Assembly: GCA_020851415.1 (NCBI GenBank)
Contig: JADZCU010000044.1
Location: 33,671 to 97,670, forward strand
Direction of reading: 5' to 3'
Length of the DNA: 64,000 nucleotides
Source: Candidatus Peregrinibacteria bacterium
GTDB taxonomy: Bacteria > Patescibacteriota > Gracilibacteria > UBA1369
Shown: piece by piece, positions 1-64,000 of the stretch
Numbering within the stretch: position 1 is the first letter of the stretch
How the letters are laid out: each line of letters opens with the position of its first letter
Notes under the pieces: generated by a model
What the model saw: the letters and a program-made list of their open reading frames with translations, nothing else
Told to the model about the DNA's origin: nothing
Databases searched by the model: none
Made by a program: the position numbers and the translations under genes

Positions 1-2295
1 GCCGTATTTTGCAATTAATATATTCATGCGGTTCCACAAGCCGGGATCGTCCCATCGCAGAGCACCTTTGTTTGCGGCAACAGTAATAGCTGCCTTTAAA
101 ATATCCCTATTCGCGGCTTCATGGATTTCGTGTTTTACCGTTTCCAAACCCATAGTTTCCATGTGATGCACATGGTGGTTTACTTCTTCGTTTTCGGCGT
201 GCTGAGCAATACCTTTAAATTCAGCACCTAACTCTGTGTTCCATGCACCAAATATTCGCTCACCAACTACACCGACACGTCCATGCTCACCGCGATCGAG
301 CTTACGCTTGATAAATTCAACGATTTTTTCACCAAACTCATAAAGACTATGTGGGGACAGAATGTATGTGGATGCCCATAATTGCGTTAAATAGCCAACT
401 CTCGGGATTTCCAGGTGATGACCGTGACCATGACCATGATCGTCGTGGCCGCCGTGTGCGTCATGTTTATCGTCTTCAGCGTGATTATCGTTAGCCGGTT
501 TTTCTGCTTCTGCATTTTTTGCTTCTTCGATTTTTTTCTTTTCTTCTTTGGTTGGTTCGTAATGGATCATGTCCATGTCTTTCACCAATTTCAGGAAACC
601 GGCGTATGTTCTTTTTGTACCATCATCGAGTGTGATGTATTTGTCGCCCACCTCGGCTATGGCGATTTTGGCATCTGTATTTTGGTTTACACATAAGATC
701 TCTCCTACCTCTACCTTGATTGGCTGGGTGTTTTTTTTGCGTGGATTTTGGGCTAATTGGACTTCATTAAATCCGCGAAGTTCGGCCTGGAGTTCATCGA
801 GTGTGTTAATTGATTCGACTACCTGGTTTTGCTTAAACCATTTGGCAAATTCACTGTATTGCAGAATGGATGTTGGTTCTCCTTGTGGAGACAGTTTTAC
901 CGAGTGATCCAAAATGATACGGCGATTGGCCTCATCAACTTCCTGAATTATGGTGTCTTCAACCTCTGTCGCCAGCGGGTTTTCCGAATTCTGAATAATT
1001 TCGTGCTCAAAATGCTGTCCTTTCTTGAGGTTTAAACCAATGGATTTTTCAAGCTCCTCGCGCGTGCTTATGTCTTCAGTCACGCCCATTGCATCAACCC
1101 ATTGTCCGAAAGAGACCGGGCTGAATGTTTGAAGTGTAGTGGCTCCCGTTATTGGATCGATGAATTTTAGCGTGATCATTACCGTGCCTCCGGCAACTAC
1201 ATCTACCGCTTCAATTATTGCCGACTGCTTGAACATGCGGAAACCGAGTTTTTTTCTTTCCTCAAGCCCAAACCAACAAATTTTTTGGCCAGGCGTCAGA
1301 TTTATACCGGCTCTTATTGATGCTTGTTTTATGGCTTGTTCTTTTTCGTATTTTTCTTGTACCGCGGAACTCATTTGGTTCATAAGTTCACGGAACTGAC
1401 TCATGCGCTTTTTGAAATCTTCTTCAATTTTTTTATTGGCTTCGTGTGCTTCCTGTTTGATTTTTTTGATTTCATTCAGCACTTTGTCTACACCTTCCTG
1501 ACCTTGTTTTAGGTGGATTTCTTTCACCATTCCGGCTGTTGCCTGGGCAAAATTGATTTGGTAATCCGGATGAAACGGATCGAGATTTACGATTTTAGCC
1601 TGATCTTCGGGGCTTGGAGCCTGACCGGCCGGGAGTGCCGCAAAAACCTTTTTGAGATCGTTGGTTTCTTTATCAACATTTTTTTTATCCAATTCATTAA
1701 TTGTTTCCAGATCTTTGGTGATTTCTAAAAATCGCTCTTTGAGCTCTGCGGAATTTGGTGCTGAATCAATTGCGTTGTCATTTGCCACTTCCTGAGTAGA
1801 CTCGAGCAACGATTTAATTTGTTGTGAAATTGGAGATGCAATATGTTCGATGTTTGTGTTAATTGCCTCGGCCTCTGCTTTGGCTTTTGTTTCGGGGCTT
1901 GCTGCTGGGGTAGCTTCTTTATTTTCGCTTTCCGCTACATGAGGAAGGCGTGTTTCAAAAGCTGAAGCCGTGTAGGTCCCCGCAACCAGTTTTTTTGTGA
2001 GATCGAGGAGTTTTTCTTTAGCCTTTTGATCTCCTTTATCCAGTACGTTGAGGGCTTTGGTGACCTGCTCAACCGTGAGTGTTGTGCCTTCAAGACTTTG
2101 AAGATCATCAGCCAAAGTGCTGAGCGAAATGTCGTCTGGATTTTTGGCTCCACCTTCCGAACCACTGCCGGATCCGGTGTTGGCGAAAATAAGCCGTTTT
2201 TCACTGCTATTTTGATATTTATTTTGCTGAAGGACCCCTTGCCCTAAATGGCAAGAAATCGTTCCCGGGTTTTGCAAAAAGAGCCGTTTCGTCAT
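1..2295 (-). CDS. Large hypothetical protein, 3' part beyond window edge; acidic/coiled, with His-rich segment
   Basis: Manual reverse-strand translation is open from ATG at 2295 (MTKRLFLQNPGT...) through position 1 (...WNRMNILIAKYG) with no stop; absent from the ORF track because it is truncated at the window edge. Confidence 0.8.
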   Translation of the reverse strand, partial: MTKRLFLQNPGTISCHLGQGVLQQNKYQNSSEKRLIFANTGSGSGSEGGAKNPDDISLSTLADDLQSLEGTTLTVEQVTKALNVLDKGDQKAKEKLLDLTKKLVAGTYTASAFETRLPHVAESENKEATPAASPETKAKAEAEAINTNIEHIASPISQQIKSLLESTQEVANDNAIDSAPNSAELKERFLEITKDLETINELDKKNVDKETNDLKKVFAALPAGQAPSPEDQAKIVNLDPFHPDYQINFAQATAGMVKEIHLKQGQEGVDKVLNEIKKIKQEAHEANKKIEEDFKKRMSQFRELMNQMSSAVQEKYEKEQAIKQASIRAGINLTPGQKICWFGLEERKKLGFRMFKQSAIIEAVDVVAGGTVMITLKFIDPITGATTLQTFSPVSFGQWVDAMGVTEDISTREELEKSIGLNLKKGQHFEHEIIQNSENPLATEVEDTIIQEVDEANRRIILDHSVKLSPQGEPTSILQYSEFAKWFKQNQVVESINTLDELQAELRGFNEVQLAQNPRKKNTQPIKVEVGEILCVNQNTDAKIAIAEVGDKYITLDDGTKRTYAGFLKLVKDMDMIHYEPTKEEKKKIEEAKNAEAEKPANDNHAEDDKHDAHGGHDDHGHGHGHHLEIPRVGYLTQLWASTYILSPHSLYEFGEKIVEFIKRKLDRGEHGRVGVVGERIFGAWNTELGAEFKGIAQHAENEEVNHHVHHMETMGLETVKHEIHEAANRDILKAAITVAANKGALRWDDPGLWNRMNILIAKYG

Positions 2296-2453
2296 CTGAG
2301 CGTTTGGTTAGGGCTAGATGTGGACGTTGGTTTTGGCTTGTTGCTTGAAAGGCCTTGGCTTGAAATTGGCCTTCCTTGAGTGACTGGGTAGTCAAAACGA
2401 ATTGTCGAACGGCTACATTTTATCATTTTTTTGTTTTTTGTCAATTTTTGGTT

Positions 2454-4928
2454 TTATATTTTCTGTTGCTCTGTGTCACTGATACGTTGCCAACCTGGGT
2501 CTACTCCACCGTTTGGGCCGAGCGGTTTTTTGGTTCCTGAAGGTATTTGCGGTGCTGGAGCTGCGGCATCTTGTCCTTTTTTAGCTGGAGCAGGAGCTGC
2601 TGCTTTGCCTGGCGCACCCGGTTTACCCGGCGGTGCTGGCTTTGGAGCTGCCGCGGCGGCTGCCTTACCTTTTTTCTGATAATCCAATGCTGTCGGTGAT
2701 TGATCTATGACAGATTGGTATACAGGTGAGGCTTTTGCCAACTCAGCGGCGATTACTTTATCGGCTTCAATCATTGCCTCTGCTGGCTTTTTGCCTGCTT
2801 CACCAAACGCTTTTGTGAGGTCTTCCTTGCGTTTTTTTATTGCAGCATTTAATTGATCCGGAGTTGCATATTCGTTCATCTTCCAAGCAAGATCGTTTTG
2901 TCCAGTATTGTTTAATGTAGTCATCGCGGCTTGGAATTCTGGACTCTTGGCTGCCTCATCTTTACCCTTTTTATCTTTTGCCTTATTAAAGGCATCAACG
3001 GCTTTTTTCTGCGGTGCTGACAGTGTACCCATATATAGTCCATTGCCTGTGATGGTTTGTTGGGCTAATTCTGAATCCACACCTCCAGGTGGCTTTTCAC
3101 CTGGTTTACCTTTATCTTTCGATGCTGGTGGAACGTAGGCTTCTTTGTTTTTTTGACGCCATCTTTCGAATGATTCCGGATCGATTTCGTCGCCTTTACC
3201 ATTTTGCATAAGCTCCATCATTTTTTCCGGAGTCAGTTTTGTCTTTTTGTCTTTGCCAAAGACATCAACCGACCAATCGTAATTTGTTCTGTAATCTTTA
3301 TCTTTTCGCATAGCGTCACCAATTGCCATGAGTGCCTGGTTATTTTTTTGTCCGACCATCCCTGTGCCACCGGCATCAAGCGCCTGTTTCACTCCGTGGT
3401 GATCTTTTGCTTCACGCGCCAATTTTTCTGCTGCATATAATTTTTGTTTTTGTGCTTCACCGAAGAATGCCTTTGACTCTTCTTCCGCTGCGGTATCACG
3501 GCCTTGCTGGAACTTTCTCAAGCCGGCCTGAACACCAGCCAATGACATTGGCATAGTTTTTCCGCCACTACCCGGCTGCCCAACTTGTACTGGGAATATT
3601 GGTGCGTATTTGACACTGCTGAGTGCAAACTTACCTGCGCCTTCAACTGTACTCTTAATACCACCTACTAATTTTTCTGCAGCTGTACCTTCCGCTGCCT
3701 TGAAGATACCTATCCAAAGGAATGCCACTGTCCCAACGGCAACAATCAATTGCTGCAATGTGCTATATCCGGAAAGCATCAAGCCAACACTGCTGGCGTC
3801 TGTTCCCAAAGTTCCAGTCGGGAAACTGGATTTCTGCAACCCGGTCAAAAGGATAAAGCTCAAGGTCATTACAACCGAAATCGGGATCGGAGCTATAATG
3901 TTCTGAATCATTTTTTTGCTGACATCACCTCCACCCATACTGGATTTTAGCTGCTCCGGCAGAACCATGGGAAGCACCATAAGCGGTGACAGTACAAGGC
4001 CGAGCCATATAACAACCAGTCTCACCAGTAATATACAAAATAGCGCGATGAAAGCCGCACCATAAATAATATAGAGAAATGTTGAGAAGATGATGTTTAC
4101 TGACAGGTCTTTCAGGTTGGCCTGATTTACCGTTACCTTGTTCAAATTATCCACCTGCATCATGTTTACAGCCAAAATGATACCGGCGTTGTAACCGTCA
4201 AATTTATTGAAAAAGAGTTTTGCGTCTTCCGTAAGTGTTGCCGGTTCGTTATTACAGAAAGAAAATCCGGCTTCTTTGGCTTTCTTTATGCTTGCCTGAT
4301 AAGCAATTTTATCCTGACCATATAATCCGTGACATATGGCTCCTTCGTAAGTATCTTTGTTAGCAAATATGTTTTCAATTCCTACGCCAAATCCACTTTC
4401 TACCGAGGCCGGCAGAGCGAAAATTGCCGTGCTTAAGACATTGACGCTATCTATGGCGATTTTCACCATTGCATAAGAAAAATTTACTGCGATCAACGCA
4501 ATAACGAATTTTGGTAATATGGCTTTTAGGTGATAATCCTGCGCTTTTCCACCTGCCACGTTATAGAGGGCGATGCCTAATAGTACCAGTACCATTAAAA
4601 TATTCACAAAGTTGCGAATGACGTACCAAACCGCTAAAACCCGATCTTCCATGCCTCCGCCAAAGAGGATGTCGTTTTTCATGAGAGATCCGATCAACAG
4701 CAAAACCGGCCAGATCAGACGCTGGATAAACTCCGAGGCAATTACCAATAAATTTACCACTTCCTGGAAAATTTTATTGGTGTCCGCGCTGGAAGTGGGA
4801 GCTGGCGGAGTTTGAGCAAAGGCCACCATTGGTACGGTCAATGCCAAAACAACAAGTGCTGGTTTGAAATACCTGCTTTTTATGGCTTTCTTCGCAAATT
4901 TTACTATTTTGTGAAGTATTTTTTTCAT
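2454..4928 (-). CDS. Polytopic membrane protein, VirB6/TrbL-like (type IV secretion-like), with signal peptide and Ala/Pro/Gly-rich C-terminus
   Basis: 824 aa ORF; N-terminal signal sequence (..VPMVAFAQ), multiple hydrophobic helices, charged cytoplasmic tail. Confidence 0.7.
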   Translation of the reverse strand: MKKILHKIVKFAKKAIKSRYFKPALVVLALTVPMVAFAQTPPAPTSSADTNKIFQEVVNLLVIASEFIQRLIWPVLLLIGSLMKNDILFGGGMEDRVLAVWYVIRNFVNILMVLVLLGIALYNVAGGKAQDYHLKAILPKFVIALIAVNFSYAMVKIAIDSVNVLSTAIFALPASVESGFGVGIENIFANKDTYEGAICHGLYGQDKIAYQASIKKAKEAGFSFCNNEPATLTEDAKLFFNKFDGYNAGIILAVNMMQVDNLNKVTVNQANLKDLSVNIIFSTFLYIIYGAAFIALFCILLVRLVVIWLGLVLSPLMVLPMVLPEQLKSSMGGGDVSKKMIQNIIAPIPISVVMTLSFILLTGLQKSSFPTGTLGTDASSVGLMLSGYSTLQQLIVAVGTVAFLWIGIFKAAEGTAAEKLVGGIKSTVEGAGKFALSSVKYAPIFPVQVGQPGSGGKTMPMSLAGVQAGLRKFQQGRDTAAEEESKAFFGEAQKQKLYAAEKLAREAKDHHGVKQALDAGGTGMVGQKNNQALMAIGDAMRKDKDYRTNYDWSVDVFGKDKKTKLTPEKMMELMQNGKGDEIDPESFERWRQKNKEAYVPPASKDKGKPGEKPPGGVDSELAQQTITGNGLYMGTLSAPQKKAVDAFNKAKDKKGKDEAAKSPEFQAAMTTLNNTGQNDLAWKMNEYATPDQLNAAIKKRKEDLTKAFGEAGKKPAEAMIEADKVIAAELAKASPVYQSVIDQSPTALDYQKKGKAAAAAAPKPAPPGKPGAPGKAAAPAPAKKGQDAAAPAPQIPSGTKKPLGPNGGVDPGWQRISDTEQQKI

Positions 4929-4962
4929 AAGGTTTTTGTTTTTATTTTTTTATTTTTTTTGT

Positions 4963-6537
4963 TTATGCTATGCCGATGGTTTTCAGGACCATAACGACTA
5001 CCTTTTTGGCTGCGTCTGAATCGCTTGTAATTGCCGACCAGGCACCACCGCCAAGTAACCCGCCGAATGTGCCAACGTGTGCGGCGACTATCCATTTACC
5101 TACCTTACTTTTTTTAGGTGGGGCAACCGCTTGTTGTGGTGCGGTAGGGCCTTGAGGATGTTGGAGGAATGGTGATTGGGGTGGCAAAACGCCTTCTGGT
5201 GATTCTGCTTTGGCGTCTGCCACTGCCTTCTTTTTTTCGACAATTGTAGGAGCATTTCCTCCCGGCCCTCCGATCAGTGATCCTTCAGGAATTTTTACTT
5301 CTGTTTTTTTCTTAGATGGCGCCACTACTCCAACCTTCATTGGTTTTCCGACCGGTATAGGTCCTTCAATCGGTATGAGAGGTATGAGTGGTTTTTTGCC
5401 ATGTAGTCCACCTTTTACATGCATGCTCATTTTTTGATTTTCGTCTTCTGGTTGCTCCACATTGGCGTCGCCTTTTTTCTTGCTTGGCGGCAACGGAGGT
5501 ACTTTTGTAAATCCACCGGGCTGTAATAAAGGTTTACTTTCAGACTGTTTTTTTTCTTGAGCGACTTTACCTATTTCTGGGTGAAAAACTTCTTCTGCAG
5601 ATTTTCTTTCACCGATACTTGGTTGAAAACGATTTAAATCATTCAAGCTTGAAGTGAAGGTTTCGCCCTTGCGATTGGTTTTACCGGGAGGACTTTCTTG
5701 AAATGTGAAAGCCATTTTTCTTGGATCATCTGATTTTGCATCAAGATCAATTTTTACGTTTAATTTTTGACCACTGACATCCCTTACTACACCCATGGCA
5801 AATTTCCCCGGGTTTTGCGGATCTGGTTTTATTGGTTCAATTATTTCCAAACCGTTTTCTTCCAGTGCCATTTCCAGGCTGGCTGCTTTGGCTTCACTAA
5901 AGCCTGCAGGCAGTTCACCCAGCGTTTTCTCTTCACCTGAGAATGTTTGTACTTTTACTTTGCTAGCAGCAGGATTTTGAGCCGCTACTTTTGATTCTTC
6001 TTCTGTTATGTATCTTTCGACTCCATCTACTATGATGAGTTTTACCTTTCCTAAAGCAATATTTTCTTTATCTTTCTCAGTCACTTCACCTTTTTCCTTT
6101 TTCATTAATTCTTCTATGCGCTTTTTTTCGAAAGTTAGACTGAGTTTGTATGCCAGGCGGTAAATATTTCTTTGTGCTTCATCTGAGAATTTTTTTTCTT
6201 TATCTTTTTCACCTTCAGGAAAATAAAGTTTTTTTACACCATCAACGCCAGAAAGCCCTTTGTGCAGATCAAAAGAGCTGATAAAAGTATCCAGAAATTC
6301 ATTCTGAAAATCCAGATCTTCCTTTTCGGTACTGCTATATGGCTTAGTTTTATCCTGACGGAAATAGTCTCTAAAAAACTTCTCACGTTCTAGCGGTTGA
6401 AGTTTCTGGCTTTGTGCACCTATAGTCAGACGACGCAAATATTGCTTATCTTCAGACGGATCCGCCATATCTGTCATAACCCGCTTGAGAAGCGGATTTA
6501 GAAATTTGTCTACAAATTGTGGTGTAAAACCGCTCAT
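4963..6537 (-). CDS. Hypothetical protein with C-terminal single TM segment, Pro/Lys-rich linker
   Basis: 524 aa ORF, same strand and close spacing with flanking genes. Confidence 0.75.
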   Translation of the reverse strand: MSGFTPQFVDKFLNPLLKRVMTDMADPSEDKQYLRRLTIGAQSQKLQPLEREKFFRDYFRQDKTKPYSSTEKEDLDFQNEFLDTFISSFDLHKGLSGVDGVKKLYFPEGEKDKEKKFSDEAQRNIYRLAYKLSLTFEKKRIEELMKKEKGEVTEKDKENIALGKVKLIIVDGVERYITEEESKVAAQNPAASKVKVQTFSGEEKTLGELPAGFSEAKAASLEMALEENGLEIIEPIKPDPQNPGKFAMGVVRDVSGQKLNVKIDLDAKSDDPRKMAFTFQESPPGKTNRKGETFTSSLNDLNRFQPSIGERKSAEEVFHPEIGKVAQEKKQSESKPLLQPGGFTKVPPLPPSKKKGDANVEQPEDENQKMSMHVKGGLHGKKPLIPLIPIEGPIPVGKPMKVGVVAPSKKKTEVKIPEGSLIGGPGGNAPTIVEKKKAVADAKAESPEGVLPPQSPFLQHPQGPTAPQQAVAPPKKSKVGKWIVAAHVGTFGGLLGGGAWSAITSDSDAAKKVVVMVLKTIGIA

Positions 6538-8150
6538 ACTGTTGGTTTAAATCCTTTATTCTCCGGTAATTTTGCGCCGGATGCAGCAATATTTGGCGTT
6601 TGATCTTTTTTCCCTTTTTCGATAGCGGCGGTAAATCCACTATTTCCCGAGATACCAGCGTTAAATGCTGACTCCACCAAGATTGTCATATCACTTTCAA
6701 TTTTTTCCTGTGATACATACGGATTTGATTTTATCTGATTGAGACGTGTTATCTGGGTTGGCACTTTTTCGGCTAAAATTAATTCGTCAATTTTCATTAA
6801 TGGAAGTTCTTTCTTCCTTAGTTTTTCTTCCCGAACTTTGGCCATGGTTTCAAATCCGCCGTTATCCAGATATGCCTCTACTTCTTTTGGTGAATTCAGA
6901 TATGTATCAACCATTTTTTGTCTCATTTGTTTTTCAAAAGCTGTTTTACTTTCGTCATCATTTTTTTCGCTTAGTGATTCAATTCCGCGGCCAATGACTC
7001 CGGAGCCAAACCAATCTGACCCGACTTTCAGGTTGCCTGTCGCTATTTCTGTACCTGCCAGCATTCCTCCCAATCCCATAGCGAAATAGGGATTTGTTTT
7101 GAGTGTTGCCAACTGTTCAAGGCGATTTCCTTTGGTACCCATATTTGCGGCTACGTTTATTCCAACTAAAATTGTCCCCCATAAGGCCATAATGCCTCCA
7201 ACTAAAGGCCTGCCGGTAAGACGTTCCATTAAATTTTCTGAAAACATACCGCGGTAGTCTTTTACTTTTTCGTCTTCCATTACTTTTTTCAGCTTATCTA
7301 CCTCCTGTTGATAGTAACCACTCTCAAATTTCGTCTTCCATTCTTTTTCAAACTCTTCTTGATTTAAAAGACCTTTTGCAACAGCGATCTGCATGAGTTT
7401 TTCTCCCTGTCCTTTGCTGAGTATTCCGGTTCTCATAAATGAATCTATGAGTTTTACGGAATCGTTTTTCTTTTCGGAATCCATAAATACTTCTACCAGA
7501 CGATATCTTTGATCCGGCTTCATGATGCCAATAAGTGCTCCCGCCGATGTTGCTTCAAAAGTTTGTTGCAAATTTTGACGTTGTTTCAAAATATCGTACG
7601 GATTGATTAACCTTACGATTTGCAAATATTCGGCCTGTGTCAGATCTGTTTTGCCCTCATGAATTTTTTGAGCCAGTTTTGGCAGGTCCGTATTTTTTTT
7701 CACCATGTCGTCGATGGCAAAAACCGCTTTTTCAATTTCGTAGGCTTCGTCTGTTGTTATGTACTGGTCTTTTTTGTGTTCGGCAATCACGGCTTCCAGT
7801 GCGGTGATTCGACGTTGCGCTTCTTCATCCGCGCTTTTTAAAATTTCGTCTGCAAGGCTTTGGCGAGCGCCAACGTTTGCCTTGGCCCTGGTTTCGTACG
7901 TTTTTCTTTTTTCGCCGAAGAGCTCAATAACCGCTTTTTTTTGTCTTTCTTTCAGCTCGCGAATTCTTACTAATGCACGTTCATCAATTCCACTGCTGCC
8001 AGCTGAAATTGCTTTTTCAAAAGCATCCTCGATTTTCTCGATTTTTTCTTTTTTTCTGGCCTCGAAATTTTCTTCGATAGCCTCCTGCATCTCGTCTTTT
8101 GGCAGGTCTTTTTTATCGTCCGGACTTTCTGGAGTAAATGCTTTTGCCAT
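6534..8150 (-). CDS. Hypothetical protein, coiled-coil plus central hydrophobic segments
   Basis: 538 aa ORF overlapping the next gene by 4 nt. Confidence 0.75.
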   Translation of the reverse strand: MAKAFTPESPDDKKDLPKDEMQEAIEENFEARKKEKIEKIEDAFEKAISAGSSGIDERALVRIRELKERQKKAVIELFGEKRKTYETRAKANVGARQSLADEILKSADEEAQRRITALEAVIAEHKKDQYITTDEAYEIEKAVFAIDDMVKKNTDLPKLAQKIHEGKTDLTQAEYLQIVRLINPYDILKQRQNLQQTFEATSAGALIGIMKPDQRYRLVEVFMDSEKKNDSVKLIDSFMRTGILSKGQGEKLMQIAVAKGLLNQEEFEKEWKTKFESGYYQQEVDKLKKVMEDEKVKDYRGMFSENLMERLTGRPLVGGIMALWGTILVGINVAANMGTKGNRLEQLATLKTNPYFAMGLGGMLAGTEIATGNLKVGSDWFGSGVIGRGIESLSEKNDDESKTAFEKQMRQKMVDTYLNSPKEVEAYLDNGGFETMAKVREEKLRKKELPLMKIDELILAEKVPTQITRLNQIKSNPYVSQEKIESDMTILVESAFNAGISGNSGFTAAIEKGKKDQTPNIAASGAKLPENKGFKPTV

Positions 8151-8170
8151 ATATTTTGTTTTTATTTTTT

Positions 8171-8773
8171 TTAGAGTTTGAGCAATCTGAGAATCAAATC
8201 CTGCAATCGTTCATCTTTGCCTTCCCATTCAGGTATTTGACCAACCATGTAATTGCGGATTTTAGCCGCATCCTGATCCATCAACTGGATAACCACGTCT
8301 GAGTAAAACTGACGATGAACACGGATATTGAGTGTTTTCAGTCCCGGCTTTGTCATAATCCAAAACGCCTGCATGTTACTGAACGGGTAAAACATTTGGC
8401 CTACGTGAATGCCCAAATCGCTTATTTGAATATCTACTATTTTTGGCGGGTGAAAACGTTGGGTGTACTCATACACTGCTGTAAAAACCAGGATGGCAAT
8501 TGCCATGGTCCAGTTTGCCGTGAATATTGCGCCTATGATAAAAACCAGGGCAATAGCAGTGGCTATCACATACCAGCGTGCGGTTTTTTGATGCTGAATA
8601 TACTCTGGGGCAACCCAGGAAAAAATTACTTCAGCCTGTTCGATTTGTCTTTCGGTCGGCTCTTCTGCCGCCGCAGATTGAGCTTCATTTTTTACGGCAT
8701 CGAGAAGTTTATTGGCAATGCTTTGCTGCCGAGATTCTGATCCGAAGGTGTTGGTGTTTTCCTGATTAGACAT
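8171..8773 (-). CDS. Small membrane protein with two TM helices, common CPR-type conserved hypothetical
   Basis: 200 aa ORF, central hydrophobic pair YVIATAIALVFIIGAIFTANWTMAIAILVF. Confidence 0.75.
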   Translation of the reverse strand: MSNQENTNTFGSESRQQSIANKLLDAVKNEAQSAAAEEPTERQIEQAEVIFSWVAPEYIQHQKTARWYVIATAIALVFIIGAIFTANWTMAIAILVFTAVYEYTQRFHPPKIVDIQISDLGIHVGQMFYPFSNMQAFWIMTKPGLKTLNIRVHRQFYSDVVIQLMDQDAAKIRNYMVGQIPEWEGKDERLQDLILRLLKL

Positions 8774-8810
8774 ATTTGTGGTTCTTATAAATCTTTATAT
8801 TTTAGCAGAA

Positions 8811-8850
8811 AAAGGCCTTTTTCTCTACGGTGCAGAGGGGGAAAGGCCTT
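8811..8850 (-). terminator. Intrinsic terminator-like hairpin downstream of purL
   Basis: AAGGCCTTTTTCTCT-acggtgc-AGAGGGGGAAAGGCCTT inverted repeat; minus-strand transcript ends GGCCTTTTT. Confidence 0.65.
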
Positions 8851-8898
8851 GTTTGGTGCGGTTTTTGGTTGACCAACCTTGCTATTTATTTTTTAGTA

Positions 8899-11298
8899 CT
8901 ATAATTTAGTACGAAGACCGTTCAGCCAGGTATCAGATGCTTTTTCGAGCGGAACATTGATCAGGGATTTTTTGCCGGTATTGAAAATGAGTTTTTGTTC
9001 CCTGGTAGTCTTACCGATCTCGAAAGGCGTGAGTTGATTTTTTTTGCATAGTGCGAGGAATTTTTTTTCATTTGCTGCAGGTACTTCCACAACAAATCCG
9101 CCAGTTTCGCTGAAAAGTTTTACCAGTTCTGCAAATCCTTCGCGATCATATGTTGCTGAATTTTTTCCTTTTCCATCTTTGAGGGGAACGGCATCGAGAT
9201 CAACTTCTACACCCAACTTTCCTTCTCCCCAGCCACCAAATGCCATCTCGGAAACGGCTACAGCAAGTCCTCCTTCGCTTATGTCATGTGAGCTTACTAT
9301 GAGTCCCGCAGACACTGCATCAACCATGGTATAGATCTCTTTTTGGGCTTCTTCAAAATTTACTTTTGGTACGTTTGCACCAAGCTCGCCCTGAATACGA
9401 TAATACTCAGATCCACCAAGTTCATTTTTGCGTTCACCGAGAAGATATAATTTACTGCCGGATTTTTTGAGCTGTGTTGTGATTGCCTTTGTATAATCAT
9501 CAATTTTTCCAATGCAGCAAATGATTGCCGAAGGCGGAATGTGACCGTTTTTACTTTCGTTATAAAGGCTTACGTTCCCCGAAATAACTGGTGTCGGAGA
9601 CAAAGGATAGTTTTTTAACTTAATACCTTCGCAGGCCGCTGCAATTCCTTCAATGCCAGCTTTCAGTTCCCACATTTGTTCTTCTTTTTCCGGATTTCCG
9701 TAATTGAGACAATCAGTGAGAGCTTGTGGATATGCTCCTACAGCTGCCACATTGCGCATGGACTCTACGACTGCGTTTGCGGCTCCATGATGAGGACTGA
9801 TCAGGGCATATCTTGGGTTGCCGTCCGTGGAAAATGCCATGCCGACTTTCTTGATTTTTTCCGATACTTTTTCATCCATTAACGGCGCAACGATGCTGGC
9901 ATCCGCAACACCCGCCTCGAGCACTACATAGCCCTGAACCTGTTTGTCGTATTTTTCATAGAAAGGTTTTCTGCTTGCTATGTTTTCTGAGGACAAAAGC
10001 TGAAGCAGGACTTTATTAAAATCTTTTGGTACCGGAAGATTTGGTTCTGTAAATTTTTTCTTGGATTCCTTGAGCGGCCGGTCATACAAGAGACCTTCCG
10101 TAATAAATTCCGAAGTTGCATTTACATACTCTTCACCGCGATAGTTGAGGATGAAATTTCCTTCGGTGACTTTTCCGATCAACCTAGCGCCAGCTCCCTC
10201 TGCTACCAAAGGGAGATCCCATTTGAGGTTGTAGTGGTCAAGAATTTTTTGCGTAAGACTCGGATGGCACATCCAGGTAAAACGTTCCTGTGTTTCCGCA
10301 CAGGCAATTACCGAAGGCGGTAAATCTTCCAGGGCGACGTTTACTTTCCCCAAGTCGATTTGAGCGCCAAGGCCAGCTTTGGCCACCTGCTCGACTGTTG
10401 AACAGGTAATTCCTCCCGCACCCATGTCTTTAAAACTTACTTTTTCCAGCTGCCCAGTTTTTTCCAATGTTTCAAAAAGATCATATGTAGAAACCAGAAT
10501 GTGGCGTTTTAAAAATGGATTTGGTTCCTGAACCGCGCCTTTATTTTTTTCCTTTTCATTTTCATCAAGGCTGACGGACGCGAAGGCGGCGCCTCCCATA
10601 CCACTGAAATCTGTTGGTTTCCCTACGATAATAATATCCCACTCTTCTTTTGCTGCATGTTTTGGAACAAAAGAGTGAATCACCTGTGACTCTTTTACCA
10701 CTCCCAGAGCCACCACGTTCACTAAACAGTTATCGTTAAAGTTTGGGTCAAAATAAGCGTCACCACCGAGATTTGGAATACCAAGCGGATTTCCGTAGCC
10801 ACCTACCCCGCTTACTACTCCTTCCGTGATTTGGCGTTGTTCATTTTTATCGATTTCTCCAAAACGGAGCGGATCCATGACACCGATAACTTTTGCTCCC
10901 ATGCAGGCAACGTCACGTACGCAACCTCCAACACCAGTGGCTGCACCTTCAAACGGTACTATCTGTGAGGGATGGTTGTGACTTTCATGGCTTACCACTA
11001 AACCGTATCGGTCATTGCCCACTTTGGTAATTTCCACGATACCGGAATCTTCACCCGGGCCAAGAATAACGTTCGGTCCTTTGGTTGGCATGAGTTTCAG
11101 GTATTTGCGGCTGCTTTTGTATGAGCAATGCTCCGACCCCTGGATACCCATAAGAATCGCTTCTGTAAGCGTTGGTGGCCGGCCGAGTTCTTTTTCCACT
11201 TTTCTGGCCTCATCTACGGTGAGACCAATTTTATTTTCTTTGAGCAATTTTTTCAGTTCGGTATCTTGCAGTGTCTTAAACGAGGGCAATTCCTTCAT
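8899..11298 (-). CDS. purL: Phosphoribosylformylglycinamidine synthase, large subunit (small PurL type)
   Basis: 799 aa; motifs SHESHNHPSQIVPFEGAATGVGGCVRD and ILGPGEDSG. Confidence 0.95.
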   Translation of the reverse strand: MKELPSFKTLQDTELKKLLKENKIGLTVDEARKVEKELGRPPTLTEAILMGIQGSEHCSYKSSRKYLKLMPTKGPNVILGPGEDSGIVEITKVGNDRYGLVVSHESHNHPSQIVPFEGAATGVGGCVRDVACMGAKVIGVMDPLRFGEIDKNEQRQITEGVVSGVGGYGNPLGIPNLGGDAYFDPNFNDNCLVNVVALGVVKESQVIHSFVPKHAAKEEWDIIIVGKPTDFSGMGGAAFASVSLDENEKEKNKGAVQEPNPFLKRHILVSTYDLFETLEKTGQLEKVSFKDMGAGGITCSTVEQVAKAGLGAQIDLGKVNVALEDLPPSVIACAETQERFTWMCHPSLTQKILDHYNLKWDLPLVAEGAGARLIGKVTEGNFILNYRGEEYVNATSEFITEGLLYDRPLKESKKKFTEPNLPVPKDFNKVLLQLLSSENIASRKPFYEKYDKQVQGYVVLEAGVADASIVAPLMDEKVSEKIKKVGMAFSTDGNPRYALISPHHGAANAVVESMRNVAAVGAYPQALTDCLNYGNPEKEEQMWELKAGIEGIAAACEGIKLKNYPLSPTPVISGNVSLYNESKNGHIPPSAIICCIGKIDDYTKAITTQLKKSGSKLYLLGERKNELGGSEYYRIQGELGANVPKVNFEEAQKEIYTMVDAVSAGLIVSSHDISEGGLAVAVSEMAFGGWGEGKLGVEVDLDAVPLKDGKGKNSATYDREGFAELVKLFSETGGFVVEVPAANEKKFLALCKKNQLTPFEIGKTTREQKLIFNTGKKSLINVPLEKASDTWLNGLRTKL

Positions 11299-11369
11299 TG
11301 AAAAGTGGGTTCTTGTAAGTAACTAAATGCAGGCTCATTGTGAGGGATGGCCAGGATAAATTCAAATAA

Positions 11370-11491
11370 AAAGAGTTTTGAAAATCAGTTTTATCTTCGT
11401 TAACTGCAAAAAGTCCTTCCTCACTGTATCTCGATACAGCTCAGTCGGACTTTTTTTGTTGCCTCGTTAAAACAGATTTTGAAAACTCTTT
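11370..11491 (-). ncRNA. Structured element copy A (long stem with purine-rich internal loops)
   Basis: 24-nt arms 11370-11393 / 11468-11491 pair with 2 mismatches; inner GTCC..GGAC stem and CTGTAT-ATACAG hairpin; homologous architecture at 29006-29131. Confidence 0.6.
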
Positions 11492-11522
11492 ACAAGAAAT
11501 AGTGACTTAGTTTTCAAAATTC

Positions 11523-11747
11523 TTATCTCTGTCCGCGAACGAAAGAGAGAAGACCCATAAAGCGAGCGCGCTTAATGGCAACAGCCAAAGCTTTCTGATA
11601 CTTGAGGTTTACACCTGTATAGTAACGTGGAACGATCTTTGAGTATTGTGATGTGTATTTGCGAAGGAGGTTGATATCCTTGAAATCAATGTATTTAACG
11701 CCGTTGGCGGTAAAAGGACATTGCTTGTTGTACTTGTTTTTTGCCAT
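11523..11747 (-). CDS. rpsR: 30S ribosomal protein bS18
   Basis: 74 aa, YIDFKDINLLRKYTSQYSKIVPRYYTGVNLKYQKALAVAIKRARFMGLL. Confidence 0.95.
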   Translation of the reverse strand: MAKNKYNKQCPFTANGVKYIDFKDINLLRKYTSQYSKIVPRYYTGVNLKYQKALAVAIKRARFMGLLSFVRGQR

Positions 11748-11787
11748 ATATAGGTGAAATAATTAATAATTGTATATAAGGATGGGA

Positions 11788-12210
11788 CTACATTGAGTCG
11801 TCCATCATTTCGTCGATGTTATCCATTGGAGCGTCTTCCATTGCGGGGCCGTCTACCACCTCATCCATGTCATTATCGGAGCGCTTTTCCAGCATAATCA
11901 TATCATTGGCGACGATTTCCGTGCGGAATTTTTTAATGCCTTCCGGGGTGTCCCAACTGCGGGTTTTCAAATACCCTTCAACATAGATAAGTTTTCCTTT
12001 TTTGAGAAATTTACCGCAAACTTCTGCCAGGTGACCCCAGGCTACCACTTCATGAAATTCGCTGGAGCTGTGCTTTTGACCATCTCGAGTAACCCAGGCG
12101 CGATTTGTTGCCATTCCAAATGTAGCTATTGGCTGACCTCCCGTTGTCTGTTTGAGTTCAGGGTCACGTGTGAGATTGCCTACGAGAATTACTTTATTGA
12201 TGCAACGCAT
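11788..12210 (-). CDS. ssb: Single-stranded DNA-binding protein
   Basis: 140 aa, NKVILVGNLTRDPELKQTTGGQPIATFGMATNR. Confidence 0.95.
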   Translation of the reverse strand: MRCINKVILVGNLTRDPELKQTTGGQPIATFGMATNRAWVTRDGQKHSSSEFHEVVAWGHLAEVCGKFLKKGKLIYVEGYLKTRSWDTPEGIKKFRTEIVANDMIMLEKRSDNDMDEVVDGPAMEDAPMDNIDEMMDDSM

Positions 12211-12234
12211 AGTTCTCCGAGTTAAGGGTAGTTA

Positions 12235-12831
12235 TTAGAAGTTCAAATCTGGATTATCGATGATGCTCTTGAGTTTTGCATCAACCTCTTCCATAGATGT
12301 CTCTTTCTTTTCTTCTTTCTCCTTCTTTGCCGGAGCTTTCTTTTCTACCTTTACCTCTGCTTTTTCTTCCTTTTTTACAGGAGCAGCCACCGGTGCCGGA
12401 CGCATAGGAGCTCTGCCGCCTTTTTTATCTTCTCTTGGTGGTTTAAGAGCTTCTTCTTTTGCAGCTTCTTCCATCATTACCGCCAAGCTCTTTGGTTCAT
12501 AAGCGAACGGAAGAGTGATGATCATGTGGCGCAGTACATCGTTTTCGAGACGTAATGTGCGATCGAAATCTTTAATGAGTGCAGGTTCACATGTGAAGTC
12601 GAATACCATGTAGTAACCTTTTGTGCGTTTCTTAATAGAATATGACAGGTCGCGCATGCCCCAGTCATCTTGAAAAAAGATTTCACCTTTTGCTTCTTTA
12701 CCTTTTTTGGTGATCATCTTTGTTACGTCATCCAGACGCTTTTTAATTGAATCGAGACCGATTTCCGGGTCCACGATGAGCATAAGCTCATATTTTTTAA
12801 CGTCCTCATTCAGGACAGAGTTATTACTCAT
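12235..12831 (-). CDS. rpsF: 30S ribosomal protein bS6 with Lys/Glu/Ala-rich C-terminal extension
   Basis: 198 aa, YELMLIVDPE...GYYMVFDFTCEPALIKDFDRTLRLENDVLRHMI; rpsF-ssb-rpsR order. Confidence 0.93.
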   Translation of the reverse strand: MSNNSVLNEDVKKYELMLIVDPEIGLDSIKKRLDDVTKMITKKGKEAKGEIFFQDDWGMRDLSYSIKKRTKGYYMVFDFTCEPALIKDFDRTLRLENDVLRHMIITLPFAYEPKSLAVMMEEAAKEEALKPPREDKKGGRAPMRPAPVAAPVKKEEKAEVKVEKKAPAKKEKEEKKETSMEEVDAKLKSIIDNPDLNF

Positions 12832-13381
12832 TCTTTCTATGGGTTAAGGAAATAAAAGCTTAAGTTCATGATTGCTATAACCATGAACAGAAAGAAAGCA
12901 GACGGAATGTATCAGAAGATTTATTCAAAAACAAGCTTTTTGGGCATTTCTTGGCGTTTTTTTTGATTTTTTACGTTTTGGAGTCGATTTTTGGATATAT
13001 TATTTTCTGTATTTATTTCTCCTGAGTCAATGGCTGTTTGATTTTTAAATTAAATATTTTATAATAATAAATCGTTGTTCGTTTTTCCCTTTATTTAAGC
13101 TGTATTTCATATTTCGATTTTTGGCCTTTACAGTTTATCTTAGAACATATAGCATTGTGCTCGTCAATTTTAAGGTCTTGCCTCAGCTTTTTCGGATAGG
13201 GTATCGTGAAGTGATGGGCGCACAGAAAAGACATGGGACTCCAGTTGCAAAATGGACGCAATATGGATACAATGCCCAGCAGTAAAGGAACAGAGGTCAA
13301 ATGCAGAAGTTTTTATATCTCCCACCTCACGGGATACAAAGAGGTCTCAGATACTAACAAAGCACGACTATAAGTACCGAT

Positions 13382-14617
13382 ATGACACAACTCGCAGTAA
13401 ACATGGATGCTCGTAAGGCAAGGCACGCACGAGTCTTTACAGCTTCCACATCCCTCCGGCTTCCACGCCTTGCTTCTTTGGCAGGCACACTTACAGAGAA
13501 GACTCGCGTTTTAGGTAATGCGCTTTCTCCACACAGTAATCGTCGTAAGGACGGGGCTCCTTCATCTGCAAACGCAGCAAACAGCCTTTTTAAGAAGTAT
13601 ACTACAGCAGTTGCTTTGCTTTTTGTTGTTGCGTCAGTTTCTCCTGTTGACGCACTTTATGGTGACGCTTTTGCCACTATTGTTGACCCGGGTGTTGATA
13701 TGAGTGAATTGGACTCAGCACTTATGACTGATCAGGAAGGATATATTGCCAAGATTAACCCACAAACCGATAGTGGTGATCGCAGCACTATGAATGATCA
13801 CCTCGTTCACGTTGTATCTTCTGGTGAAACTGTCTCTACTATTGCAGCCAGCTATAACCTTAAATCTTCAACTGTTCTTTGGGAGAATGGCCTTACAAAT
13901 GCCAACAGCATTCGTGTCGGTCAACAACTCCTGATACCTCCTGTTGACGGCCTGACTCATAAAGTGGGTAAAGGAGAGAATGTTGAAAAGATTGCGAAAT
14001 CTTATAGTGTTGATGCTGAAGCAATAAAGAAGCAAAACCGTTTGGTTGCTTCAAATTTAACTGTTGGACAGGAAGTGTTTATTCCGGGTGCAAAACCATT
14101 GGAAACAGATGTTCCAACCGTTCGTACTACTCCTACCCGTATTTCCAGCTCTTCACGTTCTAACTCTACCGCTGGCACCAAGACTGGTGGAGCTGTTTTG
14201 GCCAGTTCAGATGACAAGCCGGCTGGTGATAAACCTTTTATCTTCCCTACTCGTGGTTCTATTACTCAGGGATTCCACAAGGGACATTATGCTTATGATA
14301 TCGCCAATACTTCTAAACCTCCGATCTGGGCTGCGGGCGCTGGTACAGTTACCAAAGCAACAACCGGTTGTGGAAATGTTTCTTATGGATGTGGCGGCGG
14401 TTACGGCAACCATGTGATTATTGACCACGGTAACGGATTGAAGACTCTTTACGGACATATGGAATATCTGGAAGTTGGAGTTGGAGATGTTGTTACTCAA
14501 GGACAGGTTGTTGGAAAAATGGGTCGTACAGGTAATGTGCGTGGCCGTACCGGTATCCATCTTCACTTTGAGGTTATCAAAAATGGCGTGAAGCAGACAC
14601 CTGCTAACTACTACTAG
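13382..14617 (+). CDS. LysM-domain M23-family metallopeptidase
   Basis: 411 aa; two LysM repeats (VSSGETVSTIAASYNL.., VGKGENVEKIAKSYSV..) and GNHVIIDHGNGLKTLYGHM...GIHLHFEV. Confidence 0.92.
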   Translation: MTQLAVNMDARKARHARVFTASTSLRLPRLASLAGTLTEKTRVLGNALSPHSNRRKDGAPSSANAANSLFKKYTTAVALLFVVASVSPVDALYGDAFATIVDPGVDMSELDSALMTDQEGYIAKINPQTDSGDRSTMNDHLVHVVSSGETVSTIAASYNLKSSTVLWENGLTNANSIRVGQQLLIPPVDGLTHKVGKGENVEKIAKSYSVDAEAIKKQNRLVASNLTVGQEVFIPGAKPLETDVPTVRTTPTRISSSSRSNSTAGTKTGGAVLASSDDKPAGDKPFIFPTRGSITQGFHKGHYAYDIANTSKPPIWAAGAGTVTKATTGCGNVSYGCGGGYGNHVIIDHGNGLKTLYGHMEYLEVGVGDVVTQGQVVGKMGRTGNVRGRTGIHLHFEVIKNGVKQTPANYY

Positions 14618-14675
14618 GACCTCTTTACAATCACTTCTCTTCTCTTTACACTTTCCCTGGTTTGGCCTTTTTGCT

Positions 14676-14933
14676 TTGCTTAAAAACCTCCTCTCAATCC
14701 CGCGAAAACCTTTTCTGGCTTTGATTCGTCTGTATCAAAAGACATTCTCGCCCGACCATGGTTTCGTAAAAATACTCTTTCCGGAAGGTTACTGTAAGTT
14801 TTCCCCAACCTGCTCGGAGTATGGGTATCAGGCTATAGAGAAGTATGGGCTTGTTCGGGGTGTGCCCCTGGCCGTGTGGAGAGTTATGCGCTGCAACCCA
14901 TGGAACCCCGGTGGTTCTGATCCAATACGATAA
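14676..14933 (+). CDS. yidD: Membrane protein insertion efficiency factor YidD
   Basis: 85 aa, RLYQKTFSPDHG...YCKFSPTCSEYGYQAIEKYG...RCNPWNPGGSDP; start appears to be TTG. Confidence 0.9.
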   Translation: MLKNLLSIPRKPFLALIRLYQKTFSPDHGFVKILFPEGYCKFSPTCSEYGYQAIEKYGLVRGVPLAVWRVMRCNPWNPGGSDPIR

Positions 14934-14951
14934 TTTATTTTAAGACTTCTT

Positions 14952-16487
14952 ATGATTCAGCGCGCACTTATAAGCGTTACGGACAAGACAGGGATAGTGG
15001 ATTTTTCAAAAAAACTTGCGGCAAAGGGTGTGGAGATTCTTTCTACCGGCGGTACGGCCAAGGCTTTAAAGGAAGCCGGCGTTGCCGTGGTGGAGGTTTC
15101 TGACTATACCGGTTTTCCGGAAATGCTGGATGGAAGGGTTAAAACGTTGCATCCAAAAATACATGGAGGGTTACTGGCTGTTCGCGCTAAGGCTGAGCAT
15201 ATGGATACGCTGAAACAGCATAATATCGGTACTATCGACATGGTGGTGGTGAATTTATACCGTTTTGAACAAACGGTTGAGCGTGAGGATGTAACCGAAG
15301 CTGAAGCTATTGAAAATATTGATATCGGCGGGCCAAGCATGATTCGCTCTGCCTCGAAAAACTTCGCTTCTGTAACGGTTGTTACTGATCCGGATGATTA
15401 CGATAAAGTGATAAAGGAGATCGACGCTGGCGGTGATACCACTTTGGAAACCAGAAAGTATTTGGCCTGGAAAGCTTTTAATAAAACTTATAAATACGAT
15501 GAAGCCATTGAGCATTATTTTAGGAAAATTTTGGGTGAAGCTGAACTGATGGATTTGCACTATGAAAAAGTTATGAGCTTGAGATATGGCGAAAACCCAC
15601 ATCAGAAAGCGGCTTTTTTCCGCAATCCTGAAAATCATGATGCGAATATTACCAATGCGAAAGTTCTCCATGGAAAACAACTTTCCTTCAATAACATTGT
15701 GGATTCCGACTCGGCGCTTGAGTTAGTGAAAGAGTTTGAGCGTCCGACCGTGACTATCATTAAACATAATAATCCTTGTGGTGTTGCTTCGGCAGATACG
15801 ATTGAAGAAGCCATGGAAAAAGCATATTTAGTGGACTCCATGTCGGCGTTTGGTGGAGTTATGGCTTTAAACAGGCCGGCAACAAAAATCATGGTTGATT
15901 CTATCAACAAGAAAAAGTGGTTTTTGGAAATTATTATTGCCCCAAAATTTGAAGCGGACGCTTTTGCCGAACTGACAAAAAAACCAAACTTGCGTCTGCT
16001 TGAAACCGGTCCACTGAAGCTTGATGTGAATCGTCGAGATATTAAAAAGGTGGCCGGAGGGATTTTGATTCAGACGGAGGATACTTATGAGGTGACTGAA
16101 AATGATTTAAAGGTTGTTACCCAAAAAGCCCCAACCGCTGAGCAAATCAAGGCGATGCTTTTTGCCGTAAAGGTTTGTAAACGCGTAAAATCGAACGCCA
16201 TTATTTTAGCGAAAGGTGAGGAAGTTATGGGTATTGGTGCTGGACAAATGTCACGTGTAGATGCCGTTCATTTGGCTTGTTATAAAGCCGGCGACAGAGC
16301 CAAAGGTTCTGTTATGGCAAGTGATGCATTCTTCCCATTTGCGGATGGCGTTGAGATGGCAGCCGAAAACGGTATTGAAGCTATTATTGCCCCAAGCGGT
16401 TCGGTGAATGACGAAAAAGTTATCAAACGCGCAGATGAACTGGGCCTGGCCATGGCGTTTATTGGCGTGCGCATGTTCAGGCACTAG
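14952..16487 (+). CDS. purH: Bifunctional AICAR formyltransferase / IMP cyclohydrolase
   Basis: 511 aa, ALISVTDKTGIVDFSKKL...LRYGENPHQKAAF...IKHNNPCGVA. Confidence 0.96.
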   Translation: MIQRALISVTDKTGIVDFSKKLAAKGVEILSTGGTAKALKEAGVAVVEVSDYTGFPEMLDGRVKTLHPKIHGGLLAVRAKAEHMDTLKQHNIGTIDMVVVNLYRFEQTVEREDVTEAEAIENIDIGGPSMIRSASKNFASVTVVTDPDDYDKVIKEIDAGGDTTLETRKYLAWKAFNKTYKYDEAIEHYFRKILGEAELMDLHYEKVMSLRYGENPHQKAAFFRNPENHDANITNAKVLHGKQLSFNNIVDSDSALELVKEFERPTVTIIKHNNPCGVASADTIEEAMEKAYLVDSMSAFGGVMALNRPATKIMVDSINKKKWFLEIIIAPKFEADAFAELTKKPNLRLLETGPLKLDVNRRDIKKVAGGILIQTEDTYEVTENDLKVVTQKAPTAEQIKAMLFAVKVCKRVKSNAIILAKGEEVMGIGAGQMSRVDAVHLACYKAGDRAKGSVMASDAFFPFADGVEMAAENGIEAIIAPSGSVNDEKVIKRADELGLAMAFIGVRMFRH

Positions 16488-16489
16488 CA

Positions 16490-17356
16490 TTAGGCTGCTT
16501 TCACCATTGCTATTACGTCCGCTTCTTTGAGTGTTGGCTTGTATTGAGCTACTATTTTTTGAATGACACTCATGGCTTTTTCCCGTCCCTTTTTTTTGTA
16601 TAAATCTTCGAAATAAGCGTAGGCGAAATTGTTTTCCATGCGGCCAAATGTAAGAATCAGATAATCCGCGCGGCGGTTGAAGGATGCCATGTCGTGGACT
16701 ACGCGGTTCTGATTGAAGATGAGGTTGAATGTTGCCTCTTTGCCTGATTCTTTTTCTAGTTCGTCTAATTTTTCGTTGGCGATTTTTATATTTTCGGGTG
16801 AACCGTTGAGAATTATTTTTAACTCAATGAGGTTGCGAACGCGATCGGGACCTTTTTCATTGAAGGTATCAATAAGCGCGATAAATACGTCTATATTGCC
16901 ATTGCTCATATCAATGGCGCGTTGCAGGGTACCAAAAAGAATCATTTGATTTTCTATGGGAAGACCTGTGATTTTTCGGGAAGCCTGCAGGAACTTCTTT
17001 TTTGCTTCACTACTGTCAGGGAAGACTTGAATCAGTTTTTCGTAAGCGAGGAGGTGTAACTGATTTTGGAAATCGTCGAGCGCATCGAGTGATACGTATC
17101 TTGGTTGGCGTTTCCCCACCGCTTCGAGCAAATCGTTGATTTCGGCGTTCAGTTTTTCATCCAATTCTTCTTTGGCATTTTTTTGTTTGAGAATTTTTGT
17201 ATCAGTTTCATCACCGAGCAGTGAGCGAACCTGGCGGCTGATATTTCCACGAACGGCCAACGTTTCGGCTAACTCTTCTTCGCTTAGGCCTGTTTCCGCT
17301 TGAGCGCGCTGATATTCCTGATCCAATTGATCAATGTTTTTTTGTTCTTTTGCCAT
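16490..17356 (-). CDS. Hypothetical protein
   Basis: 288 aa ORF; no family recognised. Confidence 0.75.
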   Translation of the reverse strand: MAKEQKNIDQLDQEYQRAQAETGLSEEELAETLAVRGNISRQVRSLLGDETDTKILKQKNAKEELDEKLNAEINDLLEAVGKRQPRYVSLDALDDFQNQLHLLAYEKLIQVFPDSSEAKKKFLQASRKITGLPIENQMILFGTLQRAIDMSNGNIDVFIALIDTFNEKGPDRVRNLIELKIILNGSPENIKIANEKLDELEKESGKEATFNLIFNQNRVVHDMASFNRRADYLILTFGRMENNFAYAYFEDLYKKKGREKAMSVIQKIVAQYKPTLKEADVIAMVKAA

Positions 17357-17451
17357 AATGTTTTGTTTTTATTTTATCTTTGTATTTTAGCATTTTTTCG
17401 CTAAAAGAGCCACTGTGAAATAGTGGATTTAGTTTGGTTTGGCTTTGTAAA

Positions 17452-17694
17452 TTACCAGCTTTTGTTGCCTTTATTTCCGTATTTTTCTTCCAGATATTTT
17501 ACGATGTCGGCGGATTCGTTCATGATCATGCCGTTGTCGTCGATCACCGGTACCGTTCCACCGAGATTTTTTACAATGTCCGGTTTGTTGGCTCTATCTA
17601 CTTCTATTTTTTCGTATTCGATGTTGAGTTCGGCTAATTTTTGACGAACGCGTTCACAATAAGGGCAGGTAGCGAATTGGTAGAGTTTGATCAT
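17452..17694 (-). CDS. Glutaredoxin / GST N-terminal-like thioredoxin-fold protein
   Basis: 80 aa, IKLYQFATCPYCERVRQKLAEL.. Confidence 0.85.
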   Translation of the reverse strand: MIKLYQFATCPYCERVRQKLAELNIEYEKIEVDRANKPDIVKNLGGTVPVIDDNGMIMNESADIVKYLEEKYGNKGNKSW

Positions 17695-17754
17695 GGAAAA
17701 AATTTGGTGTTAAGAGTAGGATGAGTTCAATTCTATTCTATCATAAATTGGCGT

Positions 17755-18600
17755 ATGACTCTTTTGGATGCTGTTTTATTGGGTGTTTTGCAGGGACTGA
17801 CCGAGTTTTTGCCAGTGTCTTCATCGGGACATTTGATTTTGGCGGAGAGCTTTTTGAAGTTGAATGTTCAGGATTTATTGGGGTTTGATGTTGCCGTGCA
17901 TTTTGGTACTTTGCTGGCGATTTTTTTGTATTTTAGAAAAGATTTTTTGCATATTTTTAAAGGGTGTCTGGCCTGGTTTTTTCATGTGATAGGAAAAAAG
18001 GAGCACACCACTGAGCAAGTGAAGGAGTCTCAAAAGTTGATTCAATATCTTGTGCTGGGGACCGTGCCTGCCGTACTTGTTGGGGCATTTTTTAGTGATT
18101 ATCTTGAGGAGAATTTTCGTCAGCCTTTTACGGTATCGCTTTTGATGATCGCCGTTGGTGTGTTCTTCTTTATTGCCGAATATATTGCTTCAAAGATCAA
18201 GACCGCACCACTGAATCAAACGAATACTTTTGTGGTTGGCGTGGCGCAATCTTTGGCGTTATTTCCCGGAGTGTCACGTTCCGGGGCGACGATTTCCGCG
18301 GGATTGGCGCAGGGTATTAAACGTGAGGAGGCAGCACGCTTTTCTTTTTTACTTGGGGCTGTGGCTACTTCGGCAGCGATTTTGCTTTCGATTTATAAGG
18401 TATGGAAAGGTTCTTTGGCACTTCCTTCGTTTGAGATTTTGACGACGGGCATTGTGACATCTTTTGCCTCAGGCTATTTGGCTATAAGTTTTTTACTGAA
18501 ATTTTTGAAAAATCATACTTTACATATTTTTGGCGTTTATCGCGTTGCACTGGGTTTTGTTCTCCTGTATTTGATAAATTTTACACACGTATTGGGATAA
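17755..18600 (+). CDS. uppP: Undecaprenyl-diphosphatase
   Basis: 281 aa, LLGVLQGLTEFLPVSSSGHLIL...FPGVSRSGATISAGL. Confidence 0.95.
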   Translation: MTLLDAVLLGVLQGLTEFLPVSSSGHLILAESFLKLNVQDLLGFDVAVHFGTLLAIFLYFRKDFLHIFKGCLAWFFHVIGKKEHTTEQVKESQKLIQYLVLGTVPAVLVGAFFSDYLEENFRQPFTVSLLMIAVGVFFFIAEYIASKIKTAPLNQTNTFVVGVAQSLALFPGVSRSGATISAGLAQGIKREEAARFSFLLGAVATSAAILLSIYKVWKGSLALPSFEILTTGIVTSFASGYLAISFLLKFLKNHTLHIFGVYRVALGFVLLYLINFTHVLG

Positions 18601-18717
18601 TTTACTCTGTGTGAATTTAATCTAGACACGTTGGAGAAAAATGTCTAAAATAGTGGAAATCTATTCGAGCTGATTTAAGCTTTTGAAAGCCGAATTTTCT
18701 ACTTTACTATAATTTTT

Positions 18718-19758
18718 ATGGGCAATATTAAAGATTATGCAATTTGTACTTTGGGTAGCCACACCGCACTGCAAATCTTAAAAGGGGCGAAGGATGAGGG
18801 TATTCGAGCAATTGCCGTCTGCCAAAAAGGGCAGGAGGATATTTATAAGCATTTTGGTGTTGCTGATGAGATAATCCTGGTTGACTCTTTTAAAAACTTT
18901 TTTGAGATTGAGGATAAACTGGTGAAGGCAAATGCGATTATGATTCCGCACGGATCTTTTGTGAGTTATCTGGGGTGGCAGAAGGTTCAGGATATTAAGG
19001 TAATGCACTATGGATCTAAAGGCATTTTGGAATGGGAATCTGACCGCGTGAAGGAGCGTGACTGGCTGAAGGCCGCCGGGTTGAAACTACCGCGCCTGTT
19101 TAAGAGTCCCGAGGATATTGATTGTCCAGTCATTATTAAATTTCATGGCGCGAAAGGCGGTAAAGGGTATTTTATTGCGAAATCCACCAAGGAGTTTTAT
19201 GAACGTATTAAGGAGTATCCGGGCGAAGAAGGTTATGTGATTCAGGAGTACGTTGTGGGAGTTCCTGTTTATACTCATTATTTTTATTCGTTGATTAACG
19301 AAGAACTTGAAGTGATGAGTTTTGATAAGCGTTATGAATCGAATGCTGACTCTATTGGACGTATTGCTTCAAAAGATCAAATGGAAGCCGGAATCCGTAC
19401 CAGCTATACGATTGTGGGGAATATTCCGATTGTTGTTCGTGAGTCTTTGTTACCTGAAATTTTTAAGATGGGTCGAAATGTGGTGACTGAATCACGAAAG
19501 TTAATTGATTACAAAACCGGTAAACCAATTTCCAAGGGTTTATATGGTTCTTTCTGTCTGGAAGCAATTGTTGACCCGGAACTTAATTTTAATGTGTTTG
19601 AAATTTCCGCCCGAATTGTGGCGGGAACGAATCCGTTTATTAACGGTTCACCTTATACGTGGCTCCGCTATAATGAACCTATGAGCACAGGAAGACGTAT
19701 CGCCCGCGATATTAAGCAGGCTATTGAAATGGATAAACTGGATCTTATACTTGGTTAA
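18718..19758 (+). CDS. purP: PurP, formate-dependent AICAR ligase (ATP-grasp; archaeal-type)
   Basis: 346 aa, TLGSHTALQILKGAKDEG...PHGSFVSYLG...GAKGGKGYFIA...DKRYESNADSIGRI...GSFCLEAIV. Confidence 0.9.
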   Translation: MGNIKDYAICTLGSHTALQILKGAKDEGIRAIAVCQKGQEDIYKHFGVADEIILVDSFKNFFEIEDKLVKANAIMIPHGSFVSYLGWQKVQDIKVMHYGSKGILEWESDRVKERDWLKAAGLKLPRLFKSPEDIDCPVIIKFHGAKGGKGYFIAKSTKEFYERIKEYPGEEGYVIQEYVVGVPVYTHYFYSLINEELEVMSFDKRYESNADSIGRIASKDQMEAGIRTSYTIVGNIPIVVRESLLPEIFKMGRNVVTESRKLIDYKTGKPISKGLYGSFCLEAIVDPELNFNVFEISARIVAGTNPFINGSPYTWLRYNEPMSTGRRIARDIKQAIEMDKLDLILG

Positions 19759-19767
19759 TTTTCTTCT

Positions 19768-20937
19768 ATGATTTCTCGTCAGCACATTCTGGAAATTCTT
19801 CGTAATTATGATCCTGATAATATAACGATCGGTGTTTTGGGTGGCCATAGCGCTCTTGATGTTTGTCATGGGGCCAAGAAATATGGCTTTCGAACCGTTG
19901 CCGTGTGCCAAAAAGGACGTGAACTGACTTATTCTAAGTATTATAAAACACGTCCGGATATGGATGTTGTTCCTGGGCAACTTGCGCCATGGCACAGTAC
20001 AAAAGGAATCGTTGATGAGACGATTGTTCTGGATAAGTTTGCGGATATTGTGAATCCGGATGTTCAGCAGAAGCTGCGCGATATGAATACGATCTTTATT
20101 CATAATCGTTATTTTTGGGTTTATTGCGATTTTGATCAGATTGAAAATGATTTTTTGGTACCTATTTTTGGTACTCGTGAAATGTTGAAGCTAGAGGAAC
20201 GTGATGTTGCGAATAATCAGTATTATTTACTGGAGCAAGCCGGTGTGCGTTTTCCGAAAATTTATTCCGTGCCGGAAGAGATTGATCGTCTGGTTTTGGT
20301 GAAAGTGAACGAGGAGTTGCGTGGTTATGAACGTGCGTTTTTCTTGGCTGCAAGCCCTGCGGACTATCTTAAGAAATCACAGGAGCTTCTTGATGCAAAA
20401 GTGATTACGAAAGAGAATTTAGATAAGGCAGTGATCGAAGAGTTTATTGTTGGCGCACAGGTAAACTTTAATTTCTTTTATTCACCGATTGATGAAGAGC
20501 TGGAGTTTATGGGTACCGATATGCGCCGCCAGACAAATCTAGATGGATTACTTCGTCTTCCTGCGCCGGAACAGACAAAGGTGCTTGAGTATATGAAGCC
20601 CCGCATGATTGAAAATGGTCACGTTGCGATAACCATTAAGGAGTCGCTGGTTGAGAAGGCTTTTGAAATTGGTGAAAAGTTTATTGAACTTACGAAGCGT
20701 GAACTTCCACCGGGACTTATTGGACCGTTTGCTTTGCAGGGTGCTGTTACGGCTGAAGAGGGTCGTGAGGAGCTGGTGATTTTTGATGTGAGTTTGCGTA
20801 TTCCAGGGTCACCAGGTACTCGTTTTACGCCTTATTCAGGGTATTTATACGGGGATAGCCTGAGTTATGGTGAACGTATTGCGATGGAGGTACAGACTGC
20901 ACAGAAACTGGGAAAACTTGAGTCGATTGTGACTTAG
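19768..20937 (+). CDS. Second PurP-family ATP-grasp protein (diverged paralog)
   Basis: 389 aa, LGGHSALDVCHGAKKYGFRTVAVCQKGRE...GPFALQGAV; typical PurP motifs altered. Confidence 0.85.
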   Translation: MISRQHILEILRNYDPDNITIGVLGGHSALDVCHGAKKYGFRTVAVCQKGRELTYSKYYKTRPDMDVVPGQLAPWHSTKGIVDETIVLDKFADIVNPDVQQKLRDMNTIFIHNRYFWVYCDFDQIENDFLVPIFGTREMLKLEERDVANNQYYLLEQAGVRFPKIYSVPEEIDRLVLVKVNEELRGYERAFFLAASPADYLKKSQELLDAKVITKENLDKAVIEEFIVGAQVNFNFFYSPIDEELEFMGTDMRRQTNLDGLLRLPAPEQTKVLEYMKPRMIENGHVAITIKESLVEKAFEIGEKFIELTKRELPPGLIGPFALQGAVTAEEGREELVIFDVSLRIPGSPGTRFTPYSGYLYGDSLSYGERIAMEVQTAQKLGKLESIVT

Positions 20938-20965
20938 TAGAGCCTTCTTTCAGCAGGACATACTA

Positions 20966-20993
20966 TTGACATAAATTTTTTATAGTATATTTT
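20966..20993 (+). promoter_or_regulatory. Putative sigma70-type promoter for the 21078 lipoprotein gene
   Basis: TTGACA (20966-20971), 16-nt spacer, TATTTT (20988-20993). Confidence 0.5.
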
Positions 20994-21077
20994 TCAGCTG
21001 TCGCGATGCGGGAGGTCTGCTCGCCGTTGAGCGCGTTTTTTGACATCCCGTGTAACCACAAACCTGAGGGAGGATTT

Positions 21078-21572
21078 ATGCGAACTTTTTTGAGTGTGAT
21101 CTTGTCGCTTACGGTTGGTTTAACTTGCATGTCTTGCTCACCAACGACGCAAGCCGCTGGAGTGAGCTCTGATGATCAAATAGCCAAGCTCAAGACGGAC
21201 AATGGTATTCTTGAGCGCGCTCTGGATAAGTGTAAGGGCAAGTTGCCTCCTGATAATTCATGGCCGCGGATGTACAGTATGGGAAGCTTTGGAGACTTTT
21301 GGATCACCAGTGAGATGCATGGGAAGGTCTTTGATTTGAGACCGCACTATGCTGATCACGAAGAGCAGCTTTTTATTCTGGTGCGTTCGGGTGGGACTCA
21401 GGAGGTGAAGATTGAGGGGGTTGGCATTCGCAAGGTCGATTCGGATAGTATCTACGCGATCTTTGTGTATGTTCCACCCAAGGACGATGAAGAAAGGAAA
21501 AAACTACAAAAAATAACCATCAGCTACGAGGACTACAAGTTTGTGATGTTGTTCAAGCCTTCAAGGTACTGA
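21078..21572 (+). CDS. Putative lipoprotein, hypothetical
   Basis: ORF-track ORF begins at 21006, but AGGGAGGATTT-ATG marks 21078; MRTFLSVILSLTVGLTCMSCSPTTQ lipobox-like signal. Confidence 0.75.
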   Translation: MRTFLSVILSLTVGLTCMSCSPTTQAAGVSSDDQIAKLKTDNGILERALDKCKGKLPPDNSWPRMYSMGSFGDFWITSEMHGKVFDLRPHYADHEEQLFILVRSGGTQEVKIEGVGIRKVDSDSIYAIFVYVPPKDDEERKKLQKITISYEDYKFVMLFKPSRY

Positions 21573-21708
21573 ACTGCGAGTCTCGGGCGTCGGCTCTGCG
21601 TACTTCGACGCATTGAGCCGCGCCCAGTGAAGCGCTACACGGGATTTCTTCCATTACTGGCTTTTCTGTCTGTTTTTCTTTAGAATACAGGCCGTTATTA
21701 GCTTTTTT

Positions 21709-23052
21709 ATGAAGGTTATTCTTTTGGCCGCAGGCCGCAGTAAAAGACTGAAACCGATTGAGGATAAAAATTTCCTCCATTTTCTGGGGAAACCACTGAT
21801 CCAACATCAATTGGAACAGCTGCTTTTTGTGGGACTCACGGAGGTGGTAGTGGTTGGTGGGGAGCATAATTTGGCTAAACTGATGACTCTTGTGAAGGGT
21901 TTGCCCAAAAAATTAAAGGTAACTGTCGTGAAACAGGAAAATCTGGATGAGGGAATGGCAGGCGCCATGATGGCTGCAGAAAAAGAGGTACAAGGTGATT
22001 CAATTTTGGTTGTGAGTGGGAATGATGTGGTTGAGAAAAAGGCGTTTTTAGATATTTTGAAAATTTCGAAGGAGTTGAAAGTTGACGGTTTAATGTTGGG
22101 GAAAAAAGTTGAGGAGTATTTTCCGGGTGGATATTTGAATGTTCGTGCAAACGGCTTGATTACAGCTATCGTAGAAAAACCGGGTGCAGGAAATGAACCC
22201 AGCAAACTGGTGAATTTGGTTGTGCATTATTTTAAGGATGGAGGAAAATTTATTGATGAAGTGAAGAAAACAAAATCTACCCGGGATGATCGATATGAAG
22301 TGGCGATTGATCATATGATTCAGGATGGAAGCAAAATTAAGGTTGTGCCATATGATGGCTTTTGGCAGCCGATAAAATATCCATGGCATGTTATTTCTTT
22401 GATGAATTATTTCCTGGAAAATATTGCTGGTAGTTTTTCGAAGGCGGAGTGTAAAAAACGAAAAATTGAGATTGCTGATACTGCCACCATTCGAGGTGAC
22501 CATGTGTACATTGGGGATGGGGCAAAAATTATGGATAATGCTGTGATTATTGGGCCGGCGTATATTGGAAAAAATACGATTGTGGCTACCAATGCGATGG
22601 TACGAGCATCGAGTGTCGGGGATAATTGCGTGATCGGTTTTGGAACCGAAATTGCGCGAAGTTATCTTGGTGAATCTGTTTGGACACACACAAATTATGT
22701 GGGTGACAGTATTATTGGAAATAATTGTTCGTTTGGTTCTGGAACTGTTACCGGTAATTTGAGACTGGATGAAAAAAATATTCCGGTGAATATTCAGGGC
22801 GAAAAAGTGGATTCCGGCATGAATAAATTTGGGCTTATTACGGGCAATAATGTGCGATGTGGCATTAACACAAGTTTTATGCCGGGCGTTAAGGTTGGAA
22901 ATAACTCTTTTGTGGGTGCGGGTATTGTGGTGGCACAGGATATAGAAGATAATAAGTTTGTGTATGCCAAGACGGAGCTGGTGATTAAGGATAATGTCGC
23001 GCAACTGGATTCAAGCAAACGTGACGAAATGAAAAAGAAAATGGGGAAATAA
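21709..23052 (+). CDS. Sugar nucleotidyltransferase with C-terminal hexapeptide (left-handed beta-helix) domain, GlmU-like
   Basis: 447 aa, KVILLAAGRSKRLKPIEDK...; hexapeptide repeats IGDGAKIMDNAVIIGPAYIGKNT. Confidence 0.88.
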   Translation: MKVILLAAGRSKRLKPIEDKNFLHFLGKPLIQHQLEQLLFVGLTEVVVVGGEHNLAKLMTLVKGLPKKLKVTVVKQENLDEGMAGAMMAAEKEVQGDSILVVSGNDVVEKKAFLDILKISKELKVDGLMLGKKVEEYFPGGYLNVRANGLITAIVEKPGAGNEPSKLVNLVVHYFKDGGKFIDEVKKTKSTRDDRYEVAIDHMIQDGSKIKVVPYDGFWQPIKYPWHVISLMNYFLENIAGSFSKAECKKRKIEIADTATIRGDHVYIGDGAKIMDNAVIIGPAYIGKNTIVATNAMVRASSVGDNCVIGFGTEIARSYLGESVWTHTNYVGDSIIGNNCSFGSGTVTGNLRLDEKNIPVNIQGEKVDSGMNKFGLITGNNVRCGINTSFMPGVKVGNNSFVGAGIVVAQDIEDNKFVYAKTELVIKDNVAQLDSSKRDEMKKKMGK

Positions 23053-23108
23053 CGGATGCTATTTGTCATGGATCGCAGGCATCTGAATAAAAAATTATTC
23101 ACAGGTTT

Positions 23109-23903
23109 ATGAAACTTTCGGTTATCATTGTGAACTTCAATCATAAATATTTTCCGCGCCTTGCGGTGGAGGCTTTGGAGAAATCCAAAACGAACTTTCC
23201 CTTTGAAATTATCGTGGTTGATAATCATTCAACGGATGAGGAGAGTCTGATTTTTTTGGAGAAAGCCCATCTAGAAAATCGCATTACGCTGATCAAATCG
23301 CCCCAAAACGTAGGATTTGGCCGAGGCAATAATCTGGGTGTGGCGATAGCGAAGGGTGAATATATTTTCTTTCACAACCCGGATGTTACCGTGAACGAAG
23401 ATAGCTTGCAGAAAATGGTGGACTATCTGCACCATAATAAAGATATTGGTATTATTGGACCAAAGCTTATGTACTCGAGCGGAAAAGTGCAGGAATCTTG
23501 CCGTCGTCATATGAAGTTTGGCGATTTGATTTTGAACAGGACTTTCCTTGGTAAACTCCCCTTTTTCAAGAGTCGCGTGAAAAGATATTTGATGGAAGAT
23601 TTTGACCACAGCAAAATTCAGGATGTTGATTTGATCACCGGGGCAGCCATTATGATGCCGAAAACAGTATGTGATAAAGTGGGCGGTTTTGATAAGCGCT
23701 ACTTTTTGTTTATGGAAGATTTTGATTTATGCCGCATGGTGAAAAAAGCCGGCTATCGTGTAGTGTATTACCCGGAAGCCGTTGTGAATCATTATCACAA
23801 GCGTTTGAGTCAGGGATCGTTTTTGAAACTGCTCAGAAAAAAAGTTTTCTGGTTACATGTGAGCAGCGCTTTGAAATATTTCTGGAAGTGGCGCGGGAAA
23901 TAA
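23109..23903 (+). CDS. Family 2 glycosyltransferase
   Basis: 264 aa, LSVIIVNFNHKY...IIVVDNHSTDE...NVGFGRGNNLGVAIAKGEYIFFHNPDV. Confidence 0.93.
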   Translation: MKLSVIIVNFNHKYFPRLAVEALEKSKTNFPFEIIVVDNHSTDEESLIFLEKAHLENRITLIKSPQNVGFGRGNNLGVAIAKGEYIFFHNPDVTVNEDSLQKMVDYLHHNKDIGIIGPKLMYSSGKVQESCRRHMKFGDLILNRTFLGKLPFFKSRVKRYLMEDFDHSKIQDVDLITGAAIMMPKTVCDKVGGFDKRYFLFMEDFDLCRMVKKAGYRVVYYPEAVVNHYHKRLSQGSFLKLLRKKVFWLHVSSALKYFWKWRGK

Positions 23904-23931
23904 AACAGAACTTGTTTCTCTGATGACCTGC

Positions 23932-24699
23932 TTAAGCTGTTTTTTTGACTTCTCTTACGGTTACAGGCAAATCTTCAATTAATTCAGCTTCATCAGTAAG
24001 ATCGATTACTTCCGGTTCTGTAGTTTTTGATGGAACTGCTTTCAAGATTGATTCGATATCACCTTTTACTGATGTTACTACTTCTGATGGTGCTTCCGCT
24101 TTTCTTGCCGCCAAGGCTCTTTCGAATGCGACCTGTTCTTCCAAACGTTTTTTTTCAGCATACTCTGGGTCATTGATTCGTTTTTCTTCTTCTGCAAAGA
24201 AATCCGCTAAACGCTTATTACTTTCTGCGCGCGCTTTTATTCCTGCCGGAGAGTTGTATTCAGCGATTTTTCTCATTTCTTCTATGATGTCTGCTTTTGC
24301 TTTTTCCTTTCTGGTCGGGTCGAAATCCGGAAAAATCATTTGAGCAACTCGCAGCGGTAATTTTGACGGTAATTTTGGGTGCTCATACGGCATGGTTTTT
24401 TGATTCATGAGCATTGTCTCTTCTACCAAATCTAAAAGCTGCTGGAGCGCACTTTGATATTCTGTGGGTTTTGTAGCAGGTACGAGAGCTTCCTGAATGA
24501 TACCCATGAAGTTGGCCTCTAACCTTTCCATTACATCGGCCGGGATGCCGTACTTACGTTCAATTTGGGCAAACTGCTCTGCCGGAGTGGTTGCCTCGTT
24601 AATAGCCATATCTATATCTTCAGGGCGAAAATTTGGTAATTGTCCTTCTCCCTCAGTTTCAAACTGTTGAGCTGCTGCGCTTGCCATATATTCATTCAT
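23932..24699 (-). CDS. Hypothetical protein
   Basis: 255 aa ORF, charged, helical. Confidence 0.75.
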   Translation of the reverse strand: MNEYMASAAAQQFETEGEGQLPNFRPEDIDMAINEATTPAEQFAQIERKYGIPADVMERLEANFMGIIQEALVPATKPTEYQSALQQLLDLVEETMLMNQKTMPYEHPKLPSKLPLRVAQMIFPDFDPTRKEKAKADIIEEMRKIAEYNSPAGIKARAESNKRLADFFAEEEKRINDPEYAEKKRLEEQVAFERALAARKAEAPSEVVTSVKGDIESILKAVPSKTTEPEVIDLTDEAELIEDLPVTVREVKKTA

Positions 24700-24844
24700 A
24701 AAGGTTATCTTTAAATTATATCATATTATGATAATATGGCAAATGCGGTTTCATTACAGGATAAATGGTGATTATTACCAAAATTGGACTTCCTGTTACT
24801 GGGAAGCCATAAAATATATCTTCATTACACCTGATTTACTGTTA

Positions 24845-25336
24845 TTATGCCACTTTGGCGTAAAGAACCTTTGCTAATTTTTCCGCCTCGGCATACATAA
24901 GACCGCCTACAACAAATAAACCTCCCGTGCCTTCACTTGGAAATATTTTTTTATCAATTTTGAGTTTTTCACAGAGGATGATCAGTACGATGTGCATAAG
25001 TGTCCTCATACGCTCGAACTCTACGGGCTTACCTTTGGCCAACTTTTGGTTGAATTCCAGGTATTTTGTTGGATCTACATTGTATTTTGCACAAAACTCC
25101 TGAAATTGATCGATGGTATTTTCGTGGCGACTCGCTGATATTTCGTATAAATCCAGCAGCACTTTCGGCACAAAAATTTTATCCTCTTTTCTATCAATGA
25201 CTTCGTTTGTTGCAGCCTGCATTCTTTGAATAAGAGCGGCACAAAGAACCGGTTTATCGCCGTTTGCTTCCCAGCGATCAATCATTGCGTCTGTAATACC
25301 ATCATCTAACCTGGTTGGCCTGACCGATTCGCCCAT
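24845..25336 (-). CDS. Hypothetical protein
   Basis: 163 aa ORF. Confidence 0.7.
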   Translation of the reverse strand: MGESVRPTRLDDGITDAMIDRWEANGDKPVLCAALIQRMQAATNEVIDRKEDKIFVPKVLLDLYEISASRHENTIDQFQEFCAKYNVDPTKYLEFNQKLAKGKPVEFERMRTLMHIVLIILCEKLKIDKKIFPSEGTGGLFVVGGLMYAEAEKLAKVLYAKVA

Positions 25337-25395
25337 ACAACAAAAACACGGATTGGTTGTTGATAGTACAATTTAGGATCTATTTTGTCAATATT

Positions 25396-26016
25396 TTATT
25401 GAATTTCGCCCTTTGCGAACTTGCGAATCACCTCAGGGTAAAGCTTTTTCTCCAAAGCTTGCACCTTATTTTTCAGGCTTTCAACTGTTTCGTCCGCTTC
25501 AATTGTTACTTTTTCCTGAACAATGATTTTACCGGTATCAACTCCTTCATCTACAAAATGAATGGTACAGCCACTTTCCTTTTCTCCAGCCTTGAGAACC
25601 TCTTCATGAACGTTGGAACCAAAATAGCCAGGTCCGCTGAATTTTGGCATGAGTGCGGGATGAACGTTAATGATTTTATGAGGAAATTGTCGAACGAATT
25701 CAGGACTTAGGATACGCATGTAACCGATAAGACAGATGAGATCGACATGATTTTCTTGAAGTATTTTTGCAACTTCCAGGTCATATTCAACACGAGATTT
25801 TCCTTTTGGATCGACGAATACTGTTTTATATCCTTGTGTGGCAGCACGCTCCAAAGCGAATGCTGTTTGCTTATTACTCACAACAACTGCAAGTTCTATG
25901 CCGGGCATTTTACCTGCTTTCATTTCATCAATAATTGCCTGCAGATCTGTTCCGTTGGTTGACGCTAAAACGCCAATGCGGAAAGGTTTTTGATTTGTTT
26001 GGCTCTGATTATCCAT
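25396..26016 (-). CDS. purN: Phosphoribosylglycinamide formyltransferase
   Basis: 206 aa, RIGVLASTNGTDLQAIID...LICLIGYMRILSPEFV...INVHPALMPKFSGPGYFG...GCTIHFVDEGVDTGKII. Confidence 0.93.
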   Translation of the reverse strand: MDNQSQTNQKPFRIGVLASTNGTDLQAIIDEMKAGKMPGIELAVVVSNKQTAFALERAATQGYKTVFVDPKGKSRVEYDLEVAKILQENHVDLICLIGYMRILSPEFVRQFPHKIINVHPALMPKFSGPGYFGSNVHEEVLKAGEKESGCTIHFVDEGVDTGKIIVQEKVTIEADETVESLKNKVQALEKKLYPEVIRKFAKGEIQ

Positions 26017-26024
26017 GAAAATAA

Positions 26025-26936
26025 TTAATCAATTTCGTTTGGCTTGAGTGGCGGAAGACCAAGTTTTTTTCTGATCATGATTCCAGATTTTGTTACTGCC
26101 AGTCCGCCGAGCGCTGTTTCACGGAGTTTACTCGACATTATTTTTCCAATGTTTTTCATAGCCATTACCACTTCATCGAAAGGTATGAAACTTTCCACAC
26201 CAAGAACGGAGGCGTCTGAAGCAGCGTATGCTGTTGACGCCCCGAGCATATTTCTTTTGATACAAGGAACTGCGACAAGTCCACCGAGCGGATCACAGGC
26301 CAATCCTAAGTAACTCTTGAGTGCAAGCGCTGAGGCGTTGAGACATTCTTCAGGTGTCCCCCCTCGCATTTCTGTAGCAGCTGATGCGGCCATTGCTACC
26401 GCAGCTCCGACTTCGGCCTGGCAGCCGGCTGCTGCCGCCGAGAGCGTGGCTCCTTCGGCAATAATGATGCCAACGGCAGATGCATTAAACAAAGCGCGTA
26501 TGGCTTTTTCTTCTGAAACTTTCCAGTCGTGTTGCGCCGCCAGTACTACGCCCGGTACAACCCCCGAGCCTCCTGCCGTTGGAAACGCTGCGATTCTTCC
26601 CATGGCGGAATTGGTTTCACCCGTTGCCGCAGCATAAGCCATGGCACGATTTACGAGTGGAGAACTGAGCATTTTCTTCTTTGAAGTGAGCGCTTTGAAA
26701 AGCTTGGGAGCGTCTCCGCCTGCCATCCCGAAGGCGGATTTTTCCGGCTTTTCTATGGCCTTTGCGATAGCTTCATCCATTACGTCTCTGGTTTTTTTCA
26801 TTTTTGCCATTACTTCTTTCCGGCCATCCTTTGAATACTCCATTTCGTAATTTATAACTATTTCTGAAATTGGCGCTTTGTGTTTCTTACAAAGAGCTAA
26901 GAGTTCTTCCGAGTTTGTGAAGGCGTATTTATACAT
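26025..26936 (-). CDS. sdaAA: L-serine ammonia-lyase, alpha subunit
   Basis: 303 aa, GRIAAFPTAGGSGVVPGVV...CDPLGGLVAVPCIKRN. Confidence 0.93.
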   Translation of the reverse strand: MYKYAFTNSEELLALCKKHKAPISEIVINYEMEYSKDGRKEVMAKMKKTRDVMDEAIAKAIEKPEKSAFGMAGGDAPKLFKALTSKKKMLSSPLVNRAMAYAAATGETNSAMGRIAAFPTAGGSGVVPGVVLAAQHDWKVSEEKAIRALFNASAVGIIIAEGATLSAAAAGCQAEVGAAVAMAASAATEMRGGTPEECLNASALALKSYLGLACDPLGGLVAVPCIKRNMLGASTAYAASDASVLGVESFIPFDEVVMAMKNIGKIMSSKLRETALGGLAVTKSGIMIRKKLGLPPLKPNEID

Positions 26937-26944
26937 AGAAAAAA

Positions 26945-27652
26945 TTATTTTTCGAGTGATGTGAGTGAACGAACTTCAGCTATTCCTTCCAGATCTTCCA
27001 TCTCCAGTACTTCACTAAGTTTCAGTCGACGACCGGAGGTATTGATGATTGAAAGTGCGTGTTTATCGACTTTGGTTGTCTGAATATCGTGGATTCTGAT
27101 GCGAAGTTTTTCTACTTCTTTACACAGGGCATCAAGGTTTTGCTGGTTATTGTTATGCCAAACAACCAGTGTTTTAAACTGGCCGGCAACACCCGTTAAA
27201 TCTACGTCGAACTGTTCTATTTTTACTATCTTGATCATACCGCCTCCAATGGATGAACCGGTAATTTCCATTGGCTGGCGATCCCATTTTTCCAAAACTA
27301 TTTTTACCGTGTTTGGATGGTATTTTTCGCCAAGGTCGGTTGTAATAAACTCGTATTTTATGTTTTCTTTTTTTGCAAAATCGAAAGAATTTTTTATTCG
27401 CGGATCGGATGTTTTGAATTTCAGAATTCCTCCGACCAAAGCGCGATCGGTGGCGTGTCCTTTATACACGGTCGCAAAAGATCCGTGCAGGTAGAAGGTT
27501 ACTTTTTCCGGTGTACCGTGAAAAAGAGCGCGTGCCATTTGTCCTATCTTGCAGGCTCCGGCGGTGTGAGAACTGGATGGGCCAACCATAATTGGACCGG
27601 CAATATCAAAGACCGAATAGTGCGGTCCTGATTTTTGAGTGGTGGTTGGCAT
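26945..27652 (-). CDS. sdaAB: L-serine ammonia-lyase, beta subunit
   Basis: 235 aa, YSVFDIAGPIMVGPSSSHTAGACKIG; adjacent to alpha subunit. Confidence 0.93.
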   Translation of the reverse strand: MPTTTQKSGPHYSVFDIAGPIMVGPSSSHTAGACKIGQMARALFHGTPEKVTFYLHGSFATVYKGHATDRALVGGILKFKTSDPRIKNSFDFAKKENIKYEFITTDLGEKYHPNTVKIVLEKWDRQPMEITGSSIGGGMIKIVKIEQFDVDLTGVAGQFKTLVVWHNNNQQNLDALCKEVEKLRIRIHDIQTTKVDKHALSIINTSGRRLKLSEVLEMEDLEGIAEVRSLTSLEK

Positions 27653-27726
27653 TTGGAAAAGTTGTTGCCTTTATTCTCTTCGAAATCGCTGGAAAGTCAA
27701 ATTATACTTTTGTTTAGAACAACTAC

Positions 27727-28440
27727 TTACTTTTTACCGTAGAGAGGTCTGTACAAACATTCATCTGCTGGCATGACCGATTCTTTGGGGTTTATTTTTT
27801 TTGATGAGAACCGTACGGGTGCTTTTCGGATCAATACAAAAGGGGTACTTTCTTTTCCTTCCCCCATGACCGCATGGGCGGAAGCGGCCAGCATATCTGC
27901 CATGTTTTGCTGGGTTACCTTCAGCTTATTGCCATATAGATCTTTGTTACCTCTCAAGTCGTTTACACCATAAAACCCTGCATAACCAAGCGCAATTCCG
28001 GAAACTCCGCGACGCAGCGGGACACAATGTGAATCTGTTATGAGTACGCCCAGTTTTTTTATTTTGAAATGTTTTTTGAGTGCCTTGCAGAGCTTTTCGG
28101 CTTCCTTAAATGGCTGATGTGGCCACAAAATAGCCTCTCCCGGTTTTGAATTTGAGCGATCTATACCGGCCCAAGGTATGTAGATGCCGTTTTTTATTGT
28201 AATCATGACCATTTCATCACCAATAACTTTGTCTGCTTCATCTTTCACCAGCTTTCGAAACTCGGCTTCCGATTTAATTTTTTTTATTCTGTTCTGAGTA
28301 ACCGCCAGCACTTTTGAGGTAATAACCAGCAGGTCTCCGTCCGTGAGCTTGGTCTTTTTCAATGACTTTAGGAGGACTTCCAATAGGTTATCTCCCTGTG
28401 TAATAATTTTTGACTTTATGGCTCTTACAAGCATAATCAT
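27727..28440 (-). CDS. CofE-like F420-0:gamma-glutamyl ligase domain protein
   Basis: 237 aa, DGDLLVITSKVLAVTQNRI...LGVLITDSHCVPLRRGVSGIALGYAGF. Confidence 0.85.
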   Translation of the reverse strand: MIMLVRAIKSKIITQGDNLLEVLLKSLKKTKLTDGDLLVITSKVLAVTQNRIKKIKSEAEFRKLVKDEADKVIGDEMVMITIKNGIYIPWAGIDRSNSKPGEAILWPHQPFKEAEKLCKALKKHFKIKKLGVLITDSHCVPLRRGVSGIALGYAGFYGVNDLRGNKDLYGNKLKVTQQNMADMLAASAHAVMGEGKESTPFVLIRKAPVRFSSKKINPKESVMPADECLYRPLYGKK

Positions 28441-28507
28441 CGGCTATTGCTTTATGGTACGTAATATTGTTTTAACATACTTTTATGTGCGCGTCCATTA
28501 CAGGTTA

Positions 28508-28536
28508 TTGACCTGCGTGCGACCGTTTGGTACTAT
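28508..28536 (+). promoter_or_regulatory. Sigma70-type promoter for ncRNA
   Basis: TTGACC (28508-28513), 17-nt spacer, TACTAT (28531-28536). Confidence 0.65.
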
Positions 28537-28540
28537 GGTG

Positions 28541-29009
28541 TGAACGCTAAAGAGTAGATGAAATAAGGTGAACGTTCATATTATGCCACCCCCGAATCTG
28601 TTTTCGGAAGGACACGGCCTCCGCCCTTTAAAAACAAGTGAATACTAGCAGAGAGCACAGAGCTTTGTAAGCCAAGCTCCCTTGAAAAGATCCATATACA
28701 TGGCAAATCTTCAAGGTTCTGTGGTCTCTGCCCCGTACTGGTCCTACTTGACTATCCGGACCGACCCTACCGCTGCCTGGTGCACTGTTCATCCTTCGGG
28801 ATGCAGACCGCACACTCAACAGGCGGTCCTTGGCAAGACTGTAAACTTACGCCGAAACGGAGCAGATGAATGGTACTAATTAGTCACTAGTCCAAAACAA
28901 AAATAAATTCCACAAAAACAAAAATCTCAGCCGTAATTTCATTCTTATATTTTGCGGTTGATAGACTCAGGAGTTTAACCCCACACACCAAAGCGGGGTT
29001 TTTCTTTTT
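28541..29009 (+). ncRNA. Unidentified structured ncRNA (~350-460 nt)
   Basis: Own promoter; stems 28649-28661/28718-28730 (12 of 13 pairs), 28680-28691/28707-28716, 28758-28763/28824-28829, UUCG tetraloop hairpin CATCCTTCGGGATG; terminator at 28977-29009; no convincing long ORF. Confidence 0.6.
28977..29009 (+). terminator. Intrinsic terminator of ncRNA
   Basis: AACCCC-acacaccaaagc-GGGGTTTTTCTTTTT. Confidence 0.7.
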
Positions 29010-29131
29010 GTCCTGAAAAAGTTCGTCTTACTTCGTCAACTTCAAAAAAATCTTCTCTCACTGTATCCCCGAATACAGTTCGGTCAGATTTTTTTTCGTT
29101 TCCTCGTAATCCAAACTTTTTGAGGACAAAA
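29006..29131 (-). ncRNA. Structured element copy B
   Basis: TTTTGTCCTgAAAAAGTT..TTAC / GTAA..AACTTTTTgAGGACAAAA outer stem, inner AGAT..ATCT-type stem and CTGTAT-ATACAG hairpin; same architecture as 11370-11491 with different stem sequence. Confidence 0.6.
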
Positions 29132-29176
29132 GAATGTGCGTTACTGGTCAGGAATTTAGGCCTCGGGGATATGGTT

Positions 29177-29214
29177 AAAAATCCCGAGGGCGCTTTGCTG
29201 CTCGGGATTTTTAC
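29177..29214. terminator. Bidirectional intrinsic terminator
   Basis: AAAAATCCCGAG-ggcgctttgctg-CTCGGGATTTTT. Confidence 0.75.
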
Positions 29215-29335
29215 TTTTTTTATATTTGCTATAGGACGGCGGCTTGAGGTCGCTTCGCTTCTTAAGCTATCTCACGGCAGGAGTGTACTTTGCTGTTCTG
29301 GCCTTCCTTAGGCTTGTTGCTGGTTGAATTTTGCT

Positions 29336-31117
29336 TTAGTCGTTGGCAAGTTTTTCGATTATTTCTAGCTCTTTTTCCAGGCTCTCGTCGCCAATTTGTT
29401 TTGATTCTTCTTTGAAGTATGTGGCGAAATCCTGGAAGATCTCTTCGTAGTTATTGGAAACTTTTAGTTTGTCGGATTGGCGTTCCCATTGGCCAAGAGT
29501 CAGCTGTGGCATGCATGGAGGTAAGTGTGGATGTTCCGGTATGATGATGCTTTTGCCTCGTTCCATTATGATCGGGCAATCTATTGGGATCATAACTTTG
29601 CTACCACCGCGGTTTTCGTCCATGAGCCAGTCCTGCAATATATTGCTGTAGCGAGCCAACAGGATTGCTTTGCGGACACCGTTGTTGAAATAGGATTCGT
29701 CTTCTGAGTCCTTGAAAGTTATTGATTCTTCACTCTTGTCGGCCATGCCGTTGCGGTCTTTGTAGCTGGCGCTGAGTTTGATCTGGTTGTCTTCACCGGT
29801 CTTTTTGAGTTTCAAGAGTACGACGCCGCCTTTGGTTTGTCCGTCCTCCGTTTTGGATGGGAAGAGCGTGTTTACATACATTATTTCGCCGGTGGCTTTG
29901 TCTGCTTCCGGTGATCCGTACACTTTTTCGATTTCAAATCCGTTGGATTCGAGTTCGAGTTTGAGATCGAAGACGAGCGGCGTCACCATGTAGTCGAAGC
30001 CTTCGTCCATGCGTTCCATGAAATCTTTTTCGGAATGGATTGAGTAGTAGTTTGCGCCCTGGATTTTGGTCATGGCTTCAACGAGTTCGGTGTTGAAGTC
30101 CACACCTACGCCGATAAAGGTTGTGTATATGCCGTTCTTGGCGTTTTTCTTGGCCATACCAACAAGCCCTTCTTCAGAGTCATCTCCCAGGTTTGGCATA
30201 GCATCAGTAATGAAAATTATCCTATTCTCATAATCGTCTTTGTTTGCATCGGTTTGCTCCACAAAAAGATCTGTGCCTGCCTGAATGCCCGCGTCCATGT
30301 TTGTTCCACCACGATCGAAGAGTTCCATGACATGATCTTTGATAGCCTGCATGTTTGTCTCACCAACTTTGCGGAGTGGTTTTGCCGTATAGGCAGAGTC
30401 ATCAAACACCACCATACCAAAGCGATCTTGTGGCTTTAATTGGCCGAGTAATCCAACCAATGATTTTTTTGCGATCTCCATTTTTGTTTTGGATTCTGAT
30501 TCTTCCGGTTCTTGCTTGTTCCCAAAACGGTCGTAGTAATATTGATTAAATGGTGACCCCATTGATCCGGAAATATCCAGGACTACAACCAGGTTTAGTT
30601 TTTTCCTTTGGAAATCGGAGTCCTTGATATTTGAATTGAGACCTACCGTCATGTAGTACTCTTTTTCTTTGGAGAAAGGATCTTTTGAAATTGCTGTAGC
30701 GTATGATGGACAGAAAAGTTTGTCGCATTCTTTTTGATTGGCTGTGTCGAAAAAATAATCGTAGTAGAGTCCTTCCGTGGTTACATCTGTTGGAATTGGG
30801 AGGTATCCGTTTTCGATATTTTCACGGAAATTGTTTATGTCTTTTGCTCCTCCAACTGAGTAGCCAATATTGCCCGCACCACCTGATTTCAGGGCTTCCA
30901 TTTGCATCATTGGAGCTGAGGTCGTGCTTACTCTGCCAGGGAAACCCATGTTTTTATCCAGGTCGTCATCTGATAGTTTCAGTTCCCAATCATCTGTTTG
31001 TAGGCCAAAAAACTGCTGAGTTTCCTGCGTTCCATTTGGATCTATATTCGTTGTCTGGCATGCAGAAAGAACGAATAGGGATAAGACCAGACTCGAAAAT
31101 ATTTTTGTGTTTTTCAT
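29336..31117 (-). CDS. VWA-domain lipoprotein
   Basis: Start likely at MKNTKIFSSLVLSLFVLSACQTTN (lipobox LSAC); VWA MIDAS LVVVLDISGSMGSP; ORF track extends to 31150. Confidence 0.88.
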   Translation of the reverse strand: MKNTKIFSSLVLSLFVLSACQTTNIDPNGTQETQQFFGLQTDDWELKLSDDDLDKNMGFPGRVSTTSAPMMQMEALKSGGAGNIGYSVGGAKDINNFRENIENGYLPIPTDVTTEGLYYDYFFDTANQKECDKLFCPSYATAISKDPFSKEKEYYMTVGLNSNIKDSDFQRKKLNLVVVLDISGSMGSPFNQYYYDRFGNKQEPEESESKTKMEIAKKSLVGLLGQLKPQDRFGMVVFDDSAYTAKPLRKVGETNMQAIKDHVMELFDRGGTNMDAGIQAGTDLFVEQTDANKDDYENRIIFITDAMPNLGDDSEEGLVGMAKKNAKNGIYTTFIGVGVDFNTELVEAMTKIQGANYYSIHSEKDFMERMDEGFDYMVTPLVFDLKLELESNGFEIEKVYGSPEADKATGEIMYVNTLFPSKTEDGQTKGGVVLLKLKKTGEDNQIKLSASYKDRNGMADKSEESITFKDSEDESYFNNGVRKAILLARYSNILQDWLMDENRGGSKVMIPIDCPIIMERGKSIIIPEHPHLPPCMPQLTLGQWERQSDKLKVSNNYEEIFQDFATYFKEESKQIGDESLEKELEIIEKLAND

Positions 31118-31197
31118 TTGGCTGAAGTTATAAGCTACACGCTTGTTCATAATACCAACTTTGATTCTATATTACATGTACGTGTATAATGCTCTCA

Positions 31198-32184
31198 ATG
31201 ATTTGGAATGTTCTCTTTCTTGCTGTGGGGTTTTATTTGCTGCTTCGGGCTGCAAATGCTTTGGTAGATGGCTCCGCCGGCGGAGCTAAGCTTTTGGGTA
31301 TTCCTAAAATTGTTGTTGGGCTTACGTTGGTTGCTTTTGGAACCAGTGCACCTGAAGGAACTGTTTCGTTGGTATCCGCTATCCAGGGAAATTCGGATGT
31401 TAGTATTGGTAATATTGTGGGAAGTAATATTGCGAACATTGCACTTATTCTGGGCCTTGCCGCCTTGATAAATCCCTTACAGGTTACTCAGGCTACAGTC
31501 AATAAGGGTATCCCTCTCAATATTCTTGCAACATTCGTTTTGTTGGTGCTCGGATATGATGTTTTTTTTCAAAATCAACAGGTAGCTTTTAATCGTCTTA
31601 CTTTAGGTGATGGTTTGGTTTTTTTGTGTTTTTTTATTGTGTACCTTTACTATATTCACGCGGACTTGAAGGAAGGAAAGGCTCAGGAGGAGGTTATTTC
31701 CAAGCGTGAGATTAAAGAAGCGCGAGAACCATGGTGGAAATTGTTACTTATGGTGATCATTGGTCTTGTTGGTGTTATTGCTGGCGGCAAACTGGTGGTT
31801 GATAATGCGGTAATTATCGCCGCAAATCTTGGGGTAAGCGATGCCGTTATTGCTCTAACTATTATCGCTATCGGGACCTCATTGCCTGAACTTGCGACGA
31901 GCATTGTCGCAGCTTATAAGCGAGAAAATGATCTCGCCATTGGCAATATCATCGGAAGTAATGTGTTTAATGTTTTTCTGGTTTTGGGTCTTTCTTCAAC
32001 CGCATCGACTATTAACTTTAATACTCAACTTGTTCCTGACATGCTGGTTATGCTGGTTGTGGTGCTTCTGCTTTTTTTGTTTGTTTATAAGGAAAGAGTA
32101 CTGAAAAAATGGCATGGTATGGTGTTGCTCTTTTCATACTGTGCTTATTTGTTCTTTTTGGTTTCGAGAGAGCTCTACTTTTAG
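31198..32184 (+). CDS. Calcium/sodium antiporter (CaCA family)
   Basis: 329 aa from ATG at 31198; GTSAPEGTVSLVSAIQGNSDVSIGNIVGSNIAN and GTSLPELATSIVAAYKRENDLAIGNIIGSNVFN duplicated repeats. Confidence 0.93.
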   Translation: MIWNVLFLAVGFYLLLRAANALVDGSAGGAKLLGIPKIVVGLTLVAFGTSAPEGTVSLVSAIQGNSDVSIGNIVGSNIANIALILGLAALINPLQVTQATVNKGIPLNILATFVLLVLGYDVFFQNQQVAFNRLTLGDGLVFLCFFIVYLYYIHADLKEGKAQEEVISKREIKEAREPWWKLLLMVIIGLVGVIAGGKLVVDNAVIIAANLGVSDAVIALTIIAIGTSLPELATSIVAAYKRENDLAIGNIIGSNVFNVFLVLGLSSTASTINFNTQLVPDMLVMLVVVLLLFLFVYKERVLKKWHGMVLLFSYCAYLFFLVSRELYF

Positions 32185-33872
32185 ATTGTGGTTGGAACCA
32201 CGATTGAGTCTGTTGGGGTAGTTGTTACAACGGGTTGCTCTGGAACGGGAAGTTGTTCTGTAGGTACAGGTATTGAATTTTGAATTGGTGCCGGTTGTTC
32301 AAATGTTGGGGCGACAGCTGGTTGATCAACTGGAATTGGTGCTGGTTGAACTGGCTGCATTACTGGTGCGGCCACTTGTTGTTCATATGTCATAACTGGT
32401 GCCGGCTGTACTGCAACTGGTTGTTGAACAGGAGCTGTTTCTACCGGAGCGTATTGTTGTACTGGTTGTTGCACAATTACCTGTTGAGGTTCTACAGCCT
32501 GAGGCATAACTGGCTGTACTGGAGCCGGAGCAACTTGTGCTGTTACTGTGAGTACACCCATTGGGGCTGGCACTATTGGTGCCGGGACATTTTTATCCAT
32601 AGCTTTTTTGAGCCAGTCAGGTGCGTCGAATTTTTCCACATTCATTATTGGTGCCTGTGCCGGAGCAGAATTTTGTACAGCCTGTGGTTGTACAGATTGT
32701 ACTGGCAACGGAGCTGGTTGTGCTGTCTGAGGCTGGGCAAAATATTGTGGGACAGGACTAATCTGTGGCTGTGCCATTTGTGTAGCGGGTTGTTTCAGGA
32801 AATCTACACCACTTTGGTCTGGTGTTGGTGCTGATGAAACGAGAGGAGCGTTTTCCTGGATATATGCTTCTTTGACTCTGTCTGCATCCTGCTGGTAAGT
32901 GAGACGCATATTTTGGAGCTCTTTTAAATCATCCTTGTTCATCTGGTATGTTTTTATAACACCACCTTCTGTGTCTTCATCCATGCTGATTGATGTTACT
33001 GGATATGGCGCATCAAATCCTGCTTGTTCAAGCGCCTTGTGGATTTCCATGAAGACTTTTGAACGGAGTTTGAACCAGGCTGTTCCTTTTGCTACCCAGA
33101 AACGTACGCCAAGTTCCACATAATAGTCGCCCATATCTGCCACGAATACGCTTGGTTTTGGTTCAAGCAAAATCTGAGAATGTTGTTTGACAATTCTTAT
33201 ACAGATAGCCATCACGTCTTCCAGGTTGATGCCATAGCGGCAATATACCGGGAGCTTGATACGGCGCATCGGGTTTGATGTCAGGCTTGTTACCTGGTTC
33301 TTAAAGAGCTCTGCATTTGGAACGACAATTTTTGTTCCATCAAAAGATTTAAGGACTGTTGCGCGGGTTTGGATTTCTATAATTTTTCCCATGGTTCCGT
33401 TTACTTTGATTACGTCACCGATTGAGTAATGGCGCGCACTTAGGATCATGACACCTGCAAGGAAATTCATGATTAAATCCTGCAATGCGAAACCTATACC
33501 AAAAGCACCGGCTGCAATAATTGGTGTTAAATCCAGACCGGCAATTTTTAAGGCAACTGTTACACCGATGAGGAGTACTGCTGCATTTGCTGTACGGACT
33601 GCTACGATTTGTACTTCTTTATGTTCTTCTTCAAAACCCTCCTGGGTCATTTTACTTTCTACTGCTCCCTTTACTACACGGGCTAAAATAAATGTTGCGA
33701 TGAGTACTACCAGTGCTGTAAGCCACAGAGGAATTTGGCCTACGATAAAGGTTACTAAACCTGTGATTTGGTCCTGTGTCCCACTGGCAACATCTTCTGC
33801 AGTTCCCACTTTTTGTGCAAAAGCGATCGGGATCGTTAAGAGTTGTACTAATTGATCGAACATAGTAACCAT
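32181..33872 (-). CDS. MscS-family mechanosensitive channel with long Pro/Gln/Val-rich C-terminal tail
   Basis: 563 aa, FGIGFALQDLIMNFLAGVMILSARHYSIGDVIKVNG. Confidence 0.92.
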   Translation of the reverse strand: MVTMFDQLVQLLTIPIAFAQKVGTAEDVASGTQDQITGLVTFIVGQIPLWLTALVVLIATFILARVVKGAVESKMTQEGFEEEHKEVQIVAVRTANAAVLLIGVTVALKIAGLDLTPIIAAGAFGIGFALQDLIMNFLAGVMILSARHYSIGDVIKVNGTMGKIIEIQTRATVLKSFDGTKIVVPNAELFKNQVTSLTSNPMRRIKLPVYCRYGINLEDVMAICIRIVKQHSQILLEPKPSVFVADMGDYYVELGVRFWVAKGTAWFKLRSKVFMEIHKALEQAGFDAPYPVTSISMDEDTEGGVIKTYQMNKDDLKELQNMRLTYQQDADRVKEAYIQENAPLVSSAPTPDQSGVDFLKQPATQMAQPQISPVPQYFAQPQTAQPAPLPVQSVQPQAVQNSAPAQAPIMNVEKFDAPDWLKKAMDKNVPAPIVPAPMGVLTVTAQVAPAPVQPVMPQAVEPQQVIVQQPVQQYAPVETAPVQQPVAVQPAPVMTYEQQVAAPVMQPVQPAPIPVDQPAVAPTFEQPAPIQNSIPVPTEQLPVPEQPVVTTTPTDSIVVPTTI

Positions 33873-33986
33873 AAAAATATCTTTTAATTATACCAAAAAA
33901 CAGGGTTTTGTTCAATGGGTTTTATTATGCTTTTCACTGGTTACAGCCTAGAATAGTTGAGGTTTTTAGCCTTAAAATTCATTCTT

Positions 33987-34760
33987 ATGGAGTTTCTATC
34001 GTTTCCTTTTATAATTTTTGTTGGTTTCATTCTGCTGACCAGCATCCGTCAGGTGAACCAATACGAACGTGGTATTAAGTTTATGCTTGGTAAATATCAT
34101 AAAACCTGTTCACCAGGTTGGAACATTGTTTTGCCAATCATTCAGTCTATGTCAAAGGTTGATATTCGTACCAAAGCCGTAGATGTTCCAGAACAGGAAG
34201 CTATTACAAAAGATAACATTCCACTCGGTATTAACGCGGTTATTTATTACAACATCACTCATGCTGAGAAGGCTGTGCTTGAGGTTGAAAACTTCTACTA
34301 TGCCATCATGCAGTTGGCGCAGGTAACTATGCGTAACATGGTGGGTCAATATACTCTTGATGAAATACTCAAAAATCGTGAAGAGGTTTCTACTCAGATC
34401 CAAACTCAGGTTGATAAGGCTACTGAAACCTGGGGTATCCAAGTGGTAAATCTTGATTTGAAAGACATTATTATTCCTCCAGATCTTAAACGTACTATTG
34501 CGAAAGCCGCTGAAGCAGAACGTGAAAGAAAGGCTGTGGTCATTGCCGCAGAAGGTGAAGTTATGGCTGCTGAAAACGTTTCCAAGGCTGCCCGTATGCT
34601 TGCAGAGGCTCCTGGTGCTTTACATCTCCGTACTCTTCAAACTATTAACGATCTTTCGTCAGACCAGTCTAATACAGTTGTGTGGATGGTGCCTGTAGAG
34701 GCTTTGAAAGCTCTTGAAGGTGTTACCGTTGCAGCTCATCACATGGCTAAATCTAAGTAA
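33987..34760 (+). CDS. SPFH/stomatin-like (slipin) protein
   Basis: 258 aa from ATG 33987; TSIRQVNQYERGIKFMLGKYHKTCSPGWNIVLPIIQSMSKVDIRTKAVDVPEQEAITKDN. Confidence 0.93.
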   Translation: MEFLSFPFIIFVGFILLTSIRQVNQYERGIKFMLGKYHKTCSPGWNIVLPIIQSMSKVDIRTKAVDVPEQEAITKDNIPLGINAVIYYNITHAEKAVLEVENFYYAIMQLAQVTMRNMVGQYTLDEILKNREEVSTQIQTQVDKATETWGIQVVNLDLKDIIIPPDLKRTIAKAAEAERERKAVVIAAEGEVMAAENVSKAARMLAEAPGALHLRTLQTINDLSSDQSNTVVWMVPVEALKALEGVTVAAHHMAKSK

Positions 34761-34768
34761 TTGTTTCT

Positions 34769-35572
34769 ATGAGTCAGAGTTTTGGCGTCATTGGACATCC
34801 AATTGCTCATTCCTTATCGCCCGTCTTGTTCAGACGGGCGTTTTTGGAGCTTGGAATAGATGCTGAAATGGAACGCTATGATATTCCGCCGGAAAAACTT
34901 AAAAGTTTTATTGAGCGTGTTCGTGAGGAAAAATTTCGTGGGCTTTCGGTCACGATTCCGCTCAAAGATGACGTGATGCAATACTTGGATGAAATTGATC
35001 CGGTGGCTGCTGAAATTGGTGCGGTGAACACCGTAGTGAACGATGATGGTACTTTGAAAGGCTTTAATACGGATTGGATTGGTGCCACAAAAGCTGTTGA
35101 AGCTCTTACATCATTTAAAGGTAAAACTGTTGTAATTTTGGGCGCCGGTGGGGCTGCTGCCGCACTTGTTTATGCGGCACGTAAGGCGGGTGGCGCGGTT
35201 ATTATTTTGAATAGGACAATTGAAAAAGCACGTGAAATGGCTGATCATTTTCATTGCGGTTATGAAAGCCTGGATAATTTAATGAAGTATCCGGCTGATA
35301 TTTTGATTAACACTACTTCGGTTGGAATGAGTCCAAACGTGGATGAAACATTGGTGCCTTTGGAATATTTCCATAGCGGCATGACTGTGTTTGACGTTGT
35401 TTATACGCCTCTGGAAACACGGCTTGTGCGTGAGGCAAACGCTGCGGACTGCGTAATTGTGGCCGGGTATAAAATGTTGCTATTTCAGGCGGAGAAACAG
35501 TTTGAATTGTGGTTTGGTAAACAGGCTCCGCTCAAGCAGATGGAGGAAAGTTTGTTGAAAGCTTTGGGCTAA
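34769..35572 (+). CDS. aroE: Shikimate dehydrogenase
   Basis: 267 aa, GVIGHPIAHSLSPVLFRRAF...VLGAGGAAAALVYA. Confidence 0.95.
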   Translation: MSQSFGVIGHPIAHSLSPVLFRRAFLELGIDAEMERYDIPPEKLKSFIERVREEKFRGLSVTIPLKDDVMQYLDEIDPVAAEIGAVNTVVNDDGTLKGFNTDWIGATKAVEALTSFKGKTVVILGAGGAAAALVYAARKAGGAVIILNRTIEKAREMADHFHCGYESLDNLMKYPADILINTTSVGMSPNVDETLVPLEYFHSGMTVFDVVYTPLETRLVREANAADCVIVAGYKMLLFQAEKQFELWFGKQAPLKQMEESLLKALG

Positions 35573-35576
35573 TTTA

Positions 35577-35951
35577 TTAACCAACTGTGTTCCAGGGAAC
35601 AATAGTGGTTGCTCCGGTTTCCTCTAATTCAACCTCATATTCTATTTTCCAGCCGTATGAAACGGGTAAAGTTTTGTATTTTACCGTTGCTATATCGTTG
35701 CCGAAAACGTCATTATATTCATTCGACATTCGCAGTGATCTCAGTTCTTTTGGTATGAACTCTTTGTTGAGATCTGAAATTTTCAAATTTACAATGGTTT
35801 CAAACTCCCGCGCTTGTAGCGAATTATGGGCTGCTTTTTCAAGCCCTCTTTTTTTGAATTCATCTTTGATAAATTTTTTAATTTCAGCCAAATGTTTTTT
35901 CATTTTGGCCTCAATTTTTTCCTGATCTGAAAGTTCGACTTTTTCTGACAT
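35577..35951 (-). CDS. Hypothetical protein
   Basis: 124 aa ORF. Confidence 0.65.
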   Translation of the reverse strand: MSEKVELSDQEKIEAKMKKHLAEIKKFIKDEFKKRGLEKAAHNSLQAREFETIVNLKISDLNKEFIPKELRSLRMSNEYNDVFGNDIATVKYKTLPVSYGWKIEYEVELEETGATTIVPWNTVG

Positions 35952-35959
35952 GTTTGCTT

Positions 35960-36829
35960 TTACTGTTTCAGAAAATCACTGCCTTCTACGTCCGGTTTTT
36001 GCATGCCTGCTTCTTCCTCTTCTTCGCTGGTATCAGGGACGCCGTAATCCATGCCAAAAGTTGCGGTGGAAGCCAGGAAGTCGTTGCCCCATGTTTCGTA
36101 GAGCCAGTTGTAGAAAATTGTCAGAGCTGCCTGGAAAAATCCGATGGAGGACCAGATGACCGGAAGGGCGGCAAACATCATGAGTGTTGCGTTGCCGCTT
36201 GTGTAGTATAAGAAAAAATTTACACCCATGGCCATCATGATACCGAGCATTGTGGTGTATACGGAAAGGAGCGCGTATTTTTGATCGTGGATCAGTTCAA
36301 GGATAAGAGCGCTTGAGGCTGAGCTTAAGATCACTTGTAAAATTGCTGAAAAAACTGTCAGCTCGATGCGTGCTGTTGATGTTGTTAAATAGATTGGAAG
36401 TACAAATGCGAAGATCACAATGTTGATGATGAACACTTGTGACATGGTTGTTGCAATACGTGTGTATCGATCCCGTTCTGTGTATGAGAGCAGCAAGGTT
36501 GAAAGCATGCTGGAAACGAGTGATGTTGAGAAAACCATTGCCATGAGAACCACCATAAAGAGCGGGCTTACCTCTCCGCTATTGGCTTCACCCTGGGTTG
36601 CCGCGCCGACAATCGGTTGCAGAATTGATGATGTGCCTAAGAAGATCAGCAGGAGTACCAATGTCCCCGCTATGCCTCCGGCAAGACCGGCAAACGATTT
36701 TAATACTAACGTTAAAAAGGTCAGTTTGCGTGGACCAAACATATCCTGAGGTTGGCCGGAAGAGTCCACTTGCATCTGTTCGTTTGGCACAATTCCCTGG
36801 GTCATATCATTCTGATATTGTCCATCCAT
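35960..36829 (-). CDS. Multi-pass membrane protein, YIP1-like
   Basis: 289 aa, five or so hydrophobic segments. Confidence 0.65.
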   Translation of the reverse strand: MDGQYQNDMTQGIVPNEQMQVDSSGQPQDMFGPRKLTFLTLVLKSFAGLAGGIAGTLVLLLIFLGTSSILQPIVGAATQGEANSGEVSPLFMVVLMAMVFSTSLVSSMLSTLLLSYTERDRYTRIATTMSQVFIINIVIFAFVLPIYLTTSTARIELTVFSAILQVILSSASSALILELIHDQKYALLSVYTTMLGIMMAMGVNFFLYYTSGNATLMMFAALPVIWSSIGFFQAALTIFYNWLYETWGNDFLASTATFGMDYGVPDTSEEEEEAGMQKPDVEGSDFLKQ

Positions 36830-36840
36830 TGGTTTTTGTT

Positions 36841-37290
36841 TTACGAAACTCTTTTTATTTTACCATAAAAAGCCACGAAAAGGAAGATGCCTATGCAGAG
36901 GAAGGCATCAGCCAGGTTAAACACCGGCCAAAAGGAGAATGCTATGAAGTCGACGACGAATCCCCTGAAGATACGGTCGTAAAGGTTTCCGAGTGCGCCT
37001 CCCAGTACAAGAGCCGTTATGAACAGAGATACATTTTTGTGCATATCCAGATTTTTGTAGGCAAAAACTGGAATTGCTATAACAAGTGCAATGTGAAGAA
37101 TTATTAAGAGAGGCATTGGTATCAAAATACTCCAGGCGATGCCGTAATTTTGTTCATAGCGGAAACTGAAAAATGAAGTTATATCAAGAGGTTCGGTGAA
37201 ATTTTGCAATGCCCACCATTTACTTAATTGGTCAAGCAATGTCAGGAAAATCCCGATGAGTCCTGTTTGTGGTAGTTTTTTTAACTTCAT
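36841..37290 (-). CDS. lspA: Lipoprotein signal peptidase
   Basis: 149 aa, [22 protein letters not shown]...[11 protein letters not shown]. Confidence 0.92.
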
Positions 37291-37370
37291 GGGTTAAATT
37301 GTGCCCTAGCGATTCTTGCTTTTCAAGGGCTGGATTGATACTATCTGGATACCTTGAAATTGCTTATTTT

Positions 37371-38564
37371 ATGCGTAAATTGCAAGTAGATAAATGGCTG
37401 CTGGTAACTGTAATGCTGTTACTGGTTTTTGGTCTGGTGATGATTACGAGTATCGGTGTTCCGAAATCTATTCAACTTTCCGCACCTAACATTTTGTATC
37501 CGAATTGCAGCGATCCTCAAGTTGATTGTTATTTGTTGTTTAAGAACCATCTGGTTCGTATGTTGATCGGACTGGTGGTGATGTTTATTGTGAGTAAAAT
37601 TTCTTTTCGTTTTTGGAAAAAAACTTCTGTTTTCTGGTATGCATCAGTGGTGTTGCTATTGATGGTGGTTTTGGCTTTTGGATCACAATACACTACTTTC
37701 GCCAAAAGCTGGATTGTACTTTTTAATACCTCTTTGCAGCCGACAGAGTTTGCCAAACTTGCCCTTATTTTTTATCTGGCGCATTGGATGGAACGGAAAA
37801 ATCAGGAGATTCAAACTTTTCAATACGGTTTTCTGCCTTTTTGTATAGTGACAGGCATTTTGCTTTTTCCGATCTTACTTCAGCCGGATTTGGGCGGTGT
37901 GATGATTGTGGGTAGTGTTGCTGCGGCAATGTACTTTGCGGCCGGAGCCAAAATGAGACATATGGCTCTTGGGGCGGTGATTGTTTTTGTTTTGGGTTTA
38001 TTAACTGTAACTATGGTGGGTCGCGTGAATGATCGTTTTCAGGCGTTTTTGAACCAGGATTCCGATTGTCGTGAGAGTTATTGTTGGCAAACTGAACAGG
38101 CGAATATCGCCGTTGGAACAGGTGGTTTTTGGGGTAAAGGTTTGACTCAAGGTGTGCAAAAATCTTATTGGTTGCCTCAGGCTTCTGATGACTTTATTTT
38201 TGCGGCATCGGCGGAGGAACTTGGATTTTTGCGTATAGCTATTGTTATTTTTGGTTATGGAGTTATTGCATATCGCGGCCTTACTATCGCACGGGGATCA
38301 CCTGACAGGTTTACGATGCTTACGGCCGTTGGCGTGACTTCATGGATTGTTATTCAGGCTTATATGAATATTATGATCAATATTGGTATGATGCCCGTTA
38401 CCGGTATTACACTTCCGTTCGTGAGTTACGGAGGTTCATCCATGATTGCTACGCTTATTGGTATTGGTGTACTTTTACAAATTTCTAAACATTCTTCTTA
38501 TGAGACTGGCTCTAGCCGGCGGGGGGACCGGAGGACATATCATGCCAAATATAGCCCTTATTGA
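37371..38564 (+). CDS. FtsW/RodA/SpoVE-family SEDS protein
   Basis: 398 aa from ATG 37371; SWIVLFNTSLQPTEFAKLALIFYLAHW...LQPDLGGVMIV...NIMINIGMMPVTGITLPFVSYGGSSMIATLIGIG. Confidence 0.93.
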   Translation: MRKLQVDKWLLVTVMLLLVFGLVMITSIGVPKSIQLSAPNILYPNCSDPQVDCYLLFKNHLVRMLIGLVVMFIVSKISFRFWKKTSVFWYASVVLLLMVVLAFGSQYTTFAKSWIVLFNTSLQPTEFAKLALIFYLAHWMERKNQEIQTFQYGFLPFCIVTGILLFPILLQPDLGGVMIVGSVAAAMYFAAGAKMRHMALGAVIVFVLGLLTVTMVGRVNDRFQAFLNQDSDCRESYCWQTEQANIAVGTGGFWGKGLTQGVQKSYWLPQASDDFIFAASAEELGFLRIAIVIFGYGVIAYRGLTIARGSPDRFTMLTAVGVTSWIVIQAYMNIMINIGMMPVTGITLPFVSYGGSSMIATLIGIGVLLQISKHSSYETGSSRRGDRRTYHAKYSPY

Positions 38565-39600
38565 GGCGCTGCAGAAACAGTCTTCAGATACGAAAATACT
38601 GTATTTGGGTACGCGTAAGGGCATGGAAAAAAAACTTGTGAAACCTCTGGGTGTTGAATATAGAGGTATCCTTTGCGGTAAACTTCGCAGATATTTTTCC
38701 TGGCAAAATCTTGATCTTCTGCTTTTCCCGGTAGGCATTATGCAGAGCTTTTTTTATCTAGTTTCGTTTCGCCCGAGCTTTATTTTTTGTAAAGGCGGGT
38801 ATGTTTCTTTGCCGGTCGCAATTGGGGCATGGTTGGCGCGGGTGCCCGTTATTTTGCATGAGTCTGATGTTGTTCCGGGACTTGCGAATAAAATCGGTTC
38901 GAAATTTGCCCGCACTGTGTGTGTTTCTTTTTCGGAAAGTGAAAAATATTTCAATAAAAAGAAAGTTATCGTCACCGGTAATCCAGTGAGGGAAACTGTT
39001 TTTCACGGAAATGAAAATGAAGCTAAGAAAATTACGGGATTTCATAAACCACTTCCCGTGCTTTTGGTTCTTGGTGGAAGCCTTGGTGCAGAATCGGTGA
39101 ATCAGATTATTTTTCAAAACTTTTCTGCTCTCTTGAAAAAATTTCAGGTAATTCATATTTGTGGAAAAGAAAAAATGAAATCGGAAAATGAGCTAAAGCA
39201 GACACTTGGGCATGGTGAACTACATTTATTGGAAAACTATTGTGCGTTTGAGTTTGTGCGCGATGAACTTCCACATTTTTATGCTTTGGCGGATGTGGTG
39301 ATAACGCGAGCGGGAGCCAATACTCTGGCTGAAATTTCTGAACTGAGAAAACCGGCGCTGGTTGTTCCTCTGGGGACAGCGGCAAGCCGAGGTGATCAAA
39401 TAGTGAATGCGAAAGTTTTTGCTCAGAATCATGATGCTATTGTTCTTTCTGAAGACGACATGAGTTCTGAAAAGTTTTTTGCGGCAATTGAAGAGCTTCT
39501 GAAAAAATCACATTCTTTGAAAGAAAAATTTCAACAATTTGTCCGTCCAAAACATTCTTTGGCTACAGAAAAAATCCTTCATCTTTTTTCTACGTTATGA
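38500..39600 (+). CDS. murG: UDP-GlcNAc:undecaprenyl-PP-MurNAc-pentapeptide GlcNAc transferase
   Basis: 367 aa from ATG 38500; MRLALAGGGTGGHIMPNIALIEAL, RAGANTLAEISELRKPALVVPLGTAASRGDQ. Confidence 0.93.
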   Translation: MRLALAGGGTGGHIMPNIALIEALQKQSSDTKILYLGTRKGMEKKLVKPLGVEYRGILCGKLRRYFSWQNLDLLLFPVGIMQSFFYLVSFRPSFIFCKGGYVSLPVAIGAWLARVPVILHESDVVPGLANKIGSKFARTVCVSFSESEKYFNKKKVIVTGNPVRETVFHGNENEAKKITGFHKPLPVLLVLGGSLGAESVNQIIFQNFSALLKKFQVIHICGKEKMKSENELKQTLGHGELHLLENYCAFEFVRDELPHFYALADVVITRAGANTLAEISELRKPALVVPLGTAASRGDQIVNAKVFAQNHDAIVLSEDDMSSEKFFAAIEELLKKSHSLKEKFQQFVRPKHSLATEKILHLFSTL

Positions 39601-40745
39601 ATATTGGAGTAAACGCCAGATTTCTGACGAAACCTTTTACAGGCATTGGACGTTATACTAAAGCTCTTTTTACAACGTTGGCGCTTGAGCATCCGAATGA
39701 TACTTTTGTCCTGGTTTCACACGAAGATGTAGTGGGAGATTTTCCTGAAAATATTGAAATGGTAGTTTTGCCCGAGCGTTTTCACGGAAGTGGCGGTATG
39801 AAAAAAACTTACTGGGAACAGGTTCAACTACCAGCTTTTTTCAAAAAATACGGCGTTGATGTTGTTCATTATCCGTATCCGAGTAATCCGTGGCGTAAAT
39901 TTACAATACCAGTAATCGTGACTGTTCATGACACTATACCGTGGGTATTGTCCGAATACAGAGAACGATTTTCTACCCGTCTGTATCAGGATCATTGTCT
40001 GAAAGCGCTGAAGTTTGCCGATATTATTTCCACGGTTTCTTTTTCAACACAAAAGGATCTTTTGGCTTTAAACAGAGGTTTTGAGAAGAAAATTTTTGTG
40101 GCGGAAAATGGAATGGATGCGGATTATAAAAAAAATATCCCTGATGAAGAGGTGCGCAGAGTTTTGGGAAAATATGGAATTGACGCTGTGCGACCGTACT
40201 TTTTTTATTTGGGAGGGTATGATGCCAGAAAAAATGTTTCTTTTTTAGTTGATGCTTTTGTGTCGTCAATTGCATCGGATTTTGAGGTTGATCTGGTTTT
40301 GGCAGGTGGAAAAATTTTGCAGGGAAAACTTTATGAGAGTTATGACCGGGCTCTTGAGACAAGCGCAAAAGTGGCTAATTCAAAAGGAAAATTGCTTTTC
40401 CCTGGGTTTATTGATGAGGCCGATTTGCCTGCCTTATATAAGGGTTCTTTGGCTTTTGTGAATGTTTCAAAATCAGAGGGATTTAATCTTCCAGCGCTTG
40501 AAGCTTTGTGTTCCGGAACACCTGTTATTGCCTCCGACATTGCAATTCATCATGAAGTACTTGGTGATTTTGGTCACTTTGTGGGGCTGGATAACAATGT
40601 TTTTTTGGCTGAAATGTTAAGGAAATTCGTAAGTGATGAAACTTTTGCACAAAATGCCCGTACCGCAATTTCCGGTTATGAGTGCGGCTTTACCTGGAGC
40701 AATACCGCGCGAAAAGTTTATGGGGCCTATGAAAAGCTACGTTAA
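39597..40745 (+). CDS. Family 1/4 glycosyltransferase
   Basis: 382 aa, ARFLTKPFTGIGRYTKALF...SEGFNLPALEALCSGTPVIASDIAIHHEVLGD; ATGA overlap with murG. Confidence 0.93.
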   Translation: MNIGVNARFLTKPFTGIGRYTKALFTTLALEHPNDTFVLVSHEDVVGDFPENIEMVVLPERFHGSGGMKKTYWEQVQLPAFFKKYGVDVVHYPYPSNPWRKFTIPVIVTVHDTIPWVLSEYRERFSTRLYQDHCLKALKFADIISTVSFSTQKDLLALNRGFEKKIFVAENGMDADYKKNIPDEEVRRVLGKYGIDAVRPYFFYLGGYDARKNVSFLVDAFVSSIASDFEVDLVLAGGKILQGKLYESYDRALETSAKVANSKGKLLFPGFIDEADLPALYKGSLAFVNVSKSEGFNLPALEALCSGTPVIASDIAIHHEVLGDFGHFVGLDNNVFLAEMLRKFVSDETFAQNARTAISGYECGFTWSNTARKVYGAYEKLR

Positions 40746-40770
40746 TTTGCTACAATATTAGGAGTTATTT

Positions 40771-41304
40771 TTGCTTATGCTTAATACAATTTCTCTCGTT
40801 GCGGGTCTGATGATTCTGGTAGTGATGGCAGTGGTGGCCACCTATTTTTATCTGACATCAAAGCATCAGGAGTTGATGGAAGAGTGGTATATCCTGAGAG
40901 ATAAACTTCGATTGCGCCTGGACAGATTGCCGTTGGTTTTGGAGCTTTTTCGAAATGCCGTTCCGAGTGAAACGGCTCTCGTTCATTCGGTTATTGAGGT
41001 AAAAAGTAAGGTGTGGCCGCCAGAAAAACCTACTTCTGACGTTGTTCATAAGCATTTAGATCTTACGGAAAAATTGAAGAGTTTGTTTGAAGTGGCCGCC
41101 AAACATGAGACTTTGAAACATAATTTGGTTTTTCTTTCGGCAAAAAAGGATCTACAAGCCATAAATGATGAAATTGAGGGTTTGAGTGAGCCTTACAATG
41201 AAAGGGTGAGGAAATTGAATCATATGATGAAATTTCCGTTGGTAAAACCATTGGTTTTGCTCTTCAAGCTCAAGAAATTCCCTATTTTCGAATTTGAACC
41301 TTGA
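40771..41304 (+). CDS. Hypothetical single-TM (LemA-like topology) protein
   Basis: 177 aa, N-terminal TM then helical domain. Confidence 0.65.
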   Translation: MLMLNTISLVAGLMILVVMAVVATYFYLTSKHQELMEEWYILRDKLRLRLDRLPLVLELFRNAVPSETALVHSVIEVKSKVWPPEKPTSDVVHKHLDLTEKLKSLFEVAAKHETLKHNLVFLSAKKDLQAINDEIEGLSEPYNERVRKLNHMMKFPLVKPLVLLFKLKKFPIFEFEP

Positions 41305-41329
41305 CGGTGAGTATACACTCACCTATAAT
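41301..41329 (+). promoter_or_regulatory. lexA promoter with embedded palindromic operator (SOS-box-like)
   Basis: TTGACG-17 nt-TATAAT; spacer contains GGTGAGT-ATAC-ACTCACC (41306-41323). Confidence 0.75.
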
Positions 41330-41343
41330 GGGGACGATCATTC

Positions 41344-42003
41344 ATGAATGTCCCCGTTAATTTTTCGTTACAAATTCGTATGCCAGAAGTTCTTACAGAA
41401 AAGCAGGAGGCGCTACTCAAGTTTATTGAGCAGTATCAGCTGGAAAACGGATCTTCTCCGACCATCCGCGAGATGCGCGAATACTTTGGAGTCACTTCCG
41501 ATAACAGCATCCTGAAACACCTGAAAGCTCTCGGCGAGAAGGGTTATATCACTAAAGATGATACCCCTCGTGGTATTAAGATGCTTTCAAGCGTGAAGGA
41601 ACGTATGGAATCCGGATCTTTAAAACTTCCACTGCTGGGGATGATCCCGGCTGGTGGTCCGGTACTCAGCGAAGAGTATATTGAAAACTGGCTTAGTGTT
41701 GGCGAAGACGTCATTTATAAAGCTCAGGACTCTTATCTGCTTCGAGTAAAAGGAACTAGTATGATTGATGCCGGTATGTACGAAGATGACATTCTCGTGG
41801 TCTGCGGTTCTCTTGAACCGAAAATTGGTGACATTGTTGTTGCATTGGTGGATAACCAGAACACCGTTAAACGGTATATGAAGGACTCGGATAACCGCGT
41901 CTATTTGAAACCTGAAAACCCCCAATACGACAATATATATCCCCAAGGTGAACTTTGTATCCAGGGTGTAGTCACGGGACTTCTGCGCTACTACAAGCGC
42001 TAA
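41344..42003 (+). CDS. lexA: LexA repressor (start could be internal ATG at 41380)
   Basis: LTEKQEALLKFIEQYQLENGSSPTIREMREYFGV, cleavage site MIPAGGP, GTSMIDAGM Ser and TVKRY Lys dyad. Confidence 0.94.
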   Translation: MNVPVNFSLQIRMPEVLTEKQEALLKFIEQYQLENGSSPTIREMREYFGVTSDNSILKHLKALGEKGYITKDDTPRGIKMLSSVKERMESGSLKLPLLGMIPAGGPVLSEEYIENWLSVGEDVIYKAQDSYLLRVKGTSMIDAGMYEDDILVVCGSLEPKIGDIVVALVDNQNTVKRYMKDSDNRVYLKPENPQYDNIYPQGELCIQGVVTGLLRYYKR

Positions 42004-42148
42004 ACAAATATTCGTTCATTTATACAATATGTAAACTCCTTGTTTACCGCTCAGCGGTAGTATTTTCTTCGACCCATTTTTGACTCTGGTTGAGTCTTTA
42101 GCACTTTTTTCTTTGCAACTTCTTCATTGCCCCTAACCCCGCTTTCTT

Positions 42149-42316
42149 ATGTTTTCACGTTTATTTGCACCAATAACAGTAGCCCGACTTTTTGACCCAA
42201 TGCCACTGCCACGACGTATGCGCTTGGCTACGCAGCGAGTGAAAACCGGCAAAAACTTTGCACCGGTTATTCACGCTCCTTCATTCAAAATGAAAAAAAT
42301 CCCTTTATATCGATAA
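42149..42316 (+). CDS. Small basic hypothetical protein (55 aa)
   Basis: ATG...TAA open frame MFSRLFAPITVARLFDPMPLPRRMRLATQRVKTGKNFAPVIHAPSFKMKKIPLYR; start context gctttcttATG resembles other genes here; below the ORF-track cut-off. Confidence 0.4.
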   Translation: MFSRLFAPITVARLFDPMPLPRRMRLATQRVKTGKNFAPVIHAPSFKMKKIPLYR

Positions 42317-42476
42317 TTTTGCGGAGTTGCCTGCGATGTTATGAGCTCGCAGGTGTGGATGCTCCTGGTAAGTTTTGCTTGATCCGAGCTGCCTCGCTCA
42401 CAATGAAAAAAATCCCCGCCGTTGCCAGGTGGGGATTTTTATTGATGTTTGGCTGTGACATATCGCGGAGCCGACT

Positions 42477-42504
42477 TGATAGTAAGCTTTTTTTAGACTA
42501 GAAT
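42477..42504 (+). promoter_or_regulatory. Putative promoter of tRNA-Thr
   Basis: TTGATA (42477-42482), 16 nt, TAGAAT (42499-42504). Confidence 0.5.
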
Positions 42505-42520
42505 CTTGTGGCGTTTATAA

Positions 42521-42596
42521 GCCACTTTAGCTCAGCTGGTAGAGCAATACTTTCGTAAAGTAGAGGTCTCGGGTTCGACTCCCGAAAGTGGCTCCA
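42521..42596 (+). tRNA. tRNA-Thr (anticodon CGT), CCA encoded
   Basis: Cloverleaf: GCCACTT/AAGTGGC acceptor, loop TTCGTAA, T-arm TCGGG-TTCGACT-CCCGA. Confidence 0.95.
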
Positions 42597-42721
42597 GGAG
42601 ATACTTGGTGGGGTTTAATGACTTATGTAGGCCAGAAGTCTAAACTTTTGTTAAAAAGTAGGTATTTGACATGTGGGGGTAAATTACTTATTATCAGTTG
42701 CCGTAGTATTAAAGGTTAATT

Positions 42722-43267
42722 ATGGCAATTGAAGCGATTAGGCTAGGCGATGGTGGTGTGAGCGAGGCGGAAGCTTATAAGGCGTTACGTCTTGAAGGGT
42801 TAAAAAACGACCCTATCTCGTTTGCAAATACCTATGAAGAAATGGCGGTGAGAACTGTGGATGATATTATCGCTGAATTGAGAGCGAATATTGTTGTCGG
42901 TGTTTTGATGGAAAATAGCGAATTAATTGGCGTTGGAGGTATTCGCCGTGAGGCACCGGGTAAGATGAATCATAAAGGTATTATTTATGGTAATTTTGTC
43001 AGACAGGATGTGAGAGGCAGAGGTGTTGGGAAACTGATTATGAGTGACTTGGAGAAAAGAGCACGGGCAACTGTACCAAGTGATTTACTTCCGGCGTTTG
43101 AAGAGCTTCAGCTTCGTGTAGTTGAGGGAAATGAACCAGCTATTAGGTTATATAAATCTTTGGGATACGAAGAGTTTGGCTTTGCGGCAAGAGCTGTGAG
43201 GTATCAGGGGAAATATGTGGGCGAGCACTATATGCACAAGTATTTGATAGATGCCGATAAACAGTAA
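42722..43267 (+). CDS. GNAT-family N-acetyltransferase
   Basis: 181 aa, GNFVRQDVRGRGVGKLIMSDLEKRA...VEGNEPAIRLYKSLGYEEFG. Confidence 0.9.
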   Translation: MAIEAIRLGDGGVSEAEAYKALRLEGLKNDPISFANTYEEMAVRTVDDIIAELRANIVVGVLMENSELIGVGGIRREAPGKMNHKGIIYGNFVRQDVRGRGVGKLIMSDLEKRARATVPSDLLPAFEELQLRVVEGNEPAIRLYKSLGYEEFGFAARAVRYQGKYVGEHYMHKYLIDADKQ

Positions 43268-43270
43268 ATC

Positions 43271-43298
43271 TAGACAATAGAAAATCGACGAGTATAAT
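43271..43298 (+). promoter_or_regulatory. Promoter of the leader/SAM-hydrolase-like unit
   Basis: TAGACA (43271-43276), 16-nt spacer, TATAAT (43293-43298). Confidence 0.65.
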
Positions 43299-43321
43299 CG
43301 GGATGTAATTTTCAATTTTAC

Positions 43322-43411
43322 ATGCAAATTTCCTTCGCAAAATCTGAACAGACCAACATGATGATGTCTATGATGATGCTTTCTCAGCGAAGGTTTGAGT
43401 TTGTGGCGTAA
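43322..43411 (+). CDS. Met-rich leader peptide candidate MQISFAKSEQTNMMMSMMMLSQRRFEFVA
   Basis: 29-codon ORF read manually; 7 Met codons including ATG ATG ATG TCT ATG ATG ATG; lies between promoter and terminator. Confidence 0.6.
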   Translation: MQISFAKSEQTNMMMSMMMLSQRRFEFVA

Positions 43412-43463
43412 TAGAATAACTTACAAAACTCCAAAGCCTTCGCAACTGCGAGGGCTTTTTTTT
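43387..43463 (+). promoter_or_regulatory. Transcription attenuator: antiterminator (43387-43396 with 43434-43443) versus terminator (43433-43443 with 43448-43458, then T-run)
   Basis: GCGAAGGTTT pairs AAGCCTTCGC; AAAGCCTTCGC-aact-GCGAGGGCTTTTTTTT is an 11-bp terminator; additional segment CCTTCGC (43332-43338) can pair GCGAAGG (43387-43393). Confidence 0.65.
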
Positions 43464-43494
43464 AAATCCATATTACTTTTTAATTTTCTTCTCT

Positions 43495-44757
43495 ATGTCT
43501 TCTCTGGATTCCCGAACTGCTGGTACTTCTGAAGGATTAGAAACTTCCACTGATCTTGCAGCACAAGTTCATTTGCCTGAAAGTAGTCCACCATCATCCG
43601 GTGAACGTGCGCTTTTACCGGGTGAAGTTGATGGCGAACTTTCTCAGTTTCGACTGAGAATAGCACAAAATAGAGAACAGTTTCCTGATCATCGGAGTGT
43701 TGTTGTGGTGAGTGATCTGGATGATTTGGCCAGTGGCCAGGTGGCTGCATCTATTCGCGAGCAGGGGCCGCGAGGGGCAAATTTTCAGGTGGCGGAATTT
43801 AACGGAGTGCACCCTTATAATTTGATCTCAGCTGCACATACGTTGGCGGCACTTCTTTCTGACAAGAAAAATTTTCCGGCGGGTAGTATTTTTGTGATAG
43901 TTGTTGACCCACATGTGGGTCAGAATGGCCATGATGGTCAAAATGTTGCTGATAAGCGGGCAATTATTGAGTATGAAGATGGAACTGTTTTGGTTGGACC
44001 GGCGAGGTCTTACATGAGAACTGGTGAGTTTCATGGACGTGGAAAAATTGCCCGTGCCGTGGAGATTGATAAGGATCGCCTGGTTGCCTTGGGATTGACT
44101 GAAAATAAGGGTAATGATGTCTTTGACGGGCTTCGAAGGTTTGGTCCTGCAGCCGCGGCTGCACTTCATTCTGTGCCACTGGAAGAGCTGGGATCACCGA
44201 TTGATGTGGAAAAAATCCCCGTGTTAGAAATACCTGATGGAACCATTTCCGATATTGAGCCAAACTATCAAAATATCCGAGTAGAAACTGCCTATGACCG
44301 TTTTCCGATCGGATCTGATTTGGCAGTGAGAGATGCTGAAGGTAATTTGCTGTGCATTGCCAAAAGAAGGCAGGCTTTTGAGGGAGAAAAGGGTGATATT
44401 GTTGCAGTGAACGGAAGCAAATTTTTGGTTACGGATGACGGAAAAGGCAAGAAGGGTTTGTATTTGGGGGCGGTCCAGGGGCAACTTGCCGGGCTTCTGA
44501 GCGAAAAGTTTGGGAAGCAGGTTGAGGTTGGAGACAGGCTGGTTGTAGATATAGCTACACAGGAGGAAATTGATCGATATAGTGCGGAGAAAACCTTGAT
44601 TGAGCTGAAGGAGTCAGCTCAGGATTTGGTGACCGCAATAGGCGGTAAAATTGAGACTGAGATCGCGTCGATACTTGGCTCGCATCAGAGTGTTGGAGAC
44701 ATTGTTTCCGGTGTTTCGAAAAAGCTTCGAAAGGTTGCACAATGGCTTAGGGCATAA
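43495..44757 (+). CDS. Divergent DUF62-family protein (SAM hydroxide adenosyltransferase / SAM hydrolase-like)
   Basis: 420 aa; VVVVSDLDDLASG...GVHPYNLISAAHTLAALL...FPAGSIFVIVVDPHVGQ...KRAIIEYEDGTVLVGP matches the LTDFG / DIxHxVxP..AAxxL / FPxGTVxVxVVDPGVG family pattern. Confidence 0.7.
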   Translation: MSSLDSRTAGTSEGLETSTDLAAQVHLPESSPPSSGERALLPGEVDGELSQFRLRIAQNREQFPDHRSVVVVSDLDDLASGQVAASIREQGPRGANFQVAEFNGVHPYNLISAAHTLAALLSDKKNFPAGSIFVIVVDPHVGQNGHDGQNVADKRAIIEYEDGTVLVGPARSYMRTGEFHGRGKIARAVEIDKDRLVALGLTENKGNDVFDGLRRFGPAAAAALHSVPLEELGSPIDVEKIPVLEIPDGTISDIEPNYQNIRVETAYDRFPIGSDLAVRDAEGNLLCIAKRRQAFEGEKGDIVAVNGSKFLVTDDGKGKKGLYLGAVQGQLAGLLSEKFGKQVEVGDRLVVDIATQEEIDRYSAEKTLIELKESAQDLVTAIGGKIETEIASILGSHQSVGDIVSGVSKKLRKVAQWLRA

Positions 44758-44824
44758 AGCAAGCTTTTTGGCTTTGAAAAGGGAGGAACTTTGACTATGA
44801 TGACCCCGCATTTACGGTAAATTT

Positions 44825-45148
44825 ATGGAGTGTAAATTTGTAAAAATTGCGGTGTTTGCTCCCGCCACGCATGGTGATGTTATCCGCAAGGCTTTAGCTG
44901 ATGCGGGTGCAGGGCACATTGGTAATTATGATTTTTGCTCTTTTTCCTCCAGAGGAGTGGGACGATTCCGCGGACTTGAAGGAACAGATCCTTTTATTGG
45001 TAAACCGGGAAAGATTGAAGAGGTGGATGAAGAAAAAATCGAGGTTATTTGCCCCTCGGATATTTTGAAAAAAGCGCTGGATGCCGTTCGAACTGTTCAC
45101 CCTTATGAAGAACCTGCGATTGATATTTATCCCCTGTTGAACGAGTAA
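44825..45148 (+). CDS. NIF3/YqfO C-terminal (PII-like) domain protein
   Basis: 107 aa, HIGNYDFCSFSSRGVGRFRGLEGTDPFIGKPGKIEEVDEEKIEVICP...HPYEEPAIDIYPL. Confidence 0.85.
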   Translation: MECKFVKIAVFAPATHGDVIRKALADAGAGHIGNYDFCSFSSRGVGRFRGLEGTDPFIGKPGKIEEVDEEKIEVICPSDILKKALDAVRTVHPYEEPAIDIYPLLNE

Positions 45149-47674
45149 ATGACTCCAATGATGCAACAATATCAGGCTGTGAAAAACCAATATCCGGATG
45201 CGATTTTATTTTATCGTCTGGGGGATTTTTATGAGATGTTTTTTGATGACGCCATTGAAGCATCTAAACTGTTGCAGATTACTTTAACGGCAAGGAGTAA
45301 AGGAGAAAACAAAACACCAATGTGCGGTGTTCCCTATCATGCTGCGAATAATTATATCGCCAAATTGACCCGGCTCGGACGAAAAGTGGCAATATGTGAA
45401 CAACTTTCGGATCCGAATTTACCGGGAATTGTTCAGCGCGATGTGGTGCGTGTGATTACGCCGGGAACTACACTTGATGAATCTATTTTGGATCAAAAAA
45501 CCAATAATTATTTATTGGCACTAACTGTTGATGAAGGTGGTTTTGATCTTGCTTACGCGGATATTTCTACGGGTGAATTTTTGGTGACCCGGGCAACGGA
45601 TGCGGTGACACTCCGCACGGAGATTGAACGTGTGTCCCCCGCTGAGGTCTTAATCCCCGAATTCCACTGGGATAATCCTATTTTAGTAGCGATCCGTAAG
45701 CACTTTTCGCAGATCGCATTTTTTAGTATTCAACAGGAACAACCCAACGTAACCGCAGAAGATTTACTGACACGTTATTTGCAATCAACGCAGAAAACGG
45801 CTTTAACACATTTAAGAGCGGCTGAAAAATATGAGGCGGGCAGCAGCATGATGCTGGATGAGGCAACTTTGAAGAATCTGGAAATTCTCAGTACGCTGCG
45901 AGAGAATAAACGTGAAGGATCTTTACTTTGGGTTTTGGATGAGACGATTACTTCTATGGGAGGTCGATTTCTTCGCCATGCGCTTATACATCCACTGCTG
46001 GATAAAAATGTTATTGAAGGGAGACTGAATGCCATTGGTGAACTGGTACAGAAACAAAAATTGTTATCTGATGTGCGTGATTTGTTGTCGAATGTTTTGG
46101 ATCTGGAAAGGCTTTCTTCCAGACTAAGCCTGGGTCGCGGTAATGCGCGGGATCTGGTTGGTTTGAAAAATTCGCTCAAGGTGTTGCCTCAACTGAAAGT
46201 TTTTTTGCATGAGGCTCAAAGCGATTTACTTGTTCAAAATCGTGATTCTTTGGATGTACTTGGAGATCTTGTAGAGCTGATTGAAAAAACGATTGTCGAC
46301 GAACCACCACTGGGAATTCATGATGGTGGAATGATTACCGGCGGTTATTCCAGTGAACTGGATGAACTGAAAAGCATCAGTACTGAAGGTAAAAACTTCA
46401 TTCAACAACTTCAGCTACAGGAGATTGAGCGTACTGGTATTTCTACATTAAAAATTCGCTACAACAGTGTTTTTGGTTATTACATTGAAGTAAGTAAAGG
46501 ACAGGCAAAAAACGTTCCGGAAAACTATATTCGCAAACAAACTCTGGTAAATGCAGAGCGTTATATTACTCCAGAGCTGAAGGAGTTTGAGGAAAAAGTA
46601 TTGGGGGCTGAAGAAAAAATTGTGGCGATTGAACACAGGATTTTTTTGGAAATACGAGAAAAAGTTGAAGTGAATATTGCTCGCATTCAAAAAACAGCAG
46701 CTCAAATTGCTCTCATTGATCACCTCAGTGCACTTGCTTATGTTGCGTTGCAAAACCGATATGCTCGTCCGAAGATTATTGATGACGCGGGGATTCGTAT
46801 TGTGGATGGGAGACATCCAGTGGTTGAGAAGATGAGCTCAAACGGGAGATTTATTCCGAATGATACGATTCTAAATCATTCCGGTGAGCAACTGCTTTTA
46901 ATTACCGGTCCAAACATGGGTGGAAAATCCACTTATTTGAGGCAGGTGGCTTTGATAGTTTTGATGGCACAGGTTGGTTCTTTTGTACCGGCTCAGTCTG
47001 CGGAAATTTGTCTTGTGGATCGTATTTTTACGCGTGTTGGGGCGAGTGATAACCTGGTCAGAGGACAAAGCACTTTTATGGTTGAGATGCAGGAGACTGC
47101 GAATATTCTTGAGTCCGCCACGGAAAAAAGTCTGGTAATTTTGGATGAAATTGGGCGTGGAACTTCTACGTATGATGGCATGAGTATTGCCTGGGCAATC
47201 ATGGAATATTTACATGATAAGTTAAAGGCTCAAACTTTGTTTGCCACTCACTATCATGAATTGATAAGTTTGGCAGATAAGCTTGAACATGCCGCAAATT
47301 ATTCTGTCGCCGTGAAAGAGGATGCGCAGGAAGGTGTTGTATTTTTGTATAAAATTTTGAGAGGCGGAGTGGATAAAAGTTATGGTATTGAAGTGGCGAA
47401 GCTTGCGGGATTGCCTGCAGAAGTTATTGCAAAAGCCAGAAAGATTCTTATTGATTTGGAAGAGGGAGTGCTTGAATCTGGCATACAACATGAGTTACAA
47501 ACGACACGTCCAACTGAAGGGCAAACAGACATGTTTGCTCGTGAACATGCGTCAATCAAAGAGGTAGCGGATGAAGTACAAAAGATCGATGTGAATGCAC
47601 TTACTCCAATGGATGCACTCCAGAAATTGCATCAACTTAAGACAAAACTTACTCAAGATCATGCCAATAATTAA
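45149..47674 (+). CDS. mutS: DNA mismatch repair protein MutS
   Basis: 841 aa, [59 protein letters not shown]. Confidence 0.97.
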
Positions 47675-49595
47675 ACAATTACCGGAACATTTAATTAACC
47701 AGATTGCCGCAGGAGAGGTGGTTGAACGACCTGCTTCGGTGGTGAAGGAGTTGGTTGAAAACAGTATTGATGCCGGAGCGGACAAAATTACCATTGAGGT
47801 TAACGATGGTGGTGATACTTTTTTGCGCATTACGGATAATGGCTTGGGCATGGACAAAGATGATGCTCTCCTTGCGTTTTCACGTCATGCCACCAGTAAA
47901 ATTTCTTCTGCTGATGATCTTTTCAACATTTATACCTTAGGATTTCGCGGTGAGGCGCTTGCGACAATTGCGGCCGTTTCTTATGTCTCACTGCAAACAA
48001 AAAAACGCGGAGCGATTGAAGGTACGACTGTTCAGGTTGAAGGAGGTAATATTCATAAGGTTTCTTCAATTGGTTGCCCTGAAGGAACGCAGATTGAGGT
48101 TCGACAACTTTTTTTCAATACGCCAGCGAGAAAAAAATATTTGAAGAATGCGGCTACTGAATACGGACATATTTTGAGCATGATTACCGGTATTTCTTTG
48201 GCTTTTCCAAACATCAGTTTTACTTTGATCCATGATGAAAAAACGGTCTTTGATTTGCCGGCCACCGACGATGATTTTGTGCGTATACGTGCGGTCCTCG
48301 GGCGCAGTGTGGCGGATGAACTTGTACCTGTTTTTTACGGACATTCGAAAATTCATTTGAAAGGTTACATTGGAAAACCTTTTATTGCCCGAGCCAATAG
48401 AAACAGTCAGTATTTTTTTGTGAATCAGCGTGAAGTAAAATCTCATGTACTTTCTTATGCGGTGAAGCAAAGTTACCATTCACTTTTGCCAAAGGAAAAA
48501 CATCCGGTGTTTCTTTTGTATTTTACTTTGGATCCGGAAAGCGTTGATGTGAATGTGCATCCGCGTAAGCTTGAAGTGCGTTTTCGTGATGAAAAAGAGA
48601 TTTTTTCAATTATTACCCAGGCCTGCAGCAAGGCTTTGGAGACGCATGTTTTGGCTCCTATTTTGGATGGGAATAAAACGAGCGAATATAATGAAGACCG
48701 TGTGCAACAATCACCACTGGTGCTGCATGATAAGCCGCTTCAAGTTCCAAGTGCTGTGATGGCGGCTGAACCTGTTGCTGTGGGAACCGTGGAACAGGCG
48801 TTGGAATTTACCCAGCGGATCGCAGGGAACCCCATAAATGAAAACTATGTAAGTGTAGAATTGCCTTTTGGAAATTCCGATGAATCTGCGTCTGGGAATG
48901 AGAATATTTTGGAAAGAGACAGGAGTTCTGAAAATGAAGTGACGTCGACTGTGAATGGAAATATCGAGGATAATCCTGTATCCGGTTTTGGAGTTCAACG
49001 TGAGGCGACTAAAGAAATTCTTCCTTTAGCACAAATGGATAGGTCTTATATTTTGTGCCAGCAGGGACAAAGTCTGGTGATTGTTGACCAGCACGCCGCA
49101 CATGAAAGAGTTCGATATACCGAGATTGTTGAGGCTTTTGAAAAACAGCTTCTTTCTGTTCAGCCGCTCCTTGTTCCGGAAAATCTTGAACTTTCGCATC
49201 GTGAACTGGCTTTGCTTGAGCAGTATGGTGAGATACTTCGAACTATGGGGTTTGAGCTTGAACCTTTTGGAGGAAATACGATTGCTGTGAATGCGGTGCC
49301 AAGTTATGCGGCTAAACTTGATCTTCAACCCCTTATTCAGGGTCTGCTTGATGATATGGATCACCAGTCATCCAAGGGTGACTTCACTATGAGGAAAGAA
49401 CGTGCTCTGATTTACATGGCCTGCAGGAGCGCCGTGAAATTTGGTGACCCTTTGGCTCCTGAAGAACAAAAAGAGCTTTTAAAGAAGCTCCAGGCGCTTG
49501 CCCTTCCATATACGTGTCCTCATGGGAGGCCAACAATGATTACGCTGACTTCGGATGAACTCATAAAACGGTTCGGCAGAAATTATGATGCCTGA
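47661..49595 (+). CDS. mutL: DNA mismatch repair protein MutL
   Basis: 645 aa from ATG 47661 (overlaps mutS by 14 nt); [37 protein letters not shown]. Confidence 0.96.
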
Positions 49596-49607
49596 TCGGA
49601 GTGCTTT

Positions 49608-51830
49608 TTATTGACCTACTACCGCTGAAAGGTAGAGGTCTGTTTCCAATTTGCCTTCATAGTAAACGTTGCCGCTATCGTATGTTTTGAACGTGTCTTT
49701 CGGATACTGGGCATAACTCTTGAAGCCAGGCTTAAAGATTACCTGTTTTACTAAATTGCTTATAACAAGTCCGGGCTGTCTTTGGATGTTTATGCGGTAT
49801 GTATCGACCGGATACATTTTTAGTTTTTGTGGAAGTTGATATCTGATTGTTACTTTTTTTTCTATTCCCGGATCAACGTTCATGGGGAACATGAAATATG
49901 TTTTTTGAATTTCTTTATCGTATTTTGTTTCAACCACCAGTGAGTTTAGCGGTTCTACGTCCAGCAAAACACTCCCTGCCGGCGCATACACTTTCATCAT
50001 GGCTTTGTTTGTTCCGCGGCCTAAAATGTTCTTTACCGTTTCACTTATTTCGTTGAAGCCGAATTTTTTGAGTTCTTTTTGCCAGTCGTTCATTATTTCC
50101 TGATTCCAGGTGTGACGGCGAACTACCGTTACCTCGTCTATTACGTCACCATTTGGATTGATGATGGTGTTGTGCTCAATATTTTGTTTGATATAGAGAT
50201 CGGACTTGTTTCCGCCAATTGATGTTACTGTTACGTTGAGATAATCATTGGATGGCTCCTGGATAACCCGCCCTGATAAGCCAAATTCGTCGAATAAATC
50301 CTGTACCTCTCTATGTCTGGAATACATTAAAATGGATTTTTCATTTATTCCACGAATGAATTCTGCCAGAACTCTTTTCCAGTTATCGTTGCTGGTGAAA
50401 AGTTTTTTCTGGAATGCTTTTATGAATTTATTTACTACTATTTTTGGTGAATTCTCACCATTGAGCTTTGATTCAACAATGTATGAAAGCACCAGCTGAT
50501 AATTTGATTTATCAAGTGCGCTTTGTAAGCCTTCCACGCCTACCGGGCCAGTGATTTCCAAAAGTCTGCCAACGAAACTTTGGTTGAGGGCTATGACAGT
50601 ATCCACACTTGGACCTTTTTCTTTTTGTAAAAACCAGGCTGCTTTCTCTGCTGAGAGTGGGAAGTCGGGCGAGTAATTTGAGTCACGCAGACGCCAGTAT
50701 TTGGTTATTGAGGCAATATCTTCCGGTGCGGCAATCTCTTCTTTTAGTTGACCGTCAAAGTCGTATACGTCTTTGAAATCGAATTTGGTTATGTAGCCAT
50801 CATTTACATCGATCAACATGACACTTCCGATAAATCCTCCGGTTGGTCTTGATTCGGTGTCGTTTTGTAAAAGAACTAAATAGCTGTGTGGATATCTGTC
50901 GCCCAACAGATCGAGTACGGCAGGTATTTTACTTTCTGCTTCGTTCAGCACCGAGCGCAATTTTTCCACCTTACCCTGGGCGTCAGTGAGTTTTGAACGT
51001 AGATTTACGGGTATCACTTCCGCACTCACACGGCTCAACTCCAGGCCGGCTTGATCTATTTTTGCTTTCGCTTTTTGGATGTAGGACAAATCTTCTTTGA
51101 GTTTTTCCGTGAGCGATGGAGCCACTTTTGCCTCTTTTTGGTCATCTTTTAAATGAGTGTTTGCCAGAATAAAAAGTTCCGGGAGTTTTTCCAGACTTTG
51201 GACACCACGTGAAAAATCTTGCCCCGCAGAGGCGATATTTTTTGCGGCAGAAAGAAGGTTCTGTACCGATGTTATGGTTTTCTCTTTGGCAAAAAATGAG
51301 TCGCTATGTGTTTGCAGGAAGGCAATGCTGCCTTTGGCATCAGCGAATGATTTTTCGGCGTCTGTGAAGTTTTGTTCAGCACTCAAAAAATCAGCATTTT
51401 GTGCCTGTTTGCCGCCTTTCATTAGGTCTTCATATCCAGAGGAAGCTGAAGCTATAACATTATGACCAACCTCCATACCGCGCTGGTACACGTTGATAAT
51501 GTTGAGGATAAAGAGAATCAGAACTCCGGCTGAAGCCAGACGCATTGTTTCATGTACTTTGTCTAAACCTCTTTTTTTTGGTCGGTCGATATAGTGGAAA
51601 AACAGTTCGCCGTTTGCTTCGCGTGATCCATTAAGATTTTTCCCCTTCTTTACCGGAATAATATCGTTGAGTTGTCTTCCGTTTCTTCCTGATACAGATG
51701 TATAATTTTCAGGTTTTGAAAGGTCGATGAGCCCCGGAATGTTTTTTACATGAGATACGATCTCTTTATCTGTTAAAGAGATCGTAAAAGACGCTTTTGC
51801 CGAGATGTCACGGAGAATCTTTGGGGGCAT
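49608..51830 (-). CDS. DUF4012-like membrane-anchored protein
   Basis: 740 aa, YLVLLQNDTESRPTGGFIGSVMLIDVNDGYI motif. Confidence 0.8.
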   Translation of the reverse strand: MPPKILRDISAKASFTISLTDKEIVSHVKNIPGLIDLSKPENYTSVSGRNGRQLNDIIPVKKGKNLNGSREANGELFFHYIDRPKKRGLDKVHETMRLASAGVLILFILNIINVYQRGMEVGHNVIASASSGYEDLMKGGKQAQNADFLSAEQNFTDAEKSFADAKGSIAFLQTHSDSFFAKEKTITSVQNLLSAAKNIASAGQDFSRGVQSLEKLPELFILANTHLKDDQKEAKVAPSLTEKLKEDLSYIQKAKAKIDQAGLELSRVSAEVIPVNLRSKLTDAQGKVEKLRSVLNEAESKIPAVLDLLGDRYPHSYLVLLQNDTESRPTGGFIGSVMLIDVNDGYITKFDFKDVYDFDGQLKEEIAAPEDIASITKYWRLRDSNYSPDFPLSAEKAAWFLQKEKGPSVDTVIALNQSFVGRLLEITGPVGVEGLQSALDKSNYQLVLSYIVESKLNGENSPKIVVNKFIKAFQKKLFTSNDNWKRVLAEFIRGINEKSILMYSRHREVQDLFDEFGLSGRVIQEPSNDYLNVTVTSIGGNKSDLYIKQNIEHNTIINPNGDVIDEVTVVRRHTWNQEIMNDWQKELKKFGFNEISETVKNILGRGTNKAMMKVYAPAGSVLLDVEPLNSLVVETKYDKEIQKTYFMFPMNVDPGIEKKVTIRYQLPQKLKMYPVDTYRINIQRQPGLVISNLVKQVIFKPGFKSYAQYPKDTFKTYDSGNVYYEGKLETDLYLSAVVGQ

Positions 51831-51837
51831 AAAATCC

Positions 51838-53895
51838 TTAAAGGATTTCGAATTGATAGATTGAAGATATTCCGTCAGCGAAGTAGTTTTTTGTAACTGT
51901 CATACCACCAAAAGGTAAGACGTATGGCTTCAATGATTCGTTTTGGGTTAACCCCATAAGCGCGCTGAGCGCACCTACTTTCATTGTGAACATTTCATCA
52001 GCGTTCTGAATACTTTGCTTGATGTTGCTCTGATAGAAAGGAGCCGACGTGAAATTTTCGTCGAGTTTATCGTTGCTTCGCATGATGACGTTTTTGATAT
52101 TTTCATGACTGGTACTGATAACAAGATTTTGGCTTACAGTTGTGTAATAAAGGGTTACTCCCGTATTGCCGACCTGAAGAGATGTTATGTTTATTCCATC
52201 AAATGATTCATCGAAACGTTGGATTGTTTCAGGGCTGGCAATGATCTCTTTTCCTTTTGTGCCGTCAGGTAATGTGACGTCGTTTATTTTTGGCGTAAAA
52301 ATGCCACTGGTTTGGACGAATGCCGTTACAAGTTTTTCCAAACGTACGCTGTCTTCATTGGTGTTTTTCATTTCGAGGAACAACGTGATGACTGGTTCTT
52401 CGAAACTCTTTTCAACCGTTACAAGATACTCACCTTCCAGTAAAGGATAGATGTCATCTTTTAAGCTTATATCTTTGCCGAGATACTGCTCTTTTTGTGC
52501 TTCCAATATCCCTTCAAAAATGAGTGATGAAGTTTTGGTTCCTGCTTTGAAAAGCTCCTGAAGTCGTTTGATTTCTTTTACTACGTCGTGGCCTCCCGCC
52601 AGCATTACCGGGTCTGGATTTGCGAGTGCCAACAGTTTGCCGTTGTATTTTTCACTGAAAGTTATGAATTCCTGGTCTCCAAGCTTTTCCTTATCCATAA
52701 GAGTGTATTCCTGGGCAACAAATTTTCCTTTTTCCGCCATCAACACAACACCGTTTGCTTTAAACAGGGAGATGAAGGGTTTTAATGCCATGTAATCCTG
52801 TCCTTTTTCGGCAACAAATTTTGGATCATTTTGAAGCATTGCTTCAAAAAACTTTTCAAAATTCATGTAACCGAATGCCACGTTATTTTGCGGCAGGTTA
52901 TTTACAACTTTTATGTAACTTTCATCTTCAGAAAGTTTTTTACCGTTGGAGAACTGATCGATAATAAATTTAAGGGTCTCTTCATCTTTTGCCAGTACCA
53001 GATAGTTGTTTATAAACATGAAATGGAATCTGCCCGACGTTGTATAACTGTACAGTTTAAAGCCTTTGTATTCGCCATAAACCAGATCGAGCTTTGATTC
53101 CTGCATTGCACGATTTTTAATTTTTTCGAGTGTGAGTTCATGATTTCTGCTTTCGATAAAAATTACCGGATTAAAAACCATGGAATTTTCTGCCCCCGCT
53201 TCTGCGGATTGAAATTGAATTAATGCCACGCCTACTTTTCGACCGAGCCATGATTCAACATCATTTTTGAAATCTACATTGATGAGGGTTCCGATTAAAC
53301 TTTCAAGTCCACTTTTCTGGTAAACCGGATAGTTTTTTACTGTGTCGAAGTATTGTTTGATCTGATCGCTAGCGCCGTCCGTGTTTACTTCCAGCACTGC
53401 GACGGTTTCTTGCAGTGGAAGAAATTCGGCAAGAGCCTGCGGTCTGAAAAATTTCCCGAAGAGAAACAGACCAATGAACGTGAGGGCAAATAAACCTATT
53501 AAAGTTAATACCCCGCCTTTAATTTTCTGTTTATGTTCAGGTTTTAACTGGATTTTGCTTCTAATTTTCTGGATTTTTTCTTTGCGTGCTTCTCTTTCTG
53601 CTTCTTTTTCAGCTTTTTGAGTCTCCATTTCTGCTGACATGGCATTTAATTCAGCCGCTACTTCACTTTGCTTTTGCTGAATTTTTTCATCAACCGCTTT
53701 TTTCTCTGCAGCGGTTTGTTTTGGTTGCTGTTTTTTTTCGTTCTTTGGCTTCTTGAAAGCTGCTTTTCTTTTTGCTAAAAGCTTTTTTAATCCTTTGTTG
53801 GATTTTTTTTGCTGTTCTTTTGCCGCTATTTCCTCTGGAGTCAGCTCCTGTTTACGTGTTGAAGCAATTGTTTTTTTCTTACTTTTTTTCACCAT
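51838..53895 (-). CDS. DUF3352-like single-TM protein with Lys-rich N-terminus
   Basis: 685 aa, TM ..GGVLTLIGLFALTFIGLFLFG.., LAEFLPLQETVAVLEVNTDG. Confidence 0.7.
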   Translation of the reverse strand: MVKKSKKKTIASTRKQELTPEEIAAKEQQKKSNKGLKKLLAKRKAAFKKPKNEKKQQPKQTAAEKKAVDEKIQQKQSEVAAELNAMSAEMETQKAEKEAEREARKEKIQKIRSKIQLKPEHKQKIKGGVLTLIGLFALTFIGLFLFGKFFRPQALAEFLPLQETVAVLEVNTDGASDQIKQYFDTVKNYPVYQKSGLESLIGTLINVDFKNDVESWLGRKVGVALIQFQSAEAGAENSMVFNPVIFIESRNHELTLEKIKNRAMQESKLDLVYGEYKGFKLYSYTTSGRFHFMFINNYLVLAKDEETLKFIIDQFSNGKKLSEDESYIKVVNNLPQNNVAFGYMNFEKFFEAMLQNDPKFVAEKGQDYMALKPFISLFKANGVVLMAEKGKFVAQEYTLMDKEKLGDQEFITFSEKYNGKLLALANPDPVMLAGGHDVVKEIKRLQELFKAGTKTSSLIFEGILEAQKEQYLGKDISLKDDIYPLLEGEYLVTVEKSFEEPVITLFLEMKNTNEDSVRLEKLVTAFVQTSGIFTPKINDVTLPDGTKGKEIIASPETIQRFDESFDGINITSLQVGNTGVTLYYTTVSQNLVISTSHENIKNVIMRSNDKLDENFTSAPFYQSNIKQSIQNADEMFTMKVGALSALMGLTQNESLKPYVLPFGGMTVTKNYFADGISSIYQFEIL

Positions 53896-54012
53896 AAATT
53901 TTGGTTTGAAAATACCCGAATAGTATCCCAGATAAGGCTTGAAAATTCAAGGAATTTCCTGCTACTATTGAGCCTCGGGGCACCTCAATTTATAACCAAC
54001 ATATCAACCTTT

Positions 54013-55977
54013 ATGAAAGCCAACGACCTACGAAGAAGATTTATTGATTTTTTTGTCAGCAAAGGACACGCGGAAATAGGCAGCTCTTCGCTGATCCCCG
54101 AGAATGACCCTACAGTACTTTTTACGACAGCGGGTATGCATCCACTGGTTCCGTATTTGATGGGTGAAGAACATCCATCAGGCAAACGACTGGTTGATGT
54201 GCAAAAATGTATTCGTACCGATGATATTGATGAAGTTGGAGATCCGACACATTGCACATTTTTTGAAATGTTGGGTAACTGGTCGCTTGGTGATTATTTC
54301 AAGAAAGAGGCTATCCAGTGGAGTTACGAATTTTTGACAAACCCTTTGGAAAAAGGTGGTATTGGACTTGATCCAAAGCGCTTAATGGTGACCTGTTTCG
54401 CCGGCGACAGTGATGCTCCGCGTGATGATGAGGCAGCAGATATTTGGGAAACGCTTGGATTTAAGCGTTATGATAAAGCCAGCCCTGAGGATCGTGGTTT
54501 AATTTTCTTTTATGAGAAAAAGAAAAACTGGTGGGGACCCGCTGGACAGACAGGACCTTGCGGACCTGATACGGAAATGTTTTATGATACGTGCCCTGAA
54601 CTAGCTCCTGGTGAACACAAAAAGGGTTCTAGCGAATTCTCCCAAAAAAAATATGAACTTCCCGGATGGGGAGGTAAATGTCATGCCAACTGTGAGTGCG
54701 GGCGCTTTGTGGAGATCTGGAACGATGTGTTTATGCAGTACAACAAGCAGGCTGATGGTTCTTATGTCCCGTTGAAACAACAGAATGTGGATACTGGTAT
54801 GGGTTTAGAACGCGTAACTGCTATTTTGCAGGGCATGCCGAGCCATTATGAGACTGAGCTTTTTGCGCCGTTGGTTGAAAAGATTAAAGAATTGGCTAAA
54901 CCGACAGAAGCTGATTTAGCAAGATATGCATCAATTGCCGATGAGGAACTTCGTAAAAAGACAATTGAGCTAGATACAGAACGATCGCTTAGAATTATTG
55001 CAGACCATATTCGTGCTGCTACATTTATTATGGGTGATGCGTGGAGCGTTTCTCCTTCTAATACTGATCAGGGATATATTTTGCGTCGTTTAATTCGCCG
55101 AGCGATTCGTCACGGAAAAATGCTTGGTATAAGCGGAAATTTCACTGATGTTCTTGGACAAATTGTTATTGATATTTATGGTGAAGTTTATCCGGAACTG
55201 AAGCGTAACCAGGAACGTATTATTGCTGAATATAAGCGTGAGGAAGAAAAATTCCAACTTACGATTGAAGTTGGTTTGCGTGAACTTCGTAAGATTTGGA
55301 ATGAGGAAAATTGTAAGAAGGAGTTTACAGTTGTTGATGGTGCGAAAGCTTTTTATATTTATGAAACTTATGGGTTTCCAATTGAAATGATCACGGAAGA
55401 GTTAAAGAAAATTGGGTATGAGATTGATCAGGTGAAATTCATGGAAAGCTTTGATAAAGCCATGAAAGATCATCAGGAAAAATCGCGTGCTGGGAGTGAA
55501 CAGAAGTTTGCGGGTGGACTTGCTGATCACAGTTTTGAGTGCACCATGCTGCATACGGCCACTCATTTGCTCCACAAAGCTTTGAAGGTTGTGTTGGGTG
55601 ATGATGTAAATCAAAAGGGATCAAATATTACCGCTGAACGTTTGCGTTTTGACTTTAACTATCCGCAGAAAATGACTCCGGAACAGGTGAAACAAACTGA
55701 GGATATTGTGAATGAGCAGATTCAGCGTGATTTACCGGTGAGTTATGAAATCGTAACTGTTGAAGAAGCCAAGCAGAAAGGCGCTATTGGTCTTTTTGAA
55801 GATCGTTATGGTGATAAGGTAAAAGTTTATAAGATGGGCGATTTTTCTTATGAGATTTGTGGCGGTCCGCATGTGGAACACACCGGTCAGCTTCAGAAAT
55901 TTAAGATTAAGAAAGAGGAAGCTTGTTCTGCCGGGATTCGCAGAATTAAGGCGGTGGTGGTTGGGGCTGGAATGTAG
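54013..55977 (+). CDS. alaS: Alanyl-tRNA synthetase (ends just after editing domain)
   Basis: 654 aa from ATG 54013; FFTSKGH-type N-terminus, LFTTAGMHPLVPYL, HTATHLLHKAL, CGGPHVEHTGQL. Confidence 0.95.
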   Translation: MKANDLRRRFIDFFVSKGHAEIGSSSLIPENDPTVLFTTAGMHPLVPYLMGEEHPSGKRLVDVQKCIRTDDIDEVGDPTHCTFFEMLGNWSLGDYFKKEAIQWSYEFLTNPLEKGGIGLDPKRLMVTCFAGDSDAPRDDEAADIWETLGFKRYDKASPEDRGLIFFYEKKKNWWGPAGQTGPCGPDTEMFYDTCPELAPGEHKKGSSEFSQKKYELPGWGGKCHANCECGRFVEIWNDVFMQYNKQADGSYVPLKQQNVDTGMGLERVTAILQGMPSHYETELFAPLVEKIKELAKPTEADLARYASIADEELRKKTIELDTERSLRIIADHIRAATFIMGDAWSVSPSNTDQGYILRRLIRRAIRHGKMLGISGNFTDVLGQIVIDIYGEVYPELKRNQERIIAEYKREEEKFQLTIEVGLRELRKIWNEENCKKEFTVVDGAKAFYIYETYGFPIEMITEELKKIGYEIDQVKFMESFDKAMKDHQEKSRAGSEQKFAGGLADHSFECTMLHTATHLLHKALKVVLGDDVNQKGSNITAERLRFDFNYPQKMTPEQVKQTEDIVNEQIQRDLPVSYEIVTVEEAKQKGAIGLFEDRYGDKVKVYKMGDFSYEICGGPHVEHTGQLQKFKIKKEEACSAGIRRIKAVVVGAGM

Positions 55978-56020
55978 ATTACGCGGGCTGAAATGGATCG
56001 GTGTGGTGCCAGCTCACAGA

Positions 56021-56755
56021 TTAAAAGTAATCCTTGAGCTGATGTATGTTTTCAATAATAATATCCGGAAATTGCGTGGCTGATCCAGGGATTCCACGCT
56101 TTTTCCAGTCATGCCAGATGGAGAAAAAACCGAAAGTTTTTGGCGCTGCAACTTCCCATTCATAATTGTCACCGATGATTACGGTTTTTTCGGCCGGCTC
56201 ATTTAATCTTTGCATGAGTTCAATGTAGAATTTTTTTTCCGGTTTTCCATAACCGAGTTCTCCTTCGACCATGATGTGGTCGAAATATGGTTCAAGATTG
56301 AAGCGTTCGATTTTTTTTCTTTGGTCCGAACTTTGGCCGTTTGTGATGAGCGCCAGTTTGAATCCGGACTTTTTTGCCTTTTCCAATACTTCATAAGCAC
56401 CGTCATAAACAAAAACGTTTTTGTCACGAAGTTCTGAATATTCTACTGCAATTTTTATGGCCTTTTCCTGGGATAATCCAACTTTTTGGAATGCAATAGT
56501 CACCATATCCTTTCGGGCTTTTAGAAGGTCTTTTCTCCCCTCCCGATGGCGGACTTCATCGTTCCAATACCAGGAGCTGGTTTCTAAAATGGTTTTCAAG
56601 AGAACTTTTGGATCTGGGAAATTTCCTTCCAGGCAAAATTTGTTCACCATCTGCTCCCAGGATTTTTGTGTTACTGCATCAAAGGCTATGAGTGTGTCAT
56701 CCATGTCGAAGGCAAAGGCACGGATAACTGATGGAATTTTGGGCGACTTATTCAT
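56021..56755 (-). CDS. HAD-family hydrolase
   Basis: 244 aa, AFDMDDTLIAFDAVTQ...LALITNGQ...GYGKPEKKFYIELMQ...VIIGDNYEWEV. Confidence 0.93.
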   Translation of the reverse strand: MNKSPKIPSVIRAFAFDMDDTLIAFDAVTQKSWEQMVNKFCLEGNFPDPKVLLKTILETSSWYWNDEVRHREGRKDLLKARKDMVTIAFQKVGLSQEKAIKIAVEYSELRDKNVFVYDGAYEVLEKAKKSGFKLALITNGQSSDQRKKIERFNLEPYFDHIMVEGELGYGKPEKKFYIELMQRLNEPAEKTVIIGDNYEWEVAAPKTFGFFSIWHDWKKRGIPGSATQFPDIIIENIHQLKDYF

Positions 56756-56810
56756 ACAGCTTCAATATAACATAGTTTAATTTCCTTTTGCTTCTGCGAT
56801 TTGTGCAACT

Positions 56811-56838
56811 TTGATTTTTGCGCAAAATATGGTAGATT
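56811..56838 (+). promoter_or_regulatory. Putative promoter for alaE-like gene
   Basis: TTGATT (56811-56816), 16 nt, TAGATT (56833-56838). Confidence 0.45.
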
Positions 56839-56915
56839 CACTCTCCTGTACTCCGCTTTCAAAGGAAGGAGGTGCAGGATCGCTCGTTGAAAAAGATCTC
56901 ACAAAGGAGACTCTC

Positions 56916-57398
56916 ATGACTGATCCATCCGATAACAGGTATGCTCGTATGCGTGCTTGGTTCATGGCCATTGTCTGGCGACGTGTCTTTGCGGACATGT
57001 TCGCAAGGGTGACCTTCTCGGTTGCCACTGGGATGCTCATCGAAATGGGCATTGCGGGAATGTCGCTTCAGCAATCACTGTTCTCGCGCGCCAGCAATTT
57101 GCCTCTGGTCATTCTTTTGGCCAGGCCGTACGGAGCTTTTCGGGATTGGGTCGTGCAGAAATGCAATGCGCCGAAATCCGAGAGGCTTGTACGTTGGGCT
57201 CTGGTGAATACGGTGACGTATACCGTGTTCTTTGTCCCGCAGTACGCTTGCGTATTGTGGCTTGAGGGCGCGACTGGAGATCAGATCTTGAAGGCGAGCG
57301 GTTCGATCGCCGTCTTCTCGGTATTGCTGGGAGCGATGTATGGCGAGTGGTTGGACGTTTGCCGGCATCGGCTCTTTGGCATCCAGAAGAAGGGCTAA
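56916..57398 (+). CDS. alaE: AlaE-like L-alanine exporter
   Basis: 160 aa from ATG 56916 (AAAGGAG SD); RRVFADMFARVTFSVATGMLIEMGIAGMSLQQSLFSRASNLPLVILLARPYGAFRDW, MGAMYGEWLD-type C-terminus resembles E. coli AlaE. Confidence 0.8.
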   Translation: MTDPSDNRYARMRAWFMAIVWRRVFADMFARVTFSVATGMLIEMGIAGMSLQQSLFSRASNLPLVILLARPYGAFRDWVVQKCNAPKSERLVRWALVNTVTYTVFFVPQYACVLWLEGATGDQILKASGSIAVFSVLLGAMYGEWLDVCRHRLFGIQKKG

Positions 57399-57399
57399 A

Positions 57400-57428
57400 A
57401 GCGACCCCGCGTAAAACCGGGGTCGCTT
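57400..57428 (+). terminator. Intrinsic terminator-like hairpin after alaE
   Basis: AGCGACCCCG-cgtaaaa-CCGGGGTCGCT. Confidence 0.6.
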
Positions 57429-57470
57429 CGCCATTTTTTGCTCTGACCGAGTAAGCAATGAATTGAAAAT

Positions 57471-58421
57471 TTAACTCAGATTTTTTGTTTCTTCTAAATT
57501 CACTATGTTGTCTCCAATGTGGAGATTTTTTCTTTGAACCCAGACGAAACCTTTTTCCGGAGTTATTACTGCAACATCCACGGGTCCTCCAACACCTGGA
57601 GAAGAACCGGGCAAGCTCCAAGTCCCATCTGTCATTTTTTGAATACTTTCTGTCGTCTTGATTGCGAGATCGGAAAATTCGATAGCATCCTGTAGTGTCA
57701 TTGTGCCCCAGTTCACTAGATATTCCTGGTCGTCGATCAATTTGAGGAGCTCATTTTTTTTGTGTTCTGGAAGTTCCTGAATAACTTTTGATCTTTTAAT
57801 TTCAGGACTCCATCCGCGAATAATACGTACCAATACATCGGTTTGTCCGATCCATGTTGCTCCGCACTGGTCACCGTTGAGTTTCATTACGATACCGTTT
57901 TTTTCTTTTGGATCGGGAATGGTTATTTTGAAAACGTTATTGCTGCCGTCAGGGTCGTGGCCAGCAATAAGAAACTCCATAATTGGCTGATAGAATTTTT
58001 GTGATCCCTTTTTCCCCGTAAGATCATCAAAATCGAGGGTTATGCACTCAAGGTCGATAGTACTTTTAATCTTTTTGTATCCTTGAGCCTGGTAGTCTTC
58101 AACTTTTCGACTTGCAGTTGTGTTTAAGTATCTGCTGTAAACGCCGTAGAAGTAATCATAGAGCTTATCGACCACATCCTTGACCAACATGTCTTCCAGA
58201 TTATTTTCACGGATAAAAATTTTTATGTGCTGTTGAACATTTTTATTTTCCAAAAAGGAAAGTCCGCATGCCACGGCGGCTACACGTTTATTTAATTGGA
58301 AAAGTTTCATGCGGGTTTGCGAACCTTCGCGCGTATCACCGAGTGAGTTGCGGTATGTTTCCATACTGTCCGCTGCGAGGATATTGCCTTCATTAGTTGT
58401 TGTGACAATGGCGAGAGACAT
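57471..58421 (-). CDS. Proteasome-fold (Ntn-hydrolase-like) protein
   Basis: 316 aa if started at MSLAIVTTTNEGNILAADSMETYRNS...TRMKLFQLNKRVAAVACG, resembling HslV/proteasome beta N-terminus; ORF track starts upstream at 58496. Confidence 0.6.
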   Translation of the reverse strand: MSLAIVTTTNEGNILAADSMETYRNSLGDTREGSQTRMKLFQLNKRVAAVACGLSFLENKNVQQHIKIFIRENNLEDMLVKDVVDKLYDYFYGVYSRYLNTTASRKVEDYQAQGYKKIKSTIDLECITLDFDDLTGKKGSQKFYQPIMEFLIAGHDPDGSNNVFKITIPDPKEKNGIVMKLNGDQCGATWIGQTDVLVRIIRGWSPEIKRSKVIQELPEHKKNELLKLIDDQEYLVNWGTMTLQDAIEFSDLAIKTTESIQKMTDGTWSLPGSSPGVGGPVDVAVITPEKGFVWVQRKNLHIGDNIVNLEETKNLS

Positions 58422-58473
58422 AATGTATAGTTTAAGTGCAGCCTTCTTGTAGCAAATTTTCGTCAACGCTTCA

Positions 58474-60030
58474 ATGAAAAAGAAACCTCCGTTCACACGG
58501 AAACAGAAAATCTACGCTGCTGTTTTTGTTGTTATTGTTTTTACTTTTCTGGTTATTAAAATTTCTATTTGGGATAAACCTGCAAATAGATGGCTTATCG
58601 AAGATCTTTATTTGAAACCCGATCAGAGTAAAAAACTTACCTTAGCGTATCCTATTCAGAATTTTTCTTTTGATGAAGGACAGCTAGTGCGCTCGTCAAT
58701 TGGTGACGCAAGCCATTTGCAGACCGTTGATGTTGCGGCGGTATTTCAGCCCGAAACAAAGCAGGGTGTCCAAAAATATATATCACTTGCCAAAAGACTT
58801 GGTAAAAAAATCTCCATATCTGGAGTTCGTCATAGTATGGGTGGCCAGGCTTTTTCTTCCGATTCAATTCATTTGGACATGACGAAATATGACGATATTC
58901 GATATGACGCGGTTGACCAAACAGTAACTGTACAAAGTGGGGCAACATGGAAACAGATTCAGGCTATGCTGGAACAAAAGGGACGCGCCGTAAAAGTGAT
59001 GCAGGATTCAAATATTTTTACGGTGGGTGGTTCGTTGAGTGTGAATGTGCATGGGAAAGATCCTCGTTTTACTTCGCTGATCTCTACCATTAACTACTTT
59101 ACATTGATTACTCCGGACGGAGCTGTTGTGCGCTGTGATCGTGAAAATAATCCGGAATTATTTTCTGCTGTAATTGGGGGCTATGGTCTTTTTGGGGTTA
59201 TTGATGAGGTGAATTTACAGACGACTGAAAATGATATTTATGAGTTTGCGCTAAATCAATTACCAACAGACGAACTTGTTGGCGAACTTGAGAAGAAACA
59301 GGCTGATGATAGTGTTCATTTGGTAGAAGCGCATTTGTCTATTGATGGCGGTAGGTTTCTTGAAGACGCACTTCTTTATTCTTATAAAACGGTTGAGTCT
59401 CCTCCATCTGTTGAAACGGATATTAGCGGTGCCAGTAATATCTGGATGAGAAAGGCTGTTTTTCAATTTTCGCGTTTGAACGATTTTGGTAAATTTACAA
59501 GATTTGAACTGGAGCGGTCGGTGGGGCCATTGCTTGATGCCAAATATGTGAACAGGAATACGGCAATGGCTGCACCAGTGTATTTTTTGGAAAATAATGA
59601 TGAATCTATTACTGATATTTTGCAGGAGTATTTTGTTCCCAAAGAACATTTTTATGAGTTTCTTGAGGAGTATAAAAACCTTTTACAGAAAAATCGTATT
59701 CATCTTTTGAATGTGACCGTGCGTCTTGTGCCAAAAGATACAGAGGCGCTGCTTTCCTATGCACAAGCGGATATGCTGGGTGTGGTCGTTTATTATCAGG
59801 TTCGGAAAAATGATCAGGGTGTTTCCGATTTGGAAAGTTTTACCAGAGAACTTATTGATTATCTGAACACTATTGGCGCGACTTATTATCTTTGCTATGG
59901 GGCTTACTACGATATGAGTCAATTACAAAAGATGTATCCGAATGTTGGGGAGTTTTTGAAGTTGAAGGGGAGGCATGATCCTGAAGGTCTTTTTTCAAAT
60001 GAGTGGCTTCACACTATTGATGAAACGTAG
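58474..60030 (+). CDS. FAD-binding (VAO/PCMH-type) oxidoreductase, membrane-anchored
   Basis: 518 aa, N-terminal TM; ISGVRHSMGGQAFSSDSIHLDM...VTVQSGATWKQIQAMLEQKG...VGGSLSVNVHGKD. Confidence 0.88.
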   Translation: MKKKPPFTRKQKIYAAVFVVIVFTFLVIKISIWDKPANRWLIEDLYLKPDQSKKLTLAYPIQNFSFDEGQLVRSSIGDASHLQTVDVAAVFQPETKQGVQKYISLAKRLGKKISISGVRHSMGGQAFSSDSIHLDMTKYDDIRYDAVDQTVTVQSGATWKQIQAMLEQKGRAVKVMQDSNIFTVGGSLSVNVHGKDPRFTSLISTINYFTLITPDGAVVRCDRENNPELFSAVIGGYGLFGVIDEVNLQTTENDIYEFALNQLPTDELVGELEKKQADDSVHLVEAHLSIDGGRFLEDALLYSYKTVESPPSVETDISGASNIWMRKAVFQFSRLNDFGKFTRFELERSVGPLLDAKYVNRNTAMAAPVYFLENNDESITDILQEYFVPKEHFYEFLEEYKNLLQKNRIHLLNVTVRLVPKDTEALLSYAQADMLGVVVYYQVRKNDQGVSDLESFTRELIDYLNTIGATYYLCYGAYYDMSQLQKMYPNVGEFLKLKGRHDPEGLFSNEWLHTIDET

Positions 60031-60087
60031 AGTTTGATTTAACAAAAAAGGCTCGTTTTTGCTGGAGCCTTTTTATTTATGAGTTTA

Positions 60088-60162
60088 TGGTGGCCCGGGC
60101 GGGAATCGAACCTGCATCTAAGCCTTAGGAGTGCCTTGTTCTATCCATTGAACTACCGGGCC
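60088..60162 (-). tRNA. tRNA-Arg (anticodon CCT), CCA encoded
   Basis: GGCCCGG/CCGGGCC acceptor, anticodon loop CTCCTAA, T-loop TTCGATT. Confidence 0.9.
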
Positions 60163-60187
60163 GGATAGCCATTTACTATGTCATTTC

Positions 60188-60844
60188 CTAGGCTGTTTGC
60201 GGGTTGAGCAGTATTATTTCCATTGCGTCCTCCTTTAAACTGCTGCGGCTCTCAACTGAGATCTTGTCTTTTGGTGTAAGGTTTGCCGCACCCATAACTT
60301 TCAGAAAAGGCTCTATGCCGTCTATTTTCATAGTGACGCCTTCTGTTGCGTAATGCATTGGAATAACTGCACGAGGCTCTATTTCTTCGATTGTCAGGTG
60401 AGCCGCCTTTGCATCCATAACGTGGTTACCGCCAACCGGTACTATGAGTATGTCGATGTCGCCAATCTGTTCCAATAGTGCGTCTTCCGGTTGTGTGCCC
60501 ATGTCGCCCAGGAAACATACTTTTAAGTCGTCTGCGTGTACCACAAACATTAATCCTTTACCTGGCTTTTTTGCTGTTCCTTCTTCGGTGTAAGGGACTT
60601 GGTAGGCGTTGATAGCCAACCCTTTTACCTCGTACTCTCCCGGCCAGTCGATGAGCTTGGCTTCTCCACCTACTTTATTTACGGCGTTATGTCCTTCGTG
60701 ATCATGGCTTACCATAACCAAATCTGCCTTTATTTTTGGCAATTTCAAGCCAACATCTTCGTTGTAGGGATCAAATACTGCTGTGCATTGTTTCGTTTTG
60801 AGGGTGAAACATGAATACCCATGCCAAATAATGTCCATATGCAA
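60188..60844 (-). CDS. MBL-fold metallo-hydrolase (UPF0173/UlaG-like)
   Basis: 218 aa, IIWHGYSCFTLKTKQCTAVFDPY...VMVSHDHEGHNAV...VIPMHYATEG. Confidence 0.9.
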   Translation of the reverse strand: MHMDIIWHGYSCFTLKTKQCTAVFDPYNEDVGLKLPKIKADLVMVSHDHEGHNAVNKVGGEAKLIDWPGEYEVKGLAINAYQVPYTEEGTAKKPGKGLMFVVHADDLKVCFLGDMGTQPEDALLEQIGDIDILIVPVGGNHVMDAKAAHLTIEEIEPRAVIPMHYATEGVTMKIDGIEPFLKVMGAANLTPKDKISVESRSSLKEDAMEIILLNPQTA

Positions 60845-60930
60845 AAAACTAGGGATACGTCGGCGTGATGATACTGGATTTTTTGGCTATTGTAAATTAT
60901 AGTCTACGCAACGCTTAACGTCATAAATTT

Positions 60931-62223
60931 ATGTCAAAAATAACCAAAATTTTTGCGAGAGAAGTCCTTGATTCACGCGGGAATCCGACGGTAGAGGTTG
61001 TAGTTACCACTGAGAAAAGTGTCGGCATGGCAATTGTGCCAAGCGGCGCTTCAACCGGCACCCATGAAGCCCTGGAAATGCGCGATAATGACCCAAAACG
61101 TTATCATGGGAAGGGTGTTTTAAAAGCGTGCGAAAAAGTAAATAAGTTCCTGAGTAAGGCACTTCAGGGAAAGGACGTTCAGAACCAGGAGGAGATTGAC
61201 AGTATTATGCGTGTTTTGGATGGCACTCCAAATAAAAGTCAGCTAGGCGCTAATTCAATTTTAGGCGTATCTATGGCGGTTGCCCGGGCAGCAGCAAATG
61301 AGGAGGGCGTTCCGCTTTATATGCATTTAAATCCGAAATCTTATATTATGCCGGTTCCATTGATGAACGTTTTGAATGGCGGCAAGCACGCTGACAGCGG
61401 TTTGGATATTCAGGAGTTTATGATTATTCCTGCAGGCGCTCCAACCTTTACCGAGGCTATCCGTATGGGTTCTGAGGTTTTCCACACACTGGGAGATATT
61501 CTTCATAAACGCGGTTATAAAACTACCGTGGGTGACGAAGGCGGTTATGCTCCTACGCTTAAAGATCAGGAAGATGCCCTAAATCTTATTCTTGAAGCGG
61601 TTAAGGCTGCCGGATATAAAGCCGGGAAAGATATTTATTTGGGCATTGATGCCGCGGCTTCAGAGTTTTATGACGCTAAAACCAAAGTTTATAATTTTCA
61701 TATTGATGGCAAAGGTGAGACCTTATCTAACTCTGAAATGGTGAGTTACTGGTGCGGGTTGATAAAAAAATATCCGATTATTACTATTGAAGATGGACTT
61801 GCCGAGGATGACTGGGCTGGATGGCAGGATTTTATGAGAAAAACTGCGAAAAAACTGCAAATTGTGGGTGATGATTTGTTGGTGACAAACTCCGAGCGCG
61901 TGCAGAAGGCTATTAATTTGCAGGCTGCTAACTCTATCCTGATTAAACTGAATCAGATTGGTTCTGTGACTGAGACTATCAATACTATTCAATTTGCAGA
62001 TGCTTCGAACTTTACTTCAATTATTTCCCATCGTAGTGGTGAGTCCGAGGATACATTTATTGCTGATCTGGCGGTTGCCATGGGAACTGGGCAGATTAAA
62101 ACGGGTTCATTGAGCCGTGGTGAACGAACCGCTAAATATAATCAGTTAATGCGTATTGAAGACGAACTTGGACGTAAGGCTAAATATTTAGGCAAAGAGG
62201 TATTTTTTAATCTGAGCCTGTAG
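60931..62223 (+). CDS. eno: Enolase
   Basis: 430 aa, AREVLDSRGNPTVEVVV...GASTGTHEALEMRD...SHRSGESEDTFIADLAV. Confidence 0.98.
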   Translation: MSKITKIFAREVLDSRGNPTVEVVVTTEKSVGMAIVPSGASTGTHEALEMRDNDPKRYHGKGVLKACEKVNKFLSKALQGKDVQNQEEIDSIMRVLDGTPNKSQLGANSILGVSMAVARAAANEEGVPLYMHLNPKSYIMPVPLMNVLNGGKHADSGLDIQEFMIIPAGAPTFTEAIRMGSEVFHTLGDILHKRGYKTTVGDEGGYAPTLKDQEDALNLILEAVKAAGYKAGKDIYLGIDAAASEFYDAKTKVYNFHIDGKGETLSNSEMVSYWCGLIKKYPIITIEDGLAEDDWAGWQDFMRKTAKKLQIVGDDLLVTNSERVQKAINLQAANSILIKLNQIGSVTETINTIQFADASNFTSIISHRSGESEDTFIADLAVAMGTGQIKTGSLSRGERTAKYNQLMRIEDELGRKAKYLGKEVFFNLSL

Positions 62224-62224
62224 C

Positions 62225-63088
62225 ATGGTTAAGGAACTCAAAGTTGCAGATATCAGGAAACTTTACCCACGACGTGACCCCAATTCACACAAAGGTATGA
62301 ATGGAAAAGTTATGATTGTGGGTGGAAGTATTGATTATTATGGTGCGCCGATTTTGTCGGGGTTGGGCGCTTTGTATGGAGGTGCTGATTTGGTTTATTT
62401 GTTTGTTCCCGAATGTAATTTTCAGGTGAGCCGTAGTATGTATCCGGATTTTATCGTGAGATCTTTTCCGGGTGATTATCTGGACATGAAAGCCGCTAGT
62501 TTGATTTTGGATTTTTCAAAAAAATGTGACGTAATTTTGATTGGGCCGGGTCTGGGTGAGCGCGATGAAACTCAGGAAGCTTTGCTTAAAATAGTGAAAA
62601 ACCTTGATATTCCGACAGTGCTTGATTCGGGTGCGATTCAGATTTTGCAGAAGATTAAGGAGTTTCCGCTTCAACAGAAAGTTGTTATTACTCCGCACCA
62701 CAATGAGTTTGAGGCTCTTACGGGAAAGGATATTAAAATTTCCGGTTCTTTATCCAGTAAGATTGTCCTGCTTCGTACGCTTGCTACGGATTTGAAAATT
62801 AATATTTTACTCAAAGGGCCGACTGACCTTGTAGCTTCCGAAGAGGGAGAGCTCTGCATGAATACACTGGGTAATCCTGGTATGACTGTTGGTGGAAGCG
62901 GTGATGTTTTGAGCGGTTTTGTGGCAAGTCTTATTGCACAGGGATGCACTCCGTTTGCTGCATGTCAGGCAGCGGTTTATTTGCTTTGCCGTTCCGGTGA
63001 TGAGCTTTTCCGCCAGAAAGCATATAATTATTCCGCTACAGATTTGGCTTTGGAAATTCCATTCATGGTAAAGAGTACTGTGTTTTAA
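62225..63088 (+). CDS. nnrD: ADP/ATP-dependent NAD(P)H-hydrate dehydratase (YjeF C-terminal/NnrD)
   Basis: 287 aa, SHKGMNGKVMIVGGSIDYYGAPILSGLGAL...VITPHHNEFEALTG...GNPGMTVGGSGDVLSGFVAS. Confidence 0.92.
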   Translation: MVKELKVADIRKLYPRRDPNSHKGMNGKVMIVGGSIDYYGAPILSGLGALYGGADLVYLFVPECNFQVSRSMYPDFIVRSFPGDYLDMKAASLILDFSKKCDVILIGPGLGERDETQEALLKIVKNLDIPTVLDSGAIQILQKIKEFPLQQKVVITPHHNEFEALTGKDIKISGSLSSKIVLLRTLATDLKINILLKGPTDLVASEEGELCMNTLGNPGMTVGGSGDVLSGFVASLIAQGCTPFAACQAAVYLLCRSGDELFRQKAYNYSATDLALEIPFMVKSTVF

Positions 63089-63102
63089 ATTGATTGGACT
63101 TC

Positions 63103-63885
63103 ATGATTTCTACTTCACGAAAAAGCTTACCCGTTTACGAGTTGGAGTTTTTACAAAAATTTTCTCCGGATTTTGAGCATGCTATTTTGACAAGGCATGG
63201 AGGTGTTAGCGCTGGTGTTTTTGAATCACTGAATGTTCGATTTGGGATTGGAGATGATGATGTAAATGTTCAGAAGAATCGTGTAATTGTTGCGGATGCT
63301 TTTAGGGTGCCGATTGTTCAACTTGTTTCTGCGAATCAAACTCACAGCGATCATGTGCAGGTTGTTGATGAGTCTTTGGACTTTGAAGAAAAAGTAAAAG
63401 ATACTTTTGATGATGTTGATGCTTTTGTTTGTGCTGTGCCAAATATTGCTTGCATGATTCAGGTGGCTGATTGCCAGGCGCAGGTGCTTTATGATCCGGT
63501 TCACAAAGTATTTGGGGTTGTGCATGCCGGATGGAAAGGGTTGGTGAAAGATGTCACCGGAGCAACGCTCAAAGTTATGGCGAACAAATTTGGTTCGATT
63601 CCTGGGAATATTGTTGCGGGTATTGCGCCCTCTCTTGGGCCCTGCTGCTCATATTTTTCTGACCCCAAAAATGAACTGCCACAAAATTTCCATCAGTTTA
63701 TTGACGATAAGAACCGGGTTGATTTATGGTCGTTTGCCATTGAGCAGTTGAAATCGCATTCTGTGAAAATCGAAAATATTCAACTGACAAAATTGTGCAC
63801 TCAATGTAAGGGTGATGATTTTTTCTCTTATCGCAGGTCAAAAGGAACCACAGGTAGATTTGGAATTATGGCGATGCTTCACTAG
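63103..63885 (+). CDS. YfiH/PgeF-family laccase-domain (peptidoglycan editing factor) protein
   Basis: 260 aa, LTRHGGVSAGVFESLNV...QVADCQAQVLYDPVHKVFGVVHAGWKGLV...KLCTQCKGDDFFSYRRSKGTTGRFGIMA. Confidence 0.92.
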   Translation: MISTSRKSLPVYELEFLQKFSPDFEHAILTRHGGVSAGVFESLNVRFGIGDDDVNVQKNRVIVADAFRVPIVQLVSANQTHSDHVQVVDESLDFEEKVKDTFDDVDAFVCAVPNIACMIQVADCQAQVLYDPVHKVFGVVHAGWKGLVKDVTGATLKVMANKFGSIPGNIVAGIAPSLGPCCSYFSDPKNELPQNFHQFIDDKNRVDLWSFAIEQLKSHSVKIENIQLTKLCTQCKGDDFFSYRRSKGTTGRFGIMAMLH

Positions 63886-64000
63886 TTTTTGCCGCCGCGT
63901 TTTTTTGTAATTTTGTATTGAGATCTGTGAGTAATTGCTCAGCATCACGATAGGCTGGCCTTATTTGAAGTGCTTTTTCCAAATAGTCTTTTGCAATCAA
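63866..64000 (-). CDS. C-terminal end of a TPR-like protein (continues beyond window)
   Basis: Reverse-strand frame ...LIAKDYLEKALQIRPAYRDAEQLLTDLNTKLQKNAAAKTSEASP*, TPR-like spacing. Confidence 0.55.
   Translation of the reverse strand: MIAKDYLEKALQIRPAYRDAEQLLTDLNTKLQKNAAAKTSEASP

Follow-up and report, generated by a model that had tools for sequence, protein, structure and literature searches.

A putative methionine-codon attenuator upstream of a SAM hydrolase-like gene, and similar leaders before metG, in Patescibacteria

A 64,000-nucleotide stretch of contig 44 of a Candidatus Peregrinibacteria genome of 1.42 Mb (the window) carries an element, flanked by a GNAT gene on one side and a PF01887 gene on the other, that is very probably a real methionine-shortage switch. 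We consider it highly likely that this element is a ribosome-mediated transcription attenuator sensing charged tRNA-Met. Established here are its parts and their arrangement, conserved through compensated changes in the stems, as well as the constant spacing between Met codons and segment 2 and the sharing of the leader with metG. The genomes are mostly drafts from uncultured bacteria, and no expression data or experiment stands behind the attenuator claims.

Anatomy and folding of the window element

The element and the genes that follow it comprise these features:

43271–43298, + strand: promoter, with TAGACA (43271–43276), a 16-nt spacer and TATAAT (43293–43298), read from the sequence; the ortholog locus L005 has TTGACA/TATAAT at the matching position
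43322–43411, + strand: leader peptide ORF, 29 codons, ATG at 43322, stop TAA at 43409–43411, MQISFAKSEQTNMMMSMMMLSQRRFEFVA
43358–43378, + strand: control codons, ATGATGATG-TCT-ATGATGATG, with ATG runs at 43358–43366 and 43370–43378
43332–43338, + strand: segment 1 (protector, 1:2), CCTTCGC, which pairs with segment 2
43387–43396, + strand: segment 2 (5' arm of the antiterminator), GCGAAGGTTT
43434–43443, + strand: segment 3 (3' arm of the antiterminator and 5' arm of the terminator), AAGCCTTCGC
43433–43463, + strand: intrinsic terminator (segments 3:4), 11-bp stem, 4-nt loop and T8, −16.9 kcal/mol
43495–44757, + strand: SAM_HAT (PF01887/DUF62)-like gene, 420 aa, divergent
44825–45148, + strand: gene for a 107-aa protein with no family assigned, between the SAM_HAT-like gene and mutS, also found in L005
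45149–47674, + strand: mutS, next downstream, with the gene order as in L005

An earlier note on this DNA had listed the parts of an attenuator from promoter to terminator, and every one of them is present, base for base. The terminator reads AAAGCCTTCGC-aact-GCGAGGGCTTT at 43433–43458, with its eight T at 43456–43463, and is mutually exclusive with the antiterminator, the two having one segment in common. The first Met codon lies 29 nt 5' of segment 2. Downstream of the promoter, an inverted repeat (ATGTAA-N9-TTACAT, 43303–43323) runs up to the start of the leader ORF, and the start codon is itself paired in an extended 1:2 hairpin; an operator or sequestration of the start codon is possible. 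The 107-aa protein gene may belong to the same transcript as the SAM_HAT-like gene. With mutL following mutS downstream of these two genes, the attenuator might also influence the mismatch repair genes.

Folded without a ribosome, the RNA from 43310 to 43475 forms 1:2 and 3:4 together at −38.8 kcal/mol (z −2.6, with 1 of 200 shuffles equally good), and the 1:2 hairpin reaches the leader start codon. When folding was constrained by a ribosome on either Met run and by the polymerase at segment 3, a long antiterminator resulted (43387–43406 paired with 43419–43443, −21 to −24 kcal/mol), while with the ribosome at the stop codon the antiterminator was gone and the terminator formed. In these constrained folds, the window RNA behaves as the earlier note predicted, although its claim that a ribosome at the stop codon covers segment 2 holds only in part: segment 2 lies within the ORF, and a standard footprint masks no more than 43391–43396, which suffices in the constrained folds to abolish the antiterminator. 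The finished transcript at equilibrium always favours 3:4, and we therefore infer that the choice of antitermination must be kinetic, as in other attenuators.

On this anatomy, RNA polymerase would initiate just downstream of 43293–43298 and a ribosome would translate the 29-codon leader. With charged Met-tRNA scarce, the ribosome would stall on the ATG runs at 43358–43378 and keep segment 1 off segment 2; the free segment 2 would then pair with the emerging segment 3 as the antiterminator, and transcription would proceed into the SAM_HAT-like gene. With Met-tRNA ample, the ribosome would reach the stop codon and mask part of segment 2 until its release permits 1:2, and 3:4 would form and terminate transcription. 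Without any translation, 1:2 and 3:4 are predicted to form, and transcription would end as well. Ribosome stalling, termination, translation and Met dependence are all inferred for the window attenuator, in the absence of expression data.

Met leaders in two patescibacterial classes

Few genomes of the class to which the window belongs have PF01887 (8 of 359). The one ortholog (L005; 45–55% identity), from another genus of the same family, keeps the promoter, a Met leader (MKITLALQIAAKNMMDMMMPMMFFMRRLG) and the terminator, with an antiterminator (TGCGAAGGT:ACCTTCGCA) whose stem differs from that of the window. A homolog of 29% identity from another family of the class (L003) has a leader, MKLLLSLLMQMMMHLVRGYCRV, and a terminator that are both unrelated in sequence to those of the window, with CGGGGGT:ACTCCCG as the antiterminator. 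The order SAM_HAT-like gene, 107-aa gene, mutS is kept in two genera (window and L005). The remaining loci of this class whose upstream sequence is complete (L010, L011, L012 and L017) have no Met leader, and none was found at the SAM_HAT genes L019 and L020, and the association is therefore lineage-specific and not universal. The PF01887 match at L017 (G259) contains six in-frame TGA codons, and this lineage presumably reads TGA as glycine.

A phylum-wide search yielded one further Met leader, L021, from another patescibacterial class. In that class, all eight high-scoring canonical SAM_HAT loci (>120 bits, four families; L023–L030) carry a Met leader, of 13–16 codons (MKQTLKTSTMAMVAV, MSKLIQTSMMMVMRAG, MTIQSSVMMDMMLAS, MNKFVTMMQMTSV, MISQTSVMMDMMNAS, MDKNVVAMGMMMTC, MKLGVYMMAMDSA and VNVNIVAMSMMMTC), and at six of the eight the gene order is leader, SAM_HAT, metG (MetRS); low-scoring divergent SAM_HAT relatives in the same search had no Met leader. 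A covariance model built from the eight canonical leaders and searched in their class found more, including leaders of metG operons without SAM_HAT. Clear Met-run leaders stand directly before metG at L105, L107, L108, L111, L112, L115, L118 and L126, and metG is the second gene after the leader at L109, L110, L113, L114 and L116. MetRS, HisRS and a ThrRS domain were identified by Pfam, and the other leader targets by reading of the protein.

At L113 (G787), a gene for a 264-aa protein lies between the Met leader and metG; the protein resembles by eye L034 and L035, which are low-scoring SAM_HAT relatives, and a scan of its first 160 aa gave no Pfam match. L106 (G859) has a Met leader (VIMITSMMMKMNSV) and a full attenuator before a 236-codon ORF that is neither metG nor SAM_HAT and that, over the first 160 aa scanned, has no Pfam match either. 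When the same covariance model (R1) was run on the class of the window, the matches that were read contained no Met leader and look like ordinary gene-end terminators, which serves as a negative control. Scored with the model built from the other class, the window element reaches no more than 14.3 bits (E 0.3), and common descent of the two leader groups is therefore not demonstrated; repeated origin is possible.

The architecture was compared over 25 Met leaders, of which 11 precede SAM_HAT, 13 belong to metG operons and one has an unknown target (L106); SAM_HAT or metG thus lies downstream of 24. The first internal Met codon is 20–34 nt 5' of segment 2 in all 25. Except in the window, L005 and L003, segment 2 begins 2–7 nt past the first stop-codon base, a position in which a ribosome at the stop would mask it fully. 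Each leader has a −10-like box (4–6 of 6 matches) just upstream, mostly 6–9 nt before the start codon (23 nt in the window), from which we infer that the transcripts of most leader ORFs are probably translated as leaderless ones. Most leader ORFs in the series L097–L126 likewise start 6–9 nt past a −10 box.

The summed 2:3 complementarity of the 25 leaders was 492, against 306.3 ± 10.6 (sd) for shuffled sequences, with a maximum of 345 among 1000 shuffles. For the 11 SAM_HAT loci alone, tested earlier, the sum was 239 (135.8 ± 7.0 for shuffles), and single-locus results within this set ranged from strong to not significant (L029, 0.32). Stems vary by lineage (GCGAAGG, CGGGGGT, CGGAGG, GCGGGG, GGCGG), and the change extends to all three segments at once. 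Judged from the sequences, and counted per locus without R-scape, this joint change is compensation. Model alignment A5 misregisters stems of different register and was excluded from the pair counts, helices being counted per locus instead. A clear segment 1 is seen only in some leaders (the window, L023, L024 and L027); elsewhere it is weak or absent, and so it is not general. The comparison of orthologs for Met runs and compensated stems that the earlier note proposed was positive in L005, L003 and L023–L030, the Met leaders numbering 25 in total.

The sensor and alternative readings

Sister leaders in the other class combine runs of a matching amino acid with a terminator and an antiterminator. 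Thr runs precede ThrRS (L120, L213), His runs precede HisRS operons (L119, L215, L230), Phe runs precede PheS/PheT (L220, L222; L123 is also at a PheRS gene) and Ile runs precede IlvB/IlvA (L224, L218). Also observed were an HHH leader whose downstream target was not found (L219), a Phe/Tyr run before a PEP-mutase-like gene and an aminotransferase (L216), and a Thr run before an NAD-dependent epimerase-like gene (L117). By analogy with these leaders, we infer that the sensor is tRNA, the best argument being that leaders with cognate runs precede matching synthetases in the same phylum. The methionine signal proposed in the earlier note is corroborated both by metG under the same leader and by the Thr, His and Phe runs before their synthetases. 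Control by matching-codon leaders looks general in the gene regulation of these bacteria.

In type, the element belongs with the classical ribosome-mediated attenuators, its sensor being for Met and its targets new. It resembles the attenuators of the trp, his, thr, ilv, leu and phe operons and of Escherichia coli pheST in the runs of controlling codons in a leader peptide, the competition of 2:3 with 3:4, the protector 1:2 and a stop codon near segment 2. The present leaders differ from these in their Met control codon, their targets (SAM hydrolase family genes and metG) and their patescibacterial hosts, and in that most of the leader ORFs start straight after the −10 region without space for a Shine-Dalgarno sequence. 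Leader-peptide attenuators are described for hisS in bacilli (PMC2965389) and for trpS and leuS in Streptomyces (PMC1262725), where, as here, a synthetase gene stands under a leader rich in its own amino acid. We found no Met leader in these two surveys, one of which reports that it saw no conserved RNA structures ahead of the methionine operons of Actinobacteria (PMC1262725). A full-text search restricted to open papers found no report of an attenuator whose control codons are for methionine, and none of leader-peptide attenuation in Patescibacteria.

That the element is only the ordinary terminator of the upstream GNAT gene, beside a Met-rich ORF that arose by chance and without regulation, appears extremely improbable to us. 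The distance of about 165–195 bp from the end of the GNAT gene would allow it, as would the weakness of the Rfam matches (Leu_leader and Phe_leader), which stay under their gathering scores; however, a promoter stands between the gene and the terminator, and other families and genera have the element as well, with altered stems, adjoining the same gene while the upstream neighbours differ. Nor does such an element occur elsewhere in 431 kb, where a rule-based scan of both strands for a Met-rich short ORF with a terminator and an antiterminator matched solely upstream of SAM_HAT genes; a strict generic scan of a 1.18-Mb genome returned six candidates, headed by the Thr leader of ThrRS. The 1.42-Mb genome contains four double ATG runs, and the one described here is the only attenuator among them. 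Nearly all of the 55 ATGATGATG sites in that genome were scanned without another Met leader, the sole other call (L093, LMALRRQRRPMRSA) looking like chance, and none was found upstream of metG in this genome or in G005, G092 and G292.

We also regard it as very unlikely that the runs of Met codons serve as start codons in a stack, or as sites of slow initiation, through which the element would gauge initiation or the supply of formyl-Met and not elongator Met-tRNA. ATG does double as a start codon and many leaders appear leaderless (−10 box 6–9 nt before the ATG), but the Met codons lie in frame within one ORF at a fixed distance from segment 2, and start codons cannot explain the paralogous Thr, His and Phe leaders of matching synthetases. 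SAM riboswitches and Met T-boxes exist, and they control methionine-related genes by termination, as the present leaders are inferred to do; what they sense is SAM or uncharged tRNA, by means of RNA structure and with no translation involved. Since the target concerns SAM, a metabolite riboswitch (for SAM or methionine) or a T-box with an incidental ORF might be invoked, yet this is scarcely tenable: no Rfam family reached its gathering score in 20 loci (18 without L005 and L003), and the shortest leaders (85–98 nt) could hardly fit an aptamer in addition to the ORF and terminator. The Rfam search of the window region returned only tRNA and sub-threshold leader-peptide families, with no riboswitch or T-box over threshold.

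The downstream protein and the role of the switch

The earlier note took the downstream gene for a DUF62-like SAM hydrolase. Family membership stands, with a PF01887 match of 38.7 bits against a cut-off of 26.3, but an active hydrolase is not fully supported. The conserved Asp is kept (DPHVG), while FHG has become FDG (FHGRD is FDGLR) and GPDNG has become GPARSY; the conserved Arg is replaced by Lys or shifted by one, a 9-residue insertion after DPxVG displacing it, and there are extra N- and C-terminal parts. With its catalytic motifs substituted, we treat the gene as a family relative and have not filed it as an active SAM hydrolase. The L003 protein shares only the FDG change, whereas the canonical L023–L030 proteins keep DPGVGSxR, GPDNG (GPNNG in L024) and FHGRD. 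A fold model of the window protein, of low confidence (pLDDT 56), had a single PDB match at E ≤ 0.001, the SAM hydrolase MJ1651 (E 3.6e-6). A PDB sequence search with the protein gave no match, and a search of viral contigs found no relatives.

It remains possible, though we rather doubt it, that the attenuator is real and senses Met-tRNA while the window protein no longer hydrolyses SAM and has another methionine-related role, in SAM binding, with another nucleophile or together with the 107-aa protein and MutS; such a reading is compatible with the attenuator itself. The altered motifs, the insertion and extra termini, and the gene order kept in two genera are in its favour, but profile and structure searches place the protein in the same fold family, the retained Met leader argues for a methionine link, and canonical members under like control keep all motifs. 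For the canonical group, it is well founded in family knowledge that SAM is split to yield methionine and adenosine (PMC12120602). That the window protein also obtains methionine from SAM, the switch thereby raising methionine supply, is an inference of less certainty than the attenuator.

The (R,S)-SAM hydrolases of DUF62/PF01887 include MJ1651, PH0463 and StDUF62 (PMC12120602), and the window gene belongs to their family but is divergent. Hydrolysis of SAM looks energetically wasteful, the purpose of DUF62 is debated, and for some of these enzymes the physiological role may be something else than to keep (R,S)-SAM from accumulating (PMC12120602). In the open full-text literature, we found no DUF62 member described under Met-tRNA control. 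The window's genome has metK, which is absent from seven of the eight genomes with a leader and canonical SAM_HAT, and from G092. As a correlate of that arrangement the absence was rejected, since 61% of that class lacks metK anyway and the difference is not significant. If the draft genomes are complete here, the cells without metK cannot remake SAM. Hydrolysis of acquired SAM to methionine when Met-tRNA is short, together with more MetRS, would make a coherent role, as we infer.

On balance, and only just, we favour a broader reading in which widespread small, mostly leaderless attenuators control synthetase and amino-acid genes of Patescibacteria by matching codons. Its Met branch would couple MetRS to the SAM hydrolase, and DUF62 would be a methionine-supply enzyme in these biosynthetically poor cells, drawing on acquired SAM in several genomes that lack metK. 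If this is true, DUF62 gains a physiological role, one that the link of a SAM hydrolase to Met-tRNA charging and metG makes direct and testable. It also suggests that these bacteria, with their small genomes, respond to single amino acids, which would aid the design of media for culturing them.
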